A DNA stretch of 64,000 bases from an uncultured Psychroserpens sp. GTDB taxonomy: Bacteria > Bacteroidota > Bacteroidia > Flavobacteriales > Flavobacteriaceae. The stretch spans positions 186,001-250,000 of the forward strand of contig NZ_CANMVN010000001.1 of NCBI RefSeq assembly GCF_947501425.1, in the 5' to 3' direction. Each line of letters starts with the position of its first letter. Position 1 is the first letter of the stretch. Of this stretch, positions 1 to 64,000 are shown piece after piece. A model generated the notes under the pieces. The model made no database searches and was not told the origin of the DNA. It saw nothing but the letters and a program-made list of their open reading frames with translations. Made by a program: the position numbers and the translations under genes.

Positions 1-451
1 GTCTTACGACAATGAAGAAGGACCAGAAATTATTGACGAAGCCATGTATCATTTTTATGATGCCGAAACTATGATGGGATTTAAATTGGTAAATACAGGA
101 TTACAAATGATATTAGACAAAGCCGTACCTGAGACCATCGCAGCGCATTTTCCTAATATTGTACACCCTTTTTTAAAGCGAAATGGGATGACTATCGAAG
201 ATGTAGATCACCTCATTTTTCATCCAGGTGGAAAGAAAATTGTACAAACTGTTGAAGATCTGTTTGGATCATTGGGAAAGAATATCAACGATACTAAAGA
301 CGTGTTGAAGCTCTATGGAAATATGAGCAGTGCCACAGTATTATATGTTTTAGAGCGTTTTATGGATAAGCAACCTGCAAAAGGAGAAAAGGGATTAATG
401 CTGAGTTTTGGACCAGGATTTTCAGCACAGCGAATTTTATTAGAATGGTAA
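1..451 (+). CDS. Type III polyketide synthase, C-terminal part (cut by window start)
   Basis: This is the C-terminal ~150 residues of a chalcone/stilbene-synthase-like enzyme. The frame is open from base 2, so the gene begins before the window. Visible signatures are FHPGG, carrying the catalytic His of the Cys-His-Asn triad, YGNMSSAT, carrying the catalytic Asn, and a SFGPGFSA stretch matching the family GFGPG loop near the C-terminus. The nucleophilic Cys lies outside the window. Such enzymes extend an acyl starter with malonyl-CoA and cyclise the product, often to alkylresorcinols or pyrones. The next five genes on the same strand form an acyl-ACP making and priming set, so a fatty-acyl starter delivered from ACP is my inference. 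The product is unknown. Confidence 0.85.
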   Translation, partial: SYDNEEGPEIIDEAMYHFYDAETMMGFKLVNTGLQMILDKAVPETIAAHFPNIVHPFLKRNGMTIEDVDHLIFHPGGKKIVQTVEDLFGSLGKNINDTKDVLKLYGNMSSATVLYVLERFMDKQPAKGEKGLMLSFGPGFSAQRILLEW

Positions 452-460
452 TTTAAAATT

Positions 461-517
461 GTCATGCTGAGCGCACACGTGTTAATGAAGCTTTAGCGTA
501 AGTACAGTCGAAGCATC
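461..517. repeat. REP-like palindromic element, degenerate copy
   Basis: The 83-bp gap after the polyketide synthase gene contains GTCATGCTGAGCGCA and, about 29 bases further on, CAGTCGAAGCATC. Together these resemble a short palindromic repeat also seen (reverse complement) at 8088-8115, here with an insertion in the middle. I see no coding capacity or terminator in it. Its class is inferred from the two copies in this window. Confidence 0.4.
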
Positions 518-534
518 ACTATTGAATAGTAAAA

Positions 535-1329
535 ATGAATGAATTTAAACAAAACAACTATTGGGCACTCATTTTAGGAGGCTCAAGCGGATTGGGCTTG
601 GCTACAGCCAAAAAACTTGCTAAACACGGCATGAATATTTGTATTGTTCACCGAAATGCTCGAATGCAAGAGGATGCTATTACTGCCGAATTTGATACAA
701 TTAAAAACGAAGGTATTCAGTTTAGGTCCTTTAATATTGATGCGTTTAAACCTGAAAAGCGAGACCAGATCGTTTCTGAATTAAAAACTGTTTTAGGTAC
801 TCAGGGTCGAATTAGAACACTAGTTCATAGTGTGGCCAAAGGAAATTTAAAACCGATGTTGGACGAGAATAAACCCACATTAAAAAATGATGATTTCAAC
901 TTAACCATTAATGCGATGGCGATTAGTTTATACGATTGGACCAAAGCCGTTTTTGAGGCACAACTATTTGCTGAAGATGCACGTATAATTAGTTTTACTA
1001 GTGAGGGCAATACTAAAGCCTGGAAGAACTATGCTGCTGTCTCAGCGGCGAAAGTCACTTTAGAGGCCATCACCAGAAATTTAGCTCTGGAGTTTGCGCC
1101 TTACGGAATAAGAGCCAATTGTATTCAAGCAGGTGTTACAGATACAGCGTCTTTGCGAATGATTCCTGGTAGTGATCAAATTAAAATGCACAGCTTAAAA
1201 CGAAATCCGTTTAAACGATTAACCCAACCTGATGATGTCGCTAATGCGGTCTATTTACTTTGCAAAGATGAAGCGCGATGGATTAATGGTTGTGTGATTC
1301 CTGTAGATGGAGGAGAACATATCTCTTAA
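535..1329 (+). CDS. SDR-family enoyl-ACP reductase-like protein (FabI/FabL type)
   Basis: A 264-residue short-chain dehydrogenase. The N-terminal GGSSGLG motif at residues 15-21 binds NAD(P)H. The catalytic pair is Tyr166 and Lys173 with six residues between them, the Y-x6-K spacing of FabI/FabL enoyl-ACP reductases rather than the Y-x3-K of ketoreductases. The C-terminal VDGG is usual for the fold. The predicted role is reduction of enoyl-ACP in the chain built by the neighbouring ketosynthase and dehydratase. It lies 83 bp after the polyketide synthase gene and overlaps the following dehydratase gene. No ketoacyl reductase is seen in the window, so this protein might have a broader role or the missing enzyme may lie to the left. 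Confidence 0.75.
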   Translation: MNEFKQNNYWALILGGSSGLGLATAKKLAKHGMNICIVHRNARMQEDAITAEFDTIKNEGIQFRSFNIDAFKPEKRDQIVSELKTVLGTQGRIRTLVHSVAKGNLKPMLDENKPTLKNDDFNLTINAMAISLYDWTKAVFEAQLFAEDARIISFTSEGNTKAWKNYAAVSAAKVTLEAITRNLALEFAPYGIRANCIQAGVTDTASLRMIPGSDQIKMHSLKRNPFKRLTQPDDVANAVYLLCKDEARWINGCVIPVDGGEHIS

Positions 1330-1786
1330 ATATAAACGAATATTTAAATTGAATAATAAACAAATCATAGCGTTATTACCCTATCAACATCCTTTTTTGT
1401 TTGTTGATGACCTAACCGAAATATCTACGGAAACTATTACTGGACATTATACATTTCCGTCAGACGCTTATTTTTATGAAGGTCATTTTAAAGACCATCC
1501 AGTGACACCAGGTGTGATTTTAACCGAATGTATGGCACAGATTGGCGTAGTTTGCTTAGGGATTTATCTTTTAAAAGATGAGCTTTCAAAAGATATACTT
1601 CCACAGATCGCCTTAACGTCTAGTCAGATGGATTTCTTTTTACCAATCTATCCAGGTGAAAAAGTGACTGTGGTTTCTGAGAAAGAGGTATTTCGTTTTA
1701 ATAAGCTGAAATGTAACGTCAAATTATTTAATAAAAAAGAGGAGTTAGTGTGTCGCGGAAAAATTTCAGGAATGATTAAAACATGA
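1307..1786 (+). CDS. FabZ-like 3-hydroxyacyl-ACP dehydratase
   Basis: A hot-dog fold dehydratase of 159 residues. LLPYQHPFLFVDD near residues 23-35 matches the FabZ N-terminal signature. EGHFKDHPVTPGVILTE at about 58-74 carries the expected catalytic His60 and Glu74. It should dehydrate 3-hydroxyacyl-ACP. The ATG at 1307 overlaps the reductase gene by 23 bp; a TTG at 1349 (codon 15) is an alternative start closer to the family N-terminus, and the sequence does not decide between them. Its stop overlaps the ketosynthase start by 4 bp, implying translational coupling inside a biosynthetic operon. Confidence 0.85.
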   Translation: MEENISLKYKRIFKLNNKQIIALLPYQHPFLFVDDLTEISTETITGHYTFPSDAYFYEGHFKDHPVTPGVILTECMAQIGVVCLGIYLLKDELSKDILPQIALTSSQMDFFLPIYPGEKVTVVSEKEVFRFNKLKCNVKLFNKKEELVCRGKISGMIKT

Positions 1787-3054
1787 AAAATAGAGTTGTC
1801 ATAACAGGATTGGGAGTTGTAGCGCCAAATGGTGTTGGTCTGGACGCGTTTTCTAAAGCCATAAAAAACGGACAATCAGGAATTACATTTCATCAGCAAT
1901 TAGCCGACTTGAACTTTTCGTGTTGTATAGGTGGAGTACCTCAAATTTCCGAAGACAAAAAACTGGAATACCTCACGCCTCTGCAATTAAGAGGCTTTAA
2001 TAGCTCAGGAATTTTATACGGCTGCATGGCTGGTATTGATGCCTGGAAGGACGCAGGATTTTCAGTGGATTCTAATAGTGATTTAGACTTTGATAGCGGA
2101 ACTGTTTTTGGTACAGGAACCTCAGGCGTGGAGAAATTTAGAGAAGCTATTTACAAGTTGGATGACAAACAGGTAAAGCGTCTAGGTAGTACTGTTGTGG
2201 TGCAAACTATGGCTAGCGGAATTAGCGCTTTTCTCGGTGGCATTCTCGGATTAGGAAATCAAGTGACTACAAATTCTTCGGCGTGCACTACAGGAACTGA
2301 AGCTATTTTGATGGGTTATGAACGGATTAAAAATGGTCAGGCTAAACGCATGCTCGTTGGAAGCTGTAGTGATGATGGTCCGTATATTTGGGGAGGATTT
2401 GATGCTATGAGAGTGATGACCTATAAGCATAACGATACTCCAGAACAAGGCTCAAGACCTATGAGTGCAAGCGCATCAGGATTTGTGCCTGGCGCTGGAG
2501 CAGGTGCTTTGGTTTTAGAATCCTTAGAAAGTGCATTACACCGAAACGCAACCATCTATGCTGAGGTGTTGGGCGGACATATCAATTCTGGAGGTCAACG
2601 AAATGGTGGCACGATGACGGCTCCAAATGCTCAAGCTGTACAGCGATGTATTAGAGAAGCTATTGTCAATGCAAATATTACTGCTGACGATATTGATACC
2701 ATTAACGGACATTTAACAGCCACCTCAAAAGACGCTTTAGAGATAGAAAATTGGACGAAAGCTTTAGAAAGAAAGGGTGGAGATTTTCCGTATATTAATT
2801 CGTTAAAATCTATGGTTGGCCATTGCCTAGCTGCAGCAGGAAGCATAGAGAGTGTGGCTACTGTGTTGCAATTAAAAGAGCAATTTGTATTTCCTAATCT
2901 CAATTGTGAGGATATTCATCCAGAAATTTCTGAATTAATTGCAGTAGATAAGATTGTAACGCGTCAATTAAAAACAAAACTAAATATTGCGGCAAAAGCC
3001 AGTTTTGGTTTTGGCGATGTCAATGGTTGTATTATCTTTAAGAGATATAATTAA
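1783..3054 (+). CDS. Beta-ketoacyl-ACP synthase (FabF-like), cluster-specific
   Basis: A 423-residue thiolase-fold ketosynthase. The active site is complete: Cys168 in NSSACTTG, His310 in INGHLTAT, Lys342 and His347 in SLKSMVGHCLAAAGS. The His310 loop reads NGHLTATSKD where the housekeeping FabF in this window (52187-53437) has NTHGTSTPLGD, so this is a divergent paralogue rather than a duplicate of the primary enzyme. It probably condenses malonyl units on the dedicated ACP encoded 3 bp downstream. The start overlaps the dehydratase stop (ATGA). Substrate chain length cannot be read from the sequence. Confidence 0.88.
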   Translation: MKNRVVITGLGVVAPNGVGLDAFSKAIKNGQSGITFHQQLADLNFSCCIGGVPQISEDKKLEYLTPLQLRGFNSSGILYGCMAGIDAWKDAGFSVDSNSDLDFDSGTVFGTGTSGVEKFREAIYKLDDKQVKRLGSTVVVQTMASGISAFLGGILGLGNQVTTNSSACTTGTEAILMGYERIKNGQAKRMLVGSCSDDGPYIWGGFDAMRVMTYKHNDTPEQGSRPMSASASGFVPGAGAGALVLESLESALHRNATIYAEVLGGHINSGGQRNGGTMTAPNAQAVQRCIREAIVNANITADDIDTINGHLTATSKDALEIENWTKALERKGGDFPYINSLKSMVGHCLAAAGSIESVATVLQLKEQFVFPNLNCEDIHPEISELIAVDKIVTRQLKTKLNIAAKASFGFGDVNGCIIFKRYN

Positions 3055-3057
3055 ACT

Positions 3058-3312
3058 ATGACCAAAGACGAACTTATTGCCAAACTTAAAACCATTGTTC
3101 AACCTTATATTCAGGATGAAGCAGCTTTTAAAAACCTTTCGGAAGACACAGATTTTATTAACGACCTGAAAATTAATTCAGCAAATCTGGTAGACGTGAT
3201 CTTAGATGTTGAAGACGAATTTGACATTCGAATTGAAAATGACGATATGGAGAAAATGACCTCTGTAAAAGCGGCTATGGATATCATTAATGAAAAATTA
3301 ACCGAAAAATGA
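3058..3312 (+). CDS. Acyl carrier protein, cluster-specific
   Basis: A small acidic carrier protein of 84 residues. The phosphopantetheine attachment site is Ser41 in DLKINSANLVDVIL, which departs from the usual DSLD motif of the housekeeping AcpP in this same window (51940-52173). The helix following the serine and the acidic EDEFDI stretch fit the ACP fold. The gene sits between a ketosynthase and a phosphopantetheinyl transferase, so it is likely the private carrier of this pathway, activated by its neighbour. It overlaps that transferase gene by 4 bp. Confidence 0.85.
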   Translation: MTKDELIAKLKTIVQPYIQDEAAFKNLSEDTDFINDLKINSANLVDVILDVEDEFDIRIENDDMEKMTSVKAAMDIINEKLTEK

Positions 3313-3875
3313 TTGGGAATGATATTGTCGATTTAAAACACAGTGCTCCCAACTGGAAACGACCACGTTTTTTAGAGAAGGTGTTCACTAAAAAAGAACA
3401 GTCATTTATTTTGTCTTCTGAAAACCAACATCAAATGGTTTGGTTGTTATGGAGCATGAAAGAAGCGGCTTATAAGGCTCATGTACAACACTTTGAAAAC
3501 CGATTTTTTAATCCGAAACGTTTAGAATGTGAGCTCATTTCCGAAGAGAATGGTCTGGTTATCATTGATACAATCAAGTATTATACATCCTCAACGATTA
3601 CTCCAGAGTATGTTTATACAGTTGCTAAGCAAAATAATATTCAGGTTCTGCATACCACGCTTTTTACTTCTGAAATATCAAATCAATCACTTCAAAGTGC
3701 TAAATTAAAAGAGCGTGCTCTAAAATCAATCTCAGAAACTAAACATTTAAACCTTAAGACTTTAGAGATTAGAAAAACCAAAATTGGAATCCCCAAACTA
3801 TTCTATGCTTCAGAAAAACTTGCTATGCATTTGTCTTTGACACATTGCGGACGATTTTCAGGGTTTGTATTTTAA
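3309..3875 (+). CDS. 4'-phosphopantetheinyl transferase family protein
   Basis: A 188-residue transferase. The N-terminus MIGNDIVDLK gives the metal-binding Asp, and WSMKEAAYKAH at 48-58 gives the family (W/F)xxKE(A/S)xxK signature with Glu52 and Lys56. It should transfer the phosphopantetheine arm of CoA to the serine of an ACP, most simply the one encoded directly upstream with a 4-bp overlap. It is last in the biosynthetic run; the next gene follows a 68-bp gap and is unrelated. No obvious terminator was seen after it. Confidence 0.85.
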   Translation: MIGNDIVDLKHSAPNWKRPRFLEKVFTKKEQSFILSSENQHQMVWLLWSMKEAAYKAHVQHFENRFFNPKRLECELISEENGLVIIDTIKYYTSSTITPEYVYTVAKQNNIQVLHTTLFTSEISNQSLQSAKLKERALKSISETKHLNLKTLEIRKTKIGIPKLFYASEKLAMHLSLTHCGRFSGFVF

Positions 3876-3943
3876 TGTGTTAAACTTAAATATATTGAAG
3901 GTAATTGTAATATCTTTATTTCAAATTTATCATCCATCACCTT

Positions 3944-5404
3944 ATGAAATATCTATACATTACCGTCGTAATACTCTTCACGTTTTGTAGTTGCCAAAAT
4001 AATGAAACAATTAAACCCACAACATTAACAATCAAGTCAAATATAGACACGGTTAGTGTAGCCAAAGTATTTAGACCTATTAACGGTACGATATTATGGG
4101 ATATTACTTTGGATGAGATCCTTAAAAAGGATAGCGATTCACTATCTGGAGATTTAAACATAGAGAACTCTGAAATTGTAAGGGTATTAGTTGGTGGAAA
4201 ACGTTTTAGAATGATTTTATTGCCTAACCAGAATTATGGTGTTGGAATTGATGGTGATTCCATAATATTTACTGGTGATAATGCCAAAGGACAAGAGGTT
4301 CTAAATGCATTTGACAGAGCATATGTAGCAGGTTTTCCATTTTTAAATAGATTTACAAAAGACACCACTGCAACCTTATTATCCAATCATATACATGACT
4401 ATAAATTTAAAGATATATCAACGATAGATGAACTATTAAAAACAGAGGCTATTGATACCGATTTCCACAGTGTTTTAAAAACAGAAATTGATTATTATTA
4501 TGCAGAGGGCTTGGTCAATATTGCCAATTATAAAGCTGAGCGCGCAAAAGGGAGTGTGTTGAAAAATTTTAAGGATTTAGTAGAAACAACTAAAGTTTCA
4601 TTTCCTTTTACAGTGGAACAAAAACCAATAAACTGGGTAGATTATGTTATGGAAGCAGAAATTAGACCAGCCATTGTAGAACGTTACACTAAAGCAGATC
4701 GAGAACAGTTTTATAGTTCAGATACCATTCATCACATATATAAAGGCGTCATTAATGAACAATTAGAAGAACCATTCAGAGAACAATTGCTTGCGAATTA
4801 CATACTAAATGCTTCAAAGCAAAACCAATATGAAAAGAGCTTGATTCAAATTTTTGATGAGTTTAACACTAATTATCCTGAGAGTGTGTACAGCCCGTAT
4901 CTTGAAAACGACATTTTGAAAATCAGAACGTATTATCAAAAAATTCAGGGAGAGCTTCCAGACACAGTGACATTTACAGGAGATGAAAATACTAATAGTC
5001 TAAAAGAATTAATCAAAGAATTTGAAGGTCAAAAATTGTATATAGATGTTTGGGCAACTTGGTGTGGCCCTTGTAAAAAAGAGTTTTCTAATAACGATAA
5101 AATTACAGATATACTTAAAGACAATGGTTACAAGAAACTATATATTTCAATTGATAAAAAAGAAGTGAAAGGCAAATGGTTAGGGCTTATTAAATTCTAT
5201 GATTTAGCTGGTTATCACCATTTGGCAAGCCAGGAGTTTGTTGTGGATTTTGCGGAGAATCATTCGACCAGAAAAGGAGTAGTTTCAATTCCGCAGTATT
5301 TATTGATTAATGAAAAAGGTGAAATCATAACTAATGATGCGCCAAGACCAGGAGCTCCTAATGATTTGCTTGATTTTATTAAAGGCTTGGATCAGGAGTA
5401 CTAA
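3944..5404 (+). CDS. TlpA-like thioredoxin-fold lipoprotein
   Basis: A 486-residue protein with an N-terminal lipoprotein signal (hydrophobic stretch to a FCSC lipobox, probable lipid Cys17). The first ~330 residues are a family-variable extracytoplasmic region. The C-terminal third is a TlpA/ResA-type thioredoxin domain with WATWCGPCKKEF (Cys374 and Cys377) and a later cis-Pro-type SIPQYLLI segment. It is likely a periplasm-facing disulfide reductase of the type abundant in Bacteroidota; the partner is unknown. It converges with the DUF434 gene, the two stops overlapping by 4 bp. No operon partner is visible. Confidence 0.82.
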   Translation: MKYLYITVVILFTFCSCQNNETIKPTTLTIKSNIDTVSVAKVFRPINGTILWDITLDEILKKDSDSLSGDLNIENSEIVRVLVGGKRFRMILLPNQNYGVGIDGDSIIFTGDNAKGQEVLNAFDRAYVAGFPFLNRFTKDTTATLLSNHIHDYKFKDISTIDELLKTEAIDTDFHSVLKTEIDYYYAEGLVNIANYKAERAKGSVLKNFKDLVETTKVSFPFTVEQKPINWVDYVMEAEIRPAIVERYTKADREQFYSSDTIHHIYKGVINEQLEEPFREQLLANYILNASKQNQYEKSLIQIFDEFNTNYPESVYSPYLENDILKIRTYYQKIQGELPDTVTFTGDENTNSLKELIKEFEGQKLYIDVWATWCGPCKKEFSNNDKITDILKDNGYKKLYISIDKKEVKGKWLGLIKFYDLAGYHHLASQEFVVDFAENHSTRKGVVSIPQYLLINEKGEIITNDAPRPGAPNDLLDFIKGLDQEY

Positions 5405-6105
5405 CTAAAAATGATGTTGTTATTTGGTATGTGATGCTCAATCATATAAGCGCTAAGATTGAGCCATCGTTCTGCACGATCTAAAATCCAGGCATCTGAA
5501 CTCACAACTACATGTTCACTTTCAGCAAGTAATTTGTCTGGGTTATTATCTAAAATAATCTCCCAATCAAAACCAGATTCTTCAGCAGTTTCCCGGAGTA
5601 AGGTTTTAAGTCGACCACTATTAGAAACGGGTTTGTCAAAGATCCAGATTACTTTATGATCTTTTAAAAGCTCACCAACTAATTGTAAGGCGTTTTCAGT
5701 TTGTTGCACACGTTTATACGTACCATGAACTCCAGATAAATCGCGATAAGTAGTATCTAGACCTTTAAAGAGATAAGCATCAGATAAAGCGCTTTCTAAA
5801 ATAATAAGGAGGTTAAATCCGTCGATATAAATAGTCTCAGCGTTGAGGTTTTCAAAAGCAACTTCATGAGCTTGTCGTCTTTTGACTTGTTGCTCTGAAG
5901 CACTCATCCCTTGTACGGCTTTTTGCTGTCTTACATTAAGTCGGTGTTTATTGCCAACCAATTGTAAGGACGATCTTTCGGCATAACCTCTGGAGAGCAA
6001 ATAGTGCATATCTGCAACAGCTGCTTTGAGTGTTTGCTGAATGTCATCAGCTCCAAAAAGCTGATCGTCATTGCTGTTTTTTCCTCGGTTTCTTTGGTTG
6101 GGCAT
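5401..6105 (-). CDS. DUF434-type protein with PIN/NYN-like nuclease fold
   Basis: A 234-residue protein. The N-terminal part (about 20-65) with SRGY and LVGNKHRLNVRQ resembles DUF434. The C-terminal part has YIDGFNLL (Asp95, Asn98), an acidic Glu104, IFDKPVSNSGR (Asp157) and SSDAWILDRAERW (Asp204, Asp209), an arrangement like the acidic cluster of PIN/NYN RNases. A metal-dependent RNase is therefore a structural guess, not a demonstrated activity. It lies directly downstream of the rtcB pair on the same strand, but a hairpin terminator at 6150-6182 separates them, so it may be transcribed on its own. Its neighbourhood with an RNA ligase is the main clue to its role. Confidence 0.65.
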   Translation of the reverse strand: MPNQRNRGKNSNDDQLFGADDIQQTLKAAVADMHYLLSRGYAERSSLQLVGNKHRLNVRQQKAVQGMSASEQQVKRRQAHEVAFENLNAETIYIDGFNLLIILESALSDAYLFKGLDTTYRDLSGVHGTYKRVQQTENALQLVGELLKDHKVIWIFDKPVSNSGRLKTLLRETAEESGFDWEIILDNNPDKLLAESEHVVVSSDAWILDRAERWLNLSAYMIEHHIPNNNIIFS

Positions 6106-6149
6106 CTTGTTAGTTTATAAAACTTAAAATAGTATTTTGAAATGAATTG

Positions 6150-6182
6150 AAAAAGTAGACATATTAGTTATATCTACTTTTT
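6150..6182 (-). terminator. Intrinsic terminator after the rtcB pair
   Basis: A 10-bp stem (arms 6150-6159 and 6173-6182, AAAAAGTAGA with TCTACTTTTT) and a 13-base loop, ending in a T run on the minus strand directly after the stop of the 142-residue gene. It is AT-rich and so of moderate strength. Confidence 0.6.
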
Positions 6183-6184
6183 AT

Positions 6185-8132
<1,948 letters not shown>

Positions 8133-8150
8133 GCAAATATTTAACCCTAT

Positions 8151-8172
8151 TGCGCAATCTTTTTGCGTAGTA
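8151..8172 (-). promoter_or_regulatory. Candidate operator of rtcB, shared with the WYL-dioxygenase promoter
   Basis: On the plus strand this reads TGCGCA, seven bases, then TGCGTAGTA. The identical words with the same 7-base spacer occur at 9902-9923. The half-sites form an imperfect palindrome (TGCGTAGT reads ACTACGCA on the other strand). On the rtcB strand it lies about 9 bases upstream of AATATTTG, a one-mismatch match to the Bacteroidota -7 box, so it covers the -33 region. Binding by the WYL protein is inference. Confidence 0.6.
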
Positions 8173-8270
8173 GTAAAAAGTTTTAAAATTAATAGTTTAT
8201 AGACATTTTTTCTTTTCCTAATTATATAGCCTAAGGGGATTCCTTTGAAATTTAAAATGTTATAAACTCA

Positions 8271-8831
8271 TTATTTAAATGGTGGTTCCCATGTTTTTAG
8301 ACTCATAATATCCTTAACCTCTTCGTAGGTTAACGGATAGAAATCGTGACAATCTACGCCTACATCAAAGCTATTCATTGTTGGATCGTCTTTAAGACTT
8401 CCGTGGGAATGGCCGTATAAATGCCATGTGCCTCTGAAGCTTGAACGCCATACTCTCATTGCATAGTGTAAGAGGATGATTTTTTGCTTGCCATTAGGTG
8501 CATCGGCATCGTTGACATTGAGTTCGAAATAATCTTTAATCCATTCAAATCGGTTAGGATTTGCTAAGGCAGCTCCTTCGTGATTGCCTCGTATTAAAAA
8601 GATTTTTCCATTTAATTGCTCAAGGATGTCTCGCATTCGCTCAGCTTTGCAGAGTCCGAAATCACCTAAGTGATACACCTTGTCGTGTTTGTTAACTCGG
8701 CTGTTCCAACGTTTTATGAGTTCCTTGTCCATTTCTTCTGCACTACCAAATGGACGATTGGTGAATTTTATAATATTCTCATGACCAAAATGATGGTCTG
8801 AAGTGAAATATATATTTCGTGTTTTATTCAT
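8271..8831 (-). CDS. Calcineurin-like metallophosphoesterase
   Basis: A small phosphoesterase of 186 residues. Metal-binding motifs in order are SDHHFGH near the N-terminus, HLGDFG, RGNHE, LHYA and YGHSHG. Substrates of this family range from nucleotides to RNA ends and cannot be told from motifs. I use the ATG at 8831; the longer frame would start at a TTG at 8858. It lies 40 bp after the TPR gene on the same strand and about 120 bp before the rtcB promoter, between rtcB and the WYL regulator. A role in trimming RNA termini is possible by context but unproven. Confidence 0.85.
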   Translation of the reverse strand: MNKTRNIYFTSDHHFGHENIIKFTNRPFGSAEEMDKELIKRWNSRVNKHDKVYHLGDFGLCKAERMRDILEQLNGKIFLIRGNHEGAALANPNRFEWIKDYFELNVNDADAPNGKQKIILLHYAMRVWRSSFRGTWHLYGHSHGSLKDDPTMNSFDVGVDCHDFYPLTYEEVKDIMSLKTWEPPFK

Positions 8832-8871
8832 GTGTTCTAATGTTTTTAAAAGCCTCAACAGGCTTTCGGTA

Positions 8872-9420
8872 TTATTTTTTATTCTTTTTTTGCTTCCTCT
8901 TTTTTGTCTTTTTGTTTTTGGAAGACTTCTTTTTCTTTGGTTTTATCTTGTTTTTAACTCTAGTGATTTCAGAGTCAACAAACGACATAAAACTATTGTT
9001 GTAAATGAACAACTTCGCTTTTTTAAAAGCTTTTAATGCATTTTTATACGCTTCCTGACATTCAAAAAGTTGAGCTTCTAGAACTAAAAGTTCACCTTTT
9101 CCAACAGCCTTTACAGTGTGAGCGAAGTCTATTAATTTTCTTGCCTCATCATAATCGTGATTCCAAATCAATACCAAAATGTATTTTGGGTAGACTTTTA
9201 TGAAATCCATTTTATTTGCTAATGCTTCAGCATAATAAAACTTTGCTTTTTCGTAATCTCCAAACTGTTCTGCTTGTAAACGTCCCATGAGGTATAAGGC
9301 ATAAGCATTATGACTCTCGTAAGACAAAGCGTAGTTTAGATTTTCTACTGTTTCTTCTAGATCGTATGGATAAGCATCTATTGCTTTTAACACGTAGTTG
9401 TTTAACAAATTCGTGTCCAT
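8872..9420 (-). CDS. TPR-like protein with lysine-rich tail
   Basis: A 182-residue soluble protein I cannot assign to a named family. It contains about three helical repeats of TPR character (for example NAYALYLMGRLQAEQFGDYEKAKFYYAEAL split over two helices) and ends with ~30 residues that are mostly Lys, Asn and Ser, a feature often linked to nucleic acid binding. Start at ATG 9420; an upstream GTG at 9453 is in frame but adds only 11 residues. It precedes the metallophosphoesterase gene and probably shares its transcript. Confidence 0.6.
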   Translation of the reverse strand: MDTNLLNNYVLKAIDAYPYDLEETVENLNYALSYESHNAYALYLMGRLQAEQFGDYEKAKFYYAEALANKMDFIKVYPKYILVLIWNHDYDEARKLIDFAHTVKAVGKGELLVLEAQLFECQEAYKNALKAFKKAKLFIYNNSFMSFVDSEITRVKNKIKPKKKKSSKNKKTKKRKQKKNKK

Positions 9421-9567
9421 TGTTTTTTGTTTTAATAATTTGTTTTGCGACACATAAGTTCGCTTCAGCTCAAACTTTGAGCCTATTATCTTACTGCTTT
9501 GGAGGAGGATTAGCTGACTTGCTAATTAGTGAAAAATAACCTTTACAAATGCTATGGTTATCAAACA

Positions 9568-9605
9568 AAAAATCCGAAACAGTTACATAATTGCTTCGGA
9601 TTTTT
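9568..9605 (-). terminator. Intrinsic terminator after the 24-residue ORF
   Basis: An 11-bp stem AAAAATCCGAA (9568-9578) with TTCGGATTTTT (9595-9605). On the minus strand it is followed by a T run (TTTTTTG). No annotated gene reads into it from that side except the small ORF at 9628-9702, which suggests a separate short transcript. Confidence 0.6.
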
Positions 9606-9627
9606 CATTGTGTTATGAAAAAGTATA

Positions 9628-9702
9628 CTAGCTATACGCCCGAAGCATCACAAAAGGGTTCTTCCCTTTAGGATTTCCTACAGATGATATGAATACAAAC
9701 AT
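9628..9702 (-). CDS. Possible 24-residue peptide or small RNA
   Basis: In the 542-bp gap between the TPR gene and the WYL gene there is an ATG-initiated frame of 24 codons containing SVGNPKGKNPFVMLRAYS. It stops 23 bases before a clear minus-strand terminator. The transcript would also hold a GC-rich hairpin AAAGGG-AAGAA-CCCTTT. A TAAATATTTG box at about 9761-9770 (minus) could be its -7 promoter; the rtcB leader has the same word. It could be a small protein, a leader peptide or a non-coding RNA. Nothing else recognisable is in this gap apart from the operator at 9902-9923. Confidence 0.35.
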   Translation of the reverse strand: MFVFISSVGNPKGKNPFVMLRAYS

Positions 9703-9901
9703 AGCTTCGAGTTTTAGTTGATATTAATTTTTTTGCCGGAATTATTTAATTCTGCTGTGCAAATATTTAGATTTATTTTTCATTTTTCAAAATTTATTTT
9801 TTCAAATTCTGAAAATCGAAGCACTTAATACGAAGTATTAACTTTTTTTGAAAAAAGCAAGATTTCCAATCAAAAATTTATTTTTTCCGAATTTATCAGA
9901 C

Positions 9902-9923
9902 TGCGCATCATAATTGCGTAGTA
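9902..9923 (+). promoter_or_regulatory. Candidate operator of the WYL-dioxygenase gene
   Basis: TGCGCA, seven bases, TGCGTAGTA: the same words and spacing as at 8151-8172. Extending one side, ACTGCGCA (9900-9907) and TGCGTAGT (9915-9922) form an 8-bp inverted repeat with one mismatch. A -7-like TACTTTTA follows at 9930-9937, so the motif overlaps the -33 position, and the ATG is at 9963. This arrangement suggests autoregulation. Confidence 0.6.
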
Positions 9924-9962
9924 ATTATTTACTTTTAGTTCTGAAAAGAAATTTCTAGTAAA

Positions 9963-11684
9963 ATGGCAGTAAACAAAAATGCGCTAATTCGATATAAAAC
10001 TATTGATAAATGTCTTCAAAACACCTTCAGACGATGGACGCTTAATGATTTGATAGAAGCGTGTTCTGATGCCTTGTATGAATATGAAGGTAAGGATGTA
10101 GATGTAAGTAAACGAACAGTTCAGTTGGATATTCAAATGATGCGAAGTGACAAGTTAGGTTACAACGCTCCAATTGTGGTTTATAATCGTAAATTCTACA
10201 CGTATGAGGATAAAAATTACAGTATCACTAATAGTCCGATCTCTAATCAAGATCTCACCAAATTATCTGAAGCCGTTGCATTTTTAAAGCAATTTCAAGG
10301 GTTTTCCCATTTTTCAGAATTGAGCAGTATGGTTCAGAAATTAGAAGACCATGTCTACACTCAAAAAACTCAGGAGAAGTCTTTGATTGATTTTGAAAAA
10401 AACGAAAACTTAAAAGGCCTTGACTTTTTGGATGAGCTCTATCAGTATATTTTAAAAAAACAGGCAATCGAGATTACTTACCAATCGTTTAAGGCTAGGC
10501 AGAAAAGCACGTTTACATTTCATCCATATTTACTTAAAGAGTTTAGAAACCGATGGTTTGTAATTGGAAAGCGCAAGTCAAACGAAGGGATTATGAATCT
10601 CGCATTAGATCGTATTATTTCCGTAGAAAAAAGTAAAATTGCATTTGTTTTTGATGATCATTTTAATTCAGATACGTATTATAAACAAGCCATAGGTGTA
10701 TCTGTGAGTCCAGACATGGGAGCAGAACATGTTTTGCTTTATGTTAGTCATAAGCAAGCGCCTTATGTGTTAACGAAACCTTTTCATCATACTCAAAAAG
10801 AAGTCGCACGTGATAATTATGGTGTGACTATTTCATTGGATGTACAATTAAATTATGAGCTTGAAAAAGAAATATTAGGATTAGGAGAAGGCATTAAAGT
10901 TATTGCTCCAGAGCGCTTAAAACGCAATATTAAAGACCGTTTGTATGATGCGGTTGATGCCTATGAAACAGAGATTAATGATAAGAATTTACGAACAATT
11001 TCAAAACGTCTGGAATATAAAGGGTTTGGTATTTTGAATCATGTGTATACCAAACGTGATATAAGAAAGTTAAAGACCAAACTCGATGCTTATATCAAGC
11101 ATAATAATGAGCAAGCGTTTGGAATGCGCGAAGTACTGATAAAAATGCCAGAACTTAAAGACATTCTTTTCAATAAAAACTTCAGAAAACTGATTAGATC
11201 TATTGATAAGGATGCATTTATGACCAAAGCAGTATATTTTGACAAATCTCCTCAAGATAATTGGTATGTCACATGGCATCAGGATATTCCTATTAATGTC
11301 TCAAAAAAAATAGACACAGAAGGCTTTGCCTCATGGACCAATAAAAAAGGGGTTATTAGTGTTAGACCTCCTGAGACGATTTCGAAAAACACTTTTTCTA
11401 TGCGCATTCATCTAGATGATACTACGATTAAAAATGGAGCGTTAAAAATCATTCCTGGTTCTCACCGTAAACAATTAACAGATGAGGATATTAAGCTGAT
11501 TTCTGCGAACTCAATACCATTCATAAGTGAAGTAGGTTCTGGAGGGGTTCAACTCTTAAAGCCACTAGTACTTCATGCCTCTTCGGAATCTAAAGTTCAA
11601 CGACGCAGACGTGTATTGCATTTAGAGTTTTCATCTCTGGAATTACCAAACGGATTGGAGTATGCCGAAAAGGAAATATTCTAA
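9963..11684 (+). CDS. HTH-WYL regulator fused to a PhyH-like Fe(II)/2-oxoglutarate dioxygenase
   Basis: A 573-residue two-part protein. Residues 1-90 look like the winged-HTH start of WYL regulators. Residues about 155-330 form the WYL domain (ITYQSF, NRWFVIGKR around Trp198) and its C-terminal extension. Residues about 345-560 resemble phytanoyl-CoA dioxygenase: iron ligands His439 and Asp441 in WHQD, NGALKIIPGSH at 491-501, distal His538 in LVLHASS and a basic RRRR at 547-550 for 2-oxoglutarate. WYL domains usually sense a ligand, often a nucleic acid or nucleotide. The fusion suggests a regulator that senses or modifies its ligand oxidatively. Its promoter shares an operator-like motif with rtcB. 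It ends flush against the convergent ABC gene. Confidence 0.8.
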   Translation: MAVNKNALIRYKTIDKCLQNTFRRWTLNDLIEACSDALYEYEGKDVDVSKRTVQLDIQMMRSDKLGYNAPIVVYNRKFYTYEDKNYSITNSPISNQDLTKLSEAVAFLKQFQGFSHFSELSSMVQKLEDHVYTQKTQEKSLIDFEKNENLKGLDFLDELYQYILKKQAIEITYQSFKARQKSTFTFHPYLLKEFRNRWFVIGKRKSNEGIMNLALDRIISVEKSKIAFVFDDHFNSDTYYKQAIGVSVSPDMGAEHVLLYVSHKQAPYVLTKPFHHTQKEVARDNYGVTISLDVQLNYELEKEILGLGEGIKVIAPERLKRNIKDRLYDAVDAYETEINDKNLRTISKRLEYKGFGILNHVYTKRDIRKLKTKLDAYIKHNNEQAFGMREVLIKMPELKDILFNKNFRKLIRSIDKDAFMTKAVYFDKSPQDNWYVTWHQDIPINVSKKIDTEGFASWTNKKGVISVRPPETISKNTFSMRIHLDDTTIKNGALKIIPGSHRKQLTDEDIKLISANSIPFISEVGSGGVQLLKPLVLHASSESKVQRRRRVLHLEFSSLELPNGLEYAEKEIF

Positions 11685-12596
11685 TTAGTTTACTAGTTTT
11701 AAATAGACAATATCTTCCTTTTTTAATTTTTTAGGGTGTTCAAAGAAAACAGTCTTATTATTGATATGAGATTCTATCAGGTAGGTGTTGCCTTTAAAAT
11801 AGCTTCTATTAACTGTTACTTTGAGGTCTGATTGCTCTACGACTTTCAGTTGATTAGCATAAATGATCTGGTCATTCAGGATATTAAATTCCCCAAAAAA
11901 AGAGGCGACCAAAGGTGTCTTTGGGTATTTGTATAAGTGTTCTGGAGCATCATAAGCTTCGATTTTTTGGTTATTAAGTAGAAGCATTCGATCAGCAAAT
12001 CCAAGAACATCCTCTTTATCATGTGTAGCAACGATACAGGTAATATTTTTTTCTTTGAGATATTTAAAGACACTACGTCTCAATGACTGTTTTTTAAAAT
12101 TGTCAATATGGCTAAAGGGCTCGTCTAATAATATAATTTCGGGTTGTTTTGCCAAGGCTCTAGCAAGTGCTACACGTTGTTTTTGTCCGCCAGATAATGT
12201 TTTAACTTTAGCTTTGGCAAAATCAGATAATTCAACAACGTCTAATAGGTCTTTGGTGCGTTTTTGTTTTTCATTTGGGAAGAAATTGGAGAGAAATTTC
12301 CCGACGTTTTCTTCTACCGAAATAAATGGCATTAGGTCAAATTCCTGAGCGACATATTTCATAAAGTCATAACCAATAACCAGATTGAATTTCGGACCAA
12401 GAATTTCAGTGTCTTTCCAGTAGATATTTCCGAAGTTTAAGTCGTACTCGCCATACAATACTTTTAACAACGTGCTTTTTCCAGATCCACTTTCACCAAT
12501 GATAGCAAGGTTTTCTCCCTGATCAACCTGAAAGGTTAAATTGTTTAAAATAGGTGTTTTAGAATAGGAAAATGATAAGTTCTTTACGTTGAGCAT
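11685..12596 (-). CDS. ABC transporter ATP-binding protein
   Basis: A 303-residue ABC ATPase of the PotA/FbpC-like shape. Motifs in order are Walker A GESGSGKST at about 34-42, Q-loop, signature LSGGQKQRVALARAL, Walker B ILLDEPF and the switch His in VATHDKED. A ~70-residue C-terminal extension resembles a TOBE-type accessory domain. The ATG at 12596 gives the usual N-terminus MLNVKNLSFSY; the longer frame adds seven unlikely residues. No permease is encoded nearby, so the substrate is unknown. The stop directly abuts the WYL gene stop. Confidence 0.85.
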   Translation of the reverse strand: MLNVKNLSFSYSKTPILNNLTFQVDQGENLAIIGESGSGKSTLLKVLYGEYDLNFGNIYWKDTEILGPKFNLVIGYDFMKYVAQEFDLMPFISVEENVGKFLSNFFPNEKQKRTKDLLDVVELSDFAKAKVKTLSGGQKQRVALARALAKQPEIILLDEPFSHIDNFKKQSLRRSVFKYLKEKNITCIVATHDKEDVLGFADRMLLLNNQKIEAYDAPEHLYKYPKTPLVASFFGEFNILNDQIIYANQLKVVEQSDLKVTVNRSYFKGNTYLIESHINNKTVFFEHPKKLKKEDIVYLKLVN

Positions 12597-12620
12597 AGTG
12601 TTGCAAAAATAACACAAAAA

Positions 12621-12646
12621 AAAGTCGCTCTTAAACGAGCGACTTT
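12621..12646 (-). terminator. Intrinsic terminator after the prolyl oligopeptidase gene
   Basis: A perfect 10-bp stem AAAGTCGCTC / GAGCGACTTT with a 6-base loop, followed on the minus strand by a run of eight T. It is a strong rho-independent terminator 20 bp after the peptidase stop. Confidence 0.85.
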
Positions 12647-12665
12647 GATATCTGTTTTAAAAGAT

Positions 12666-14834
12666 TTATCCTTTTACTTTTTCTTTAGTTTTACTTGGTA
12701 ATACATCAAATCCCATGTTATATAAAGTGAAACCAAAAACATCTGCAGTTTTTTCTATGGTCTTACTTACGGGTGTTCCTGCTCCATGTCCAGCATCGGT
12801 TTCGATACGGATCAATGTTGGATTTTTACCTGATTGCTTGTCTTGTAATTCGGCAGCAAACTTAAAACTATGTGCAGGAACCACACGATCATCATGGTCT
12901 CCGGTAGTGACTAAAGTTGCTGGATATTGAACGCCTTCTTTGACATTGTGAACAGGAGAATAACCTTTAAGGTATTCAAACATTTCCTTATTGTCCTCAG
13001 CTGTTCCGTAATCGTAAGCCCAACCAGCACCAGCTGTAAATGTGTGGTAGCGCAACATGTCTAAAACTCCTACATTTGGTAAAGCGACCTTCATCAAATT
13101 AGGGCGTTGGGTCATAGTGGCACCAACTAGCAGACCACCATTAGAGCCACCGCTAATAGCTAAATAGTCGCTAGAGGTGTATTTATTATCGATGAGGTAT
13201 TCTGCAGCAGCAATAAAATCGTCAAAAACGTTTTGTTTTTTCATTTGTGTACCAGCTTTATGCCATTCTTTTCCATATTCGCCACCACCTCGCAGATTTG
13301 CCACAGCATAGATACCGCCTTGTTCCATCCATACCGCGTTTGTGATGCTAAATGACGGATTTAAACTGATATTAAAACCTCCATAGCCATAGAGAATCGT
13401 TGGGTTTTTTCCGTTAAGCTCGACCCCTTTTTTATGTGTAATAATCATTGGTATTTTTGTTCCGTCTTTGGAGGTATAGAAGACTTGCTTGCTTTCGTAG
13501 TCATCACTATTGAATTCAATAGAAGGCTTCCAATACAACTCAGATTCACCTGTGTCTACATTGTATTTGTAAATACTACTAGGTGTGTTATAATTTGTAA
13601 ATGAATAATAGTCTACTTTTTCTTCTTTTTTTCCACCGAAACCACCAGCATTTCCTACGCCAGGAAGTTCAATATCTCGGATGAACTTTCCATCATAATC
13701 GTATTGCTTCACTTTAGACACTGCATCAACCATATATTCGGCAAAAAAGTAGCCTCCACCAGTTGAAGGGCTTAAAACATATTCTGTTTCAGGAATAAAA
13801 TCTACCCAGTTTTCAGGAGTTGGATTAGCGATATCTGTCGTTACAATTTTTTGATTTGGTGCATTGAGGTTTGTGACCAAATATAATTTTGAACCAACGT
13901 TGTCAATAGGATAAGTGTCACTATCTGTGTGGTCTAAAACAGTAATCAAAGGGCTATTAGGTTTTGACAAATCTTTCATAAACAATTTGTTTCCTGATGT
14001 TGAAACACTTGCTCTAATTACCAAATAGTTATCATCTTCACTAACAGAGCCTCCAACATAACGGTGTTTCTCTTCGGCAGTTCCACCAAAGATTACTGGA
14101 TCGTCTTTTTGTGAAGTCCCTAACTTATGATAGTATAATTTGTGCTGATCTGTTTTGGCAGATAATTCACTTCCTTCAGGTTTGTCATAACTTGAGTAAT
14201 AGAACCCTTCGTTTTTGTACCATGACATACCACTAAATTTAATATCTACTAACGTGTCTTCTATGATTTCTTTAGTTTCGGTGTTCATTATCAGGATTTT
14301 TCTCCAGTCACTTCCTCCCTCAGAGATAGAGTAGGCTAAAATACTTCCGTCTTTAGAAAAACTAGTACCACCTAGAGATATGGTTCCATCTTCTTTAAAT
14401 GTATTTGGATCTAAAAACACTGTAGCTGTACTTGGATCTTCACCTGTTTTGTAACGGTAAATAACGTATTGATTTTGTAATCCGTTATTTTTATAGAAAT
14501 AGGTGTAATCGCCTTCCTTGAATGGAGCACCTAATTTTTCATAATTCCAAAGTTTAGTCAAGCGCTCTTTTAATTGTTCACGATAAGGAATATTGTCTAA
14601 ATATCCATAAGTAACTTCGTTTTGTGTTTTTACCCAATCCTCTGTTTCTTTACTTCTATCGTCTTCTAGCCAACGATAAGGATCTTTTACATCTGTACCA
14701 AAATAATTGGTTACAGTATCAACTTTTTTAGTTTCGGGATAGTTAACCACAATGTCGGTATTTTTTTCTTTAGAGTCTTCTTTGCAGGCACTAAATGTAA
14801 TTATAAGAATTAATAATAATGAAATTTTTTTCAT
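12666..14834 (-). CDS. S9A prolyl oligopeptidase, lipoprotein
   Basis: A 722-residue serine peptidase that cleaves after proline in short peptides. It has a lipoprotein signal (FSAC lipobox, about Cys17), an N-terminal beta-propeller and a C-terminal alpha/beta hydrolase domain. The catalytic triad is visible: Ser564 in SGGSNGGLL, Asp648/649 in GDHDDRVVP and His683 in DAGHGAG. The length matches the family. The signal places it on the membrane facing the periplasm. It appears monocistronic, flanked by its own terminator and by the terminator of the upstream gene. Confidence 0.93.
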
Positions 14835-14871
14835 GATCTTATGTCTTGATTAGTTGTAACCAAAAATAAAC

Positions 14872-14907
14872 AAAAAAGCCTCTACATTTGAATGTAAAGG
14901 CTTTTTT
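14872..14907 (-). terminator. Terminator of the first FG-GAP gene
   Basis: AAAAAAGCC/GGCTTTTTT arms with an extended, slightly mismatched upper stem and a small loop, 20 bp after the stop of the 800-residue gene on the minus strand. Its outer arm (AAAAAAGCCTCTA) matches that of the terminator at 17372-17406. Confidence 0.8.
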
Positions 14908-14926
14908 AAGATATCATTAAGATTGT

Positions 14927-17329
14927 TTATTGTTTGATAAATTTTTGACTTTTAATACTATTACCAGATACTATTCTTAAGATGTAGTTTCCAGTATTAA
15001 GAGTGCTTACATCAATGGTGTTTTGATCTAATTTCGAATTTATAACACGTTTGCCATTGATGTCAAAAATGGTGTAAATAGCATCTTGTAAATTATCAGT
15101 AGTAGAAATGTTTAATACATCTTTAGCTGGATTAGGATAAATTACTAAGTCATTTACAAATGAGTTTTCTAAACTAAGTGTATCGCCTTCTATTATTTCT
15201 AGAGGAGAATTGATATCAGGGTCAGTGATAGTATCAATAATTCCTGAAGGCCAATATACAACAACACTGTCAATTTCTGTTAATGATCCAATTCCGAAGT
15301 GTGTATTGATTGTACTCATAAATTCAAAACCTTCACCACTTCTCACATCTCTAATTTGAACTCCTGCACTTGTATAAAGTTCTACCCTTGCACCAATTCC
15401 ATCAATATTACTTACTGTTCCAACAGTATTAATTTTGATCCAGTTGTTTGGTGTTGTAGCATTTCTGTATATAATACCATTATAGTAAGTGTCTATGAAA
15501 CCATCGTTATTTAGGTCTCCAAAAGAACCATTTTTATAATTGATCTGGTTAGCATCAAGATCTTCAAACGTCATATCACCTTTACCGTACATGATCATTC
15601 CATTACAAGCAATATCTAAGAATCCATCATTATCAAAATCATAACTTACATTCTCATGACCTGTTGGAGCAGAACTTACATTAGCTGCTGCAGTTACATC
15701 AACAAAAACGCCATTACCATCATTTCTCATGAGTTTATGGGCTCCAGAACTTGCACCAACAAAAAGATCCATATCTCCATCATTATCATAATCTCCCCAG
15801 GAAGAAGACCATGTTTGCATTGGGTCATCCAAGCCTAAGATCGCAGCATTTTCAGTATAGGTACCGTCACCATTATTGGTGAGCATATTATTTCTTCTTC
15901 TATCTGTTTCACCACCACATTTAGCAATGAACATATCAAGGTCTCTATCGTTATCATAATCAATCCAGATAGATCCATAATTTCCACCAGAAGAGTAATC
16001 ACCAAGTCCACCTTGATTAAATGTTAAATTACCATTACCATCGTTTATGTAATATACATTTGGAGCCACATCATGACAAACAAACGCATCTAAATGACCA
16101 TCGTTATTGATATCGGCAAAATTTGATCGTTGCGAGAACACATATTCTGAACCAGATATTTCTGTAAATCCAGTTCCAGTGCTATTAGCTCTCATAAAGG
16201 TCACTCCATTTCCTGCGCCATAAAGTAGGTCTGTATGCCCATTTCCATCATAATCAGCTGCAGCCATACTCCATGTAGGCAAGAAGTTTGCAGATGAAGT
16301 AGTGATGTTTACTTCATTAAAACCACCAGATGCTAATTGATAGTGGATGTTTACATTAGTACTTGTTGCTGATACAATGTCATCTAAATGATCACCATTC
16401 ATATCAACTACAGTTAAGTCGTAACCACTAATTGGCATAGACTCTGTGATAAAGTTAACTCTCGAAGGTGTTAATGTTGTAAAAGACACAGGTCCTATCC
16501 AATTACTATAATCTGAACCACCGCAGAACCCTCTTACATAAACTTCGTAATTAGTTCCTGAGTTTAGTCCTGTTAGAGGATATGGATTGTTTGACGTTGT
16601 TGATATACCTGATCCCGAAGGAACTCCAGAACCTGCTGTTTGTAAAACAATTTCCCAGCTTGGCTCACTACCACCTGCCTGCCAAAAAACACTTGCCGTA
16701 TTTACAGCTACGTTTGCAACAGATAGATTTGATATGTTAGGACATGCTGGAGGCAATTGAGAACTTATAGTTGGTGATTGAAAACAAAACCCCCAATCCC
16801 AAAACGCACCTACAGGTGAATCGTCATAAGATATTCTATATCTAAAATTAGCTAATTGATTAGCACTAAATGATGAAATATCTAATGCTTCAGAAGAGAA
16901 GGATACATAATCACCAGTACAAAAATTATTATTTACACTTGTCGTAGTTCCAGTAAGCGTATTTCCCCAAACTACCCAGTTACTTGCATCAGCGTCCCAA
17001 TATTGAATTTGTAAAAGACCTCCAAGTGAATGAAATACATAACTAGAACCAACAGTAATCCAACTTTCATTTGCATTAGAAGCAGCAGTAAGGTCTATAA
17101 CTGGTGATTCGGCAGCAATGGTGTCTTGATTACCACTACCAGCATCATCATCATCATAAGCGAAATTTATATCTGTAGTTGTTGGATTTGCTTCAAGTAC
17201 ATTGGAAGCAGAATTATAAGATCCAGTTAGAGTCCAGTTTGAATTTGGCCAGTTTGCAGGTTGGTTTAATGTTTGGGAAAAACTTAGATATGTACAAAAT
17301 AGAAAGAGTACAAGTGTAATTTTTTTCAT
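14927..17329 (-). CDS. Secreted FG-GAP/ASPIC-UnbV repeat protein with Fn3 domain and T9SS tag
   Basis: An 800-residue secreted protein. The signal peptide ends near SFSQ (about residue 19). A discoidin/jelly-roll-like region (to ~190) is followed by a fibronectin type III domain (~195-285), FG-GAP/VCBS calcium-binding propeller repeats (many DxDxDGxxD motifs such as DYDNDGDMDLF), an ASPIC/UnbV domain (~620-690, GARVELYTSAGVQIRDV) and a type IX sorting domain (VIYPNPAKDVLNIS to QKFIKQ). It should be exported by T9SS and anchored or released. It is a paralogue of the next gene, about 80 bp away. Function is probably adhesion or binding. Confidence 0.85.
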   Translation of the reverse strand: MKKITLVLFLFCTYLSFSQTLNQPANWPNSNWTLTGSYNSASNVLEANPTTTDINFAYDDDDAGSGNQDTIAAESPVIDLTAASNANESWITVGSSYVFHSLGGLLQIQYWDADASNWVVWGNTLTGTTTSVNNNFCTGDYVSFSSEALDISSFSANQLANFRYRISYDDSPVGAFWDWGFCFQSPTISSQLPPACPNISNLSVANVAVNTASVFWQAGGSEPSWEIVLQTAGSGVPSGSGISTTSNNPYPLTGLNSGTNYEVYVRGFCGGSDYSNWIGPVSFTTLTPSRVNFITESMPISGYDLTVVDMNGDHLDDIVSATSTNVNIHYQLASGGFNEVNITTSSANFLPTWSMAAADYDGNGHTDLLYGAGNGVTFMRANSTGTGFTEISGSEYVFSQRSNFADINNDGHLDAFVCHDVAPNVYYINDGNGNLTFNQGGLGDYSSGGNYGSIWIDYDNDRDLDMFIAKCGGETDRRRNNMLTNNGDGTYTENAAILGLDDPMQTWSSSWGDYDNDGDMDLFVGASSGAHKLMRNDGNGVFVDVTAAANVSSAPTGHENVSYDFDNDGFLDIACNGMIMYGKGDMTFEDLDANQINYKNGSFGDLNNDGFIDTYYNGIIYRNATTPNNWIKINTVGTVSNIDGIGARVELYTSAGVQIRDVRSGEGFEFMSTINTHFGIGSLTEIDSVVVYWPSGIIDTITDPDINSPLEIIEGDTLSLENSFVNDLVIYPNPAKDVLNISTTDNLQDAIYTIFDINGKRVINSKLDQNTIDVSTLNTGNYILRIVSGNSIKSQKFIKQ

Positions 17330-17371
17330 GGATTAAGCTTTGATTAATTAAGAAAGTTGATAAAAATAAGA

Positions 17372-17406
17372 AAAAAGCCTCTAAATTAATAACTTAGAGG
17401 CTTTTT
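17372..17406 (-). terminator. Terminator of the second FG-GAP gene
   Basis: A perfect 13-bp stem AAAAAGCCTCTAA / TTAGAGGCTTTTT with a 9-base loop directly after the stop of the 672-residue gene on the minus strand. Confidence 0.82.
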
Positions 17407-17409
17407 CAT

Positions 17410-19428
17410 TTAGTTTTTGATAAACTTTTGACTTTTTATTTTCGTTCCTGAAATAATTCTTAAAATATAATTTCCGGGAGTTAGGTTTGAAATGTCAATT
17501 GATGAAGATTCAAGTTTTGAATTTAATACACGCTTTCCAGTAATATCAAAAACGGTATAAATTGCTGAATCATTCAGTTCTAAAGATTTAATGTTTATTA
17601 CATCTTTAGCTGGGTTTGGATATATGATCAACTCATCTGTTAGAGAGTTTTCCAATGATAATGTCTCACCTTCTGTAATTTCTAAAGGACTATTAATTGA
17701 TGGGTTGTTAATGGTGTCAACAACACCAGATGGCCAATATACAACGACACTGTTGATAGCGCTTTCAGAGCCAAGTCCAATATGAGTATTTAACGAGTTC
17801 ATATATCTGAAACCGTCTCCACTTTTTACATCTCTGATTTTCACACCAGAATTTGTGTGAACTTCAACTCGTGCACCAATTCCGTTGATATTACTAATAG
17901 TTCCAATCGTGTGAATTTTTATCCAGTTATTATTACTTTCAGCATTATTGATAAAAAGAGAACCAGAGTTGAAAGCATCAATATATCCATCATCATTTAA
18001 GTCACCATAAGAACCAGAACCAGGAAATACATTAGTGTATAGATTGAATGTCATGTCACCATTTCCGAATAAAATATTACCTCCTGAAACTAAGTCTAAA
18101 TTACCATCATTATCAAAATCAAAAGTCACGGTTTCAGTTGAATTACTGGTAAGAGCATTAATTCCCGTTGTAGCTGTTACATCTGTAAAGTCATTCGTTC
18201 CTGCACCAATAAGGTTGTTTCTCATCATTTTATGTGCCCCTGAACTTGCTCCAACAAACGCGTCCATATCTCCATCTCCATCAAAATCTCCCCAAGCAGC
18301 AGACCATGTTTGCATTGGATCTGCTAAGTTAAGTGCGGCAGCGTTTTCAGTATAGTTCTCATTACCATCATTTGTAAACATTTGATTGACTCTTCTTGCT
18401 GTTTCTCCTCCACATTTTGCAATAAACATATCCAAATCTCTATCGTTGTCATAATCAATCCAGATAGAACCGTAATTACCACCTGAAGGATAGTCTCCAA
18501 GACCACCTTGATTAAATGTCAGGTTGCCATTTCCATCGTTCATGTAGTATACATTTGGAGCGACATCATGACAAACAAAGGCATCAAGATTACCATCGTT
18601 ATTAATATCGACAAAGTTAGATCGTTGAGAGAATACATATTGTGGTCCTGATATTTCTGTAAATGCAGTACCTGTATTGTTTGCTCTCATAAAAGTTACA
18701 CCAGAGCCATTACCGTAAAGTAAGTCGGTATAACCATTTCTGTCATAATCTGCAGCAGCCAAACTCCAAGAAGGCACGAAATCGGCACTACTAGTTGTAA
18801 TATTTTTTGTTGTAAAACCACCAGATGGATTTTGTTCTCTAATATTGACATTGGTTGTTGATATAGATACCATATCATCTAAGAAATCTCCGTTCATGTC
18901 AACGACAGCAATTCTATAACTACCAGATGTTCCTGAAGCTTGAGAGTTAAATGTAACTGGCATTGGTGGAGGTGGAACATAATTAACAGCTTCTAAGCAA
19001 AATGCGACGTCAGAATCTGCTCCTGTAAAATCATAGATTTGAATGATGAGGTCATCACCAATATTCCATCCATTTATACTTTCAGAAGCAAAGGTATCTG
19101 TACATGCGATTTCTGTAGTTCCTGTAGCATCCCAAACTACTATTCCTGGGTCACCAGGACTTTGAGATGAGAAAAACAAACCTGTTGTGGTAGCAGTCCA
19201 TGTAAAAAACTGGTCTTTTCCAGATGTTCTACAAGATCCCTGAACACCACTATCTGTTGTGCCATCACTAGAAAATGGCAAATTAAATGTAGGAGAAGCG
19301 CATCCTGTACCTTCAGCAGAAGGTGTAATTGGAATTGCTCCACCAATAGTATCGTTGGCTGGTTGTCCGAAACTTTCGATACAGAAAGCCAAAGATAAAG
19401 CGGTTAATAATAGTAATTTTGATTTCAT
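17410..19428 (-). CDS. Secreted FG-GAP/ASPIC-UnbV repeat protein with T9SS tag (paralogue)
   Basis: A 672-residue paralogue of the 800-residue protein. It has a signal peptide ending near SFGQ, a different N-terminal beta-rich domain of ~150 residues with no fibronectin domain, then FG-GAP repeats, ASPIC/UnbV and T9SS sorting domain nearly superimposable on its neighbour (shared blocks such as MFIAKCGGET and SSGAHKLMRN/SSGAHKMMRN). It lies 15 bp after the diheme cytochrome gene, so the two are probably co-transcribed. The pair arose by tandem duplication with replacement of the N-terminus. Confidence 0.85.
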   Translation of the reverse strand: MKSKLLLLTALSLAFCIESFGQPANDTIGGAIPITPSAEGTGCASPTFNLPFSSDGTTDSGVQGSCRTSGKDQFFTWTATTTGLFFSSQSPGDPGIVVWDATGTTEIACTDTFASESINGWNIGDDLIIQIYDFTGADSDVAFCLEAVNYVPPPPMPVTFNSQASGTSGSYRIAVVDMNGDFLDDMVSISTTNVNIREQNPSGGFTTKNITTSSADFVPSWSLAAADYDRNGYTDLLYGNGSGVTFMRANNTGTAFTEISGPQYVFSQRSNFVDINNDGNLDAFVCHDVAPNVYYMNDGNGNLTFNQGGLGDYPSGGNYGSIWIDYDNDRDLDMFIAKCGGETARRVNQMFTNDGNENYTENAAALNLADPMQTWSAAWGDFDGDGDMDAFVGASSGAHKMMRNNLIGAGTNDFTDVTATTGINALTSNSTETVTFDFDNDGNLDLVSGGNILFGNGDMTFNLYTNVFPGSGSYGDLNDDGYIDAFNSGSLFINNAESNNNWIKIHTIGTISNINGIGARVEVHTNSGVKIRDVKSGDGFRYMNSLNTHIGLGSESAINSVVVYWPSGVVDTINNPSINSPLEITEGETLSLENSLTDELIIYPNPAKDVINIKSLELNDSAIYTVFDITGKRVLNSKLESSSIDISNLTPGNYILRIISGTKIKSQKFIKN

Positions 19429-19443
19429 AACTCTTTGTTTAAT

Positions 19444-20811
19444 TTATTCGCATTCTCCGTCAAGAGAATTTATCCATTCTTCGATTAGCCTAACACCTTC
19501 TTTGTGTTTTAATGTTCTACCAATAATTGGCATTCTATCTTGTTCTTCAATAGAATTTATTCTGAATCTCAGCACTGAGGCATCAATATTTCCGGGAACG
19601 ATAATATGGCTTGTTCCTGAAATTTGGGTGTCAGGCGGAACACATACACCTTTATTGGTATCATCTTCATTTTCGTTAAATCCGAAACGCATTGGTCTAT
19701 ACTCGCAATAGCTTTCTTCCGAGTGACAATGTGCACAATTAATGTCTAAATATGATCGTACTCTTAAATGAAGGTCTTGAGACTCATCATCCCATTGTAC
19801 TGTAGATTCTATTGAGGTAGGTAAGTTGTTTTCTAAATACCCAACTTCAATCCATTTTTGCAATTGATTTGTTGTGCCTTCGGCGTAAGCAATGTCTCTA
19901 TTTAAATTTTGTGGTTTTGGACCAATTGGGACAGGAGTTCCAAATTTATTATGACAAGTAAAACATTCATTCCTTGAAGGAATTCTGTAGGTTACGTTAT
20001 TGGTTTGTCCATTTTCAATCCATTCAACATCAGTAAAACTACCCGAATTATCGAAGGTTGCCTCTGTTTGCTCATCATTCCATACATATTTTGCAAACTC
20101 CCAGCCATCATTTGTCATGTACATTAATCGGGTTTCGATAATTCTGGTGACGTTTAGAGGTTGAACATTGTCATAATAAAAATTCTTGATCAGTACAGCT
20201 CCTAGAGGAAAATCTAAAGGAGTAAAATCACTGGCATAATTAGCTTTAGTTCCGTTAGGCATCCACACAAAACGTTTTTTATGAGCATAATCACTAAATA
20301 GTGGTGAGTTAATGTCATAAGGTAAGACACCAAAAACAGGGTCTAAATCTTTAAGCTCACCTTCAAAGAAGTTATATTCTGAAAGTGTAGCATATGGCAT
20401 ATCTTCTAAATTTGCAATTACAGGAGACACAGGTGTGACAGTTACAGTAACGGTTCCCGTACCACAATTGTTATTGTCATCACAAATGGTGTATTGGAAA
20501 GTATCTGTTCCTTCGTAACCTGAGTTTGGTGTGTAAAGGATAGTATCATCTGATGGGTTTCCAGGCGTGGAATTAGAATCCAAAACCTGAGTAGTTCCAT
20601 TTTGTGGCGCTGTTGCTGTTAATGCACCATTTTCTGGAACATTGGTATCATTGGACAGGACATCAATTGAAATGGAACTGTTTTGTGATACTTCAGCACT
20701 GTCTGAATTTGTTTGAATAGTTACTGCAACATAATTATCGTCTTCACTACAAGAATAATAACTTGAAATAAGAGCTAATAAGCTGAGTAATTTTAGGTAA
20801 TTTTTTAACAT
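19444..20811 (-). CDS. Diheme cytochrome c-type lipoprotein (SO2930/TIGR03806-like) with Ig-like domain
   Basis: A 455-residue lipoprotein (probable lipid Cys21 after SSYYS). Residues ~35-125 form a bacterial Ig/cadherin-like domain with SNDT and NSGYEGTDTFQYTI. The rest matches my recollection of the SO2930-type family. Two heme-binding CxxCH motifs are present: Cys283-Cys286-His287 (ECFTCH) and Cys359-Cys362-His363 (NCAHCH). It should be a periplasm-facing or surface electron carrier or oxidoreductase. It is first in a probable operon with the FG-GAP/UnbV protein. What it oxidises is unknown. Confidence 0.8.
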   Translation of the reverse strand: MLKNYLKLLSLLALISSYYSCSEDDNYVAVTIQTNSDSAEVSQNSSISIDVLSNDTNVPENGALTATAPQNGTTQVLDSNSTPGNPSDDTILYTPNSGYEGTDTFQYTICDDNNNCGTGTVTVTVTPVSPVIANLEDMPYATLSEYNFFEGELKDLDPVFGVLPYDINSPLFSDYAHKKRFVWMPNGTKANYASDFTPLDFPLGAVLIKNFYYDNVQPLNVTRIIETRLMYMTNDGWEFAKYVWNDEQTEATFDNSGSFTDVEWIENGQTNNVTYRIPSRNECFTCHNKFGTPVPIGPKPQNLNRDIAYAEGTTNQLQKWIEVGYLENNLPTSIESTVQWDDESQDLHLRVRSYLDINCAHCHSEESYCEYRPMRFGFNENEDDTNKGVCVPPDTQISGTSHIIVPGNIDASVLRFRINSIEEQDRMPIIGRTLKHKEGVRLIEEWINSLDGECE

Positions 20812-21011
20812 TTACAGTAAAATTTGGATAGTAAATATAATCACAAACCAAACAATCCGTACAATTAATTAGTTGTAATACACTTTTTATCAGACAACAA
20901 GGATTCAAACATTAAAAAATATATGATTTTCGTTCTGTTTTAAAATAAGACAAAGTTGTCGTAAATAAAACAACTTAAACCGCTAAAACCCTACCATAAA
21001 ATTACGGGAAA

Positions 21012-22001
21012 TTACAACAATTTATGAGCTAATAAATATTCAGCAATTTGAATGGTATTTGTTGCTGCTCCTTTTCTAAGGTTATCACTCACTACCCATA
21101 AATTCAATGTGTTTGGTTGAGAGCCATCTCTTCGAATTCTTCCTACAAACACATCGTCTTTCCCATTGGCATAAATTGGCATTGGGTAAGTGTTTACATC
21201 TATATTGTCTTGCACAACTACACCAGGAGATTGATTAAGTAAGTGTCTAACTTCGGTGAGATCAAAGTCGTTTTCAAACTCTACATTAACAGCCTCACTA
21301 TGTCCACCAGCAGTAGGAATTCTAACAGCAGTAGCAGTAACGGCAATGGTTCGATCATCTAAGATTTTTTGAGTTTCTCTTACCAGTTTCATTTCCTCTT
21401 TAGTATATCCATTCTCTTCAAAAACATCACAATGAGGAATTGCATTTTGGTGAATAGGATAAGGATAGGCCATTTCTCCACTAATACCAGCTAATTCATT
21501 TTCTAATTGTCTTACTGCCTTCACACCTGTTCCTGTAATGGATTGATATGTAGATACTACAATACGTTTGATCTTGTATTTATTATGAAGAGGTGCTAAT
21601 GCGACAACCATTTGTATTGTGGAGCAATTAGGGTTGGCAATGATTTTATCTGAAGCCGTTAACTTGTGTGCATTAATTTCGGGTACTACTAATTGTTTGG
21701 TTTGATCCATTCGCCATGCTGAAGAATTATCAATAACAGTAATGCCTGCATCAGCAAATTTTGGAGCCCATTCTATCGATGTGCTTCCTCCTGCTGAAAA
21801 TAAAGCAACGTCTGGTTGTTGATCAATAGCATCTTGCATACCAACCACCTTATAATCGGTTCCTTTATAGGTAATTAGTTTACCTATGGAACGTTCTGAA
21901 GCCACAGGAATTAATTCAGAAACAGGAAAATTGCGTTCTTCAAGAACTTTAAGCATAACTTCGCCAACTAGTCCAGTGGCACCAACAATAGCTACTTTCA
22001 T
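21012..22001 (-). CDS. asd: Aspartate-semialdehyde dehydrogenase
   Basis: A 329-residue NADP enzyme reducing aspartyl phosphate to aspartate semialdehyde, for lysine/diaminopimelate, threonine and methionine. It has GATGLVGEVML at the N-terminus for NADP and the nucleophile Cys in IANPNCSTIQ. Length is normal. The start is ATG 22001 (MKVAIVGATG), not the longer frame. It is monocistronic; a terminator at 22073-22098 ends the upstream mscL gene. The 200-bp gap on its other side (20812-21011) shows nothing I can name. Confidence 0.95.
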   Translation of the reverse strand: MKVAIVGATGLVGEVMLKVLEERNFPVSELIPVASERSIGKLITYKGTDYKVVGMQDAIDQQPDVALFSAGGSTSIEWAPKFADAGITVIDNSSAWRMDQTKQLVVPEINAHKLTASDKIIANPNCSTIQMVVALAPLHNKYKIKRIVVSTYQSITGTGVKAVRQLENELAGISGEMAYPYPIHQNAIPHCDVFEENGYTKEEMKLVRETQKILDDRTIAVTATAVRIPTAGGHSEAVNVEFENDFDLTEVRHLLNQSPGVVVQDNIDVNTYPMPIYANGKDDVFVGRIRRDGSQPNTLNLWVVSDNLRKGAATNTIQIAEYLLAHKLL

Positions 22002-22072
22002 AACAATACATATAAATTGAAGACACAAAAGTAATTATTAAATCAATCCAAGGTCTAAAAAAAACCATAAAA

Positions 22073-22098
22073 AAACCGCTTCTTAATTGAAGCGGTTT
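22073..22098 (-). terminator. Terminator of mscL
   Basis: A perfect 10-bp stem AAACCGCTTC / GAAGCGGTTT with a 6-base loop, followed by a T run on the minus strand, 36 bp after the mscL stop. Confidence 0.85.
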
Positions 22099-22133
22099 AA
22101 GTTAAAATATATAGTGTAGCGATCAGTTACTTA

Positions 22134-22535
22134 CTATTTTTTTAATGCATCTCTGATTTCAGTTAATAAATCAATTTCAGATGGTCCTGCTGGAGCAGGT
22201 TCTTCTGCTGGAGCTTTAGTTTTGTTGTATGCTTTAACAATCATAAACATCACAAAACCAACGATGATTAAATTTACAATAGTATTAACCCATTTTCCCC
22301 AACGAATAGCGTTTTCAGCAACATAATCTGCTTCTCCTTCTACTCCTGAGGCTTCAGTAAGTACAACTTTCAGGTTAGCAAAGTCTACGCCTCCTGCAAA
22401 ATGACCAACAATTGGCATGATGACGTCTGCTACAAACCCATTGATTACAAGTCCGATAGCACCTGCCATAATTACTGCTACAGCAAAATCAATGACATTC
22501 CCAGTCATTATAAAATTCTTAAATTCTTTCAACAT
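22134..22535 (-). CDS. mscL: Large-conductance mechanosensitive channel MscL
   Basis: A 133-residue inner-membrane channel opened by membrane tension during osmotic downshock. The N-terminus MLKEFKNFIMTGNVIDFAVAVIMAGAIG is the conserved amphipathic helix plus first membrane helix. A second helix (NTIVNLIIVGFVMFMIVKAY) and the cytoplasmic bundle (EIDLLTEIRDALKK) follow. The length is standard. It stands alone between alr and asd with its own terminator. Confidence 0.95.
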   Translation of the reverse strand: MLKEFKNFIMTGNVIDFAVAVIMAGAIGLVINGFVADVIMPIVGHFAGGVDFANLKVVLTEASGVEGEADYVAENAIRWGKWVNTIVNLIIVGFVMFMIVKAYNKTKAPAEEPAPAGPSEIDLLTEIRDALKK

Positions 22536-22620
22536 AATTTTAAAAGTTTATTAGTTAGTAAATATGTTAATTAGACTCCAATTTAATTAAAAAGTCACAA
22601 TTACCTTAAAAAAATGTTAA

Positions 22621-23727
22621 TTACTTTAAAAACATGCGTTTAACACGTTGTGAAATTGCCGTAAGAATTTCATAAGAAATGGTATTTCCAGTTTCAGCAA
22701 ACTGGCATGCATTAGGGTGTTTTCCGAAGATAATCACTTCATCACCTTCCTGACAATCTATATCAGTAATATTCACCATGATCATATCCATACAAACATT
22801 ACCAATAATTGGAGCGTTTTGGCCGTTGATAGTCACATGTCCTTTTTGATTTCCATAGTGTCTGCCAATGCCATCAGCATGACCTATGGGTATTGTCGCG
22901 GTTTTTTCAAATCCTTTACTTGTGTAGGCTCTGTTGTAACCTACGGTTTCTCCTTTTTCAATGTTGTGAATCTGAGAGATTACAGATTTAAGGGTTGCAA
23001 CTGGTTTAAGATGTTTGTCTTCTTCAGTCGAGTTTCCAAAACCATATAATCCTATTCCTGTTCTTACCATGTCCAGATGAGCGTCAGGATAGTTGATAAT
23101 TCCTGAGGTATTGGTTAAATGAAGTATAGGTTTATATCCTAATTTATCAGAAAACGAATCGCTAATACTCTTGAAACTTTTTATTTGTTGTTGCGTAAAT
23201 TCCTGCTCGTTCAAATCTTCACTTGCAGCAAGATGAGAGAAGAGAGATCTTACTTGTATTACAGTTGTGTTTTTAAGTTTTGAAATGATAACATCCACAT
23301 CAGTTTCCCAGAATCCTAGTCGGTTTAAACCTGTATTGAATTTGATATGTACAGGATAGTTGGTTTGTTTTTCTTCTGAAGCAACCAAAATGAATTCGTT
23401 TAGAACTTTTGCACTGTATAAACTAGGTTCGAGGCATCGTTCAATTAATGTTTTGAAATTGGTAGGTTGTGGATGTAAAACTAAGATAGGAGTAGTGATT
23501 CCGGCATTACGCAATGCAACACCTTCACTGACATAAGCTACGGCAAAATAATCGACATTTAGATCTTGTAAGTAATTGGCAATGATATTGGCATCGCTAC
23601 CGTAAGCAAAAGCCTTGACCACTGCTAGTAGTTTAGTATTACTTTTTAATTTTGATTTGAGATACTCGAAGTTATGTTGGAGTGCTTTTAAATCAATCTC
23701 AAGAACAGTCTCTTTGGCTTTAGGCAT
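22621..23727 (-). CDS. alr: Alanine racemase
   Basis: A 368-residue PLP enzyme converting L- to D-alanine for peptidoglycan. The PLP lysine is Lys38 in AVVKAFAYG. The C-terminal domain contains VGYNRAYT, the expected site of the catalytic Tyr, and PIGHADG where most homologues have [15 protein letters not shown] is a conserved late motif. Length is typical. Its start overlaps the thymidine kinase stop by 8 bp, so it is probably the second gene of a tdk-alr operon. Confidence 0.93.
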
Positions 23728-24367
23728 TGGATTTACTGTCTTTATTAGTCACTTCCTCCGCATCGTTAACTTTCATATTACGTACTTTATCACGCAACAT
23801 TGCCTTGTAGAAAGCTGCTCGACTTAAGGGTTCATATTCGTCAACTTCTCCAAGAAGAACTAACGCATCACTTGTTGCTTTTCTGTAGCTGTATTGTGCT
23901 AAATTACCAGTACGTGTGCAAATGGCGTGTACCTTGGTAACATATTCTGCTGTTGCCATAAGGTATGGCATTGGTCCAAAGGGATTACCTTTAAAATCCA
24001 TATCTAATCCAGCAACGATAACACGAATACCTTTGTTGGCAAGATCATTACAAACCCTTACGATCTCATCATCAAAAAATTGAGCCTCATCAATTCCAAC
24101 AACGTCACAACCATCAGCTAAAATTGGAATATTTGCTGCAGCAGGGACAGGAGTAGATCGAATTTCATTAGAATCATGAGAAACTACCATGTCCTCATCA
24201 TACCGAACATCAACTGCAGGTTTAAAGATTTCTACCTTTTGTCTAGCAAATTGGGCGCGTTTGAGTCTGCGAATTAATTCTTCGGTTTTACCAGAGAACA
24301 TTGAGCCGCATATGACTTCAATCCATCCAAATTGTTCTTTATGATTTACTGTATTTTCGAGAAACAT
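23720..24367 (-). CDS. tdk: Thymidine kinase (TK1-like)
   Basis: A 215-residue salvage kinase phosphorylating thymidine. The P-loop is [10 protein letters not shown] at residues 21-30. The general-base Glu lies in GIDEAQFF, and the lasso region has [16 protein letters not shown]. The usual zinc ribbon cysteines are not visible: only one Cys remains in the ICTRTG segment and no CxxC follows at the C-terminus. The fold may therefore be zinc-free. It overlaps alr by 8 bp and is first in the pair. Confidence 0.92.
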
Positions 24368-24470
24368 TTTGTAATTTTAACACTAAAACCAACCAAGTGT
24401 TCGTTTTGTATAAAGGTGGCGTAAATTTATTAAAAATCAAAAACCTATTTGGGAATAAAAATTAAAAGTT

Positions 24471-25205
24471 ATGAAGAAGAAGCTGGAAGCAGAATTGATG
24501 AGCATTGCACACAGGATTTTAAAACTGAAAGGAAAAGAAGATGTTGTAAAAATGCATGCTGAAGTAGCTGTACTTTACGAAAAATTGAGTGTCCTAAAAT
24601 TTGCAAATGAAAATTTTGAAGGGGACTTACCAACAATTGGGAGTAATTCTTCGTTCTTCGGAATGTTAGATACCGCTTTTAATAATAAAGTAAGTGACAA
24701 TATAGAGATTGAAGATAAGATTTATGTTAACCTAGATGAGAAAGAAGATGATCATATCTATGAACCAGTTATGGAAAAGATAAAAGATATGGTTGCTCAA
24801 ATGCCTCAGGAGTCTCAGCAAATAGATGATATGGTTGAAACGGCTGTTGCTGAGCCTAAAAAACATAAAACTCATTTAGAGGATATCACAGCTGGTTTTG
24901 AAGAGATTCCTGTTTTTGAGCCTGTATCTGAGGCGAATGAAAACCAGAAAAAATCTTTAAATGACAAACTTAAAAACGGTGGAATAAATATTGGACTTAA
25001 TGATAAACTGGCCTTTATTAAACACTTATTTGATGGTAAAATTGAAGATTATGAGCGTGTATTATCTCAATTAAAAACTACAAGTTCTAAACATGATGCG
25101 TTGCTTCTTATCAATACTATGGTTAAACCAGATTACAATAACTGGGAAGGTAAAGAAGAATTTGAAGAGCGCTTTATAAACATCGTTGAACGCAAGTTTG
25201 ATTAG
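24471..25205 (+). CDS. Conserved-looking hypothetical protein
   Basis: A 244-residue soluble protein I do not recognise. It begins with a helical region likely to form a coiled coil (residues 1-50), has an acidic low-complexity middle (~75-160) and a compact helical C-terminal domain (KLAFIKHLFDGKIEDYERVLSQL, split; NWEGKEEFEERFINIVERKF). There is no signal peptide or membrane segment. It is divergent from tdk and precedes rsmI by 108 bp. Similar proteins occur beside tdk/rsmI in related genomes as far as I recall, with no known role. Confidence 0.6.
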   Translation: MKKKLEAELMSIAHRILKLKGKEDVVKMHAEVAVLYEKLSVLKFANENFEGDLPTIGSNSSFFGMLDTAFNNKVSDNIEIEDKIYVNLDEKEDDHIYEPVMEKIKDMVAQMPQESQQIDDMVETAVAEPKKHKTHLEDITAGFEEIPVFEPVSEANENQKKSLNDKLKNGGINIGLNDKLAFIKHLFDGKIEDYERVLSQLKTTSSKHDALLLINTMVKPDYNNWEGKEEFEERFINIVERKFD

Positions 25206-25288
25206 ATTTCCAAATCAATTGTAGATATTACATAACTATTCTCTTTACTATTTAAAAGTTCACTTAGTTAAGATAAATGAAAACATTG

Positions 25289-25296
25289 TAAATTTG
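25289..25296 (+). promoter_or_regulatory. -7 promoter box for rsmI
   Basis: TAAATTTG is an exact match to the Bacteroidota TAnnTTTG box and ends 17 bp before the rsmI ATG. No good TTTG lies 19-21 bp upstream (only TTAG at N21), so it is a partial promoter. Confidence 0.45.
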
Positions 25297-25313
25297 AAAG
25301 GAAATCCCTAACA

Positions 25314-25985
25314 ATGAGTAAACTTTATTTAGTACCAACACCCATAGGAAATTTAAAAGACATGACATTTAGAGCTGTTGAGGTTCTAAATGAAGTTGAT
25401 TTGATCTTGGCTGAAGATACACGTACTTCCGGAAAATTACTCAAACACTATGAGATTGGAACTCAGATGCAAAGTCACCATATGCACAATGAGCATAAAA
25501 TGGTGGATCAATTGATTCAAAAATTAAAAAGCGGATTGGCAATTGCGCTAATTAGTGACGCTGGAACACCAGCTATTTCAGATCCTGGATTTCTATTAAC
25601 AAGAGCCTGTGTTGAACATGATATAGACGTAGAATGTTTACCTGGTGCTACAGCGTTTGTTCCAGCATTAGTTAATTCTGGTTTGCCCAATGATAAGTTT
25701 GTATTTGAAGGATTTCTTCCAGTAAAGAAGGGACGACAAACACGACTTAAATTTTTAGCTGAAGAATCTCGAACCATGATCTTTTATGAGAGTCCGCATA
25801 AACTGATAAAAACACTCACTAATTTCTGCGAATATTTTGGAGAGGACAGACCAGTATCAGTCTCTCGTGAATTAACAAAACTCTATGAAGAGACCATAAG
25901 AGGAACGGCAAAAGATGTTTTAGAGTATTACACTAAAAAGACTCCTAAAGGTGAGATTGTTATTATTGTTGGAGGACAACGCTAA
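25314..25985 (+). CDS. rsmI: 16S rRNA (cytidine1402-2'-O)-methyltransferase
   Basis: A 223-residue SAM-dependent enzyme that 2'-O-methylates C1402 in the ribosomal decoding centre. The N-terminus LYLVPTPIGNLKDMTFRAVEVL and AEDTRTS are family hallmarks. SDAGTPAISDPG and LPGATAFVPAL form the SAM site. The short C-terminal extension seen in some homologues is absent, as is common in this group. Its stop overlaps the next ATG (TAATG), implying coupling. Confidence 0.95.
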   Translation: MSKLYLVPTPIGNLKDMTFRAVEVLNEVDLILAEDTRTSGKLLKHYEIGTQMQSHHMHNEHKMVDQLIQKLKSGLAIALISDAGTPAISDPGFLLTRACVEHDIDVECLPGATAFVPALVNSGLPNDKFVFEGFLPVKKGRQTRLKFLAEESRTMIFYESPHKLIKTLTNFCEYFGEDRPVSVSRELTKLYEETIRGTAKDVLEYYTKKTPKGEIVIIVGGQR

Positions 25986-26554
25986 TGGAAGATTTACTTC
26001 GTGATATACGCCAATGCAAGATCTGTGAACAGCATTTACCCCTAGGTCCACGACCCATAGCTACAGGACATCCAGATTCTAAAATTGTTATTATTGGTCA
26101 GGCACCAGGAACGAAAGTACATGCTTCAGGAATTCCTTGGGATGACGCTTCAGGAAAACAGTTACGCAAATGGCTTAACGTGTCTGATACCGATTTTTAC
26201 GACGAGACCAAATTTGCTATTATACCCATGGGATTTTGTTATCCTGGAAAAGGAAAAAGTGGAGATCTACCACCACGACCAGAGTGTGCACCTCAATGGC
26301 ATTCATCTTTATTTGATCATATGAATAGCATTGAATTGGTGATTCTAATAGGGATGTATGCCCAGAAATATTATTTAAGAGAACAAGCTAAGCGCACTTT
26401 AACAGAGACAGTTGCACATTATGAAGACTATCTTCCTAAGTATTTTGTATTACCACATCCGAGTCCGAGAAATCGATTTTGGCTCAGTAAGAATCCTTGG
26501 TTTGACAAGACTGTTTTACCTGAATTGAAACAAATAATAAAAAAGACACTATAA
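25985..26554 (+). CDS. Uracil-DNA glycosylase family protein
   Basis: A 189-residue protein of the UDG superfamily that excises uracil or related bases from DNA. IIGQAPGTKVHASGIPWDD corresponds to motif A and HPSPRN to the C-terminal motif with the catalytic-loop His. An N-terminal CKIC pair (Cys11, Cys14) resembles half of the iron-sulfur ligands of type 4 UDGs; the other half is not clearly present. Coupled to rsmI by a 1-bp overlap. Exact substrate type is uncertain. Confidence 0.82.
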   Translation: MEDLLRDIRQCKICEQHLPLGPRPIATGHPDSKIVIIGQAPGTKVHASGIPWDDASGKQLRKWLNVSDTDFYDETKFAIIPMGFCYPGKGKSGDLPPRPECAPQWHSSLFDHMNSIELVILIGMYAQKYYLREQAKRTLTETVAHYEDYLPKYFVLPHPSPRNRFWLSKNPWFDKTVLPELKQIIKKTL

Positions 26555-26556
26555 AA

Positions 26557-26582
26557 AAACCTCTTCATTTCTGAAGAGGTTT
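26557..26582. terminator. Bidirectional terminator between convergent genes
   Basis: A perfect 11-bp stem AAACCTCTTCA / TGAAGAGGTTT with a TTTC loop. The T run is on the minus strand (seven T), serving the carboxymuconolactone-type gene best, but it also lies just past the UDG stop. Confidence 0.8.
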
Positions 26583-26624
26583 ATAGCGTATTGTATTACC
26601 TGTTACTTTAGGATAAAAGATTAT

Positions 26625-27227
26625 TTAATATTTAGAACCATCATGTTTTCCCACTTCAAATCCGTGTTTCCCTAAATATTGATTTCCACTTTCTATAGCA
26701 CCTTCTTCCATATCAGTTCCCATAGAATCGTTCCAACGGTTGAGGTAACCGAAAAGCGAGATCACACCGAGCATTTCAACAATTTCGCCTTCACTCCAAT
26801 GCTCGTATAAACGTTTTTTAATAGTTGCATCTACAGCATTTGGAACCTGAGAAGCCGCTAGGCTAAAATCTAATGCAGCACGCTCAGCCTCAGAAAACGC
26901 AGGATGAGTTCTGTAGTCCCAAATATTATCCAATTGTTCTTGTTCTGCGCCATATCGTTCAGCAGCACGAATGGCATGTGCCTGACAGTATCTACAACCT
27001 GTTGAGTTACTGGACACCCAAGCAATCATTCGCTTTAGCGCTGAAGTAACTCGACCTTCATTGGCCATGACCGCTTTATTTAAATTGATAAATGCTTTAG
27101 AGATGGCTGGGCGACGTTGCATAGTCAATACCGAATTTGGACAAAACCCAAGGGTTTCATTAAAAAATTCGGCAAGTTGTTTTGTTTCTGGATCGTGTTC
27201 AGGAGATAAAGGTGTAACTAATGCCAT
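26625..27227 (-). CDS. Carboxymuconolactone decarboxylase/AhpD-like peroxidase-related protein
   Basis: A 200-residue all-helical protein. SSNSTGCRYCQAHAIRAA carries the CxxC-xxx-H signature of the AhpD/CMD fold, which supports a redox role such as peroxide detoxification or thiol oxidoreduction. Length and single domain fit the uncharacterised peroxidase-related subgroup. It is transcribed alone, convergent with the UDG gene. The substrate is not known. Confidence 0.82.
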   Translation of the reverse strand: MALVTPLSPEHDPETKQLAEFFNETLGFCPNSVLTMQRRPAISKAFINLNKAVMANEGRVTSALKRMIAWVSSNSTGCRYCQAHAIRAAERYGAEQEQLDNIWDYRTHPAFSEAERAALDFSLAASQVPNAVDATIKKRLYEHWSEGEIVEMLGVISLFGYLNRWNDSMGTDMEEGAIESGNQYLGKHGFEVGKHDGSKY

Positions 27228-27268
27228 TGATATTTTTCTTAAAGTTTAGAGCTCCAAATTACAAAACT

Positions 27269-28789
27269 TTAGTTATTTATTAGCACTCGATAAGAAGCAT
27301 CTAATACTTTTAAAAAATAAACACCATTTGGTAAACTGGAAAGACCAATGTCAGTGGTAAATCCATTCAGTTGTCCTGAGCTAATAACTTTTCCTGTTAA
27401 ATCAATAACGTCGTATGGTAAGTAATTTAAAACAATTGAGCTTTCAATAGTAAATAATCCACTAGTAGGATTAGGATATAATTTAAGGGTCTTATAATTG
27501 AAGTTTTCAACCGAGAGTGTTGTATTATTATAACGCTCAATAACCATATCTTCAATACCAGTGTACCAAGGTGTTGTGCCAAGGCATAAAATTTTACCAT
27601 TCTCTTGGAGCATAAAATCACTAGCGTAATAGTCTATATCATTTCCTGAGTGATTAAAGCTAGGGTCTTCTGTGCCATCTAAAAGATATCTGTTTAGGTA
27701 TGGAGCTCCACCACCTTCCATAAAATTAGTAATTTCGCCAAATAGTAAAAGGCGTTGATTGTCTTGTATTATGATTTCAGTTGAGGCGAGATTAGTAATA
27801 GTTGGACTTGGTATCAAAATACCATTATTTCCAAAAGACAAGTCTAAAACTCCATCGGTATTAAAACGCATGATTTGGTTGTCAACAAATTCAAAGTTTA
27901 TATCGTACCGAGAATACAACACAGCTAAATAGTCATTCTCATACACTTCAATTTGACATCTGTATTCTGAATTTAAAGCAATAGATACTATTCCATTGGT
28001 TCCAAAAGAGGAGTCTAAACTACCATCAGAATTAAGCCTTATTAATACATTAGAAGACATTCCATTATTTGTGAGAACACCATTTAATAGTATTTTATTA
28101 TCATTAGAAATAGCAATTGCATTTGATTGAAAGGGTACACCTTCAATATCAAAGGAAACTATTCCGTTTGTTCCAAAAGAGGTGTCGATAGTCCCATTTG
28201 ATAAAAATCGTCTTAAAGCAAAATCAGTATTATTAGTATCTGAAATTGTTCCTGCTGTATAAATTGTCTCATTGTTAGATATGGTCCAGATAAATAATGC
28301 ATTATCATCTGGAAAAGGGCTTAAGAGTCCGTTAGTTCCAAACGAAGTGTCAATTGAACCATCTGATAAAAGTTTTGCAATCATTGGGTTCCTCATGCTA
28401 GGAATCGAGAAAGGATTTAGAACACCACTGATGAGCATGGAGTCGTCCTGTAATATATTAATATCTTCAAACGTGCTGTCTACTCCAAGATCTTTAAATA
28501 AAACACCTGAATTACCAAACGAGCTATCGAGAGTTCCATTAGGTTCTAATTTCAAAACGGTAGGAGTTGTGACATTATTGACATTAGTTTGACCAACTAT
28601 AAATATGTATCCGCTACTATTTGTAGCAACAGCATAAGCCAATTCATCACCTGTAGAATTAGTTTCAGAAACATCCACTTGAGTACGACCATTGGTTCCA
28701 AAGGAGTTATCTAAACTACCGTCTTGAGCAATACCTAGGAAGCTGTTAATTAAAAAAAGGACTATAAAGATTATTTTTATCTTAAGCAT
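27269..28789 (-). CDS. Secreted delta-60 repeat protein with T9SS sorting domain
   Basis: A 506-residue secreted protein. A signal peptide (LFLINSFLGIAQ, cleaved near residue 21) is followed by about seven delta-60 repeats of the form DGxxDxSFGxxG (for example GSLDSSFGTNG), predicted to make a beta-propeller or solenoid. The last ~75 residues are a type IX secretion sorting domain (KLYPNPTSGLFTIES to NGVYFLKVL). It is probably exported by T9SS to the surface; the role is unknown. Divergent from the OsmC gene. Confidence 0.88.
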   Translation of the reverse strand: MLKIKIIFIVLFLINSFLGIAQDGSLDNSFGTNGRTQVDVSETNSTGDELAYAVATNSSGYIFIVGQTNVNNVTTPTVLKLEPNGTLDSSFGNSGVLFKDLGVDSTFEDINILQDDSMLISGVLNPFSIPSMRNPMIAKLLSDGSIDTSFGTNGLLSPFPDDNALFIWTISNNETIYTAGTISDTNNTDFALRRFLSNGTIDTSFGTNGIVSFDIEGVPFQSNAIAISNDNKILLNGVLTNNGMSSNVLIRLNSDGSLDSSFGTNGIVSIALNSEYRCQIEVYENDYLAVLYSRYDINFEFVDNQIMRFNTDGVLDLSFGNNGILIPSPTITNLASTEIIIQDNQRLLLFGEITNFMEGGGAPYLNRYLLDGTEDPSFNHSGNDIDYYASDFMLQENGKILCLGTTPWYTGIEDMVIERYNNTTLSVENFNYKTLKLYPNPTSGLFTIESSIVLNYLPYDVIDLTGKVISSGQLNGFTTDIGLSSLPNGVYFLKVLDASYRVLINN

Positions 28790-28866
28790 ATCTAGATATA
28801 TTAATGCATTGCGTAACTTTACTTCAATATTAAAGATAGATAAATTAATAACAAATTCAATAATTT

Positions 28867-29289
28867 ATGTCACACAAAGTAGTCACACATTGGAAAGGAA
28901 ATTTACAATTTGATTCTGATAATCCAAGCGGTAAAACATTACTCATGGATACGTCTCCCGAAAATGGTGGTTATAATTCTGGCTTAGCACCAAAAGCTAT
29001 GATGTTGTCTTCACTTGCAGGTTGTTCTGGATTGGATGTGGTGTCTATTTTAAAAAAGATGAAAGTTCCTTTTTCAGATTTTAGAATTGATACGTATGGA
29101 GAATTAACAGATGAGCATCCCAAATATTATAACAAGGTTTCAGTCGAATATCACATGTATGGAGACAACCTTGATAAAGAGAAGATTAAAAAGGCTGTAG
29201 ATCTTTCTATAGAGAAGTATTGTGGCGTGATGGAAATGTTCAGACAGTTTGCAGAAGTAAAAACGTCCATTCATTATCATAATATATAG
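28867..29289 (+). CDS. OsmC-family peroxiredoxin
   Basis: A 140-residue OsmC-fold protein reducing organic hydroperoxides by two cysteines. One Cys is in LAGCSGLD (about residue 54) and the second in KYCGVMEMF (about residue 118), the usual spacing. Length matches the short OsmC/YhfA-like group. It is separated by 22 bp from recJ, so the two may share a transcript. Confidence 0.9.
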   Translation: MSHKVVTHWKGNLQFDSDNPSGKTLLMDTSPENGGYNSGLAPKAMMLSSLAGCSGLDVVSILKKMKVPFSDFRIDTYGELTDEHPKYYNKVSVEYHMYGDNLDKEKIKKAVDLSIEKYCGVMEMFRQFAEVKTSIHYHNI

Positions 29290-29311
29290 CGAAAATTTTC
29301 TATATTAGTGT

Positions 29312-31000
29312 ATGCGTTGGACACTTAAACCAAAACCAGATTCTAAAACGGTTATAGAACTGCAGAAAGCACTTCAGGTAGATACTACTGTGGCTAAATT
29401 ATTGGTGCAAAGAGGCATTACAACTTACGAAGCCGCTAAAACGTTCTTTCGCCCAAGTCTAACAGATTTACATGATCCATTTCTAATGAAAGATATGGAC
29501 AAAGCGGTTGAGCGTATTGAAGCTGCGCTTCTTAAAGGTGAGAATATTTTAGTTTATGGCGACTATGATGTAGATGGAACCACATCTGTAGCCTTGATGT
29601 CTTCCTATTTAAAAACCAAATCAGATCAAATTGCTACTTATATCCCTGATCGTTATGATGAAGGTTATGGCGTATCTTATAAAGGAATTGACTTTGCTCA
29701 CGACAACGATTTTTCATTAATTATTGCATTAGATTGTGGCGTTAAAGCCATAGACAAAGTAGCTTATGCTTCGGAAAAAGGCATAGATTTTATCATTTGT
29801 GATCACCATCGACCAGCAGACAATTTACCAAATGCTATTGCAGTTCTGGATCCAAAACGAGGCGATTGTGATTATCCTTATAAAGAATTATGTGGCTGTG
29901 GTGTTGGATTTAAACTAATCCAAGCCTTAGCCTCTAAAGACGGTTTACGTGTTGAAGATTTAGGTGAATATTTAGATTTGGTGGCGACTGCAATAGGCGC
30001 AGATATTGTTCCTATTACAGGTGAAAATCGTGCTTTGGCTTATTTCGGTTTGCAAGTTATTAATACCAACCCTCGACCAGGAATAAAAGCGATTATTGCT
30101 CAAGTTAAAAAAGAAGAACTTACCATTACTGATGTTGTATTTATAGTAGCCCCTAGAATCAATGCAGCTGGTAGAATGAAACATGGAAACTATGCGGTGA
30201 GTTTATTAACCGAAACCGATGAAACACTAGCGAGAACCTACGCTGAAGAAATTAATACATTTAATTTAGACAGAAGAGAGACCGATCAATTAATTACAAA
30301 GGAAGCCCTTGCTCAAATTATTGAAAATAAAGAGGAAGATAGGATGACATCTGTTGTATATCACGAATCTTGGCATAAAGGTGTTATTGGTATTGTGGCA
30401 TCAAGATTAACGGAAACGTATTACAGACCAACACTGGTATTTACTAAGAGCGGAGATAAATTAGCGGCATCAGCGCGATCTGTTTCTGGTTTTGACGTTT
30501 ACAATGCTTTACAAGCATGTAGTGAACATATTGAACAGTTTGGTGGCCATAAGTATGCTGCTGGATTAACTCTGAAAGAGGAAAATTATGAAGCTTTTAA
30601 ACAAGCTTTTGAAGATGAGGTCTCTAAAACCATTGACCGCAACTTGTTAACTCCAGAAATTAAAATTGATGCTAAAATTGAGTTATGCGATATCACACCA
30701 AAATTCTATAGAATTATTCGTCAGTTTGCTCCATTTGGACCAGGAAATATGACACCTATCTTTATGACTGAAAACCTAAGAGATACGGGTTATGGTAAAT
30801 GTGTTGGTGAAGATGATAAGCATTTGCGGCTAACTGCCACTCAAGGGCATCAAAACATAGTTGGTATTGGATTTAATTTAGGACAAAAATTAGACTATAT
30901 CCAAAATAGGAAACCGTTTAATGCTGTTTATTCTATCGATGAAAACCATTGGCAAGGACATGTGAGTTTGCAATTAAAGTTACGCGATATCAAAGCGTAA
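29312..31000 (+). CDS. recJ: Single-stranded-DNA-specific exonuclease RecJ
   Basis: A 562-residue 5'-3' ssDNA exonuclease of mismatch repair and recombination. The DHH motifs are present: GDYDVDGTTS (motif I), DCGVKA, and CDHHRP (the DHH motif). The DHHA1 region holds SGFDVYNALQ and FGGHKYAAG. The C-terminal OB-type domain is present (FAPFGPGN onward). Length is normal for Bacteroidota. The start ATG follows OsmC by 22 bp. Confidence 0.95.
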   Translation: MRWTLKPKPDSKTVIELQKALQVDTTVAKLLVQRGITTYEAAKTFFRPSLTDLHDPFLMKDMDKAVERIEAALLKGENILVYGDYDVDGTTSVALMSSYLKTKSDQIATYIPDRYDEGYGVSYKGIDFAHDNDFSLIIALDCGVKAIDKVAYASEKGIDFIICDHHRPADNLPNAIAVLDPKRGDCDYPYKELCGCGVGFKLIQALASKDGLRVEDLGEYLDLVATAIGADIVPITGENRALAYFGLQVINTNPRPGIKAIIAQVKKEELTITDVVFIVAPRINAAGRMKHGNYAVSLLTETDETLARTYAEEINTFNLDRRETDQLITKEALAQIIENKEEDRMTSVVYHESWHKGVIGIVASRLTETYYRPTLVFTKSGDKLAASARSVSGFDVYNALQACSEHIEQFGGHKYAAGLTLKEENYEAFKQAFEDEVSKTIDRNLLTPEIKIDAKIELCDITPKFYRIIRQFAPFGPGNMTPIFMTENLRDTGYGKCVGEDDKHLRLTATQGHQNIVGIGFNLGQKLDYIQNRKPFNAVYSIDENHWQGHVSLQLKLRDIKA

Positions 31001-31116
31001 ACCATTCCTAAACTTCAGGCAGTACTAATGAAGATATCAGAATTTATGATTTCAATTTTTCATTTTATTACCACCCACATTTTATCTACCTTTGATACCT
31101 ACTATAGTCACTAAAA

Positions 31117-32403
31117 TTGTCCAAAAAAGACCCATACGCTGCACTTCGATATCGTGAATTCAACACATTTTTGATTGTGAGATTTGCTTTGATATTTGCA
31201 TGGACTATGCAATTTATAATTATTGAATGGCAAGTCTACTCGATTACCAAAGATCCATGGTCATTGGGATTAATAGGTTTGATGGAAATTATTCCAGCAT
31301 TCTCTATGGCACTATTTGCGGGTCATATTGTAGATCAAAAGGAAAAGCGAAACCTATTGGCACTTTGTATTGCTGCATTCTCATTAATTAGTTTGGGATT
31401 ATTTTTATTAACCTCACCTACTTTAGTTGCCGATTGGTCCTCTAAATATGTATTATACGCTATTTACGCATTAGTATTTTTTGGAGGTTTTCTGCGATCG
31501 TTTTTCGGACCAACAATTTTCTCTTTGGTTGCTTTAATTGTTCCAAAGCGTGTATATCCTAATGCAGCAACTTGGAATAGCTCAATACGACAGGTGGCTT
31601 CGGTTTTAGGACCTGCTTTTGCAGGTTTTTCAATTCATTGGCTTGGTGAAAATGATCAAATGGGAGTGCATTGGTCATTATTGATTGTTTTTGGTTTGGT
31701 CATGTTTTCTTTGCTTGTTCTTTTCCGAATTGGTAAACAACCAATTTTAAACCCTAATATCGGTGAACCAGTCTGGCAAAGTTTAAAGGAAGGAGTGCAG
31801 TTTGTTAGAAATTCTAAAGCTATTTTGGGAGCACTTACACTTGATATGGTTGCTGTATTGTTTGGAGGTGCTGTAGCCTTACTTCCCGTTTTTGCTCAGG
31901 ATATTTTGGAAGTTGGCTCTGAAGGGTTTGGTGTGTTGAGAGCTGCTCCAGCGGTTGGTGCATTTTTAATGATGTTTGTTACCGCTTATTTACCAATTAG
32001 CAAAAATGCAGGACTAAAATTGCTAGGTGCTATATTTGGATTTGGTGTATGTATTATTGTTTTTGGACTGTCTTCTGTGTTCTGGATCTCTGTTGTTGCA
32101 CTGTTCTTTAGTGGTGTTACCGATGGATTATCGATGGTGATTCGTCAAACCATCCTTCAGTTAAAAACACCTGACCATATGAGAGGTCGTGTTTCCTCGG
32201 TAAATTCTATGTTTGTTGGATCATCAAATGAATTAGGTGCTTTTGAAAGTGGATTAACAGCCAAACTCATGGGAACAGTAACTGCTGTGGTTTTTGGTGG
32301 TACTATGACTTTGATTGTTGTCATTGCAACAGCTATTGGTTCTCCATATTTCAGAAAGTTGGATTTAAGAGCTGATGTTGCAGCCCATGAAAATGAAGAA
32401 TAG
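31117..32403 (+). CDS. MFS transporter (MFS_3/EntS-like)
   Basis: A 428-residue inner-membrane exporter with about 12 hydrophobic segments. The family loop motif appears as GHIVDQKEKRN after helix 2. It is similar in shape to EntS-like efflux proteins that export siderophores or drugs; the substrate is unknown. The start appears to be TTG at 31117 (TTG TCC AAA AAA): a TAG lies 9 bases upstream in frame and the first internal ATG falls inside helix 1. It is convergent with lpxH with almost no gap. Confidence 0.85.
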   Translation: MSKKDPYAALRYREFNTFLIVRFALIFAWTMQFIIIEWQVYSITKDPWSLGLIGLMEIIPAFSMALFAGHIVDQKEKRNLLALCIAAFSLISLGLFLLTSPTLVADWSSKYVLYAIYALVFFGGFLRSFFGPTIFSLVALIVPKRVYPNAATWNSSIRQVASVLGPAFAGFSIHWLGENDQMGVHWSLLIVFGLVMFSLLVLFRIGKQPILNPNIGEPVWQSLKEGVQFVRNSKAILGALTLDMVAVLFGGAVALLPVFAQDILEVGSEGFGVLRAAPAVGAFLMMFVTAYLPISKNAGLKLLGAIFGFGVCIIVFGLSSVFWISVVALFFSGVTDGLSMVIRQTILQLKTPDHMRGRVSSVNSMFVGSSNELGAFESGLTAKLMGTVTAVVFGGTMTLIVVIATAIGSPYFRKLDLRADVAAHENEE

Positions 32404-32404
32404 C

Positions 32405-33181
32405 TTATGACTTGTAAGTTTTCAATGCGAAATGTTTACCATCAAAAACGCCATAGGTATAATAGTCAATCCAGTCTCCGAGATTTACGTATTTAGAGTT
32501 GTTCTCTAATGGAACTTCCATAGGTAAGTGCCGATGTCCGTAGATGAAATAGTCGTGATGAGAATCTTTTAGTTTAGATTTGCTGTATAAAATTAACCAC
32601 TCTTTATCTTCACCTAAATACGTTGCATCATGTTCACCTGAAATCAATTTATTTTTAACCGACATGTATTGTGCAATACGAACACCAATATCGGGATGAA
32701 GCCATTTAAAGAACCATTTAAAAACAGGATTGGTAAATACTTTTTTCATTCGTTTATAACCTTTATCGTAAGGCCCTAAACCATCACCATGAGCAATGAA
32801 AAAAGAGGTGTTATTGAATGTAAATTCTTGTGGTTTGTGATATACTGGAATATTAAGCTCGTTTTCAAAATAGCCATTCATCCAGAGATCGTGGTTACCC
32901 ACAAAAAAATAAATTGGGATACCAGAATCACTAATTTCAGCAAGTTTCCCCAGAGTTCTTACAAACCCTTTTGGGACAACGGTTTTATATTCAAACCAAA
33001 AATCGAAAAGATCTCCTAATAAGAAAATTGCCGCTGCATCGTGCTTGATCTCATCTAGCCATGCAACAAATTTCTTCTCACGTGGCAAAGACGCCTCTTT
33101 ATTTGGAGCACCCAAATGATTGTCTGATGCAAAATAAATTTTTTTACCGTCAGGAACTGATATGTGATTCGATTTAGTCAT
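32405..33181 (-). CDS. lpxH: UDP-2,3-diacylglucosamine diphosphatase, LpxH-like
   Basis: A 258-residue metallophosphoesterase for lipid A synthesis that hydrolyses UDP-2,3-diacylglucosamine to lipid X and UMP. Motifs in order: SDNHLG, GDLFDFWFEY, GNHDLW, AHGDG, and GHRH near the C-terminus. GDLFDFW and the insertion domain favour LpxH over generic phosphoesterases. Start ATG 33181 overlaps the queD stop by 8 bp. It is the last gene of the six-gene minus-strand operon. Confidence 0.87.
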   Translation of the reverse strand: MTKSNHISVPDGKKIYFASDNHLGAPNKEASLPREKKFVAWLDEIKHDAAAIFLLGDLFDFWFEYKTVVPKGFVRTLGKLAEISDSGIPIYFFVGNHDLWMNGYFENELNIPVYHKPQEFTFNNTSFFIAHGDGLGPYDKGYKRMKKVFTNPVFKWFFKWLHPDIGVRIAQYMSVKNKLISGEHDATYLGEDKEWLILYSKSKLKDSHHDYFIYGHRHLPMEVPLENNSKYVNLGDWIDYYTYGVFDGKHFALKTYKS

Positions 33182-33626
33182 TATCTGAAGCAAACCACTG
33201 TGCGTAAGATGTAGCTGTTTCTTGTAGTTTTAAAGAATGTAACTTGATAGTATCTGGTAATCGACTTTTTATTTTTTCAGCAAAATCAATCACCATCATT
33301 TCACTAGTAGGTTGATAATCTACTAATAACACATTATGTCCTCTATCGGCTAGCTCTTTAGCGAGTTCAACATGAGGAGTGTTTTTGTTAAATACAGTAG
33401 CATGGTCAAAGACATTTACAATCTCTTCTTTGACGATTTTCTTTAGATCACTAAAATCGATAACCATTCCAAACTTTACGTTAGAGGTGTCGGTTATAGG
33501 CTGCCCTATTACTGTAACATCTAAGCGGTAACTATGACCATGTACATTTTTACATTTTCCGTCGTAACCATATAATGCGTGTCCGGTTTCAAAAGAAAAC
33601 TGTTTTGTAATACGAATGTTACTCAT
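33174..33626 (-). CDS. queD: 6-carboxytetrahydropterin synthase (QueD/PTPS family)
   Basis: A 150-residue T-fold enzyme making 6-carboxytetrahydropterin for queuosine and other deazapurines. FETGHALYGYDGKCKNVHGHSYRL carries the zinc-binding His residues and a catalytic Cys in CKNVHGHSY. FDHATVFN and PTSEMMVIDFA are later signatures. It overlaps the 32-residue small membrane gene by 1 bp (TAATG) and lpxH by 8 bp. No other queuosine gene is in the window. Confidence 0.9.
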   Translation of the reverse strand: MSNIRITKQFSFETGHALYGYDGKCKNVHGHSYRLDVTVIGQPITDTSNVKFGMVIDFSDLKKIVKEEIVNVFDHATVFNKNTPHVELAKELADRGHNVLLVDYQPTSEMMVIDFAEKIKSRLPDTIKLHSLKLQETATSYAQWFASDND

Positions 33627-33724
33627 TATCTACGTTTGTTTCTATTTATGAAATATACAACAACAAGCACAATTCCTAAAATTAGGAATAATCCGCTTCC
33701 GCTAAAAAATGACATGATATCCAT
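33626..33724 (-). CDS. 32-residue small membrane protein
   Basis: A short frame that starts with ATG at 33724 and ends in a TAA overlapping the queD ATG. It encodes MDIMSFFSGSG, then a hydrophobic stretch (LFLILGIVLVVVYFI), then NRNKRR. This is one membrane helix with a basic cytoplasmic tail. Coupling to queD by TAATG and a 5-bp spacing from the next small gene support it as real. Function is unknown. Confidence 0.6.
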   Translation of the reverse strand: MDIMSFFSGSGLFLILGIVLVVVYFINRNKRR

Positions 33725-33729
33725 AAGAA

Positions 33730-33885
33730 TTATTTTTTCGATTTGTTTTTAAAATATCTGATCACAAAAAATGCTGCAATCAAGATCAAGATATAAGGTA
33801 GGTTTTGCCCAATAGCATATCCAATCTCATATCCTGTGCCTTTATCTGGTTCAGTAGAATCCTGTAAAAGATTTATAAAAAGCAT
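33730..33885 (-). CDS. 51-residue small membrane protein
   Basis: ATG at 33885, TAA at 33730. The first ~28 residues are polar with a GYEIGYAIGQ stretch; residues ~29-46 are a membrane helix (LPYILILIAAFFVIRYF), and the end is KNKSKK. It stands 27 bp after the MATE gene and 5 bp before the 32-residue gene, both on the same strand. It may be a subunit or regulator of a neighbouring membrane protein. Confidence 0.55.
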   Translation of the reverse strand: MLFINLLQDSTEPDKGTGYEIGYAIGQNLPYILILIAAFFVIRYFKNKSKK

Positions 33886-33912
33886 ATGTTTAATGTGCAT
33901 TATGTGCCAAAG

Positions 33913-35247
33913 TTACGTCTTTTGTGAAAGTGACAAAAATAGTTGTCTGAATTTTATAATTAGTGGCACACCTCTGGCTATAATCCAGAATGTTAATGCA
34001 ATAAATACAGCATATAACTTAAGGTTATAATGATCTAACAAAAATAGAATAGGAATAAATACCAGACCTGTAGATAAAATAAGAAGGTTACGCAAGAACT
34101 TCATTTTACCCATACCTTTAAACATACCATCAAAGATAAATGCTAAAGCACAAAATGGTTGCATGGCAAGTACGATCCAAAATATATTATAGAATTCCTT
34201 TAGTACCAGAGAGTCATTAGTGAAAATAGAACCAATAAAGTTATAAGTTGCCAACCCTGAAATGGTCAAAATAATACCAACACCAATACCACATTTTATT
34301 AAAAAGCGACTTAGCTCAACCAGTTTTTTATAATTTTTTGCACCTAAATACTTTCCGGAGAGTATGTTTCCAGCACTTGCATAACCATCAATAATAAAAG
34401 CACCCAAAAACCAGAGATTGATAGCAATGGTATAGGCTGCAATATATTCGGTACCATAAGAGGTGGCAAAGCGTGTTGCAAAATACAATGTGGCATTTAA
34501 AGCCAAAGTTCTCACAAAGAGATTGAGAATCATCAAGATAAAATTTTTAATTTCTTCATTAAACGGAAATGTGACTCGTAATGAAATATCTGTCTTTTTC
34601 AGTAGAAAGTAAGCCGAACACAATGCCATAGAGACCTGTGCAATGACACTTGCCCAGGCAGCACCTTTGATATGCATTGGATTGATGACACCTTCAATTC
34701 CATAGACAAAAGTAAAATCCAGTACAATATTGACAATAGTCCCTATAATAGCGATTATCATAGGATAAAAGGTGTTTTGAAGTCCTCTGAAGGTTCCAAA
34801 GATGGCAATGGTGAATAGTGTGAATGGAAACCCGAACACACGTATGCCATAGTAATCGACACTATAATCCAGAATAAGGTCTGAAGCATTATAAAGCTTA
34901 AAAATTTGAGATGAAAACGGAAGCGTAGCAATGATGATTAAAATACTGATCGAGGTAATAATAAAGATCGCCTGAGCAGGTAGGTTTTTAACCTTATCCA
35001 ATTGGTTAGCGCCAAGATGTTGAGACACAATAGACGAAATAGCACTTCGGGTTTGACCTAAAACCCAAATGAGCATTGAGATGAAGGTTCCAACAATACC
35101 TACTGCAGCCAGAGATTCGGCAGCATTAAAATCTACATTACCTATGATAGCAGTATCGGTTAAGGATAAGATAGGTTCAGCTACTCCAGAGATTAACGCT
35201 GGAATGGCGAGTTTGTTGATATTTTTTAATGTGATATCTGTTTTCAA
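33913..35247 (-). CDS. MATE-family efflux transporter
   Basis: A 444-residue, 12-helix multidrug/Na+ or H+ antiporter of the NorM/DinF class. The N-terminus NKLAIPALISGVAEPILSLTDTAIIGN is the typical first helix of the family. I choose the TTG at 35247, which overlaps the GNAT TGA stop as TTGA; the longer frame at 35265 also begins with TTG. The substrate is unknown. It is the second gene of the GNAT-MATE-small-small-queD-lpxH run. Confidence 0.9.
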   Translation of the reverse strand: MKTDITLKNINKLAIPALISGVAEPILSLTDTAIIGNVDFNAAESLAAVGIVGTFISMLIWVLGQTRSAISSIVSQHLGANQLDKVKNLPAQAIFIITSISILIIIATLPFSSQIFKLYNASDLILDYSVDYYGIRVFGFPFTLFTIAIFGTFRGLQNTFYPMIIAIIGTIVNIVLDFTFVYGIEGVINPMHIKGAAWASVIAQVSMALCSAYFLLKKTDISLRVTFPFNEEIKNFILMILNLFVRTLALNATLYFATRFATSYGTEYIAAYTIAINLWFLGAFIIDGYASAGNILSGKYLGAKNYKKLVELSRFLIKCGIGVGIILTISGLATYNFIGSIFTNDSLVLKEFYNIFWIVLAMQPFCALAFIFDGMFKGMGKMKFLRNLLILSTGLVFIPILFLLDHYNLKLYAVFIALTFWIIARGVPLIIKFRQLFLSLSQKT

Positions 35248-35744
35248 TAGACCAATTCGTAACAATGAAATGGGTGTTCACTTTGCTTCGGAAAATAAAT
35301 ATCACCCAGTTTTTGATAGCCACGAAGTTCGTAAAATTTTTGATTTCTTTTGTTTTGAGAAAAGGTATCTAATCTTACAGAAGAGAAGTTGTTTTGCTTA
35401 GCATAATTTTCAGCAAATGACATGAGTTGTTGCGCATACCCTTTTCCTTGGTAATCAGGATGAATGGCTAAACGATGAATATAAATATTATTGTTATTAG
35501 GCGTTAACCATTCAATTGGAATATACTCGTCATCCATATGAGTTGAGATTACCACACAGCCACAAACAGCTCTATCTATAATCAAAACATAAAGTTCATC
35601 TCTGGCAACATCCTGTTCAAATGCTGTTCGGTTTGGATAGTGCTCATTCCATTGAAAAATACCCTGACCAATCATGTAGATAGCACAAGCTTTGGTCATT
35701 TCCATAATGTGATCTATATCCTTTAGTGTTGCTCTACGTATCAT
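35244..35744 (-). CDS. GNAT-family N-acetyltransferase
   Basis: A 166-residue acetyltransferase. It starts at ATG 35744 (MIRRATLKDIDHIMEM); a longer frame begins at TTG. The acetyl-CoA loop reads LAIHPDYQGKGYAQQLM, matching the Q/RxxGxG/A signature. The C-terminal Tyr-rich strand (QKFYELRGYQKLG) is standard. The substrate cannot be predicted. It is first in the six-gene operon, coupled to the MATE gene. Confidence 0.9.
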   Translation of the reverse strand: MIRRATLKDIDHIMEMTKACAIYMIGQGIFQWNEHYPNRTAFEQDVARDELYVLIIDRAVCGCVVISTHMDDEYIPIEWLTPNNNNIYIHRLAIHPDYQGKGYAQQLMSFAENYAKQNNFSSVRLDTFSQNKRNQKFYELRGYQKLGDIYFPKQSEHPFHCYELVY

Positions 35745-35798
35745 TTTAATGGTTACCTTTGCCAAAATTTACACAAAGTTACTTTTAAATATTTGATT

Positions 35799-36593
35799 AT
35801 GAAGTCTATTCTTGTTCCAGTTGGATCCTCAAAAAATGCAGAAAGCCATTTACAGTATGCTGTAGATTTTGCTAGAGCTTTTGGTGCCAAACTTTATGTT
35901 GTACAAATTTACAATGTATACACAAAAGCAGGTACAATGATAAAGATAGATCATATTTTAGAACGTGAAAGTTTAGCGTTTTTAAATGAGCATGTTGCAA
36001 AGATTGATACCAAAGGCGTTGAGGTGATTGTAAAAACGTTTAAAGGAAAACTTATAGACACGTTAGAACTGGTTTGTGAAGCGTTGAATATCGATCTTAT
36101 TTTGTTAGAACCTCGAACTAATTCTATTAAAGATGAGGTCTATTTAGGAAAAACTTCAGGAAAGATTATTAAACAAACTGAAATTCCTGCATTGATCATC
36201 CCTGAAGGCTATGTCTACAAGCCTATTGTAAAAATATTACTAGCGGTTAAGTCGGCTATTATAAAACAAGAGAATGCTTTAACACCATTAAAGGCCATAA
36301 AAGATCAGTTTAAATCTGTTGTAAATTTGTTGTTGGTGAAAACACCTTATCATAAAAAAGGCGACTTTGATGTTAATGATGATTTGGCGAGTTTGATCAC
36401 AAATACGACACATACAGAGAACTCTACAACCTTTCAAGGTGTTCTGGAGCATTATAAGGACAACAATCCTGATTTGTTGTGTGTGGTAAGACGCAAGCGA
36501 GGGTTTTTTGTTAAGACATGGGAAAATAATACGATTCTTAAAAAAGACTTTAATAGCAATCTACCAGTACTTGTATTAAGAGGATTAAAATAA
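35799..36593 (+). CDS. Universal stress protein family
   Basis: A 264-residue protein with a UspA-like Rossmann domain at the N-terminus (MKSILVPVGSSKNAESHLQYAVDFARAFGAKL) and a second, more degenerate copy after residue ~145. The ATP-binding G-2x-G-9x-G motif is not clear. The start is ATG 35799; a TTG two codons earlier is less likely. The gene stop is 5 bp from the tRNA-Ala gene, so read-through into the tRNA is likely. Confidence 0.82.
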   Translation: MKSILVPVGSSKNAESHLQYAVDFARAFGAKLYVVQIYNVYTKAGTMIKIDHILERESLAFLNEHVAKIDTKGVEVIVKTFKGKLIDTLELVCEALNIDLILLEPRTNSIKDEVYLGKTSGKIIKQTEIPALIIPEGYVYKPIVKILLAVKSAIIKQENALTPLKAIKDQFKSVVNLLLVKTPYHKKGDFDVNDDLASLITNTTHTENSTTFQGVLEHYKDNNPDLLCVVRRKRGFFVKTWENNTILKKDFNSNLPVLVLRGLK

Positions 36594-36598
36594 TAAAA

Positions 36599-36672
36599 GG
36601 GGATGTAGCTCAGCTGGCTAGAGCGTCCCGATGGCATCGGGAAGGTCGTGGGTTCGAGTCCCATCTTCTCCA
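36599..36672 (+). tRNA. tRNA-Ala (anticodon GGC)
   Basis: A 74-nt cloverleaf. The acceptor stem GGGGATG pairs with CTTCTCC, with one mismatch at T6/T67 and the G3:U70 wobble that identifies alanine tRNAs. D arm GCTC/GAGC; anticodon stem TCCCG/CGGGA with loop ATGGCAT giving anticodon GGC at 36633-36635; T arm GTGGG-TTCGAGT-CCCAT. CCA is not fully encoded (A then CA). A terminator follows. Confidence 0.95.
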
Positions 36673-36682
36673 CATCAAGCAC

Positions 36683-36712
36683 AAAATCTGTTTGCAAGCG
36701 CCAACGGATTTT
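36683..36712 (+). terminator. Terminator after tRNA-Ala
   Basis: AAAATCTGTT at 36683-36692 pairs with AACGGATTTT at 36703-36712, including one U-G wobble, with a 10-base loop, then TTTATTTT. It overlaps the stop of the convergent hydrolase gene. Confidence 0.6.
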
Positions 36713-37563
36713 TATTTTAAATCAGCTTTTATAAAATCTAAGCTTTTTTCTACAGTAAATTGTAATGTTTCAGGCAACGTATTTGAGCGCCATGGATGAC
36801 TGGAGCCAAATACATGGTTTGAGTTTTCAACAGGAATAAGTTCAGTATTAGTATTCCATGAATGTAAGGCTTCGGCTTCAGAAAAAGCAACAGAAGGATC
36901 GTCTTTTGCATGAATGATCAAAACAGGGACACTAATACGCTCTATAGCTGATTTGATATGTAATCGTTCTTCATTGGCTTTAAAATCTTCATAGAATTGA
37001 AAGTTGTGAGGCATTTGCTGCTTTGTTCTTCCGTTTAAAACATATTTCACGCCTTCTTTTCGCCATTGTTCGAGTTCTCCAGAAGTGACTGTTCGTTTTC
37101 CAAAATCACAAATACTCGCCCATGTGATGAGTTTAGTAATACCCTTATCTTCAGAAGTTTTAATAATAGAAATCCCACCACCTCTGGAATGACCAATTAA
37201 GATGATATGTTCAGGGTTGATGTTATTTTTATATTTAAAATTCTTTGAAAGAATGAAGTTCAATATATCGTCCAGATCATCAAGTTCTTTGGTGTAATTA
37301 TTTTCAGCAAACGCTTCCAAATCTGGAAAATCAATTGGGTCATCAACAGTTCCGCCATTATGTGAAAAATTAAATTTCACGAAGAAAACATCCTGTTCAG
37401 AAAAATATTGAGCAACCAAATCCCAACTTCCCCAATCTTTGAAGCCTTTATAGCCATGACAAAAAACAACTATTGGCTTAGGGTTATTATCATTCTTAAA
37501 ATAAGCATCCCAAACTATTGGTTTTTTTTCAGCTCGAAATAAAATTTGATTTTTTAACACCAT
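36712..37563 (-). CDS. Alpha/beta hydrolase
   Basis: A 283-residue serine hydrolase with no signal peptide. The nucleophile elbow GHSRGGG carries the Ser, HAKDDPSV the acid, and NSNHVFG the catalytic His. The oxyanion HG motif lies in FCHGYKGFKDWG. The substrate is unknown, probably an ester or peptide-like compound. It begins 2 bp after the stop of the AddB-like gene and probably shares its transcript. Confidence 0.85.
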   Translation of the reverse strand: MVLKNQILFRAEKKPIVWDAYFKNDNNPKPIVVFCHGYKGFKDWGSWDLVAQYFSEQDVFFVKFNFSHNGGTVDDPIDFPDLEAFAENNYTKELDDLDDILNFILSKNFKYKNNINPEHIILIGHSRGGGISIIKTSEDKGITKLITWASICDFGKRTVTSGELEQWRKEGVKYVLNGRTKQQMPHNFQFYEDFKANEERLHIKSAIERISVPVLIIHAKDDPSVAFSEAEALHSWNTNTELIPVENSNHVFGSSHPWRSNTLPETLQFTVEKSLDFIKADLK

Positions 37564-37565
37564 AG

Positions 37566-40325
37566 TTATACTTCTTTTTCTACAAAATCTGTAGTCATGT
37601 CATAAATTTCAGTAATTAGCCGTTTGAGTTCTATTTCAAAAGCAAGTAACGTTTCAGCTGTTATAGTATAATCTTTTGTTTTACTATATGTTGATGGTTT
37701 TGTGGCGAATCGAAGTAATCCAGAACTCAGATTTTTGAACGACACAATACCAGCCTCTGCTGGTAATGATATATGATTTCCGTTGTGCATCATATACGCA
37801 TACATTAGGATTTGAAAGCTTTTACTGTATTTAACATAATCGGTTGTGATGTCTTCCCAGTTAACAATTTCTACTTTACTGGGCTCTACTTTACCTGTTT
37901 TATAATCTATTATTCGTGTTATGCCATTATATTTATCAACACGATCAACTTTACCTATTAGATTTATGGTTTTAGAAATTGATTCTACATAAATCGGGAG
38001 GGTATTATTGGTTTCAATAGCAATAATTTTAATGCGATTACCTTGTTTGAGATCAGTGATTTCCTGTTGCAGGAAATTTGAAATGTAGCGTTGTGCTATT
38101 TCAAAAATAATGAGGTTCTTTCCTCTGGTCATGTCGCCATCTTTGAACTCGATTTTAAAATGGTGAGCGACTTTTGGTTTGATCTTAGCACGCATATCTT
38201 TAATATGATCTTCACTAAGAAATTTCCCCTCTAAAGGTTTATAAAAATCTTCAAGTGTGTTGTGAATTACGGTTCCAAGTGTATTGAAAGCTACACTTTC
38301 TTCAACATCTTCGTATTGTTTGATACCCAGAATTTTTTCGTAATAAAAGCTAATGGGATTTCGCATATAATTTGTTAAAGACGATGGCGAGAATCCTTTT
38401 TGAGCTATTACATCTAAAGTGTTTAAGATTTCAGGTGTTTTTTTAATTTGTTTTAACTGATTTTTTACTGAAGGGACATATGCAGACACAACAGCGTTTT
38501 TGATTTTGTGAATACCTTCAACTTCCAACTGCGTAATAAATCTACTTTTTTCACCACCATTGAGAACATCTGGTTCTGTATTGTAGAGAATATATGCGGT
38601 TTTAGCACGTTGTAACAAGCGGTAGAAATGGTAGGTGTAAACAGCATCTTTTTCTTTGTATGTTGGAAGCCCATTTTCAATTTTAACATCAAACGGAATA
38701 AAAGAGTTGTTGCTTTTTCCTGCAGGTAAAATCCCTTCATTAACTGAAGTAATAATAACGGTTTCAAAATCAAGAACACGAGACTCTAACATTCCCATAA
38801 TTTGTAGACCTTGTAATGGCTCGCCTTTAAAATCTAAGGTTTCACTTTTGATTAGCTCACGATATAAACTAAAAAGTGTTGCTATTGAATTGATGTGCGA
38901 AAACGACGTGTTTAAGGTGCTTAAGGTATTAAATACCTGATGAAAACGATATAAGTATTCTAATGGTAATAAGTTATTTGCTTTATCTTCATCTAGCTTG
39001 GCTTTGATCTTTGCAATTAATCTAGAGCAATTTTTGATAGCCTTATTGGTATTATCTTCCCAAACTCCAAACAGCATAGTAATGATATCTTTATGATCTA
39101 AGGCGAGTTCTTTTAAATCTTCAATTGACATATAGACTTTATTATTTAATTGAATATGATTTATAATCTGCTCTGCGGTATTACTTGTTTCGTTTTCAAA
39201 AAGAGATATGACGTACTGATTTGAAAGAACGTTTATAACATCTTTATAATAAAGTATTGGTTTTAAGGATTTATGAATGCTGAATAGTGTTTCAAATAGT
39301 GAGGCTAATGGGATTACTTTCAAAGGTAAACCCATAGTAATGTTTATAGCATTAATAGATTTTGGGATGGAATTGAGCAATGGTAGAAGTAATGTTTCAT
39401 CTCCAAGAATTACTGCAGTGCTTTGAAGGCTTTTCTTTTCCGCATATATGGCTTCTAACAATTCACCTACATATTTGACCTGACTAATATTTTTTGGAGC
39501 ACCAATGCACTGTATGTCTTTTTTTAGAGAGTAATGAGATGATATCCAATTGAACTTATGCTTATCAAAATATGTCCAATTCTTCTTATGAGCTCTTGTA
39601 AAGAGTCCAGCATCATGAACAGGGTTATCTATGAATGTTTTGTCTATATCCCAATAAATAAGCGCTAAATCTTGTTGTAAAAGTTCTTGAATGATAAGCT
39701 CTTCAGCTTTGTTAAGAGCATTGAAACCTACAAAGACAAATAGCTTATTGGTGTTTAAAGCAATATATTGTTCGATGTTGTTAACAGCCTCTCTGTATAC
39801 TAGGCCTTGATAGCCTTTTTTATTATCCTTTAATTGATTTTGAAGTTGGGCATAATAAGTTTTTAAACGGTTCCAGAATTGCAGATAGTTTTTAATGTAT
39901 TCTGTTGGTTGTTCTTCCAGGGACCAATGCTCCAGTTCTTTTATCGCTGTTAAATAATCAAATACATGGTTGGGAGGAATGAGATAACGATCTATTTCAT
40001 TAAAGTCTTGTAAAAGGATCTGAGCCCATTTGGAGAATTTATCAAAAGGTTCTAAATGTGCTTTCGGTGTGTTTTTAAGATAAACATCATAGAACTCAAA
40101 TAACAATTCAGCATTGGTAGCGTATTGCAGGTCTGAAAGCATCTCCACAAATTCTTCAACCGAAACAATTTCAGGAGAAAAAATAGTTTTATTAATATGC
40201 TCAGAGATACTGTGCTTTAAAAATGTACCTGCACGTTTGCTAGGTAATACGAATGTGAGTTGAGAAACATCATAGTTCTTTTCAATTAAATCCAGAATAA
40301 CGTCGTCTATGAATGTTCTCATCAT
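37566..40325 (-). CDS. AddB-like PD-(D/E)XK nuclease/helicase-fold subunit
   Basis: A 919-residue protein that resembles the AddB/RexB half of the AddAB recombination nuclease. The N-terminus TFVLPSKRAGTFL is an altered P-loop region. The C-terminal ~250 residues contain a PD-(D/E)XK nuclease (RIIDYKTGKVEPS). The iron-sulfur cysteines of classic AddB are not seen. It should process DNA ends with the AddA-like protein encoded at 43091-46240, separated by two unrelated genes. The Bacteroidota pair is divergent, so naming as AddB is by analogy. Confidence 0.8.
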   Translation of the reverse strand: MMRTFIDDVILDLIEKNYDVSQLTFVLPSKRAGTFLKHSISEHINKTIFSPEIVSVEEFVEMLSDLQYATNAELLFEFYDVYLKNTPKAHLEPFDKFSKWAQILLQDFNEIDRYLIPPNHVFDYLTAIKELEHWSLEEQPTEYIKNYLQFWNRLKTYYAQLQNQLKDNKKGYQGLVYREAVNNIEQYIALNTNKLFVFVGFNALNKAEELIIQELLQQDLALIYWDIDKTFIDNPVHDAGLFTRAHKKNWTYFDKHKFNWISSHYSLKKDIQCIGAPKNISQVKYVGELLEAIYAEKKSLQSTAVILGDETLLLPLLNSIPKSINAINITMGLPLKVIPLASLFETLFSIHKSLKPILYYKDVINVLSNQYVISLFENETSNTAEQIINHIQLNNKVYMSIEDLKELALDHKDIITMLFGVWEDNTNKAIKNCSRLIAKIKAKLDEDKANNLLPLEYLYRFHQVFNTLSTLNTSFSHINSIATLFSLYRELIKSETLDFKGEPLQGLQIMGMLESRVLDFETVIITSVNEGILPAGKSNNSFIPFDVKIENGLPTYKEKDAVYTYHFYRLLQRAKTAYILYNTEPDVLNGGEKSRFITQLEVEGIHKIKNAVVSAYVPSVKNQLKQIKKTPEILNTLDVIAQKGFSPSSLTNYMRNPISFYYEKILGIKQYEDVEESVAFNTLGTVIHNTLEDFYKPLEGKFLSEDHIKDMRAKIKPKVAHHFKIEFKDGDMTRGKNLIIFEIAQRYISNFLQQEITDLKQGNRIKIIAIETNNTLPIYVESISKTINLIGKVDRVDKYNGITRIIDYKTGKVEPSKVEIVNWEDITTDYVKYSKSFQILMYAYMMHNGNHISLPAEAGIVSFKNLSSGLLRFATKPSTYSKTKDYTITAETLLAFEIELKRLITEIYDMTTDFVEKEV

Positions 40326-40342
40326 AGTATAAAAATAAAAAA

Positions 40343-40361
40343 CGCTCCGATATTCGGAGCG
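40343..40361. terminator. Bidirectional terminator between the OmpA/TSP3 and AddB-like genes
   Basis: A perfect 8-bp stem CGCTCCGA / TCGGAGCG with a 3-base loop. T runs follow on both strands (eight on plus, six on minus). It ends the OmpA/TSP3 transcript, whose gene stops at 40388. Confidence 0.82.
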
Positions 40362-40387
40362 CTTTTTTTTATTTATGTTGGATAAAC

Positions 40388-41749
40388 TTAGTTTTTAAGT
40401 TTTACCTCTACACGTCTGTTTTCTTTTCTACCGTTTCTAGTTTTGTTAGAAGCAATAGGGTAATCTTCACCAAGACCAGCAGCAGTTAATCTGTCAGCAT
40501 TGATTCCGTTTGCGATTAAGTAATCTCTAACAGCATTAGCTCTTCTTTCAGATAATCTCTGGTTAGTAGCTTTAGCACCAACACTATCAGTGTGACCTTC
40601 GATAGAGAAATTAGCTTTTGGATACTCTTTAAAGATTGCTGTCATAGCTTTTAATACTGCATCAGACTCTTCTTTGATAGATGCTCTACCAGTATCAAAT
40701 AAGATAGTTCTTGCATAATCGTTTAATTGCTTGATTACTTCTTCGGTAGGAGCAATTTCTGGACATCCGTTGTTAGCAACAGTACCAGCTTCGTTAGGAC
40801 ATTGATCATCTTTGTCTAAAACACCATCACCGTCAGTATCTGGCCAAGGACATCCTTTGTTAGCAGAAGGACCTTTTTCGTTTGGACAGTCATCAGCGTT
40901 ATCAGCAACTCCGTCACCATCAGCATCTGGACAACCGTTTAAAGCTTTTAAACCAGCAACTGTAGGACAGTCATCGTTTTTGTCAGCAACACCATCGCTA
41001 TCAGAATCTGGACAACCGTTAAACTCAGCTAAACCAGCTTCATTTGGACAATCATCTTTAGAATCTTCGATACCATCGTTGTCAGAATCTGGACAACCGT
41101 TGAATGCTTCTAAACCAGGAACATCTGGACAAGCATCATCTTTGTCATATATACCATCTCCGTCAGTATCTTTACCACCAAATCTAATTGAAAGACCAGC
41201 AGAATGTTGCCAGTGCTTAGGTAAGTAATCTTCGAAAGCGTGTTTGTATGTTGTTTGAACGCTTAAACCAAGGTTATCATTAAACCAGTAGTTTAAACCT
41301 AATGCACCATTTAAAGTACCTGCTCCAATATCATCAACCCAAGTGTAACCACCACCAACTCCAAGAGTAGGCTCAAGTTTTTCTGAATTGATTAAATCAG
41401 CAAAGCTGTAAGAAATGTTACCGTCAGCTGCGTAGTAGTTTAAATCGCTAACTCTAGCGTCACCAACCTTAGTTATTCTGTTGAATGAACCAGCTGCAGT
41501 TAAAGTAAATCCGTCACTTAAATATCTAGATACGGCAAATCTCGATAAAGCTGGAACAAAATTGTAGTGGTCATTAGCGTTAAAAAACTCGTCGAAGTAA
41601 TCACCTAATGGTGCTTCTTCTCCAACAGGATAAAGGTCAACGGCGTTAGTACCGATTTCAAATTTCCATGGGTTGTTTTCGTTTTGTGCAGTGGCATTGA
41701 AGCTGCATGCAATCAACAAAGCGAACAATAATCTGCTAAGATTTTTCAT
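40388..41749 (-). CDS. OmpA-family outer membrane protein with thrombospondin type 3 repeats
   Basis: A 453-residue outer-membrane protein. A signal peptide (ACSFNATAQ) precedes a beta-barrel of ~180 residues, five calcium-binding TSP3 repeats of the form DxDxDGxxDxxDxCP (about residues 195-325), and an OmpA/MotB peptidoglycan-binding domain ([28 protein letters not shown]). It likely links the outer membrane to the cell wall and is expected to be abundant. It has a textbook promoter at 41787-41817 and a strong terminator, and is transcribed alone. Confidence 0.92.
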
Positions 41750-41786
41750 ATTCTAAATAATTTTAATTTTAAGTGTTAATTAAAGG

Positions 41787-41817
41787 CAAAAGTAAGTTGT
41801 TAAATTTTATTAACAAA
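41787..41817 (-). promoter_or_regulatory. Promoter of the OmpA/TSP3 gene (TTTG-N19-TACTTTTG)
   Basis: On the minus strand TTTG (41814-41817), exactly 19 bases, then TACTTTTG (41787-41794). This is a full match to the Bacteroidota sigma-A consensus TTTG-N19-TAnnTTTG. Transcription should start around 41780, giving a leader of about 30 bases. It is the best promoter in the window. Confidence 0.82.
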
Positions 41818-41874
41818 GACAAATATATAAAAATATTGATTATTGGTACTAAAATTAAGGAGTTTGGACTGATT

Positions 41875-43068
41875 TTAAATAATTTCAAGGGTTTTCCCAA
41901 CCTTTATAAATGCCTCAATTGCCTTATCTAAATGAGCTTTAGTATGCGCAGCAGAGAGTTGCACTCGTATTCTTGCCTTTTCTCTTGGTACCACTGGGAA
42001 AAAGAAGCCTATTACATAGATTCCCTCATCAAGTAACATTTTTGCCATGGTTTGTGATAATTTTGCATCATAAAGCATAACAGGTACTATAGCAGAATCT
42101 CCATCTATGATATCAAAACCTGCTTCTTTCATGCCTTTTTTGAAATAATTGGTGTTATTCTCTAGTGTGTCTCTTAAAGAAGTGTCATTAGCTAACATAT
42201 CAAAAACCTTGATGGAAGCACCAACAATAGCTGGAGCTAAGGAGTTGGAGAACAAGTAAGGCCTTGAGCGTTGACGTAAAATTTCTATTACTTCCTTTTT
42301 TGCTGTTGTATATCCACCCATTGCTCCACCCATAGCTTTACCTAAGGTTCCAGTGATGATGTCTATACGGCCTAAAACACCTTTTTCCTCGAGTGTTCCT
42401 CGTCCAGTTTCACCAATGAAACCAGTTGCATGACATTCATCAATCATAACTAAAGCATCATACTTATCGGCTAAATCGCAGATCTTATCTAAGGGAGCAA
42501 CTAAACCATCCATAGAAAACACACCATCTGTTACTATAATCTTGAAGCGCGCACCATTCTCATTGGCTGCAATGAGTTGGCGTTCTAAGTCTTCCATATT
42601 GTTATTGGCATAACGATAACGTGCTGCTTTGCATAAACGTACACCATCAATAATTGATGCATGATTTAGTGAATCAGAAATGATAGCATCTTCTTTTCCT
42701 AATAACGGCTCAAAAACACCACCATTTGCGTCAAATGCTGCTGCATATAATATGGTATCTTCTGTTCCATAAAAATCGGCTATTTTTTGTTCAAGCTCTT
42801 TGTGAATGTCTTGTGTTCCGCAAATGAAACGTACTGATGACATACCAAACCCATGAGTATCCATGGTGTCTTTTGCTGCTTGAATAACATCAGGATGTGA
42901 TGATAGTCCTAAATAATTGTTTGCACAAAAGTTTAAAACAGTTTGTCCGGTACTTAATGTGATTTCTGCTCCTTGAGGAGAGGTAATAATGCGCTCTTCT
43001 TTGAAAAGACCATCATTTTTTATAGTTGCAATTTCGTTTTGTAAGTATTCTTGTATCTTTCCGTACAT
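41875..43068 (-). CDS. kbl: Glycine C-acetyltransferase (2-amino-3-ketobutyrate CoA ligase)
   Basis: A 397-residue PLP enzyme of threonine breakdown that cleaves 2-amino-3-ketobutyrate with CoA to glycine and acetyl-CoA. NFCANNYLGLSSHP, HGFGMSSVRFICGT and SLNHASIIDG are alpha-oxoamine synthase signatures; the PLP lysine is in TGTLGKAMGG. Kbl-type wording throughout (CGTQDIHKELE) favours it over related acyl transferases. It begins 22 bp after the AddA-like stop. No threonine dehydrogenase gene is in the window. Confidence 0.92.
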   Translation of the reverse strand: MYGKIQEYLQNEIATIKNDGLFKEERIITSPQGAEITLSTGQTVLNFCANNYLGLSSHPDVIQAAKDTMDTHGFGMSSVRFICGTQDIHKELEQKIADFYGTEDTILYAAAFDANGGVFEPLLGKEDAIISDSLNHASIIDGVRLCKAARYRYANNNMEDLERQLIAANENGARFKIIVTDGVFSMDGLVAPLDKICDLADKYDALVMIDECHATGFIGETGRGTLEEKGVLGRIDIITGTLGKAMGGAMGGYTTAKKEVIEILRQRSRPYLFSNSLAPAIVGASIKVFDMLANDTSLRDTLENNTNYFKKGMKEAGFDIIDGDSAIVPVMLYDAKLSQTMAKMLLDEGIYVIGFFFPVVPREKARIRVQLSAAHTKAHLDKAIEAFIKVGKTLEII

Positions 43069-43090
43069 GATTGGCTAATTTTTTACAAAT

Positions 43091-46000
43091 TTAAAATTCT
43101 TTTATCACAATATCATCATTAATATAGATGAGTATCTTTTTTGTAACTTCAAAATTCATATCCTCTAAAACGTATTGATAATCGAAGAGCTGTTCTCTGT
43201 GTTTAGAGTCTTGTAATCCTGTCTTATAATCAACTATTATAGCTTGGTTCTTACTATTAATAACAATTCTATCAGGCCTCAGTAATTTGCCGTCTTTAGA
43301 AATGATATCTTTTTCGTTGTAAATAGTAAGCTTACTATCAAAAAGATAAGTTAATTGCTCATGTTTTAAGATATTGTCTATGATCAGCTTCAATTCTTCA
43401 GATTGTTCATTAGTGATAAGTCCTGTATTTAAGAAGTGGTCTAAAGCAAAATCAGTATCCACTTCAGTTTTTATTAATGACATAATTTGGTGCACTAAAT
43501 TACCTCGTTCTATTGCCTTTTCTTGAACAGTATCCCACAAATACCCTGAATTTGTGATGATATTAAGGTTGTGATCCTCTTTTTTAGTTGATATGAATTG
43601 CGTTTGTTCAATTGTATTACTAATCTCTTCTTTGACTTCGGAAGCATGATTAAGATTGCCAAAACTATAGTTCAACTCATTGTCTTTCCACTGCCCTGTG
43701 GATTTCAAATAATTGATAAATAATCCTGAATAGTGCGTTAACTTTTCTTGTTTAGACTTGTCAAGGTCATATTCTGAGATCACGTATAATTGTGCAATAG
43801 CTCTGGTTAAAACCACATACAATAAATTAATACTGTCTAATTCTAATTGTGATCGGTATTGATTGTATATCTCGGCTCCTTTTTCATTGAATTCTTCCAG
43901 ATCTTTATTCATATTTAAATACAAATGTGAAAATCCGTTAAATTGTGCCTCATCTACAGGAAACCAGACTTTAGGACTAATATCTGCGTAAATATCTTGA
44001 TTAGCATAAGGAAATATAACAACTGGAAACTCTAAGCCCTTAGATTTATGAATGGTCATGATTTGTATCGCATCTTTTCCAGAAGGAGAGACAATACTTA
44101 GCTTATCATTCTTACGATACCAGTATTCTAAAAACCCTGAAAAACTAGCATTGTACTTCTGAGAGTAATCAAAGACTTCGTCCAAATAGAATTGGATATA
44201 TGCATTAGAAGTTTCATTTAGATTGAAACCGCGAATAACACTTTCCACAGCTTCATAAATAGGTAACTGTAAAAACTCCAGGTAATTGAATTCAAAACCT
44301 AGCTCATGGAGTTTGTCAAATAATACTTTAGCCTTTAAATGGATTAGTTCACTAAAAAACTGATGTGTATCTTCAAGTTCTAATTTGTATTCAGCTATAA
44401 AATTTAGAAGCTGGACTTTGACTTCATCATTTTTAGGATGCAAACTCAAAGTGATGATATGATTAATAAATTCAACCTCTGGAGAGTTTTTTAATAATAA
44501 TGTTTCCGAAGAAATAATATCAATATCCAAATCACTAAGAAACTGAGCAATAGCGATACCTTCTTTAGTTTTCCTAACAATGATGCACATGTCCTTTAAA
44601 GCAAAGCCGTTCCGTTGTGCTTTTTTTATAGTGTTTAAAACAGCTTCACATTGCAATTGGTTTTTGTCTTCATTTTTGGTGTCAAGAAATTGAATGTTCA
44701 CATACCCTTCTTTATCCAAAAACACTTTCTGATTAGCATTTTTGTAGATATGCTGATGTTGAGAATTAGAAAATGCGAAGTCAGCAATATGATTAAAAAA
44801 CCTATTATTGAACTCAACAACAGTGCGATAACTCCGATAATTAATTGGTAGATTTTTTACTTTTTTTTCAATATGAAACGGATTTCCTTCAGAATACAGA
44901 TCTATAAACTGTTCTGCTCTTCCGCCTCGCCATCTGTAAATAGCTTGCTTGGCATCACCTACTAGCATAGCTGTTCCTATTTCACCTTTTAAGTTTTGTC
45001 CAGTTACAGCATTACTTACTAGCGGAATTAAATTCTCCCATTGAAGCACAGAAGTATCTTGAAACTCATCAATAAAATAGTGTTTAAATTTTTCACCTAT
45101 ACGTTCATAGATAAAGGGTGCAGGTTGTGTTTTGATCTCGTTATTAATGATAGAATTAAATTCAGAAATCAACAATAAGTCGTCTTCATCTTTAATATCC
45201 TGAAGTGATTTTGAAATAGCACTCAAGACAGATAATGGTGTGATATTTTTAAGAGCATTATTTAGAAATTTAGAGCTATAAACCAATTGTTTGATGGTAA
45301 GATAGCTAGCCTCTATTTCTGGCAGTAAATCGTCTATAGCCCTTGCCTTTTGTTCATCTAATTTGGAGCTATAAATTTTAGTGCGTTCAGCTAAATTTCC
45401 TTGTAAGTTATTACTGTATAATCCTGTAAAATTAAGAGCACCAGCTTTTTTGAAATGATTAGGTAGCGTTTGTCTGGTAAAGTCTTCAAACTCTAAACCA
45501 TTTGATCTAATAGATGTCAAAATAGTCTCTGAGCGGGCAATAATTTGTTGTTCAACCTCTTTTTGTTGTTTTTGTAATTTAGTTTTTAATGCTTTAAAGT
45601 CGTCTAATGTTTTATCTTTTAACCTATCTAGGTAAGGAATTTCATTCTCATTGACCAGTAGTTTTGCAATGTTGTTAAAGTCATACGAAATGTCCCAGCT
45701 TTTGTCGTCATCAGTCTTCTCAATGGCAAAATCTACCAACACTTTTGTGAGTTCTTCATCACTTCCAGCTTTATCAATGAGTTTGTCTACAGCTTTACCA
45801 AGCATGGTTGTTGTATCTAGTTCAACTTCAAAGTTTACAGGAAGTTTGAGGTCGTATGCAAAAGTTCGGATGAGCTTATGGTTAAACTTGTCAATGGTTG
45901 AAATATCAAAAGCAGCATAATTGTGAATGATGCGTTCTAGAATCTGTTGAGAATTTCTATGGAGTTGTTTTGGTTCTATTTGTAATTCGTCAACCAGAAC

Positions 46001-46240
46001 TTTAAACATGCTATTTGGTGATTCCAGAATTGAGGCTTCTGAAAATAGTTTAAGCATTTCAATAAGGCGCGCTTTCATTTCGCCAACAGCCTTATTAGTA
46101 AATGTAAGAGCAAGAATATATCTAAAGGCTAACTGGCTTTGCGATTGAAATAGAAGTTTGAGATAGTCTTTAACTAACGTAAAGGTTTTTCCGCTTCCTG
46201 CAGAGGCATTATAAATAGTTAAAGGGGATTGGTTTTGCAC
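43091..46240 (-). CDS. UvrD/RecB-type helicase-nuclease, AddA-like
   Basis: A 1049-residue superfamily 1 helicase. Walker A is NASAGSGKTFT at residues 10-20, GEMKARL is motif Ia, the Walker B DEFQDTS appears as FIDEFQDTSVLQW, followed by GDAKQAIYRWRGG and MTIHKSKGLEFPVV. A C-terminal PD-(D/E)XK nuclease is indicated by AIIVDYKTG. It starts at GTG 46240, only ten residues before the P-loop. It should act with the AddB-like protein to resect DNA ends. It is first in a minus-strand run with kbl. Confidence 0.88.
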   Translation of the reverse strand: MQNQSPLTIYNASAGSGKTFTLVKDYLKLLFQSQSQLAFRYILALTFTNKAVGEMKARLIEMLKLFSEASILESPNSMFKVLVDELQIEPKQLHRNSQQILERIIHNYAAFDISTIDKFNHKLIRTFAYDLKLPVNFEVELDTTTMLGKAVDKLIDKAGSDEELTKVLVDFAIEKTDDDKSWDISYDFNNIAKLLVNENEIPYLDRLKDKTLDDFKALKTKLQKQQKEVEQQIIARSETILTSIRSNGLEFEDFTRQTLPNHFKKAGALNFTGLYSNNLQGNLAERTKIYSSKLDEQKARAIDDLLPEIEASYLTIKQLVYSSKFLNNALKNITPLSVLSAISKSLQDIKDEDDLLLISEFNSIINNEIKTQPAPFIYERIGEKFKHYFIDEFQDTSVLQWENLIPLVSNAVTGQNLKGEIGTAMLVGDAKQAIYRWRGGRAEQFIDLYSEGNPFHIEKKVKNLPINYRSYRTVVEFNNRFFNHIADFAFSNSQHQHIYKNANQKVFLDKEGYVNIQFLDTKNEDKNQLQCEAVLNTIKKAQRNGFALKDMCIIVRKTKEGIAIAQFLSDLDIDIISSETLLLKNSPEVEFINHIITLSLHPKNDEVKVQLLNFIAEYKLELEDTHQFFSELIHLKAKVLFDKLHELGFEFNYLEFLQLPIYEAVESVIRGFNLNETSNAYIQFYLDEVFDYSQKYNASFSGFLEYWYRKNDKLSIVSPSGKDAIQIMTIHKSKGLEFPVVIFPYANQDIYADISPKVWFPVDEAQFNGFSHLYLNMNKDLEEFNEKGAEIYNQYRSQLELDSINLLYVVLTRAIAQLYVISEYDLDKSKQEKLTHYSGLFINYLKSTGQWKDNELNYSFGNLNHASEVKEEISNTIEQTQFISTKKEDHNLNIITNSGYLWDTVQEKAIERGNLVHQIMSLIKTEVDTDFALDHFLNTGLITNEQSEELKLIIDNILKHEQLTYLFDSKLTIYNEKDIISKDGKLLRPDRIVINSKNQAIIVDYKTGLQDSKHREQLFDYQYVLEDMNFEVTKKILIYINDDIVIKEF

Positions 46241-46286
46241 GCTTAAAATTATAAAAACTATCTATGAGTTCATAGGCATTTAATAT

Positions 46287-46317
46287 TTTTAATTGCGCTG
46301 TTTTATCCTTAAATTTG
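46287..46317 (+). promoter_or_regulatory. Promoter of the superoxide dismutase gene
   Basis: TAAATTTG (46310-46317) matches the -7 box exactly, with TTTT (three of four for TTTG) at 46287-46290 exactly 19 bases upstream. The ATG is at 46355. Confidence 0.6.
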
Positions 46318-46354
46318 GTATCATTAAATATTAACATTTAAAAAACTAAATATT

Positions 46355-46963
46355 ATGGCTTTCGAATTACCGAAATTAAAATATGCATACGACGCATTAG
46401 AACCACATATCGATGCGCGCACAATGGAAATACATCACACTAAACATCATAATGGTTATACCACAAAACTAAATGCTGCTATTGAAGGTACAGATTTAGA
46501 AGGAAAATCTATAGAAGAGATTTTAGGAAACCTTGATATGGATAACAAAGCTGTTAGAAATAATGGAGGAGGATTTTACAACCACTCTTTATTTTGGGAT
46601 GTAATGAACCCGGAAGACAGAGGTTATCTTTCTGGAGACTTAAAGGATGCTATTGAAGCAGAGTATGGATCAAAAGATGCGTTTGTTGAAGCATTCAGTA
46701 AAGCAGCTGCTACTCAGTTTGGTTCTGGATGGGCTTGGTTGTGTGTTCACAAAGGAGGAAAAGTTGAAATTTGTTCTACACCTAATCAAGATAATCCGTT
46801 AATGCCAGGAGTTACTTGTGGTGGAACACCAATATTAGGATTAGATGTTTGGGAACATGCATACTACTTAAACTATCAAAACAGAAGACCAGATTATATT
46901 GATGCCTTTTTCAAAGTCGTCAACTGGAATGAAGTTGAAAGACGTTACGCTGAGGCAAAGTAA
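46355..46963 (+). CDS. sodA: Superoxide dismutase, Mn/Fe family
   Basis: A 202-residue cytoplasmic enzyme converting superoxide to oxygen and peroxide. Metal ligands are His27, His76, Asp162 and His166. Gly72 near the active site and Gln143 in NQDNPLM are the pattern of Mn-type enzymes, whereas Fe-type enzymes place the Gln near position 69-72; cambialistic activity remains possible. No signal peptide. Monocistronic with promoter and terminator on either side. Confidence 0.9.
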
Positions 46964-46985
46964 CGACCTAGTGTCATAAATAAAC

Positions 46986-47011
46986 AAAGCAAACTCAATC
47001 GGGTTTGCTTT
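46986..47011 (+). terminator. Terminator of the superoxide dismutase gene
   Basis: A 9-bp stem AAAGCAAAC / GTTTGCTTT with an 8-base loop, followed by a T run on the plus strand, 22 bp after the stop. Confidence 0.8.
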
Positions 47012-47064
47012 TTTTATACCTCAGAAATACAACTGGACGACAAATCTATTGCGGACTAAAAATG

Positions 47065-47136
47065 AAAAAAGCCGGACGAGAGTCCGACTTTTTTGCCCCA
47101 AATCTACCATAAACTTAACCTACTTATGTTATGGTG
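47065..47136 (-). ncRNA. Small structured RNA, copy A of a tandem pair
   Basis: A candidate ~72-nt RNA on the minus strand. Its body, a 43-nt block, is identical to copy B except for one base. The 5' part can fold as ACCATAA / TTATGGT. It is followed by GGGGC and a 13-bp terminator stem (arms 47065-47077 and 47082-47094) whose one non-Watson-Crick pair is a G-U only if read on the minus strand, which supports that direction. A -7 box sits just upstream. There is no ORF in it. It may belong to a published Bacteroidota RNA motif such as Flavo-1; I cannot check. Confidence 0.65.
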
Positions 47137-47139
47137 AAA

Positions 47140-47147
47140 CAAATATA
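47140..47147 (-). promoter_or_regulatory. -7 box of small RNA copy A
   Basis: TATATTTG on the minus strand, an exact TAnnTTTG. It stands 3-4 bases before the conserved CACCATAAC start of the RNA. Copy B has TACATTGG at the same offset, and GTCTAATA lies exactly 35 bases further upstream in both copies. Confidence 0.6.
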
Positions 47148-47361
47148 ACAGCACTTTTATTTAATATTTTAATTTATTAGACCAACGACGAATAAATTGG
47201 CTTAAACGGAAAAATCAGTGTTTCTGAGGGTTTCGCAATGTGAAATGAATCACAAGTTTACATAATAAGCAAAACGTATTGATTAACAGAAGTTTATAAG
47301 CCTTTAAAAAAGAGTGGTAAAAGGAGTAAGCATTTAAAGTTTAAAGGAAGCTTATTTCAAT

Positions 47362-47435
47362 AAAAAAAGGTGAACAGAAGTTCACCTTTTTTTGCCCCAA
47401 ATCTACCATGAACTTAACCTACTTATGTTATGGTG
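47362..47435 (-). ncRNA. Small structured RNA, copy B of a tandem pair
   Basis: The second copy on the minus strand, about 300 bp from copy A. It has the same 43-nt body with one A/G change. The terminator stem is a wholly different sequence (14 bp, AAAAAAAGGTGAAC / GTTCACCTTTTTTT, arms 47362-47375 and 47380-47393), so structure is kept while sequence has changed. This is what selection on a transcribed, terminated RNA would produce. The space between the two copies (47148-47361) holds no ORF or other signal I recognise. Confidence 0.65.
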
Positions 47436-47438
47436 ATA

Positions 47439-47446
47439 CCAATGTA
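47439..47446 (-). promoter_or_regulatory. -7-like box of small RNA copy B
   Basis: TACATTGG on the minus strand, one mismatch from TAnnTTTG, at the same distance from the RNA body as in copy A. Confidence 0.45.
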
Positions 47447-47547
47447 TGTGTTATTTAGCTAAAGCCTTATAAATATTAGACGAAATGCACTTTTATCAGG
47501 TAAAAAGCACTTTTTTTAGGATAAAGTGCCAAGAATGAGCATTTTAT

Positions 47548-49446
47548 CTAGTAGGCCCTTTCTTTATTTCCTTCATAAAAATTGACGAAAGCTCTGTTGA
47601 CAACCCTATTTCCTCCGGCTGTTGGATAATTACCTGTAAAGTACCAATCTCCCAGATTTTTTGGACATGCTTCATGTAAGCTTTCAATAGGTTGGAAAAT
47701 GGTCTTTACTTTAGCTTTAACAGAATCATCAGAAATTAATTCTGCTATTTTATCTGAGATTTGATCAGCTGTAAATTGACTGTATAGGTCTTTGACAAAG
47801 TTTTTAACTTCGGTGTCTTTTAGTTCTAATTGTGCTTTACACTTGTGATAAACCTCCTCAACCATATGGTATTTATCATTTTCCTTGAGCAATTCTAACA
47901 TGGCTCTAAATGCAATGAGGCTTTCGAGATTAGCCATATCAATACCATAACAATCAGGATAACGAATTTGTGGTGCTGAGGATACAACAACAATTTGTTT
48001 TGGGTTTAGCCGATCCATCATTTTAATGATACTCTTCTTTAGTGTAGTTCCTCTTACAATACTATCATCAATAATAACTAGGTTGTCTTGAGGTTTGATT
48101 ACACCATAGGTAACATCGTAAACGTGTGCAACGAGATCATCTCGACTACTATCTTCAGTAATAAATGTTCTCAGTTTTACATCTTTAATAGCAATTTTTT
48201 CTATTCGAGGTCTTTCAGATAATATATCTGTGACATGCTGTGCTGATAATTTTCCATTACCATCTAAAATGGCTTTGGTCTTTCGCTCATTAAGATGTTC
48301 TTCAACAGTTTCTATCATTCCGAAGAACGATGTTTCTGCAGTATTTGGAATAAAAGAGAATACGGTATTCTTAGTATCAAAGTTAATAGCCTCTAATACT
48401 TTTGGCATCAATAATTTTCCTAGTGTTTTTCGCTCTTGATATATTTCAGCGTCACTTCCTCTGGAGAAATAGATACGTTCAAAAGAACAGGCTTTTCGTT
48501 CTAAAGGTTCAATGATTTGTTCAATGAAGACTTCACCAGACTTCTTGGTAATGATAGCATGTCCTGGATCTAATTCTTTCACATCATCAAAATCAACATT
48601 AAAAACAGTTTGAATTACCGGACGTTCTGATGCGACTACAACCAATTCGTCATCTTCATAATAATAAGCTGGTCTTATACCAGCTGGATCTCTGAGAACA
48701 AATGAATCACCATGACCTAAAAGTCCAGCCATAGCATAACCTCCATCCCAATTTTTAGATGCTTTTTTTAAGATCTTAGCAACGTTTAAGCGTTCAGCTA
48801 TTAAAGGAGAACATTCACTTTTACTATATCCTTCTTTTTTTAATCTCTTATAAATTTTTGCAACAGCATCATCTAAGAAGTGACCGATTTTTTCCATGAT
48901 TGTAATGGTATCGGCTTTTTCTTTAGGGTGTTGTCCAAGTTCAACCAATCCATCAAATAGTTGGTTTACATTGGTCATATTAAAATTTCCTGCTACGATG
49001 AGGTTTCGATGCATCCAATTATTTTGTCTCAAAAATGGATGTACACTTTCAACACTATTTTTACCAAAAGTACCATAACGCACATGCCCTAAAAGTAATT
49101 CGCCTATGTAAGGAATGTGTTTTTTTTGCAGAGCTACATTGTTTTGGTATTCTGGGTGTTCCGTTAATTCATCATTGATTCGCTGATTGATTTGGGCAAA
49201 AATATCTTGTATGGGTTGTTGAGCAATAGAGCGCACTCGACTTATATATCGTTCTCCCGGAGTTGTGTCTAATTTGATACTTGCAAATCCAGCACCATCT
49301 TGTCCGCGATTGTGTTGCTTTTCCATCATGAGGTACATTTTGTTCACGCCATAAAATGCACTTCCATATTTTTCTTTGTAATACTCTAATGGTTTTTTAA
49401 GTCTTATGAGTGCAATTCCGCACTCATGCTTTAAAGCATCGCTCAT
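47548..49446 (-). CDS. purF: Amidophosphoribosyltransferase, long Bacteroidota form
   Basis: A 632-residue class II glutamine amidotransferase fused to a phosphoribosyltransferase, catalysing the first step of purine synthesis. The expected N-terminal nucleophile is Cys9 in HECGIALI, implying removal of an 8-residue propeptide. NRGQDGAG, GHVRYGTFG and GNFNMTN belong to the glutaminase half; VIIDDSIVRGTT is the PRPP loop. It is about 130 residues longer than a standard PurF, mainly by insertions in the first half and a C-terminal extension. Whether it is the main enzyme or a paralogue cannot be told here. Confidence 0.85.
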   Translation of the reverse strand: MSDALKHECGIALIRLKKPLEYYKEKYGSAFYGVNKMYLMMEKQHNRGQDGAGFASIKLDTTPGERYISRVRSIAQQPIQDIFAQINQRINDELTEHPEYQNNVALQKKHIPYIGELLLGHVRYGTFGKNSVESVHPFLRQNNWMHRNLIVAGNFNMTNVNQLFDGLVELGQHPKEKADTITIMEKIGHFLDDAVAKIYKRLKKEGYSKSECSPLIAERLNVAKILKKASKNWDGGYAMAGLLGHGDSFVLRDPAGIRPAYYYEDDELVVVASERPVIQTVFNVDFDDVKELDPGHAIITKKSGEVFIEQIIEPLERKACSFERIYFSRGSDAEIYQERKTLGKLLMPKVLEAINFDTKNTVFSFIPNTAETSFFGMIETVEEHLNERKTKAILDGNGKLSAQHVTDILSERPRIEKIAIKDVKLRTFITEDSSRDDLVAHVYDVTYGVIKPQDNLVIIDDSIVRGTTLKKSIIKMMDRLNPKQIVVVSSAPQIRYPDCYGIDMANLESLIAFRAMLELLKENDKYHMVEEVYHKCKAQLELKDTEVKNFVKDLYSQFTADQISDKIAELISDDSVKAKVKTIFQPIESLHEACPKNLGDWYFTGNYPTAGGNRVVNRAFVNFYEGNKERAY

Positions 49447-49471
49447 TGTTGTGTTCTTATTTTTGAGTGTT

Positions 49472-49490
49472 CCAAAATTATAAATTTTGG
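49472..49490 (-). promoter_or_regulatory. Palindrome over the -7 box of purF
   Basis: CCAAAATT-ATA-AATTTTGG is a perfect 8-bp inverted repeat. On the minus strand it contains TAATTTTG (49473-49480), an exact -7 box, about 27 bp upstream of the purF ATG. It may be an operator, or a chance result of an AT-rich promoter. Confidence 0.4.
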
Positions 49491-49508
49491 GTTTAGTATT
49501 AAATAAAA

Positions 49509-49532
49509 AACGCGCTCATTTTTGAGCGCGTT
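49509..49532 (-). terminator. Terminator of the PfkB kinase gene
   Basis: A perfect 10-bp stem AACGCGCTCA / TGAGCGCGTT with a 4-base loop and a T run on the minus strand, 4 bp after the kinase stop. Confidence 0.85.
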
Positions 49533-49535
49533 GGT

Positions 49536-50462
49536 TTATGACAATTCAATATTAAATTGTGTGAGTTGCTTAAATTGCTGCATACGTTTATGGACTTCAC
49601 TATTCTCTAAGTTCACCATACGCTCTGTTCCAAATTTCTCTACACAGAAAGAGGCTAGTGTTGATCCGTAGATCACAGCATTCTTCATGTTTTCAAACGA
49701 ATAATCTTCAGTTTTTGCTAAATAGCCTGCAAATCCACCAGCAAAAGTATCTCCTGCACCTGTTGGATCAAACACTTCTTCTAACGGAAGAGCAGGAGCA
49801 TAAAACATATGATCATTGTGAAATAATAATGCACCATGTTCCCCTTTTTTAATCACTACGTACTTTGGACCCATTTCATGAATCTTTCGAGCTGCTACAA
49901 CTAGCGAATACTCTCCGGTTAATTGTCTGGCTTCTTCATCGTTAATGGTAATAACATCTATTTTCTTAATCACATTGTGTAAATCTTCAAGAGCACAATC
50001 CATCCAAAAGTTCATCGTATCTAAAATGACAAGCTTAGGTTTGGTAGTCATTTGTTCTAAAACACCCATTTGTACTATGGGATGAAGGTTACCCAACATT
50101 ACAACTTCAGCATTTTTGTAAGCTTCAGGTACTACAGGATTAAAATCTGCTAAAACATTAAGTTCAGTGACAAGCGTATCACGAGAGTTCATATCGTTAT
50201 GATACTTTCCACTCCAAAAAAATGTTTTGCCTTCTTTTACAATTTCCACACCATCAATGTTGACGTTTCTTTCTGATAATAAATCTAAATATTCCTGTGG
50301 AAAATCTCCTCCTACCACAGAAACTGCAGCAGCATCTACATTAAAATGAGAAGCAGCTAAACCAATAAAGGTTGCTGCGCCACCAAGAATTTTGTCTGTT
50401 TTACCAAAAGGAGTTTCAATAGCATCAAAAGCTACTGTACCTACAATTACTAATTTGCTCAT
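49536..50462 (-). CDS. PfkB-family carbohydrate kinase
   Basis: A 308-residue ribokinase-fold sugar or nucleoside kinase. The C-terminal signature DPTGAGDTFAGGFAGYLA holds the catalytic Asp and anion hole; GGAATFIGLAASHF near residues 27-40 is the N-terminal PfkB motif. The substrate is unknown (ribose, adenosine and similar are possible). It lies between purF and rnhA/purN, which hints at nucleotide metabolism, on the same strand but with its own terminator. Confidence 0.85.
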   Translation of the reverse strand: MSKLVIVGTVAFDAIETPFGKTDKILGGAATFIGLAASHFNVDAAAVSVVGGDFPQEYLDLLSERNVNIDGVEIVKEGKTFFWSGKYHNDMNSRDTLVTELNVLADFNPVVPEAYKNAEVVMLGNLHPIVQMGVLEQMTTKPKLVILDTMNFWMDCALEDLHNVIKKIDVITINDEEARQLTGEYSLVVAARKIHEMGPKYVVIKKGEHGALLFHNDHMFYAPALPLEEVFDPTGAGDTFAGGFAGYLAKTEDYSFENMKNAVIYGSTLASFCVEKFGTERMVNLENSEVHKRMQQFKQLTQFNIELS

Positions 50463-50552
50463 AAAGCGTTTTAAAATTTGTTCACCTTCACACTAAAATG
50501 CGATGGCGTTTGAGGTTGCAAATATACGTTTTTTAAGGACTAAAAAACGAAT

Positions 50553-51194
50553 TTATTTTCTCCCAAAATCTGCAGGGATTTCTCCCCAAGCTTTGGTTTC
50601 CCATTTTACAATAGTAGTTGTATAGCTGTTGTTTTTCAACCAGTCTACTGCGCGATCTACTAAGTCAAATAAGGTCTTGTTTTTTTCATTGCGCTCTAAT
50701 TTGGTATTGCAGGTTTTCTTCTTTACCCAACTCATAGCTGTTCTGGAATCGGTATAAATGATAAGGTCACTACCTTTCTTTTTGAGTAAAGCAAGTCCGT
50801 GAACAATTGCCAAGAATTCACCAATATTATTAGTCCCCTCCTCAAAAGGACCTTGAATAAAAAGCTGTTTTTTACTTTTAGTGTCTACACCACGATATTC
50901 CATCTTTCCTGGATTACCAGAGGAGGCCGCATCTACAGATATTGATTTATAATTAGGTTGTCCAATTTTTTTAAGTTGTTCATCCGAAAGTTCGCTCTTA
51001 AACTTCTTATGTTTTCCCACATAGTCTTTATAGTTGCCCTTATATGCTTTTTTTGCTGCATCAAATGTTGCAAACGATTTGTATTGAGCACCTTGAAAAT
51101 CTTTAATTTGGGCTTTACAATCATCCCAAGATTCGAAGACTCCTGTATGATGTCCTTTCCAAACAGTGTAATATTTTTTCTTTTTTTTACTCAT
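50553..51194 (-). CDS. rnhA: Ribonuclease HI with viroplasmin-type N-terminal domain
   Basis: A 213-residue RNase H1 that degrades RNA in RNA-DNA hybrids. The N-terminal ~50 residues (KKKYYTVWKGHHTGVFESW) form a hybrid-binding/viroplasmin domain common in eukaryotic RNase H1. The catalytic domain follows, with VDAASSGNPG, the Glu in NIGEFLAIVHGL and the Asp in IIYTDSRTAMSW. Its start overlaps the purN stop by 8 bp, so the two are co-translated. Confidence 0.9.
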   Translation of the reverse strand: MSKKKKKYYTVWKGHHTGVFESWDDCKAQIKDFQGAQYKSFATFDAAKKAYKGNYKDYVGKHKKFKSELSDEQLKKIGQPNYKSISVDAASSGNPGKMEYRGVDTKSKKQLFIQGPFEEGTNNIGEFLAIVHGLALLKKKGSDLIIYTDSRTAMSWVKKKTCNTKLERNEKNKTLFDLVDRAVDWLKNNSYTTTIVKWETKAWGEIPADFGRK

Positions 51195-51753
51195 CTAACA
51201 ACTGTGCTACAACCTTCGGAAAGTGTTCCATTTCCAATTCATGAATCTTTTTAGCAACATCTTGAGCAGTGTCTAATGAATGGATTTCACATTTCGCCTG
51301 AAAGATAATTGCTCCTTCATCATAATTTTCGTTTACGTAATGAATGGTTATTCCTGTTTCTTTTTCATTATTAGCAACAATTGCTTCATGAACATGCATA
51401 CCATACATCCCTTTTCCGCCGTATTTTGGTAATAGAGCTGGATGAATATTAATGACTTTATTTGGAAATGCGCTTAAAATGTGCTCTGGAAATTTCCAAA
51501 GGAAACCTGCTAATACAATGAGATCTGGTTTGGAAGCCTTTAAAATATCTAATACATCTTCTGTTTTTGTAAAGGCTATTCTGTTGAATGACAAGGCGCT
51601 AACTTTTAGTTTTTTAGCACGATCTAATACTTTGGCATGAGGATTGTTAGTGAGTACCTGAATGACAGAAGCATTTTCTCTGTTGTGAAAAAACTTAATT
51701 AAATTTTCAGCATTAGTGCCACTTCCGGACGCAAAGATTACAATACGTTTCAT
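51187..51753 (-). CDS. purN: Phosphoribosylglycinamide formyltransferase
   Basis: A 188-residue enzyme transferring a formyl group from 10-formyl-tetrahydrofolate to GAR in purine synthesis. ASGSGTNAENLI binds the phosphate of GAR. NIHPALLPKYGGKGMYG contains the catalytic Asn and His, and ENYDEGAII the Asp. Length is normal. It is the first gene of a purN-rnhA pair, divergent from acpP. Confidence 0.93.
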   Translation of the reverse strand: MKRIVIFASGSGTNAENLIKFFHNRENASVIQVLTNNPHAKVLDRAKKLKVSALSFNRIAFTKTEDVLDILKASKPDLIVLAGFLWKFPEHILSAFPNKVINIHPALLPKYGGKGMYGMHVHEAIVANNEKETGITIHYVNENYDEGAIIFQAKCEIHSLDTAQDVAKKIHELEMEHFPKVVAQLLDE

Positions 51754-51877
51754 TTACAGACAAAGAGTTAGTGTTATTCGAAAACAAAAAAAAGAATAAT
51801 AAATAACAATTAGACCGTAAAAGATAAATTCTTAAAAGTTATTTTAGTAAATTACAAACACATTTTTAATGTAAAGG

Positions 51878-51908
51878 TGTGTATTAAAATAAAGTTTTTT
51901 TATTTTTG
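51878..51908 (+). promoter_or_regulatory. Promoter of acpP-fabF-rnc
   Basis: TGTG (51878-51881), 19 bases, then TATTTTTG (51901-51908), an exact -7 box. The acpP ATG is 31 bp further. The 120 bp before it are AT-rich, as expected for a strong promoter. Confidence 0.65.
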
Positions 51909-51939
51909 CGACCTAATTAAAACTTAAAATTAAAAAATT

Positions 51940-52173
51940 ATGTCAGACATTGCATCAAGAGTAAAAGCGATTATCGTAGACAAATTAGGAGTTGATGAAA
52001 ACGAAGTTGTAACTGAAGCGAGCTTCACTAACGATTTGGGAGCAGATTCATTAGACACTGTCGAGTTAATCATGGAATTCGAAAAAGAATTCGATATTCA
52101 AATTCCAGACGATCAAGCTGAAAATATCGCAACAGTTGGTCAAGCTGTATCTTATATAGAAGAAGCAAAATAA
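51940..52173 (+). CDS. acpP: Acyl carrier protein (housekeeping)
   Basis: A 77-residue ACP for fatty acid synthesis. The phosphopantetheine Ser is in [12 protein letters not shown], the classic DSLD motif. It is acidic and of normal length, and lies 13 bp before fabF, the usual arrangement. It contrasts with the cluster ACP at 3058-3312, whose attachment site reads NSANLVD. Confidence 0.97.
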
Positions 52174-52186
52174 GAACTCTATTTTT

Positions 52187-53437
52187 ATGGAATTAAAGCG
52201 AGTAGTAGTTACCGGTTTAGGAGCACTTACACCAATTGGGAATACCAAAGATGAATATTGGGATGCCCTTGTTTGTGGAAAAAGTGGTGCCGCACCTGTT
52301 ACGCATTTTGATGCTGAAAAGTTCAAAACGCAATTCGCTTGTGAAGTAAAAAACTTTGAAGTTACTGACTTTATTGACAGAAAATTAGCAAAGCGAATGG
52401 ACAAGTTTTCGCAGTATGCTATGGTTGCTTCTGATGAAGCAATTGTAGACTCGAAACTTGACCTTGATAAAGTAGACAAATTAAGAGTTGGAGTAATTTG
52501 GGGAGCCGGAATAGGAGGTTTAGAAACATTTCAGGAAGAAGTGTTAAACTATGCTGCCGGTGATGGTACGCCTCGTTTTAATCCATTCTTTATTCCAAAA
52601 ATGATTGCTGATATAGCACCTGGAAACATATCTATAAAATATGGTTTTATGGGTCCTAACTACACAACGGTTTCTGCCTGTGCATCTTCCGCTAATTCAA
52701 TGATTGATGCTCTAAACAATATTCGTTTAGGTCATTGTGATGTTGTAATTACTGGTGGAAGTGAAGCTGCAGTTACTATTGCTGGTATGGGAGGATTTAA
52801 TGCTATGCACGCTATGTCTACTCGTAATGATAGTCCCGAAACAGCTTCCAGACCATTTGATGCAAACCGAGATGGTTTTGTATTGGGTGAAGGAGCAGGA
52901 GCTATTGTTTTAGAAGAGTACGAACATGCAAAAGCAAGAGGAGCTAAAATTTATGCTGAAGTAGTAGGTGGAGGATTATCATCTGATGCTTATCACATGA
53001 CAGCACCTCATCCAGACGGTATTGGTGTTGTTGCAGTTATGAAAAATTGTTTACAAAACGCAGGTTTAAATCCTGAAGACGTAGATCATATTAATACACA
53101 CGGAACATCAACACCTTTAGGTGACGTTGCCGAATTAAAAGCTATATCTGAAGTATTTGGTAGCCACGCTAAGAACATAAATATTAATTCAACGAAATCT
53201 ATGACGGGTCACTTGTTGGGTGCTGCAGGAGCAATTGAGGCAATCGCTTCAATCTTAGCTATTGAGCATGGTGTCATACCTCCAACAATCAACCACGAAA
53301 CGGTTGACGAAAATATAGATCCAGAATTAAATTTAACACTTAATAAAGCACAGAAAAGAGATATCAAAATTGCTATGAGTAATACGTTTGGATTTGGCGG
53401 ACATAACGCTTGTGTATTATTCAAAAAAATAGACTAA
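52187..53437 (+). CDS. fabF: 3-oxoacyl-ACP synthase II (FabF)
   Basis: A 416-residue ketosynthase that elongates acyl-ACP. The active site is intact: Cys in VSACASSANSM, His in NTHGTSTPLGD, Lys and His in NSTKSMTGHLLGAAG. Length and order of motifs are standard. It is second in the acpP-fabF-rnc operon, 13 bp after acpP and 7 bp before rnc. Confidence 0.96.
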   Translation: MELKRVVVTGLGALTPIGNTKDEYWDALVCGKSGAAPVTHFDAEKFKTQFACEVKNFEVTDFIDRKLAKRMDKFSQYAMVASDEAIVDSKLDLDKVDKLRVGVIWGAGIGGLETFQEEVLNYAAGDGTPRFNPFFIPKMIADIAPGNISIKYGFMGPNYTTVSACASSANSMIDALNNIRLGHCDVVITGGSEAAVTIAGMGGFNAMHAMSTRNDSPETASRPFDANRDGFVLGEGAGAIVLEEYEHAKARGAKIYAEVVGGGLSSDAYHMTAPHPDGIGVVAVMKNCLQNAGLNPEDVDHINTHGTSTPLGDVAELKAISEVFGSHAKNININSTKSMTGHLLGAAGAIEAIASILAIEHGVIPPTINHETVDENIDPELNLTLNKAQKRDIKIAMSNTFGFGGHNACVLFKKID

Positions 53438-53444
53438 ATCCCGA

Positions 53445-54188
53445 ATGAGCTTCATTCGTAACATATTAAAAAATTCCCGTGCCCATAAGGACGGGAATTT
53501 TTTTTTATTACTCAACGATATTCTAGGCTATAAAGTCAAGAATAAATCCCTTTACATCAAAGCGTTTACGCATCGCTCGATGAACATTAAAGATAAGGAC
53601 GGGAATGCCATCAACTATGAACGGTTAGAATTTGTTGGAGATGCCATGCTTGGTGCAGTTATAGCTTCCTATTTGTTTGAAGAAGTACCTCATGGAGATG
53701 AAGGTTACCTGACCAAAATGCGATCTAAAATTGTAAGTCGGGAACATCTTAACGAACTAGGAAAAGAGCTTAACCTTATTGAGTTGGTTGAAAGTAAAAT
53801 TCCAAAGGCAAATTTCGGAAACAATATTCATGGTAATCTTTTTGAAGCTCTTGTAGGCGCCATTTATCTAGATAAAGGATATAAGTACTGTGAGCAGTTT
53901 ATTCATAAGCGTGTCATCAAACCACATGTTGATATTGAAACCTTAGAAGGAAGAGTGATCAGCTATAAGAGTTTGCTGATAGAATGGTGCCAAAAAGAAA
54001 AGAAAACATTTGATTATAACGTTTATGAAGACACAGGAAATGATGATCTTAAACATTTTTCTGTAAAATTATCAATAGACGAAAAAGTAATTTCCAAGGC
54101 AAGAGCGACTTCAAAAAAGAAAGCTGAAGAAAAGGCTTCAAAGCGTGCGTTTTTCGCATTTCAAAAAGAAATTAGCAGAGCTTTTTAA
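53445..54188 (+). CDS. rnc: Ribonuclease III
   Basis: A 247-residue double-strand-specific RNase involved in rRNA and mRNA processing. NYERLEFVGDAMLGAV is the signature with catalytic Glu and Asp; GNLFEALVGAIYLDKG carries the second acidic pair. The C-terminal double-stranded RNA-binding domain follows (SYKSLLIEWCQK to KKKAEEKASKRAFF). It is last of the acpP-fabF-rnc operon. Confidence 0.95.
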   Translation: MSFIRNILKNSRAHKDGNFFLLLNDILGYKVKNKSLYIKAFTHRSMNIKDKDGNAINYERLEFVGDAMLGAVIASYLFEEVPHGDEGYLTKMRSKIVSREHLNELGKELNLIELVESKIPKANFGNNIHGNLFEALVGAIYLDKGYKYCEQFIHKRVIKPHVDIETLEGRVISYKSLLIEWCQKEKKTFDYNVYEDTGNDDLKHFSVKLSIDEKVISKARATSKKKAEEKASKRAFFAFQKEISRAF

Positions 54189-54320
54189 ATCTGTATTTCT
54201 TAACAAATACAAAACTTACCAACTATAACGTTTTCGTTGTTCTGCTTGATTAAGATTAACCAAAACTTCACATTTTTATAGCTTTTATATATTATATTTA
54301 CAACTTGTAGTTGATAAATT

Positions 54321-54803
54321 ATGGCATTACACAAGTTAGTTGTTGACGATTTTTATGATGCTTCTTTTTCGCTTCTGGCTATTCATTGCAGGCTAGAAGA
54401 TTATCGATTGGCTTACCTTCTTAATAAACACTTAGGACTTAATTTAGAACGAAAACCAAAAGACTTAGACTACAATTATTTCGCAGCCTCATTCTCTATT
54501 TATGAATGGGAAGACAAAAAATTTGATACTGTCTGGAACCTAGTATCTAATATTTGTAAAAAAGAGGAAGCTGCGCTCCAAAGTTCAGGTTCGTTATTTG
54601 AAAATCAATCAATGGTTACCCGAACCTTTAACCTATTACCAGAATTGAAAACAGTGGATTATCTTATTAAAGTCTCAAATGAACACCGAAATTTCAATGA
54701 GAAACAAATCCTAAATAACATACAATCTATACCACAGATCATTACAACTTACAGTGTAGATGTTGACCAAATAAAATCTAAAGAACACTTAATTTTTGAT
54801 TAA
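54321..54803 (+). CDS. IPExxxVDY family protein
   Basis: A 160-residue small soluble protein of a Bacteroidota family named after its motif, here LPELKTVDYLIKV at about residues 108-120. The function is unknown. Its last codons overlap the pyk start (TAATG), so it is translationally coupled to pyruvate kinase, a linkage I recall as typical in this group. No catalytic residues are evident. Confidence 0.82.
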   Translation: MALHKLVVDDFYDASFSLLAIHCRLEDYRLAYLLNKHLGLNLERKPKDLDYNYFAASFSIYEWEDKKFDTVWNLVSNICKKEEAALQSSGSLFENQSMVTRTFNLLPELKTVDYLIKVSNEHRNFNEKQILNNIQSIPQIITTYSVDVDQIKSKEHLIFD

Positions 54804-56245
54804 TGTTAAGAACAAAGAAAACTAAAATAGTAGCAACATTAGGACCAGCAACAAGTAGCAGAGAGGTGCTAAAAGCTATGTTGGAAGAAGGTGCTAATGT
54901 ATTTAGAATTAATTTCTCACATGCCGATTACGATGACGTCAAAGAGCGTGTTGACATTATAAGATCCCTAAATGAAGAATTTGGTTTCAATGCTTCCATT
55001 CTTGCTGACCTTCAAGGACCAAAATTAAGGGTAGGCGTTATGAAAGGTGAGGTCATTGTTAATGAAGGTGATGAAATTGTATTTGCTACAGGAGAGCGTT
55101 TTGAAGGCACAAAAGAACGTGTCTATATGACTTATGACAGATTTCCTCAGGATGCAAAACCAGGAGAACGCATTCTATTAGATGATGGAAAGTTAATCTT
55201 CGAGGTCGTATCTACTGATAAAAAATCTGAGGTAAAAGCTCGTGTTATTCAAGGAGGACCATTGCGCTCTAAAAAAGGAGTGAACCTTCCTAATACTAAT
55301 ATTTCTCAACCAGCTTTAACTGAAAAGGATATTGAAGATGCAATTTTTGCTTGCAGTTTACAGGTAGATTGGATTGCATTATCATTTGTTCGCCATGCTG
55401 AAGACCTCATGCAATTAGAGGAATTAATCAAAGAAAACAGTAATCATAAAATTCCAATTATTGCCAAGATTGAAAAGCCTGAAGCAGTAGAAAATATCGA
55501 CAAGATTGTCGCCTATTGTGATGGATTAATGGTGGCTCGTGGTGATCTTGGAGTTGAGATTCCTGCTCAGGAAGTCCCTTTAATTCAGAAAAAACTGGTA
55601 TTGCGTGCTAAGCGCGCCAGAATTCCTGTGATCATTGCCACGCAAATGATGGAAACCATGATTACTAGCTTAACACCAACACGTGCTGAGGTTAATGATG
55701 TCGCCAATTCAGTTATGGATGGAGCTGATGCCGTAATGCTATCTGGAGAAACTTCTGTGGGGAATTATCCAGTGCAAGTCATCAGTCAGATGGCGCGAAT
55801 TATTAGAAGCGTAGAAGATTCAGATTTGATTCAGGTGCCACAATCACCACCTCATATTCGTACGAAGCGTTACATTACGAAATCCATTTGCTACCACGCT
55901 GCAAATATGGCCAACGAGATTAATGCCAGAGCTATTTCTACATTAACCAATAGTGGTTATACAGCCTTTCAAATATCAGCTTGGCGACCAAGTGCACATA
56001 TTCTGGTATTTACTTCTAACAAACGAATCCTAACCCAGTTAAGTCTGCTTTGGGGTGTTGAGGCATTCTACTACGACAAGTATGTCAGTACAGATGAAAC
56101 TATCGAAGATGTAAACGCCATAGCTTGTAAAAAAGGGTATCTGGAAGTAGGAGACATGTTAATCAGTTTAGCTGCTATGCCTATCCAAGATAAAGGAATG
56201 GTAAATACGTTACGTGTGACTGAAATCACGAGTTGTAGTTTTTAA
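54803..56245 (+). CDS. pyk: Pyruvate kinase
   Basis: A 480-residue glycolytic enzyme making pyruvate and ATP from PEP. RTKKTKIVATLGPATSS, ADLQGPKLRVG, the signature IIAKIEKPEAVENID with the catalytic Lys, MVARGDLGVE and TATQMMETM-like ATQMMETM are all present. The C-terminal allosteric domain is complete. It begins with a 1-bp overlap of the IPExxxVDY gene. Confidence 0.96.
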   Translation: MLRTKKTKIVATLGPATSSREVLKAMLEEGANVFRINFSHADYDDVKERVDIIRSLNEEFGFNASILADLQGPKLRVGVMKGEVIVNEGDEIVFATGERFEGTKERVYMTYDRFPQDAKPGERILLDDGKLIFEVVSTDKKSEVKARVIQGGPLRSKKGVNLPNTNISQPALTEKDIEDAIFACSLQVDWIALSFVRHAEDLMQLEELIKENSNHKIPIIAKIEKPEAVENIDKIVAYCDGLMVARGDLGVEIPAQEVPLIQKKLVLRAKRARIPVIIATQMMETMITSLTPTRAEVNDVANSVMDGADAVMLSGETSVGNYPVQVISQMARIIRSVEDSDLIQVPQSPPHIRTKRYITKSICYHAANMANEINARAISTLTNSGYTAFQISAWRPSAHILVFTSNKRILTQLSLLWGVEAFYYDKYVSTDETIEDVNAIACKKGYLEVGDMLISLAAMPIQDKGMVNTLRVTEITSCSF

Positions 56246-56462
56246 TCCTACACCAAGTCTTCGGATTATAAATGCGTTTGTCATTTAGAGTGTAACGAAC
56301 AATCTCAATTTGGTGTGTCAAACTAAGCTTTTTAGCCTTTACAGTTAAGCTAATAGTACCTCCGCTAAAGTTTCAGCGACACGTGGGTGGCGAAGTAGGC
56401 TAGTGTAATTTGGGCGTTTGCTACTTCACTAAAGTTTCATAGCACTGCGCTTTCTGCTTTAT

Positions 56463-56527
56463 CTTTTTACAGGTTCTCGATACAATGCTTTCCTTTGGTT
56501 GCATCTAACTCGAACTGTTGTAAAAAG
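56463..56527. repeat. Imperfect palindrome, REP-like element
   Basis: In the 370-bp gap 56246-56615. CTTTTTACAG and GTTCTCGATACAATGC on the left answer GCATCTAACTCGAAC and CTGTTGTAAAAAG on the right, so the ~65 bases can fold into one long hairpin. It looks like a dispersed flavobacterial repeat. The rest of the gap holds GC-richer, degenerate sequence without ORF, perhaps remnants of similar elements, plus the promoter at 56580-56610. Confidence 0.45.
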
Positions 56528-56579
56528 GATGCCACATCAATCGCTAACGCTTGAGGCAATTATTATAATAAGAATCCAG

Positions 56580-56610
56580 TTGTAGTCATATGATTCATTT
56601 GTTAATTTTG
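56580..56610 (+). promoter_or_regulatory. Promoter of the lipoprotein gene at 56616
   Basis: TTG (56580-56582), 20 bases, TAATTTTG (56603-56610), an exact -7 box. The ATG follows only 5 bp later, so the message may be nearly leaderless. Confidence 0.5.
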
Positions 56611-56615
56611 ATCTT

Positions 56616-57416
56616 ATGAAAAAGCTATTGGTATTAGTTATTTTGACTTTGATGTTTTATTCATGTGTAAGTACAAAGTTTGATTGTATTGATAAACGTG
56701 CATGTAGAGAATATGAGAAGAGACTAGATTCTCTTTCTGGTTTTTTATTTTTTCAAAAAAACCTAACGAGTTCTACAGACAAATGGTTTGATGGTTTTTT
56801 TGAAAAAATTACAGGTCATAACTCTGAAGCTGATATATCCTATAATGGAATTGATCCGCCCACGATTAACGATTATAGTGCCTGGACCAGTTGGTATGTT
56901 CGCTACCATAATCGCTTGAGATTTGATAAAAAAGAAAATCAAGTTTACGTTAAAAAAAGCTATTTAAAATACCTCGAAGAAGATGCAAAACAAGTAGAAA
57001 GTAGAGATATTTTAATTTTTTCTAATGACGGTCCTGTTTTGATTTATTTAAGTGATAAAGTCAATGGTAATGTCCCTAATGTTGATCCTAATCAGCACCA
57101 TATACACAGTAATCTAGAGGATATAAAAGCAGTTTTTAATATTTTAGACCTTCACGATACCATCATGGAATTGTATACTTATCCGTTAAATCAAGGTGAT
57201 AAAGGCTATATTGAGTTCAATTCAAAAGCAACAAAAACATCAAAAGGTGTTAACCTGTTTATACAAATGAATATGGGATTTGCTTTGCATACCGATACTT
57301 ACTTTGTCTTAATTGAAGACAAGGCAAAAGCTATTAAGGTTTTAGAAGACTTAGCACACCAGTTTAGAGATAACCCTAAAGGATTTCAAAAACTTATTAA
57401 GGAATTAAAGCTTTAA
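56616..57416 (+). CDS. Hypothetical lipoprotein
   Basis: A 266-residue protein I do not recognise. It has a lipoprotein signal (MFYSC lipobox, Cys17) and a soluble, charged mature part with DPNQHHIHSNLEDIKAVFNIL and no known motif. It is preceded by its own promoter and an old repeat-rich gap. Its 3' end overlaps the convergent PD40 lipoprotein gene by 20 bp. Location is predicted to be the periplasm or outer membrane. Confidence 0.65.
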   Translation: MKKLLVLVILTLMFYSCVSTKFDCIDKRACREYEKRLDSLSGFLFFQKNLTSSTDKWFDGFFEKITGHNSEADISYNGIDPPTINDYSAWTSWYVRYHNRLRFDKKENQVYVKKSYLKYLEEDAKQVESRDILIFSNDGPVLIYLSDKVNGNVPNVDPNQHHIHSNLEDIKAVFNILDLHDTIMELYTYPLNQGDKGYIEFNSKATKTSKGVNLFIQMNMGFALHTDTYFVLIEDKAKAIKVLEDLAHQFRDNPKGFQKLIKELKL

Positions 57417-58380
57417 AATCAACCTTGTAAATTCTACTGGAACCATTGTCGTATTTATTGATCTCTGAAATGAGCTCTTCAACATTGGTAAATCCACCTT
57501 CTTTTTGCTCAACATTACTCCTTCTACTAGTAAAATACAAGGTTTGATTGTGAACAAACGGACAAAAATCAGTTTGTTTAGAATTGATCTCTGCACCTAA
57601 GTTTTCTGCAGGAGACCATGTTCCATTGATGTTTTTACTTATGTATAGATCTCCAGCTCCAATACCATCTGGCCGACGCCAACCACCAAAAATAAGATAG
57701 GATTCATCAGGTGCAATAAAGGCATTAAACTCAGCCCCTTTTGTATTCACACCTTCACCCAAAGGCACAGGTTTGCTGTAGCTATTGTTTTGCCATTGAC
57801 TCATAAAAATGTCATCAGCAGATTCTAATTCTTCTTTGATACAGGTAAAGTACAAATTATGGTTGCTGGCTACTGCAGGATAGAACTCATCAGCTTCAGT
57901 ATTTATCGGAGCACCTAAATTTTTAGGTTGTGACCATTCAGCAGAAACAGAAGCACGTTCAACATACCAAATATCATAGTCTTTAGCATTAGTACTATCT
58001 TTAGAAATAGGTCTGTTAGATGCAAAATACAGCTTCAAATTATCTGGAGATAAAAACGGTTCTAAATCTGTGTATTTGCCAGAGAAACTACTAATTTTTG
58101 GATCTTGCCAAACCTCATTCTCTCTCTTAATTGACATAATTACTGAAAGTTCTCTTCCAGGACTTTGCAATGAGAAGTAAGCTTCATCTTCGTTGGTATT
58201 AATTGTAAAATCTCTAACATTTGTAAATTTTGAAAAGATATGTTCTGCAAAAGGCTGGACACCTTCCTTAGGAATTTCGGTTATTTCTATTGTCTTTTCT
58301 TGAGTTGTCTCTTTGGTATTTTGACAAGCAAAAATTATCAGTAGCAATACAAATAAAAGGATTGATTGTGTACGTTTCAT
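57397..58380 (-). CDS. PD40/TolB-like beta-propeller lipoprotein
   Basis: A 327-residue lipoprotein (IIFACQN lipobox). The mature part has six or so blades resembling PD40 repeats, for example FLSPDNLKLYFASNRP, FNAFIAPDESYLIFGGW and FCPFVHNQTLYFTSRR. Such propellers act as scaffolds or enzymes; the role is unknown. Start at ATG 58380; a longer frame begins at 58425 with an unlikely N-terminus. It is 47 bp downstream of dinB on the same strand, possibly co-transcribed. Confidence 0.82.
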   Translation of the reverse strand: MKRTQSILLFVLLLIIFACQNTKETTQEKTIEITEIPKEGVQPFAEHIFSKFTNVRDFTINTNEDEAYFSLQSPGRELSVIMSIKRENEVWQDPKISSFSGKYTDLEPFLSPDNLKLYFASNRPISKDSTNAKDYDIWYVERASVSAEWSQPKNLGAPINTEADEFYPAVASNHNLYFTCIKEELESADDIFMSQWQNNSYSKPVPLGEGVNTKGAEFNAFIAPDESYLIFGGWRRPDGIGAGDLYISKNINGTWSPAENLGAEINSKQTDFCPFVHNQTLYFTSRRSNVEQKEGGFTNVEELISEINKYDNGSSRIYKVDFKALIP

Positions 58381-58426
58381 GATTGTAAGTTTTAGTCGGT
58401 AACATAAACTTAAGAAATTCAACACA

Positions 58427-59536
58427 TTAAAAATCGAACTTTAACTGTACGCTAACAGATTTTTTTTCTTGCTTTGAAGGTTTAGGTTTGTTAGCATCAG
58501 TATTTAAATTAGATAACGAGATTCCTAAAAGCCTTACAGAATTATTAAGCTTTTCCTGATACAGTAAATCTTTGGTGGTTTCCAAAATAATACTCTTATC
58601 ACTAACAAAGTATGGAAGCGTTTTACTTCGAGTTTGGAGTGTAAAATCACTATATTTTATTTTTAAAGTTACTGTTTTTCCAGCCACGTTACTTTTGTGG
58701 AGTCGTTTGGCAACTTCTTCAGCAATATGATCTAATTTTTCGAGCATAAAGATTTCCGAAGATAGATTTTCGCTAAAGGTTCGTTCGGCAGCCAGTGATT
58801 TGCGAATGCGATTAGGTTTCACTTCACTGTTGTGAATTCCGCGAACTACATAGTAATAGTAACGTCCAGATTTTCCGAAGTTCTCATCGAGATACTCCAG
58901 AGATTTTGACTTAAGGTCTTTTCCTGTAAAGATACCTTTCTGGTACATTTTTTCGGCAGTGACTTTTCCAACACCATAAAATTTCCTAATGTCTAAGTCC
59001 TCCAGAAATTGGAGCACTTCCTCTGGATTGACTGTCTTCTGTCCGTTAGGTTTGTTGTAGTCACTTGCTACTTTAGCAATAAATTTATTGATAGAAATTC
59101 CTGCCGAAGCGGTTAGTCCGACTTCATTAAAAATTCGAGCTCTAATCTCCTGAGCAATTAAAGACGCACTTGGGTTTCCTTTCTTGTTTTCAGTAACATC
59201 CAGATAGGCTTCGTCAAGAGATAAAGGCTCAACCAAATCTGTATAATCGTAAAAAATACGCCGAACCTTTTTGGAAATTTCTGTGTAACGTGCAAAATCG
59301 GTTCTTACAAAAATAAGATCAGGACAAAGCTTTATCGCTAATCTGCCAGACATCGCGCTTTTAACACCAAACTTTCGCGCTTCATAACTTGCAGCGCTAA
59401 TCACACCTCGTGCGCCACCACCACCAACTGCAATAGGTTTCCCTTTGAGGTCAGGATTGTCCATTTGTGCAACAGATGCGTAAAACGCATCCATATCTAC
59501 ATGAATGATCTTTCTAATTGGTAAATCGTTTGGCAT
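58427..59536 (-). CDS. dinB: DNA polymerase IV (DinB)
   Basis: A 369-residue Y-family translesion polymerase. HVDMDAFYASVAQ gives the first metal Asp, SLDEAYLDVT the second pair, and SAGISINKFIAKVASDYNKPNGQ the finger region. The C-terminus ends KKSVSVQLKFDF, whose QLKFDF resembles a sliding-clamp-binding peptide. Length is normal. It is divergent from the CYTH gene, with a perfect palindrome in the 33-bp gap. Confidence 0.95.
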   Translation of the reverse strand: MPNDLPIRKIIHVDMDAFYASVAQMDNPDLKGKPIAVGGGGARGVISAASYEARKFGVKSAMSGRLAIKLCPDLIFVRTDFARYTEISKKVRRIFYDYTDLVEPLSLDEAYLDVTENKKGNPSASLIAQEIRARIFNEVGLTASAGISINKFIAKVASDYNKPNGQKTVNPEEVLQFLEDLDIRKFYGVGKVTAEKMYQKGIFTGKDLKSKSLEYLDENFGKSGRYYYYVVRGIHNSEVKPNRIRKSLAAERTFSENLSSEIFMLEKLDHIAEEVAKRLHKSNVAGKTVTLKIKYSDFTLQTRSKTLPYFVSDKSIILETTKDLLYQEKLNNSVRLLGISLSNLNTDANKPKPSKQEKKSVSVQLKFDF

Positions 59537-59547
59537 AGTGTAAATTT

Positions 59548-59562
59548 AGACATTAAATGTCT
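59548..59562. promoter_or_regulatory. Perfect 15-bp palindrome between dinB and the CYTH gene
   Basis: AGACATT-A-AATGTCT, both 7-base arms identical on opposite strands, in the middle of a 33-bp divergent intergenic space. Such placement suits an operator for both genes. TAAATTTA (one mismatch from the -7 box) sits just before it on the plus strand. Confidence 0.5.
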
Positions 59563-59569
59563 TTTATTA

Positions 59570-60040
59570 ATGATAGAAATTGAACGAAAGTTTTTAGTGA
59601 CTTCAGAAAAGTTTAAATCAGAAGCGCATACACAGTATAGAATCATTCAAGGGTTTTTAAATACAGATCCTGAACGAACGGTTAGGATACGATTGAAAGG
59701 TGAAAAAGGAATCCTGACTGTCAAAGGTATGTCTTCTGATGACGGTTTATCCCGTTTTGAATGGGAACAGGAAATTTCTAAAACCGATGCTGAAGCCTTA
59801 TTGCAATTATGCGAAAAAGGAGTGATTAATAAAATACGATATGAAGTTTCTGTTGGGAGTCATTTATTTGAAGTGGATGAGTTCTATGACGATAACCATG
59901 GATTAATAATTGCTGAAGTCGAGTTAGAACATGAAGAAGATATTTTTGAGAAACCAGATTGGTTAGGTCAAGAGGTTACTGGAGATATACGTTATTACAA
60001 TGCACAATTAAGTAAGCAACCTTTTAAATCTTGGATATAA
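59570..60040 (+). CDS. CYTH domain protein (triphosphate tunnel metalloenzyme)
   Basis: A 156-residue protein. The N-terminal EIERK (Glu3, Glu5, Lys7) is the ExExK motif of triphosphate tunnel enzymes; RVRIRLKGEK-like TVRIRLKGEKG and EVDEFYDDN-type acidic strands complete the tunnel. Members hydrolyse inorganic triphosphate or related substrates or make cAMP. It is divergent from dinB with a shared palindrome, and ends at a terminator. Confidence 0.88.
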   Translation: MIEIERKFLVTSEKFKSEAHTQYRIIQGFLNTDPERTVRIRLKGEKGILTVKGMSSDDGLSRFEWEQEISKTDAEALLQLCEKGVINKIRYEVSVGSHLFEVDEFYDDNHGLIIAEVELEHEEDIFEKPDWLGQEVTGDIRYYNAQLSKQPFKSWI

Positions 60041-60067
60041 AAAAACCACTCAATTTGAGTGGTTTTT
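60041..60067. terminator. Bidirectional terminator between CYTH and HMA genes
   Basis: A perfect 12-bp stem AAAAACCACTCA / TGAGTGGTTTTT with a 3-base loop and T runs on both strands, placed between convergent genes. Confidence 0.85.
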
Positions 60068-60092
60068 TTATTGTAGTATTGAGTGACTTAAA

Positions 60093-60605
60093 TTAAGCCT
60101 TCATTTCGCAACATGCCATTTTGCAATCTTTCTTGCAAGCCGCTTTTTCAGCTGCTGTCATTTTTGCACAAGCTTCTTTATCGCAATCAGCATTACATTC
60201 ATGTTTTTCAGAAGAAAAAGACTCTACAGTTTTCATGTCTTTTACTTTGTAAGTGTCTCCTGCTTTTGCTACAGCTTCTTCTAATGAATTTGGCGTAACC
60301 ATGGCTTCGTCATATTCAACCATTGCTAATTCTTTTTCGAAATCTACTTTTGCAGATTTTACACCATCCATTTTGGCAATTTTCTTTTCAATGGTTTTTG
60401 CACAACCCATAGCGCAAGTCATACCTTCAATGCCAAATTCTGCTTTCGCATATGTTGCATTAGGATCTAATTTCTTTGCAGCATTAGTATTAATTGCTGT
60501 TTCTTCAGTGTCTATCGTTTTTACTTCAGGTGTTTTATCGTCTTTACAGGCAATCATGGCAACTGAAATACATGCGATAGCTAATATGTTTCTAAATGTC
60601 TTCAT
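60093..60605 (-). CDS. HMA-domain lipoprotein with cysteine-rich tail
   Basis: A 170-residue lipoprotein from ATG 60605 (MIACKDD lipobox, about Cys20). Residues ~55-125 form a heavy-metal-associated domain with IEGMTCAMGCAKTI, a variant GMTCxxxC where most have CxxC. The last ~35 residues hold nine Cys and several His/Lys (HECNADCDKEAC, CKKDCKMACCEMKA), a metal-binding tail. It should bind copper or a similar metal at the periplasmic face. There is no metal ATPase gene nearby. Confidence 0.82.
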   Translation of the reverse strand: MKTFRNILAIACISVAMIACKDDKTPEVKTIDTEETAINTNAAKKLDPNATYAKAEFGIEGMTCAMGCAKTIEKKIAKMDGVKSAKVDFEKELAMVEYDEAMVTPNSLEEAVAKAGDTYKVKDMKTVESFSSEKHECNADCDKEACAKMTAAEKAACKKDCKMACCEMKA

Positions 60606-60698
60606 AGTTAAAAATAATAATATTGTGAACAAACTTAATAAATATTGATGTTCCTTGCACTATAATTAACGATTTTTGTGAATTAGTTAAGAATCCTC

Positions 60699-61577
60699 AT
60701 GCAAAACACAACTAAGAAATGGTTATTTCTGCTTATTTTATCTCTCATTTGGGGTAGTTCTTTTATACTAATTAAGAAATCGCTTCTAGGGTTATCACCT
60801 TATCAATTAGGAGCTTTACGTACAATAATTACAGGTTTATTTTTGTTTGCTGTAGGTCTTAAGAGCATAAAATCTATAGATAAAAGAGAATGGAAATGGG
60901 TGGTACTCTCTGGGTTTTTAGGCTCGTTTATTCCTGCATTTCTATTTGCTATTGCGGAAACTGAAATCGACAGTGCGATTACTTCAGTTCTCAACTCACT
61001 TGTACCATTAAATGCTATACTATTAGGATTTGCAATATTCAAAATAGGGTTTACAAAACGGCAGTTTTTGGGTGTGGTTATTGGTTTTATTGGAACTAGT
61101 ATTTTAATCTTGAGAGGTGCAGATCTCAATCCAAATCAAAATTACTTGTATGCTGGATTTGTTATAGTTTCAACAGTCATGTATGCTCTTAATGTCAATA
61201 TCATTAAGAAATACCTTCAGAATGTCAAACCACTTAGTATTGCTACAGGAAACTATGTTGCTATTGTTATACCCGCAATTATTATTTTACTATGTACCGA
61301 TTTCTTTTCTGAAAGCACCTATTCACAACCAGATTTTCAAATGTCTGTTGTTTATGTTGCAATTTTATCGTTGTTTGGAACTGCCCTCGCTAAAGTATTA
61401 TTTAATACACTGATACAAATATCTACACCTGTATTCGCTTCTTCAGTTACTTACCTGATGCCAGTTGTTGCCTTAGTTTGGGGATTACTGGACGGCGAAT
61501 CGTTTGGATGGATTCAAGTTGTTGCCAGTCTTATTATTTTAATCGGTGTTTACTTGGCCAATAAAAGACATGCATAA
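60699..61577 (+). CDS. EamA-family (DMT) transporter
   Basis: A 292-residue inner-membrane protein with ten predicted helices in two EamA halves (WGSSFILIKKSL after helix 1; GTALAKVLF in the second half). Such proteins export amino acids or metabolites; the substrate is unknown. Stands alone, convergent with the M16 gene, with a terminator just after its stop. Confidence 0.88.
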   Translation: MQNTTKKWLFLLILSLIWGSSFILIKKSLLGLSPYQLGALRTIITGLFLFAVGLKSIKSIDKREWKWVVLSGFLGSFIPAFLFAIAETEIDSAITSVLNSLVPLNAILLGFAIFKIGFTKRQFLGVVIGFIGTSILILRGADLNPNQNYLYAGFVIVSTVMYALNVNIIKKYLQNVKPLSIATGNYVAIVIPAIIILLCTDFFSESTYSQPDFQMSVVYVAILSLFGTALAKVLFNTLIQISTPVFASSVTYLMPVVALVWGLLDGESFGWIQVVASLIILIGVYLANKRHA

Positions 61578-61610
61578 AAAAATCCGAAGCAATAATGACT
61601 TCGGATTTTT
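61578..61610. terminator. Bidirectional terminator between the EamA and M16 genes
   Basis: A perfect 12-bp stem AAAAATCCGAAG / CTTCGGATTTTT with a 9-base loop. It contains the same core AAAAATCCGAA as the terminator at 9568-9605. Confidence 0.82.
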
Positions 61611-61630
61611 GTATTTCAATAATTTAAGAT

Positions 61631-63685
61631 TTAGTCGAAATCTGCATCACTAACACCTTCGTTTACTTTTACTGATTTTACAATGAAATCAAAACGACGT
61701 GGACCAGCAGTTTGTCCAATTTTAAACGGAAACTTGATGCCTCCAACATCTTTATACTCTGAATAGAACACCGATTGTGATCCTGCAGGAGATGATTCTA
61801 CTTGCTTGATTTTCAATCCAGTTTCTACACTGTAATATAAGGACTTATTTTCTCCAACATTGATTTTATAAGCATTCTCTCCGTCAACATTTTCGATTTT
61901 TTCTAAAGTTACTCCACCGTTAAGGTAATTTACTTCTGGGAAAGGAGATGATTCTACTTTAGCCTCTTTCAATTCTTCATCGGTCATATCTTTACGTTGG
62001 CCTTGTTGAACAATATATCCACCTTCAGGACTAACAACAGATTTTACAAATGATTGACCCATAGCAGTAACTTCAGACATAGATTGATTTTTAGAGGTTT
62101 TTTTCATCTCTAAATTCATCATTACTCCTGGTTGAAGTTCTGCCTCAGCTGTCATGTAAACAGAATTAACTTTATCTAACGCATCTTTTCCTCCGATAGC
62201 GTCAATATAAGCTTGCATCACCTTAGTAGCATCCATATCAGCTGGCATTTCTATCTCATACTCAGGCTTCTTAGTTTCATTAGCATAGGCATCATAGTAT
62301 TTGATTGGAATTCCTGTTTTTTCAAGGTTTTCTAATACCTCACTGCCTTTACCTACAACTACAAAACGTGCATTTTCAGTTTTAAAATATTTGTTTGCCA
62401 CACGTTTTACATCATCAGTAGTAACTGCATTGATTTTCTGTAAGTATGTTGTGTAGAAATCGTCTGGAAGGTCATTAAGCTTAATATTTAAAGCATATCT
62501 GGCTATGGTTTGTGGACTTTCAAGAGCCAATACAAAGTCGCCAACATATTTCGCTTTTGCGTTTTTAAGCATGTCTTGTTCTACAGGTTCTGTTTTGATA
62601 CGATTAATTTCTTTAAGTGTTTGAACTACTGCACTATCAGTTACCATATTTCTTACAGCTGCACCAGCTCTAAAACGTGCTGCATATTTATCTGTGCCAA
62701 TACTAGAACGAGCTCCATAAGTATAACCATGCTCCTCACGAAGGTTCATGTTTAAATAACTATTAAATCCACCTCCTAAAATCTTATTAGCAATTAATAC
62801 CGAATGGTAGTCATCATCTTTCATTTCTAAATCTACATTGTTTGTCAATGAAATATTAGACTGAACGGCATTAGGCATGTCTACAAAGTTAATTTGTGTA
62901 TACTGAGCATTAGGTGCCTCTTCAGGAACGTTGTAATCTATGTTAACAGATTTTTCCCATTTTCCAAAGTGCTTTTTGATTTGCTTTTGTACATCTTTAA
63001 AATCTACATCGCCAACAACAACTAGGTATGCATTATTTGGATTAAAGTATGTTTCATAAAATGCAACCACATCACCAAACGACACATTATTAACAGTCTC
63101 TTCGGTAGTAAACTCACCATAAGGGTGTTTTTTTCCGTAAGCTAATGCAGATCCTACTCGTCCTGCAACAGCGTCAACACTTTTTTCGTTAGATTTTAAA
63201 CCTTCAATAAGTTTTTCTTTTTCTTTTTCAAACTCTTCCTCAGTTAGTAAAGGATTGATGGCTGCATCTGCCATTAATTCTAAAATACGATCTGAGTATT
63301 TAGATAAAGATCCTGCAAAAGCTCCACTAAATCCAAAGTTGATATTAGCACCAAGGAAGTCCACTTCTTCATTAAATTCATCTTTAGGAATATTTGTTGT
63401 TCCATTTCCTAGCATACTTCCTAATAGACTTTCAACGCCTGCCTTTTCTCCAACAGTCATTGGCTTATTGTCTATAGTTAATGAGTAAGAGACTCTTGGT
63501 AATTTATGGTTTTCTACAACCAAAACAGTCATCCCGTTTTTTAGAGTAAACTCATTAGGCTTTTCCAAAGAAATTTTTGGAGCTGGTCCTGGTTCAGGCA
63601 TTTTTGAACGGTCAACTTGTGCAGATACACCAACCGACATTAAAAATGCTACAATTAATACTGATATGTTTAATTTCATTTTCAT
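61631..63685 (-). CDS. M16-family peptidase-like protein lacking the catalytic HxxEH
   Basis: A 684-residue secreted protein with a signal peptide (MSVGVSAQ). Residues ~40-470 are an M16 (insulinase/MPP-like) pair of domains, but the site that should read HxxEH is EKAGVESLLGS, so the zinc ligands are absent. The last ~180 residues form an extra domain (from about MQAYIDAIGGKDAL) resembling lipoprotein-carrier folds. Such non-catalytic partners pair with an active M16 subunit, and the gene immediately upstream is one candidate. It lies 8 bp after that gene. Confidence 0.85.
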   Translation of the reverse strand: MKMKLNISVLIVAFLMSVGVSAQVDRSKMPEPGPAPKISLEKPNEFTLKNGMTVLVVENHKLPRVSYSLTIDNKPMTVGEKAGVESLLGSMLGNGTTNIPKDEFNEEVDFLGANINFGFSGAFAGSLSKYSDRILELMADAAINPLLTEEEFEKEKEKLIEGLKSNEKSVDAVAGRVGSALAYGKKHPYGEFTTEETVNNVSFGDVVAFYETYFNPNNAYLVVVGDVDFKDVQKQIKKHFGKWEKSVNIDYNVPEEAPNAQYTQINFVDMPNAVQSNISLTNNVDLEMKDDDYHSVLIANKILGGGFNSYLNMNLREEHGYTYGARSSIGTDKYAARFRAGAAVRNMVTDSAVVQTLKEINRIKTEPVEQDMLKNAKAKYVGDFVLALESPQTIARYALNIKLNDLPDDFYTTYLQKINAVTTDDVKRVANKYFKTENARFVVVGKGSEVLENLEKTGIPIKYYDAYANETKKPEYEIEMPADMDATKVMQAYIDAIGGKDALDKVNSVYMTAEAELQPGVMMNLEMKKTSKNQSMSEVTAMGQSFVKSVVSPEGGYIVQQGQRKDMTDEELKEAKVESSPFPEVNYLNGGVTLEKIENVDGENAYKINVGENKSLYYSVETGLKIKQVESSPAGSQSVFYSEYKDVGGIKFPFKIGQTAGPRRFDFIVKSVKVNEGVSDADFD

Positions 63686-63693
63686 TTTATTTT

Positions 63694-64000
63694 TTAGTTG
63701 TCACTTTTTTCTTTTGGTAAGTATTCTAACTCAACACGTTGGTTTGGGTTTAGGTATTTTTTAACCACATCTTGAATCTCTTGTCTTGTAATAGATCGGT
63801 AAATATCAATTTCATTATTTATCAAATTGATATCATCGTAAAGCATGTAGTATCTTACCAGAGAATTAGCTATACCCTGAACGCCAGAGTTTGAGTTTAC
63901 AAATCTGTTTTCAAATTTATTCTGAAGTTTTTGATAGTCTTTTTCAGAAATTAATTCTGTTTGCATTTTTGCTATTTCTTCATCCATTTCAGCAAGCAAA
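63694..64000 (-). CDS. M16-family peptidase, C-terminal part (cut by window end)
   Basis: The final ~102 residues of an M16-like protein: LAEMDEEIAKMQ, SEKDYQKLQNKFENRF and SITRQEIQDVVKKYLNPNQRVELEYLP are typical of the second domain of the fold. Its active site lies outside the window. It is 8 bp upstream of the non-catalytic M16 gene on the same strand, the common tandem arrangement, and I expect it to be the zinc-bearing partner. Confidence 0.75.
   Translation of the reverse strand, partial: LLAEMDEEIAKMQTELISEKDYQKLQNKFENRFVNSNSGVQGIANSLVRYYMLYDDINLINNEIDIYRSITRQEIQDVVKKYLNPNQRVELEYLPKEKSDN

What the first reader, a model, noticed from the sequence alone, without database searches (positions are those of the whole stretch)
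8151..9923. Shared spaced operator at the rtcB and WYL-dioxygenase promoters
TGCGCA, seven bases, TGCGTAGTA occurs at 8151-8172 and 9902-9923, with the same spacing. Both copies cover the predicted -33 region, one serving the minus-strand rtcB and one the plus-strand WYL fusion gene. The half-sites are near-palindromic, as for a dimeric regulator. This predicts that the WYL-dioxygenase protein controls RNA ligase expression and its own, a regulon I do not recognise from known RtcR/rtcBA control.
Basis: partly seen in the sequence, partly recalled or inferred. Interest (0 to 1): 0.85.

Follow-up and report, generated by a model that had tools for sequence, protein, structure and literature searches.

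The report
WYL-controlled RNA-repair regulon with operator
A short two-part DNA signal sits in front of both the RNA-ligase gene rtcB and the gene of a WYL regulator fused to an oxygenase, and the same signal recurs in related bacteria in front of RNA-repair genes and spare tRNAs, so it probably marks an undescribed switch for repairing broken RNA.

Summary
TGCGCA-N7-TGCGTAGTA lies at 8151-8172 and 9902-9923, the only exact TGCGYA-N7-TGCGYA sites in the 3.7 Mb genome. The signal is a conserved near-palindrome, ACTRCGCA-N7-TGCGYAGT. In 149 family genomes, 17 of 17 rtcB orthologues that co-occur with the WYL gene carry it; 0 of 3 without the WYL gene do. In 80 named WYL loci (Bacteroidota and a Balneola MAG), 63 have it within 400 nt upstream of the WYL start (130 sites; 3 in each of two controls). 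It also precedes Ro60, RlaP, Band-7/slipin-like, T4-type RNA-ligase and tRNA genes, and heads, borders or lies within most of the arrays of 6-19 tRNAs found. On the target side the -7 box TTTG stands at one exact spacing (60 of 65 named, 22 of 30 in the overlapping unnamed set) and the usual -33 box is missing, as at the targets of the WYL activator DriD. Best reading: a DriD-like WYL activator of an RNA-damage regulon. Binding, sign of control, signal and autoregulation are inferred. A covarying hairpin lies in the rtcB leader (8016-8058). In this genome the regulon is small: the rtcB operon and the WYL gene.

The parts
8134..8137 (-). TTTG of the predicted -7 box of rtcB, at the exact operator spacing seen in 60 of 65 repair-gene promoters of the named loci
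8016..8058 (-). rtcB leader stem-loop; 10-bp stem, 8 of 10 pairs with compensatory changes over 30 sequences; one match in the genome
6610..8004 (-). rtcB, RNA ligase (PF01139); the only PF01139 match in this genome
6185..6613 (-). 142-aa protein without Pfam match, overlapping the rtcB stop; related protein follows rtcB in G006 and G044
5401..6105 (-). DUF434/DUF5616 protein, third gene of the presumed rtcB operon; also downstream of rtcB in L138 and L088
9914..9943 (+). possible promoter of the WYL-PhyH gene: TTG 9914-9916 inside the operator, N19, TAGTTCTG 9936-9943 (both boxes imperfect)
   Evidence: Bacteroidota consensus TTTG-N19-TAnnTTTG is recalled
9963..11684 (+). WYL-WCX-PhyH protein, 573 aa; WYL 155-222, WCX 255-327, PhyH 418-550; H439, D441, H538 invariant in 18 fused proteins aligned

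Best explanation
The WYL protein (here fused to a 2-oxoglutarate/Fe dioxygenase) is a dimeric transcription activator of the DriD kind. It binds ACTRCGCA-N7-TGCGYAGT centred near -33 of promoters that have a -7 box but no usable -33 box, and recruits RNA polymerase there when RNA is damaged. It thereby turns on rtcB and, in relatives, Ro60, RlaP nucleotidyltransferases, a slipin-like Band-7 protein, other RNA ligases and spare tRNAs. At its own promoter the operator lies where a -33 box would be, so it may also repress itself. The likely signal, bound by the WYL domain, is a fragment of broken RNA such as a tRNA half. Shown by computation: the operator, its conservation, its partner genes, its co-occurrence with the WYL gene, and the spacing to the -7 box. 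Inferred: binding by the WYL protein (my odds about 0.9), activation (about 0.75), RNA as signal (about 0.5), self-repression, and any role of the dioxygenase.
For: Only two exact sites in the genome. Co-occurrence in 149 family genomes: WYL orthologue 20, rtcB orthologue 20, both 17, Fisher P 1e-16, not corrected for kinship. Operator 5' of rtcB: 17 of 17 with WYL (scores 19.1-33.6; 11 of these sites were not in the training set), 0 of 3 without (best 5.0; Fisher P 0.0009), best 5.1 in the 9 more distant RtcB loci tested. Of the 20 WYL orthologues 19 have an operator in the fetched locus. A strict pattern in 397 family genomes gives 25 sites in 21 genomes and 0 in the reversed control; 22 of the 25 lie in this regulon's loci. 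In 80 named loci: operator within 400 nt of the WYL start in 63, somewhere in the locus in 74; 130 sites against 3 and 3 in controls. Spacing in the named loci: TTTG at the exact column in 60 of 65 repair-gene sides (gene within 250 nt) and 11 of 11 tRNA sides, 0 of 56 WYL sides; -33 position AAAA in 52 of 60. Foldseek ranks DriD-DNA (E 1.9e-10) and PafBC (2.3e-10) first. DriD sits over -35 at a fixed distance from -10 and activates the operon divergent from its gene (PMC12340889, passages).
Against: No binding, expression or mutant data. A repressor could also sit over -33, and the functionally closest regulon, TrcR, is run by a repressor. Spacing is less strict in the window plus unnamed loci, a set that overlaps the named one: 22 of 30 repair-gene sides; with the gene 250-1500 nt away 10 of 16 (named) and 7 of 17. 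In G128 (L043, the same place as L095) the exact TTTG is on the WYL side and not on the RtcB side. Self-repression is weakly supported: target-only operators carry the same TTTG on the other strand (56 of 66), and of ten WYL operators without an exact target promoter opposite, 7 have it; leaving out the four that still face a repair gene (L167, L188, L191, L198), 3 of 6. 6 of 80 named loci have no operator (L141, L154, L157, L166, L172, L194) and G033 has the WYL gene without one. Three of the 25 strict sites are elsewhere. Some first ORFs after operators have no known function. PafBC and DriD sense single-stranded DNA. Foldseek TM-scores to DriD and PafBC are low (0.15-0.30).
Confidence: 0.65

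Rival explanations
1. Same regulon, opposite sign: the WYL protein is a repressor that covers -33 at all targets and lets go on stress, as the RHH repressor TrcR does for rtcB, slipin and the tRNA operon of Anabaena.
For: TrcR controls a similar gene set by repression; the operator lies over -33 on both sides; spacing is not strict in every locus (22 of 30 in the window plus unnamed set).
Against: Target promoters lack the -33 box (AAAA in 52 of 60) and hold TTTG at one exact spacing in 60 of 65 in the named loci, which a repressor does not need; the nearest solved relatives found, DriD and PafBC, are activators.
Confidence: 0.2
2. The site belongs to another factor, and the WYL gene is merely one more target in the regulon.
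For: No direct binding data; 6 of 80 named WYL loci and G033 lack the site.
Against: Among the close rtcB orthologues tested the site is there only when the WYL gene is present (17 of 17 against 0 of 3); the distance from site to WYL start is 31-39 nt in 46 of 63; seven more distant WYL homologues have no site; the N-terminal segment is almost invariant in the aligned WYL proteins.
Confidence: 0.08
3. The regulon answers DNA damage: the WYL domain binds single-stranded DNA as in DriD and PafBC, and RNA repair is downstream of it.
For: DriD and PafBC bind ssDNA; in Salmonella DNA damage leads to tRNA cleavage and rtcBA induction (PMC7790460, passages).
Against: Among the operator targets that could be named I found RNA-repair and tRNA genes and no DNA-repair gene, though about 20 first ORFs after operators were not assigned a function.
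Confidence: 0.3
4. Chance repeat: the two copies are unrelated or a mobile repeat.
For: Short motif.
Against: Conserved at the same promoters in many genera, 130 sites against 3 in each control.
Confidence: 0.01

Closest known systems
DriD (Caulobacter) and PafBC (mycobacteria), WYL activators
   Same: WYL-WCX build; DriD: pseudo-palindromic site over -35 at fixed distance to -10 and activation of the divergent operon (passages). Foldseek top hits.
   Different: Their regulons are DNA-damage genes and their ligand is ssDNA; here the named targets are RNA-repair and tRNA genes, and a PhyH oxygenase is often fused. PafBC is a heterodimer that does not bind its promoter alone.
TrcR of Anabaena sp. 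PCC 7120 (PMC10272220)
   Same: One autoregulated factor controls rtcB, a slipin and a long tRNA operon (abstract and passages).
   Different: TrcR is a ribbon-helix-helix repressor; the gene sets also differ (RsgA, RimK there; Ro60, RlaP, release-factor-like protein here).
RtcR / sigma-54 control of rtcBA (PMC7790460)
   Same: A regulator encoded next to and divergent from rtcB switches on RNA repair; Ro60 and noncoding RNA can be in the operon (passages).
   Different: RtcR is a CARF-domain enhancer-binding protein; here the regulator is a WYL protein with a -7-type promoter, and the six genes scanned in the window include no rtcA.
BrxR and the CBASS-linked WYL factor (name CapW recalled)
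   Same: Same WYL family (search listing with starts of abstracts).
   Different: Linked to phage defence, not RNA repair. Papers not read beyond the listing.

Membership tests
DriD/PafBC-type WYL activator | WYL and WCX domains | tested here: met
   PF13280 E 1.7e-12, PF25583 E 8.7e-7
DriD/PafBC-type WYL activator | N-terminal winged HTH | tested here: inconclusive
   No Pfam HTH hit; helices 2-19, 27-42, 50-61 and strands 71-75, 78-81, but pLDDT under 50 over most of 61-93; match to DriD over 353 columns with low TM
DriD/PafBC-type WYL activator | palindromic site over -35 at fixed distance from -10 | tested here: met
   TTTG at one column in 60 of 65 repair-gene promoters of named loci (22 of 30 in the window plus unnamed loci); start sites not mapped
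DriD/PafBC-type WYL activator | binds ssDNA and activates transcription | not testable with these tools
   needs in vitro transcription
RtcR/sigma-54 rtcBA system | RtcR (CARF) and rtcA beside rtcB | tested here: not met
   Pfam of six genes at 5401-11684 shows neither; the rest of the genome was not searched for RtcR or rtcA
TrcR-type regulon | RHH repressor | tested here: not met
   the presumed regulator is WYL/WCX; the genome was not searched for a TrcR homologue
TrcR-type regulon | targets rtcB, slipin and a tRNA array | tested here: met
   in relatives, e.g. L182, L187; not in the window's own genome

The most novel reading that the evidence does not exclude
Bacteroidota have an 'RNA SOS' response: a WYL activator that senses broken RNA directly switches on a repair kit plus an emergency set of up to 19 tRNAs that replaces the cleaved ones, from one operator type, through transcripts that often share a conserved leader hairpin; the fused dioxygenase adds an oxygen, iron or 2-oxoglutarate input or itself acts on RNA.
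Probability: 0.4. Interest if true: 0.92.

Novelty: new variant of a known kind. Interest (0 to 1): 0.82.

Why it matters
How bacteria notice broken RNA is worked out for RtcR. This would be a third, unrelated controller of rtcB (after RtcR and TrcR, the two I know of), in a phylum for which I found no rtcB regulator described, with an exact operator and promoter geometry that can be tested at once. It ties WYL sensors, known for DNA damage and phage defence, to RNA repair. It also links arrays of spare tRNAs to an RNA-damage switch, as in Anabaena but with an unrelated regulator.

Tried and rejected
Chance repeat: rejected. RtcR-type control: no RtcR or rtcA among the six genes scanned. That the oxygenase domain defines the regulon: rejected, because many orthologues with the operator have no PhyH part. 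Ro60/Y RNA in this genome: no TROVE gene and no Rfam hit near rtcB at gathering score; a permissive scan of 7990-8190 gave only a sub-threshold Pseudomonadales-1 hit (18.2 bits, cut-off 68), taken as chance. A slipin target in the own genome: only 26%-identical matches. That the -33 TTTG on the WYL side shows self-repression: weakened by the controls. VIA-align listed only PhyH-side folds (model residues 330-573); the WYL half rests on Foldseek and Pfam. Burroughs and Aravind 2016 on RNA repair systems is not held, so an earlier remark there on WYL genes beside rtcB cannot be excluded.

Rows dropped: of 43 rtcB leaders listed, 32 went into A3 (left out: L163, L169, L178, L191, L196, L199, L204, L038, L050, L079, and L080 as a copy of L187); A4 took 30 of these 32 (left out L192 and L047 as near-copies). 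The locus L117 (fragment of RtcB in G100) and the further RtcB matches that got no locus were not tested for operators. The matrix was trained on 13 sites, 6 of which are also the site of one of the 17 rtcB genes.

Full report
WHAT WAS CLAIMED.

Both copies are exact. In the whole 3.70 Mb genome the core TGCGYA-N7-TGCGYA occurs without mismatch only at these two places; with one mismatch allowed the counts are close to the reversed control (7+9 against 6+8). The genes are as described: rtcB at 8004-6610 (PF01139, the only PF01139 match in the genome), followed by a 142-aa protein and a DUF434/DUF5616 protein, and a 573-aa WYL-WCX-PhyH protein at 9963-11684.

IT IS CONSERVED, AND IT FOLLOWS THE WYL GENE. 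I searched 149 genomes of the family for the WYL protein and for rtcB. Close WYL orthologues (51% identity or more) are in 20 genomes, close rtcB orthologues (61% or more) in 20, both in 17 (Fisher P about 1e-16, not corrected for kinship). Of the 20 WYL genomes, 19 have an operator in the fetched locus; G033 has none. A matrix was trained on 13 operators found 5' of WYL genes. Tested on rtcB promoters, it finds an operator scoring 19.1-33.6 within 700 nt in 17 of 17 genomes with both genes, and none in the 3 rtcB orthologues without the WYL gene (best 5.0). In 9 more distant RtcB loci tested, the best score is 5.1. Eleven of the 17 sites were not in the training set; six were, being single operators shared by divergent wyl and rtcB. 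Seven more distant WYL homologues have no such site (best 7.4). In the window only the two reported sites score above 10.

UNBIASED GENOME SEARCH. The strict form ACTRCGCA-N7-TGCGYAGT occurs 25 times in 21 of 397 family genomes, with none for the reversed control. By neighbourhood 22 of the 25 sit beside rtcB, the WYL gene (or an HD-like gene ahead of it), RlaP, Ro60, a Band-7 gene, a T4-type RNA ligase, or tRNA or tRNA-like genes. The three exceptions are a site 5' of an Asp/Glu racemase gene in two species of one genus (G007, G241; Pfam run on one) and one site at a 443-aa protein without a Pfam match (G353).

NAMED SPECIES. The operator (score 16 or more) lies within 400 nt of the WYL start in 63 of 80 and anywhere in the locus in 74 of 80; 130 sites against 3 in reversed and 3 in complemented sequence. 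The distance from the 27-mer to the WYL start is 31-39 nt in 46 of the 63. Six loci have none.

THE REGULON. Genes next to operators were named by Pfam on representatives: RtcB of three kinds, RlaP (PF10127, 'RNA repair pathway'), TROVE/Ro60, Band-7/slipin-like, a T4-type RNA ligase (PF09511), and, in some of the same gene rows, an RF-1-domain protein resembling PrfH (name recalled). Of 130 operators in the named loci, 112 have the exact -7 spacing on one side; the first feature there is an RtcB gene in 45, a tRNA in 15, Band-7 in 8, RlaP in 8, Ro60 in 6, none found within 1.5 kb in 7, and in the other 23 single cases, mostly ORFs without an assigned function. tRNA genes thus belong: in 11 of 11 cases in the named loci where a tRNA is the first feature within 250 nt of an operator, the spacing is exact; these are tRNA-Tyr, -Pro and -Phe. 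Arrays of 6-19 tRNAs lie in 14 loci from 13 genomes. An operator follows the array at 7-540 nt in nine of the 14, precedes it at 671-1338 nt in three (L127, L131, L177; in L127 another lies 1.1 kb after it), lies inside it in L044, and in L198 the nearest is 4.5 kb upstream. Most arrays share an order (..Leu-Leu-(Arg)-Gln-(Ile)-His-Phe-(Arg)); L044 and L196 differ. Where the operator follows, the array is co-directional with RtcB, RlaP, TPR or other genes 5' of it, so it may belong to an operon with its own operator further upstream; that is inference. In the window's genome the regulon is small: no Ro60, no close slipin, no tRNA near rtcB, no further exact site.

PROMOTER GEOMETRY. In the named loci, on repair-gene sides with the gene within 250 nt, TTTG of the -7 box stands at one exact column after the operator in 60 of 65; the place of the usual -33 box reads AAAA in 52 of those 60. 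On the WYL side TTTG is at that column in 0 of 56. In the window plus the unnamed loci, which overlap the named set, the figures are 22 of 30 repair-gene sides, 4 of 4 tRNA sides, 0 of 17 WYL sides and 0 of 10 HD-WYL sides; with the gene 250-1500 nt away 10 of 16 (named) and 7 of 17. One locus (G128, L043/L095) has the exact TTTG on the WYL side. For self-repression: on the WYL side a TTTG inside the operator (52 of 56) stands 19 nt before a TAnnTT-like box. But operators that serve only a target carry the A-tract too, hence TTTG on the other strand, in 56 of 66. Of ten WYL operators with no exact target promoter opposite, 7 have TTTG; four of the ten still face RtcB, Ro60 or Band-7, and of the other six 3 have it. 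So activation geometry is well supported and self-repression weakly. The Bacteroidota consensus TTTG/TAnnTTTG is recalled, not from a call. For the window: rtcB operator 8149-8171 and TTTG 8137-8134; WYL operator 9900-9922, TTG 9914-9916 and TAGTTCTG 9936-9943.

MECHANISM. In DriD the dimer's DNA-binding domains flank sigma-4 over the -35 region, the sites have one distance to -10, and the driD promoter is bidirectional with activation of the divergent operon (PMC12340889, passages read). The geometry found here is alike. The regulon, though, is that of RNA repair: compare TrcR in Anabaena, a repressor of rtcB, a slipin and a 26-gene tRNA operon (PMC10272220, abstract and passages), and RtcR, which senses 5' tRNA halves ending in cyclic phosphate (PMC7790460, passages; tRNA-Tyr, -Phe, -Cys and -Trp are among those cleaved there). 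I therefore propose a DriD-like activator whose WYL domain reads RNA damage. The signal is inference.

LEADER HAIRPIN. The rtcB leader holds a stem-loop (window 8016-8058) whose 10 pairs form in 99.7% of cells over 30 sequences; 8 pairs have changes on both sides and the covariation score is 0.65 against 0.30 shuffled and at most 0.15 slid. A covariance model finds it once in the own genome. Among 81 sources it gives 33 hits (E up to 0.5). By hand comparison are on the operator's strand and each lies 46-116 nt after an operator (29 of 32 at 46-57); one is the complement of the same hairpin in L197. Eighteen of the 32 were used to build the model and L192 is a near-copy; 13 are independent, of which L169 and L196 are weak. 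The other eleven follow operators that head tRNA or slipin-like transcripts. Not all leaders have it: 11 of the 43 were left out of the alignment, L080 as a copy and ten that I judged by eye to lack a matching hairpin. It reached no Rfam gathering score. Function unknown; a processing or translation-control element of regulon transcripts is my guess.

NOVELTY. WYL activators and rtcB regulons are known kinds; this pairing, the operator and the hairpin I did not find in the papers held (searches; listings and passages only; no search was made for the hairpin by itself). Hence 'new variant of a known kind'.

Noticed in passing
window 8016-8058 (-): Covarying stem-loop in the rtcB leader; in relatives it follows regulon operators at nearly constant distance, also ahead of tRNA/slipin transcripts.
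   Followed up: yes
window 5401-6105 (-): DUF434/DUF5616 protein at the end of the presumed rtcB operon, also downstream of rtcB in L138 and L088; possibly an RNA-acting enzyme (a guess).
   Followed up: no
window 8079-8133 (-): The window's rtcB leader holds an extra palindromic stretch (..ACACTGAGCGCAGTCGAAGTG..); operator-hairpin distance is 89 nt against 46-57 in 29 of 32 matches.
   Followed up: no
L127, L131, L177, L182, L187 (= L080), L196, L197, L198, L044, L078, L085, L089, L093: Arrays of 6-19 tRNAs in RNA-repair loci; Ala and Thr appear in none of the 14 arrays listed.
   Followed up: partly
L128, L129, L136, L137, L139, L037: Family of about 190-210-aa proteins (..FDVLTEKITVSEFENWLY..) as first gene after an exact operator-promoter; no Pfam match for the two tested.
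   Followed up: partly
L169, L188, L198, L205: Family of about 590-604-aa proteins without Pfam match (one tested) about 245 nt behind an operator.
   Followed up: partly
L092:3321-3821 (+): Barstar-like gene (PF01337) between the operator and rtcB.
   Followed up: no
L087:4900-5050 (-): Two odd tRNA-like genes with four-base anticodons behind an operator-led 443-aa protein.
   Followed up: no
L038, L041, L044, L052, L055, L078: Flavo-1 RNA (RF01705) occurs in several of these loci.
   Followed up: no
L090:6197, L091:6061: Strict operator 5' of an Asp/Glu racemase gene in two species of one genus, with no repair gene recognised nearby.
   Followed up: partly
L043:6134 (= L095:10134): Operator with reversed polarity: the exact -7 spacing is on the WYL side, 167 nt from the WYL start, and not on the side of a divergent RtcB.
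   Followed up: no
window 44-3875 (+): Ketosynthase, acyl-carrier protein and phosphopantetheinyl-transferase-like genes in a row, perhaps an aryl-polyene or flexirubin cluster (from reading the translations, recalled).
   Followed up: no
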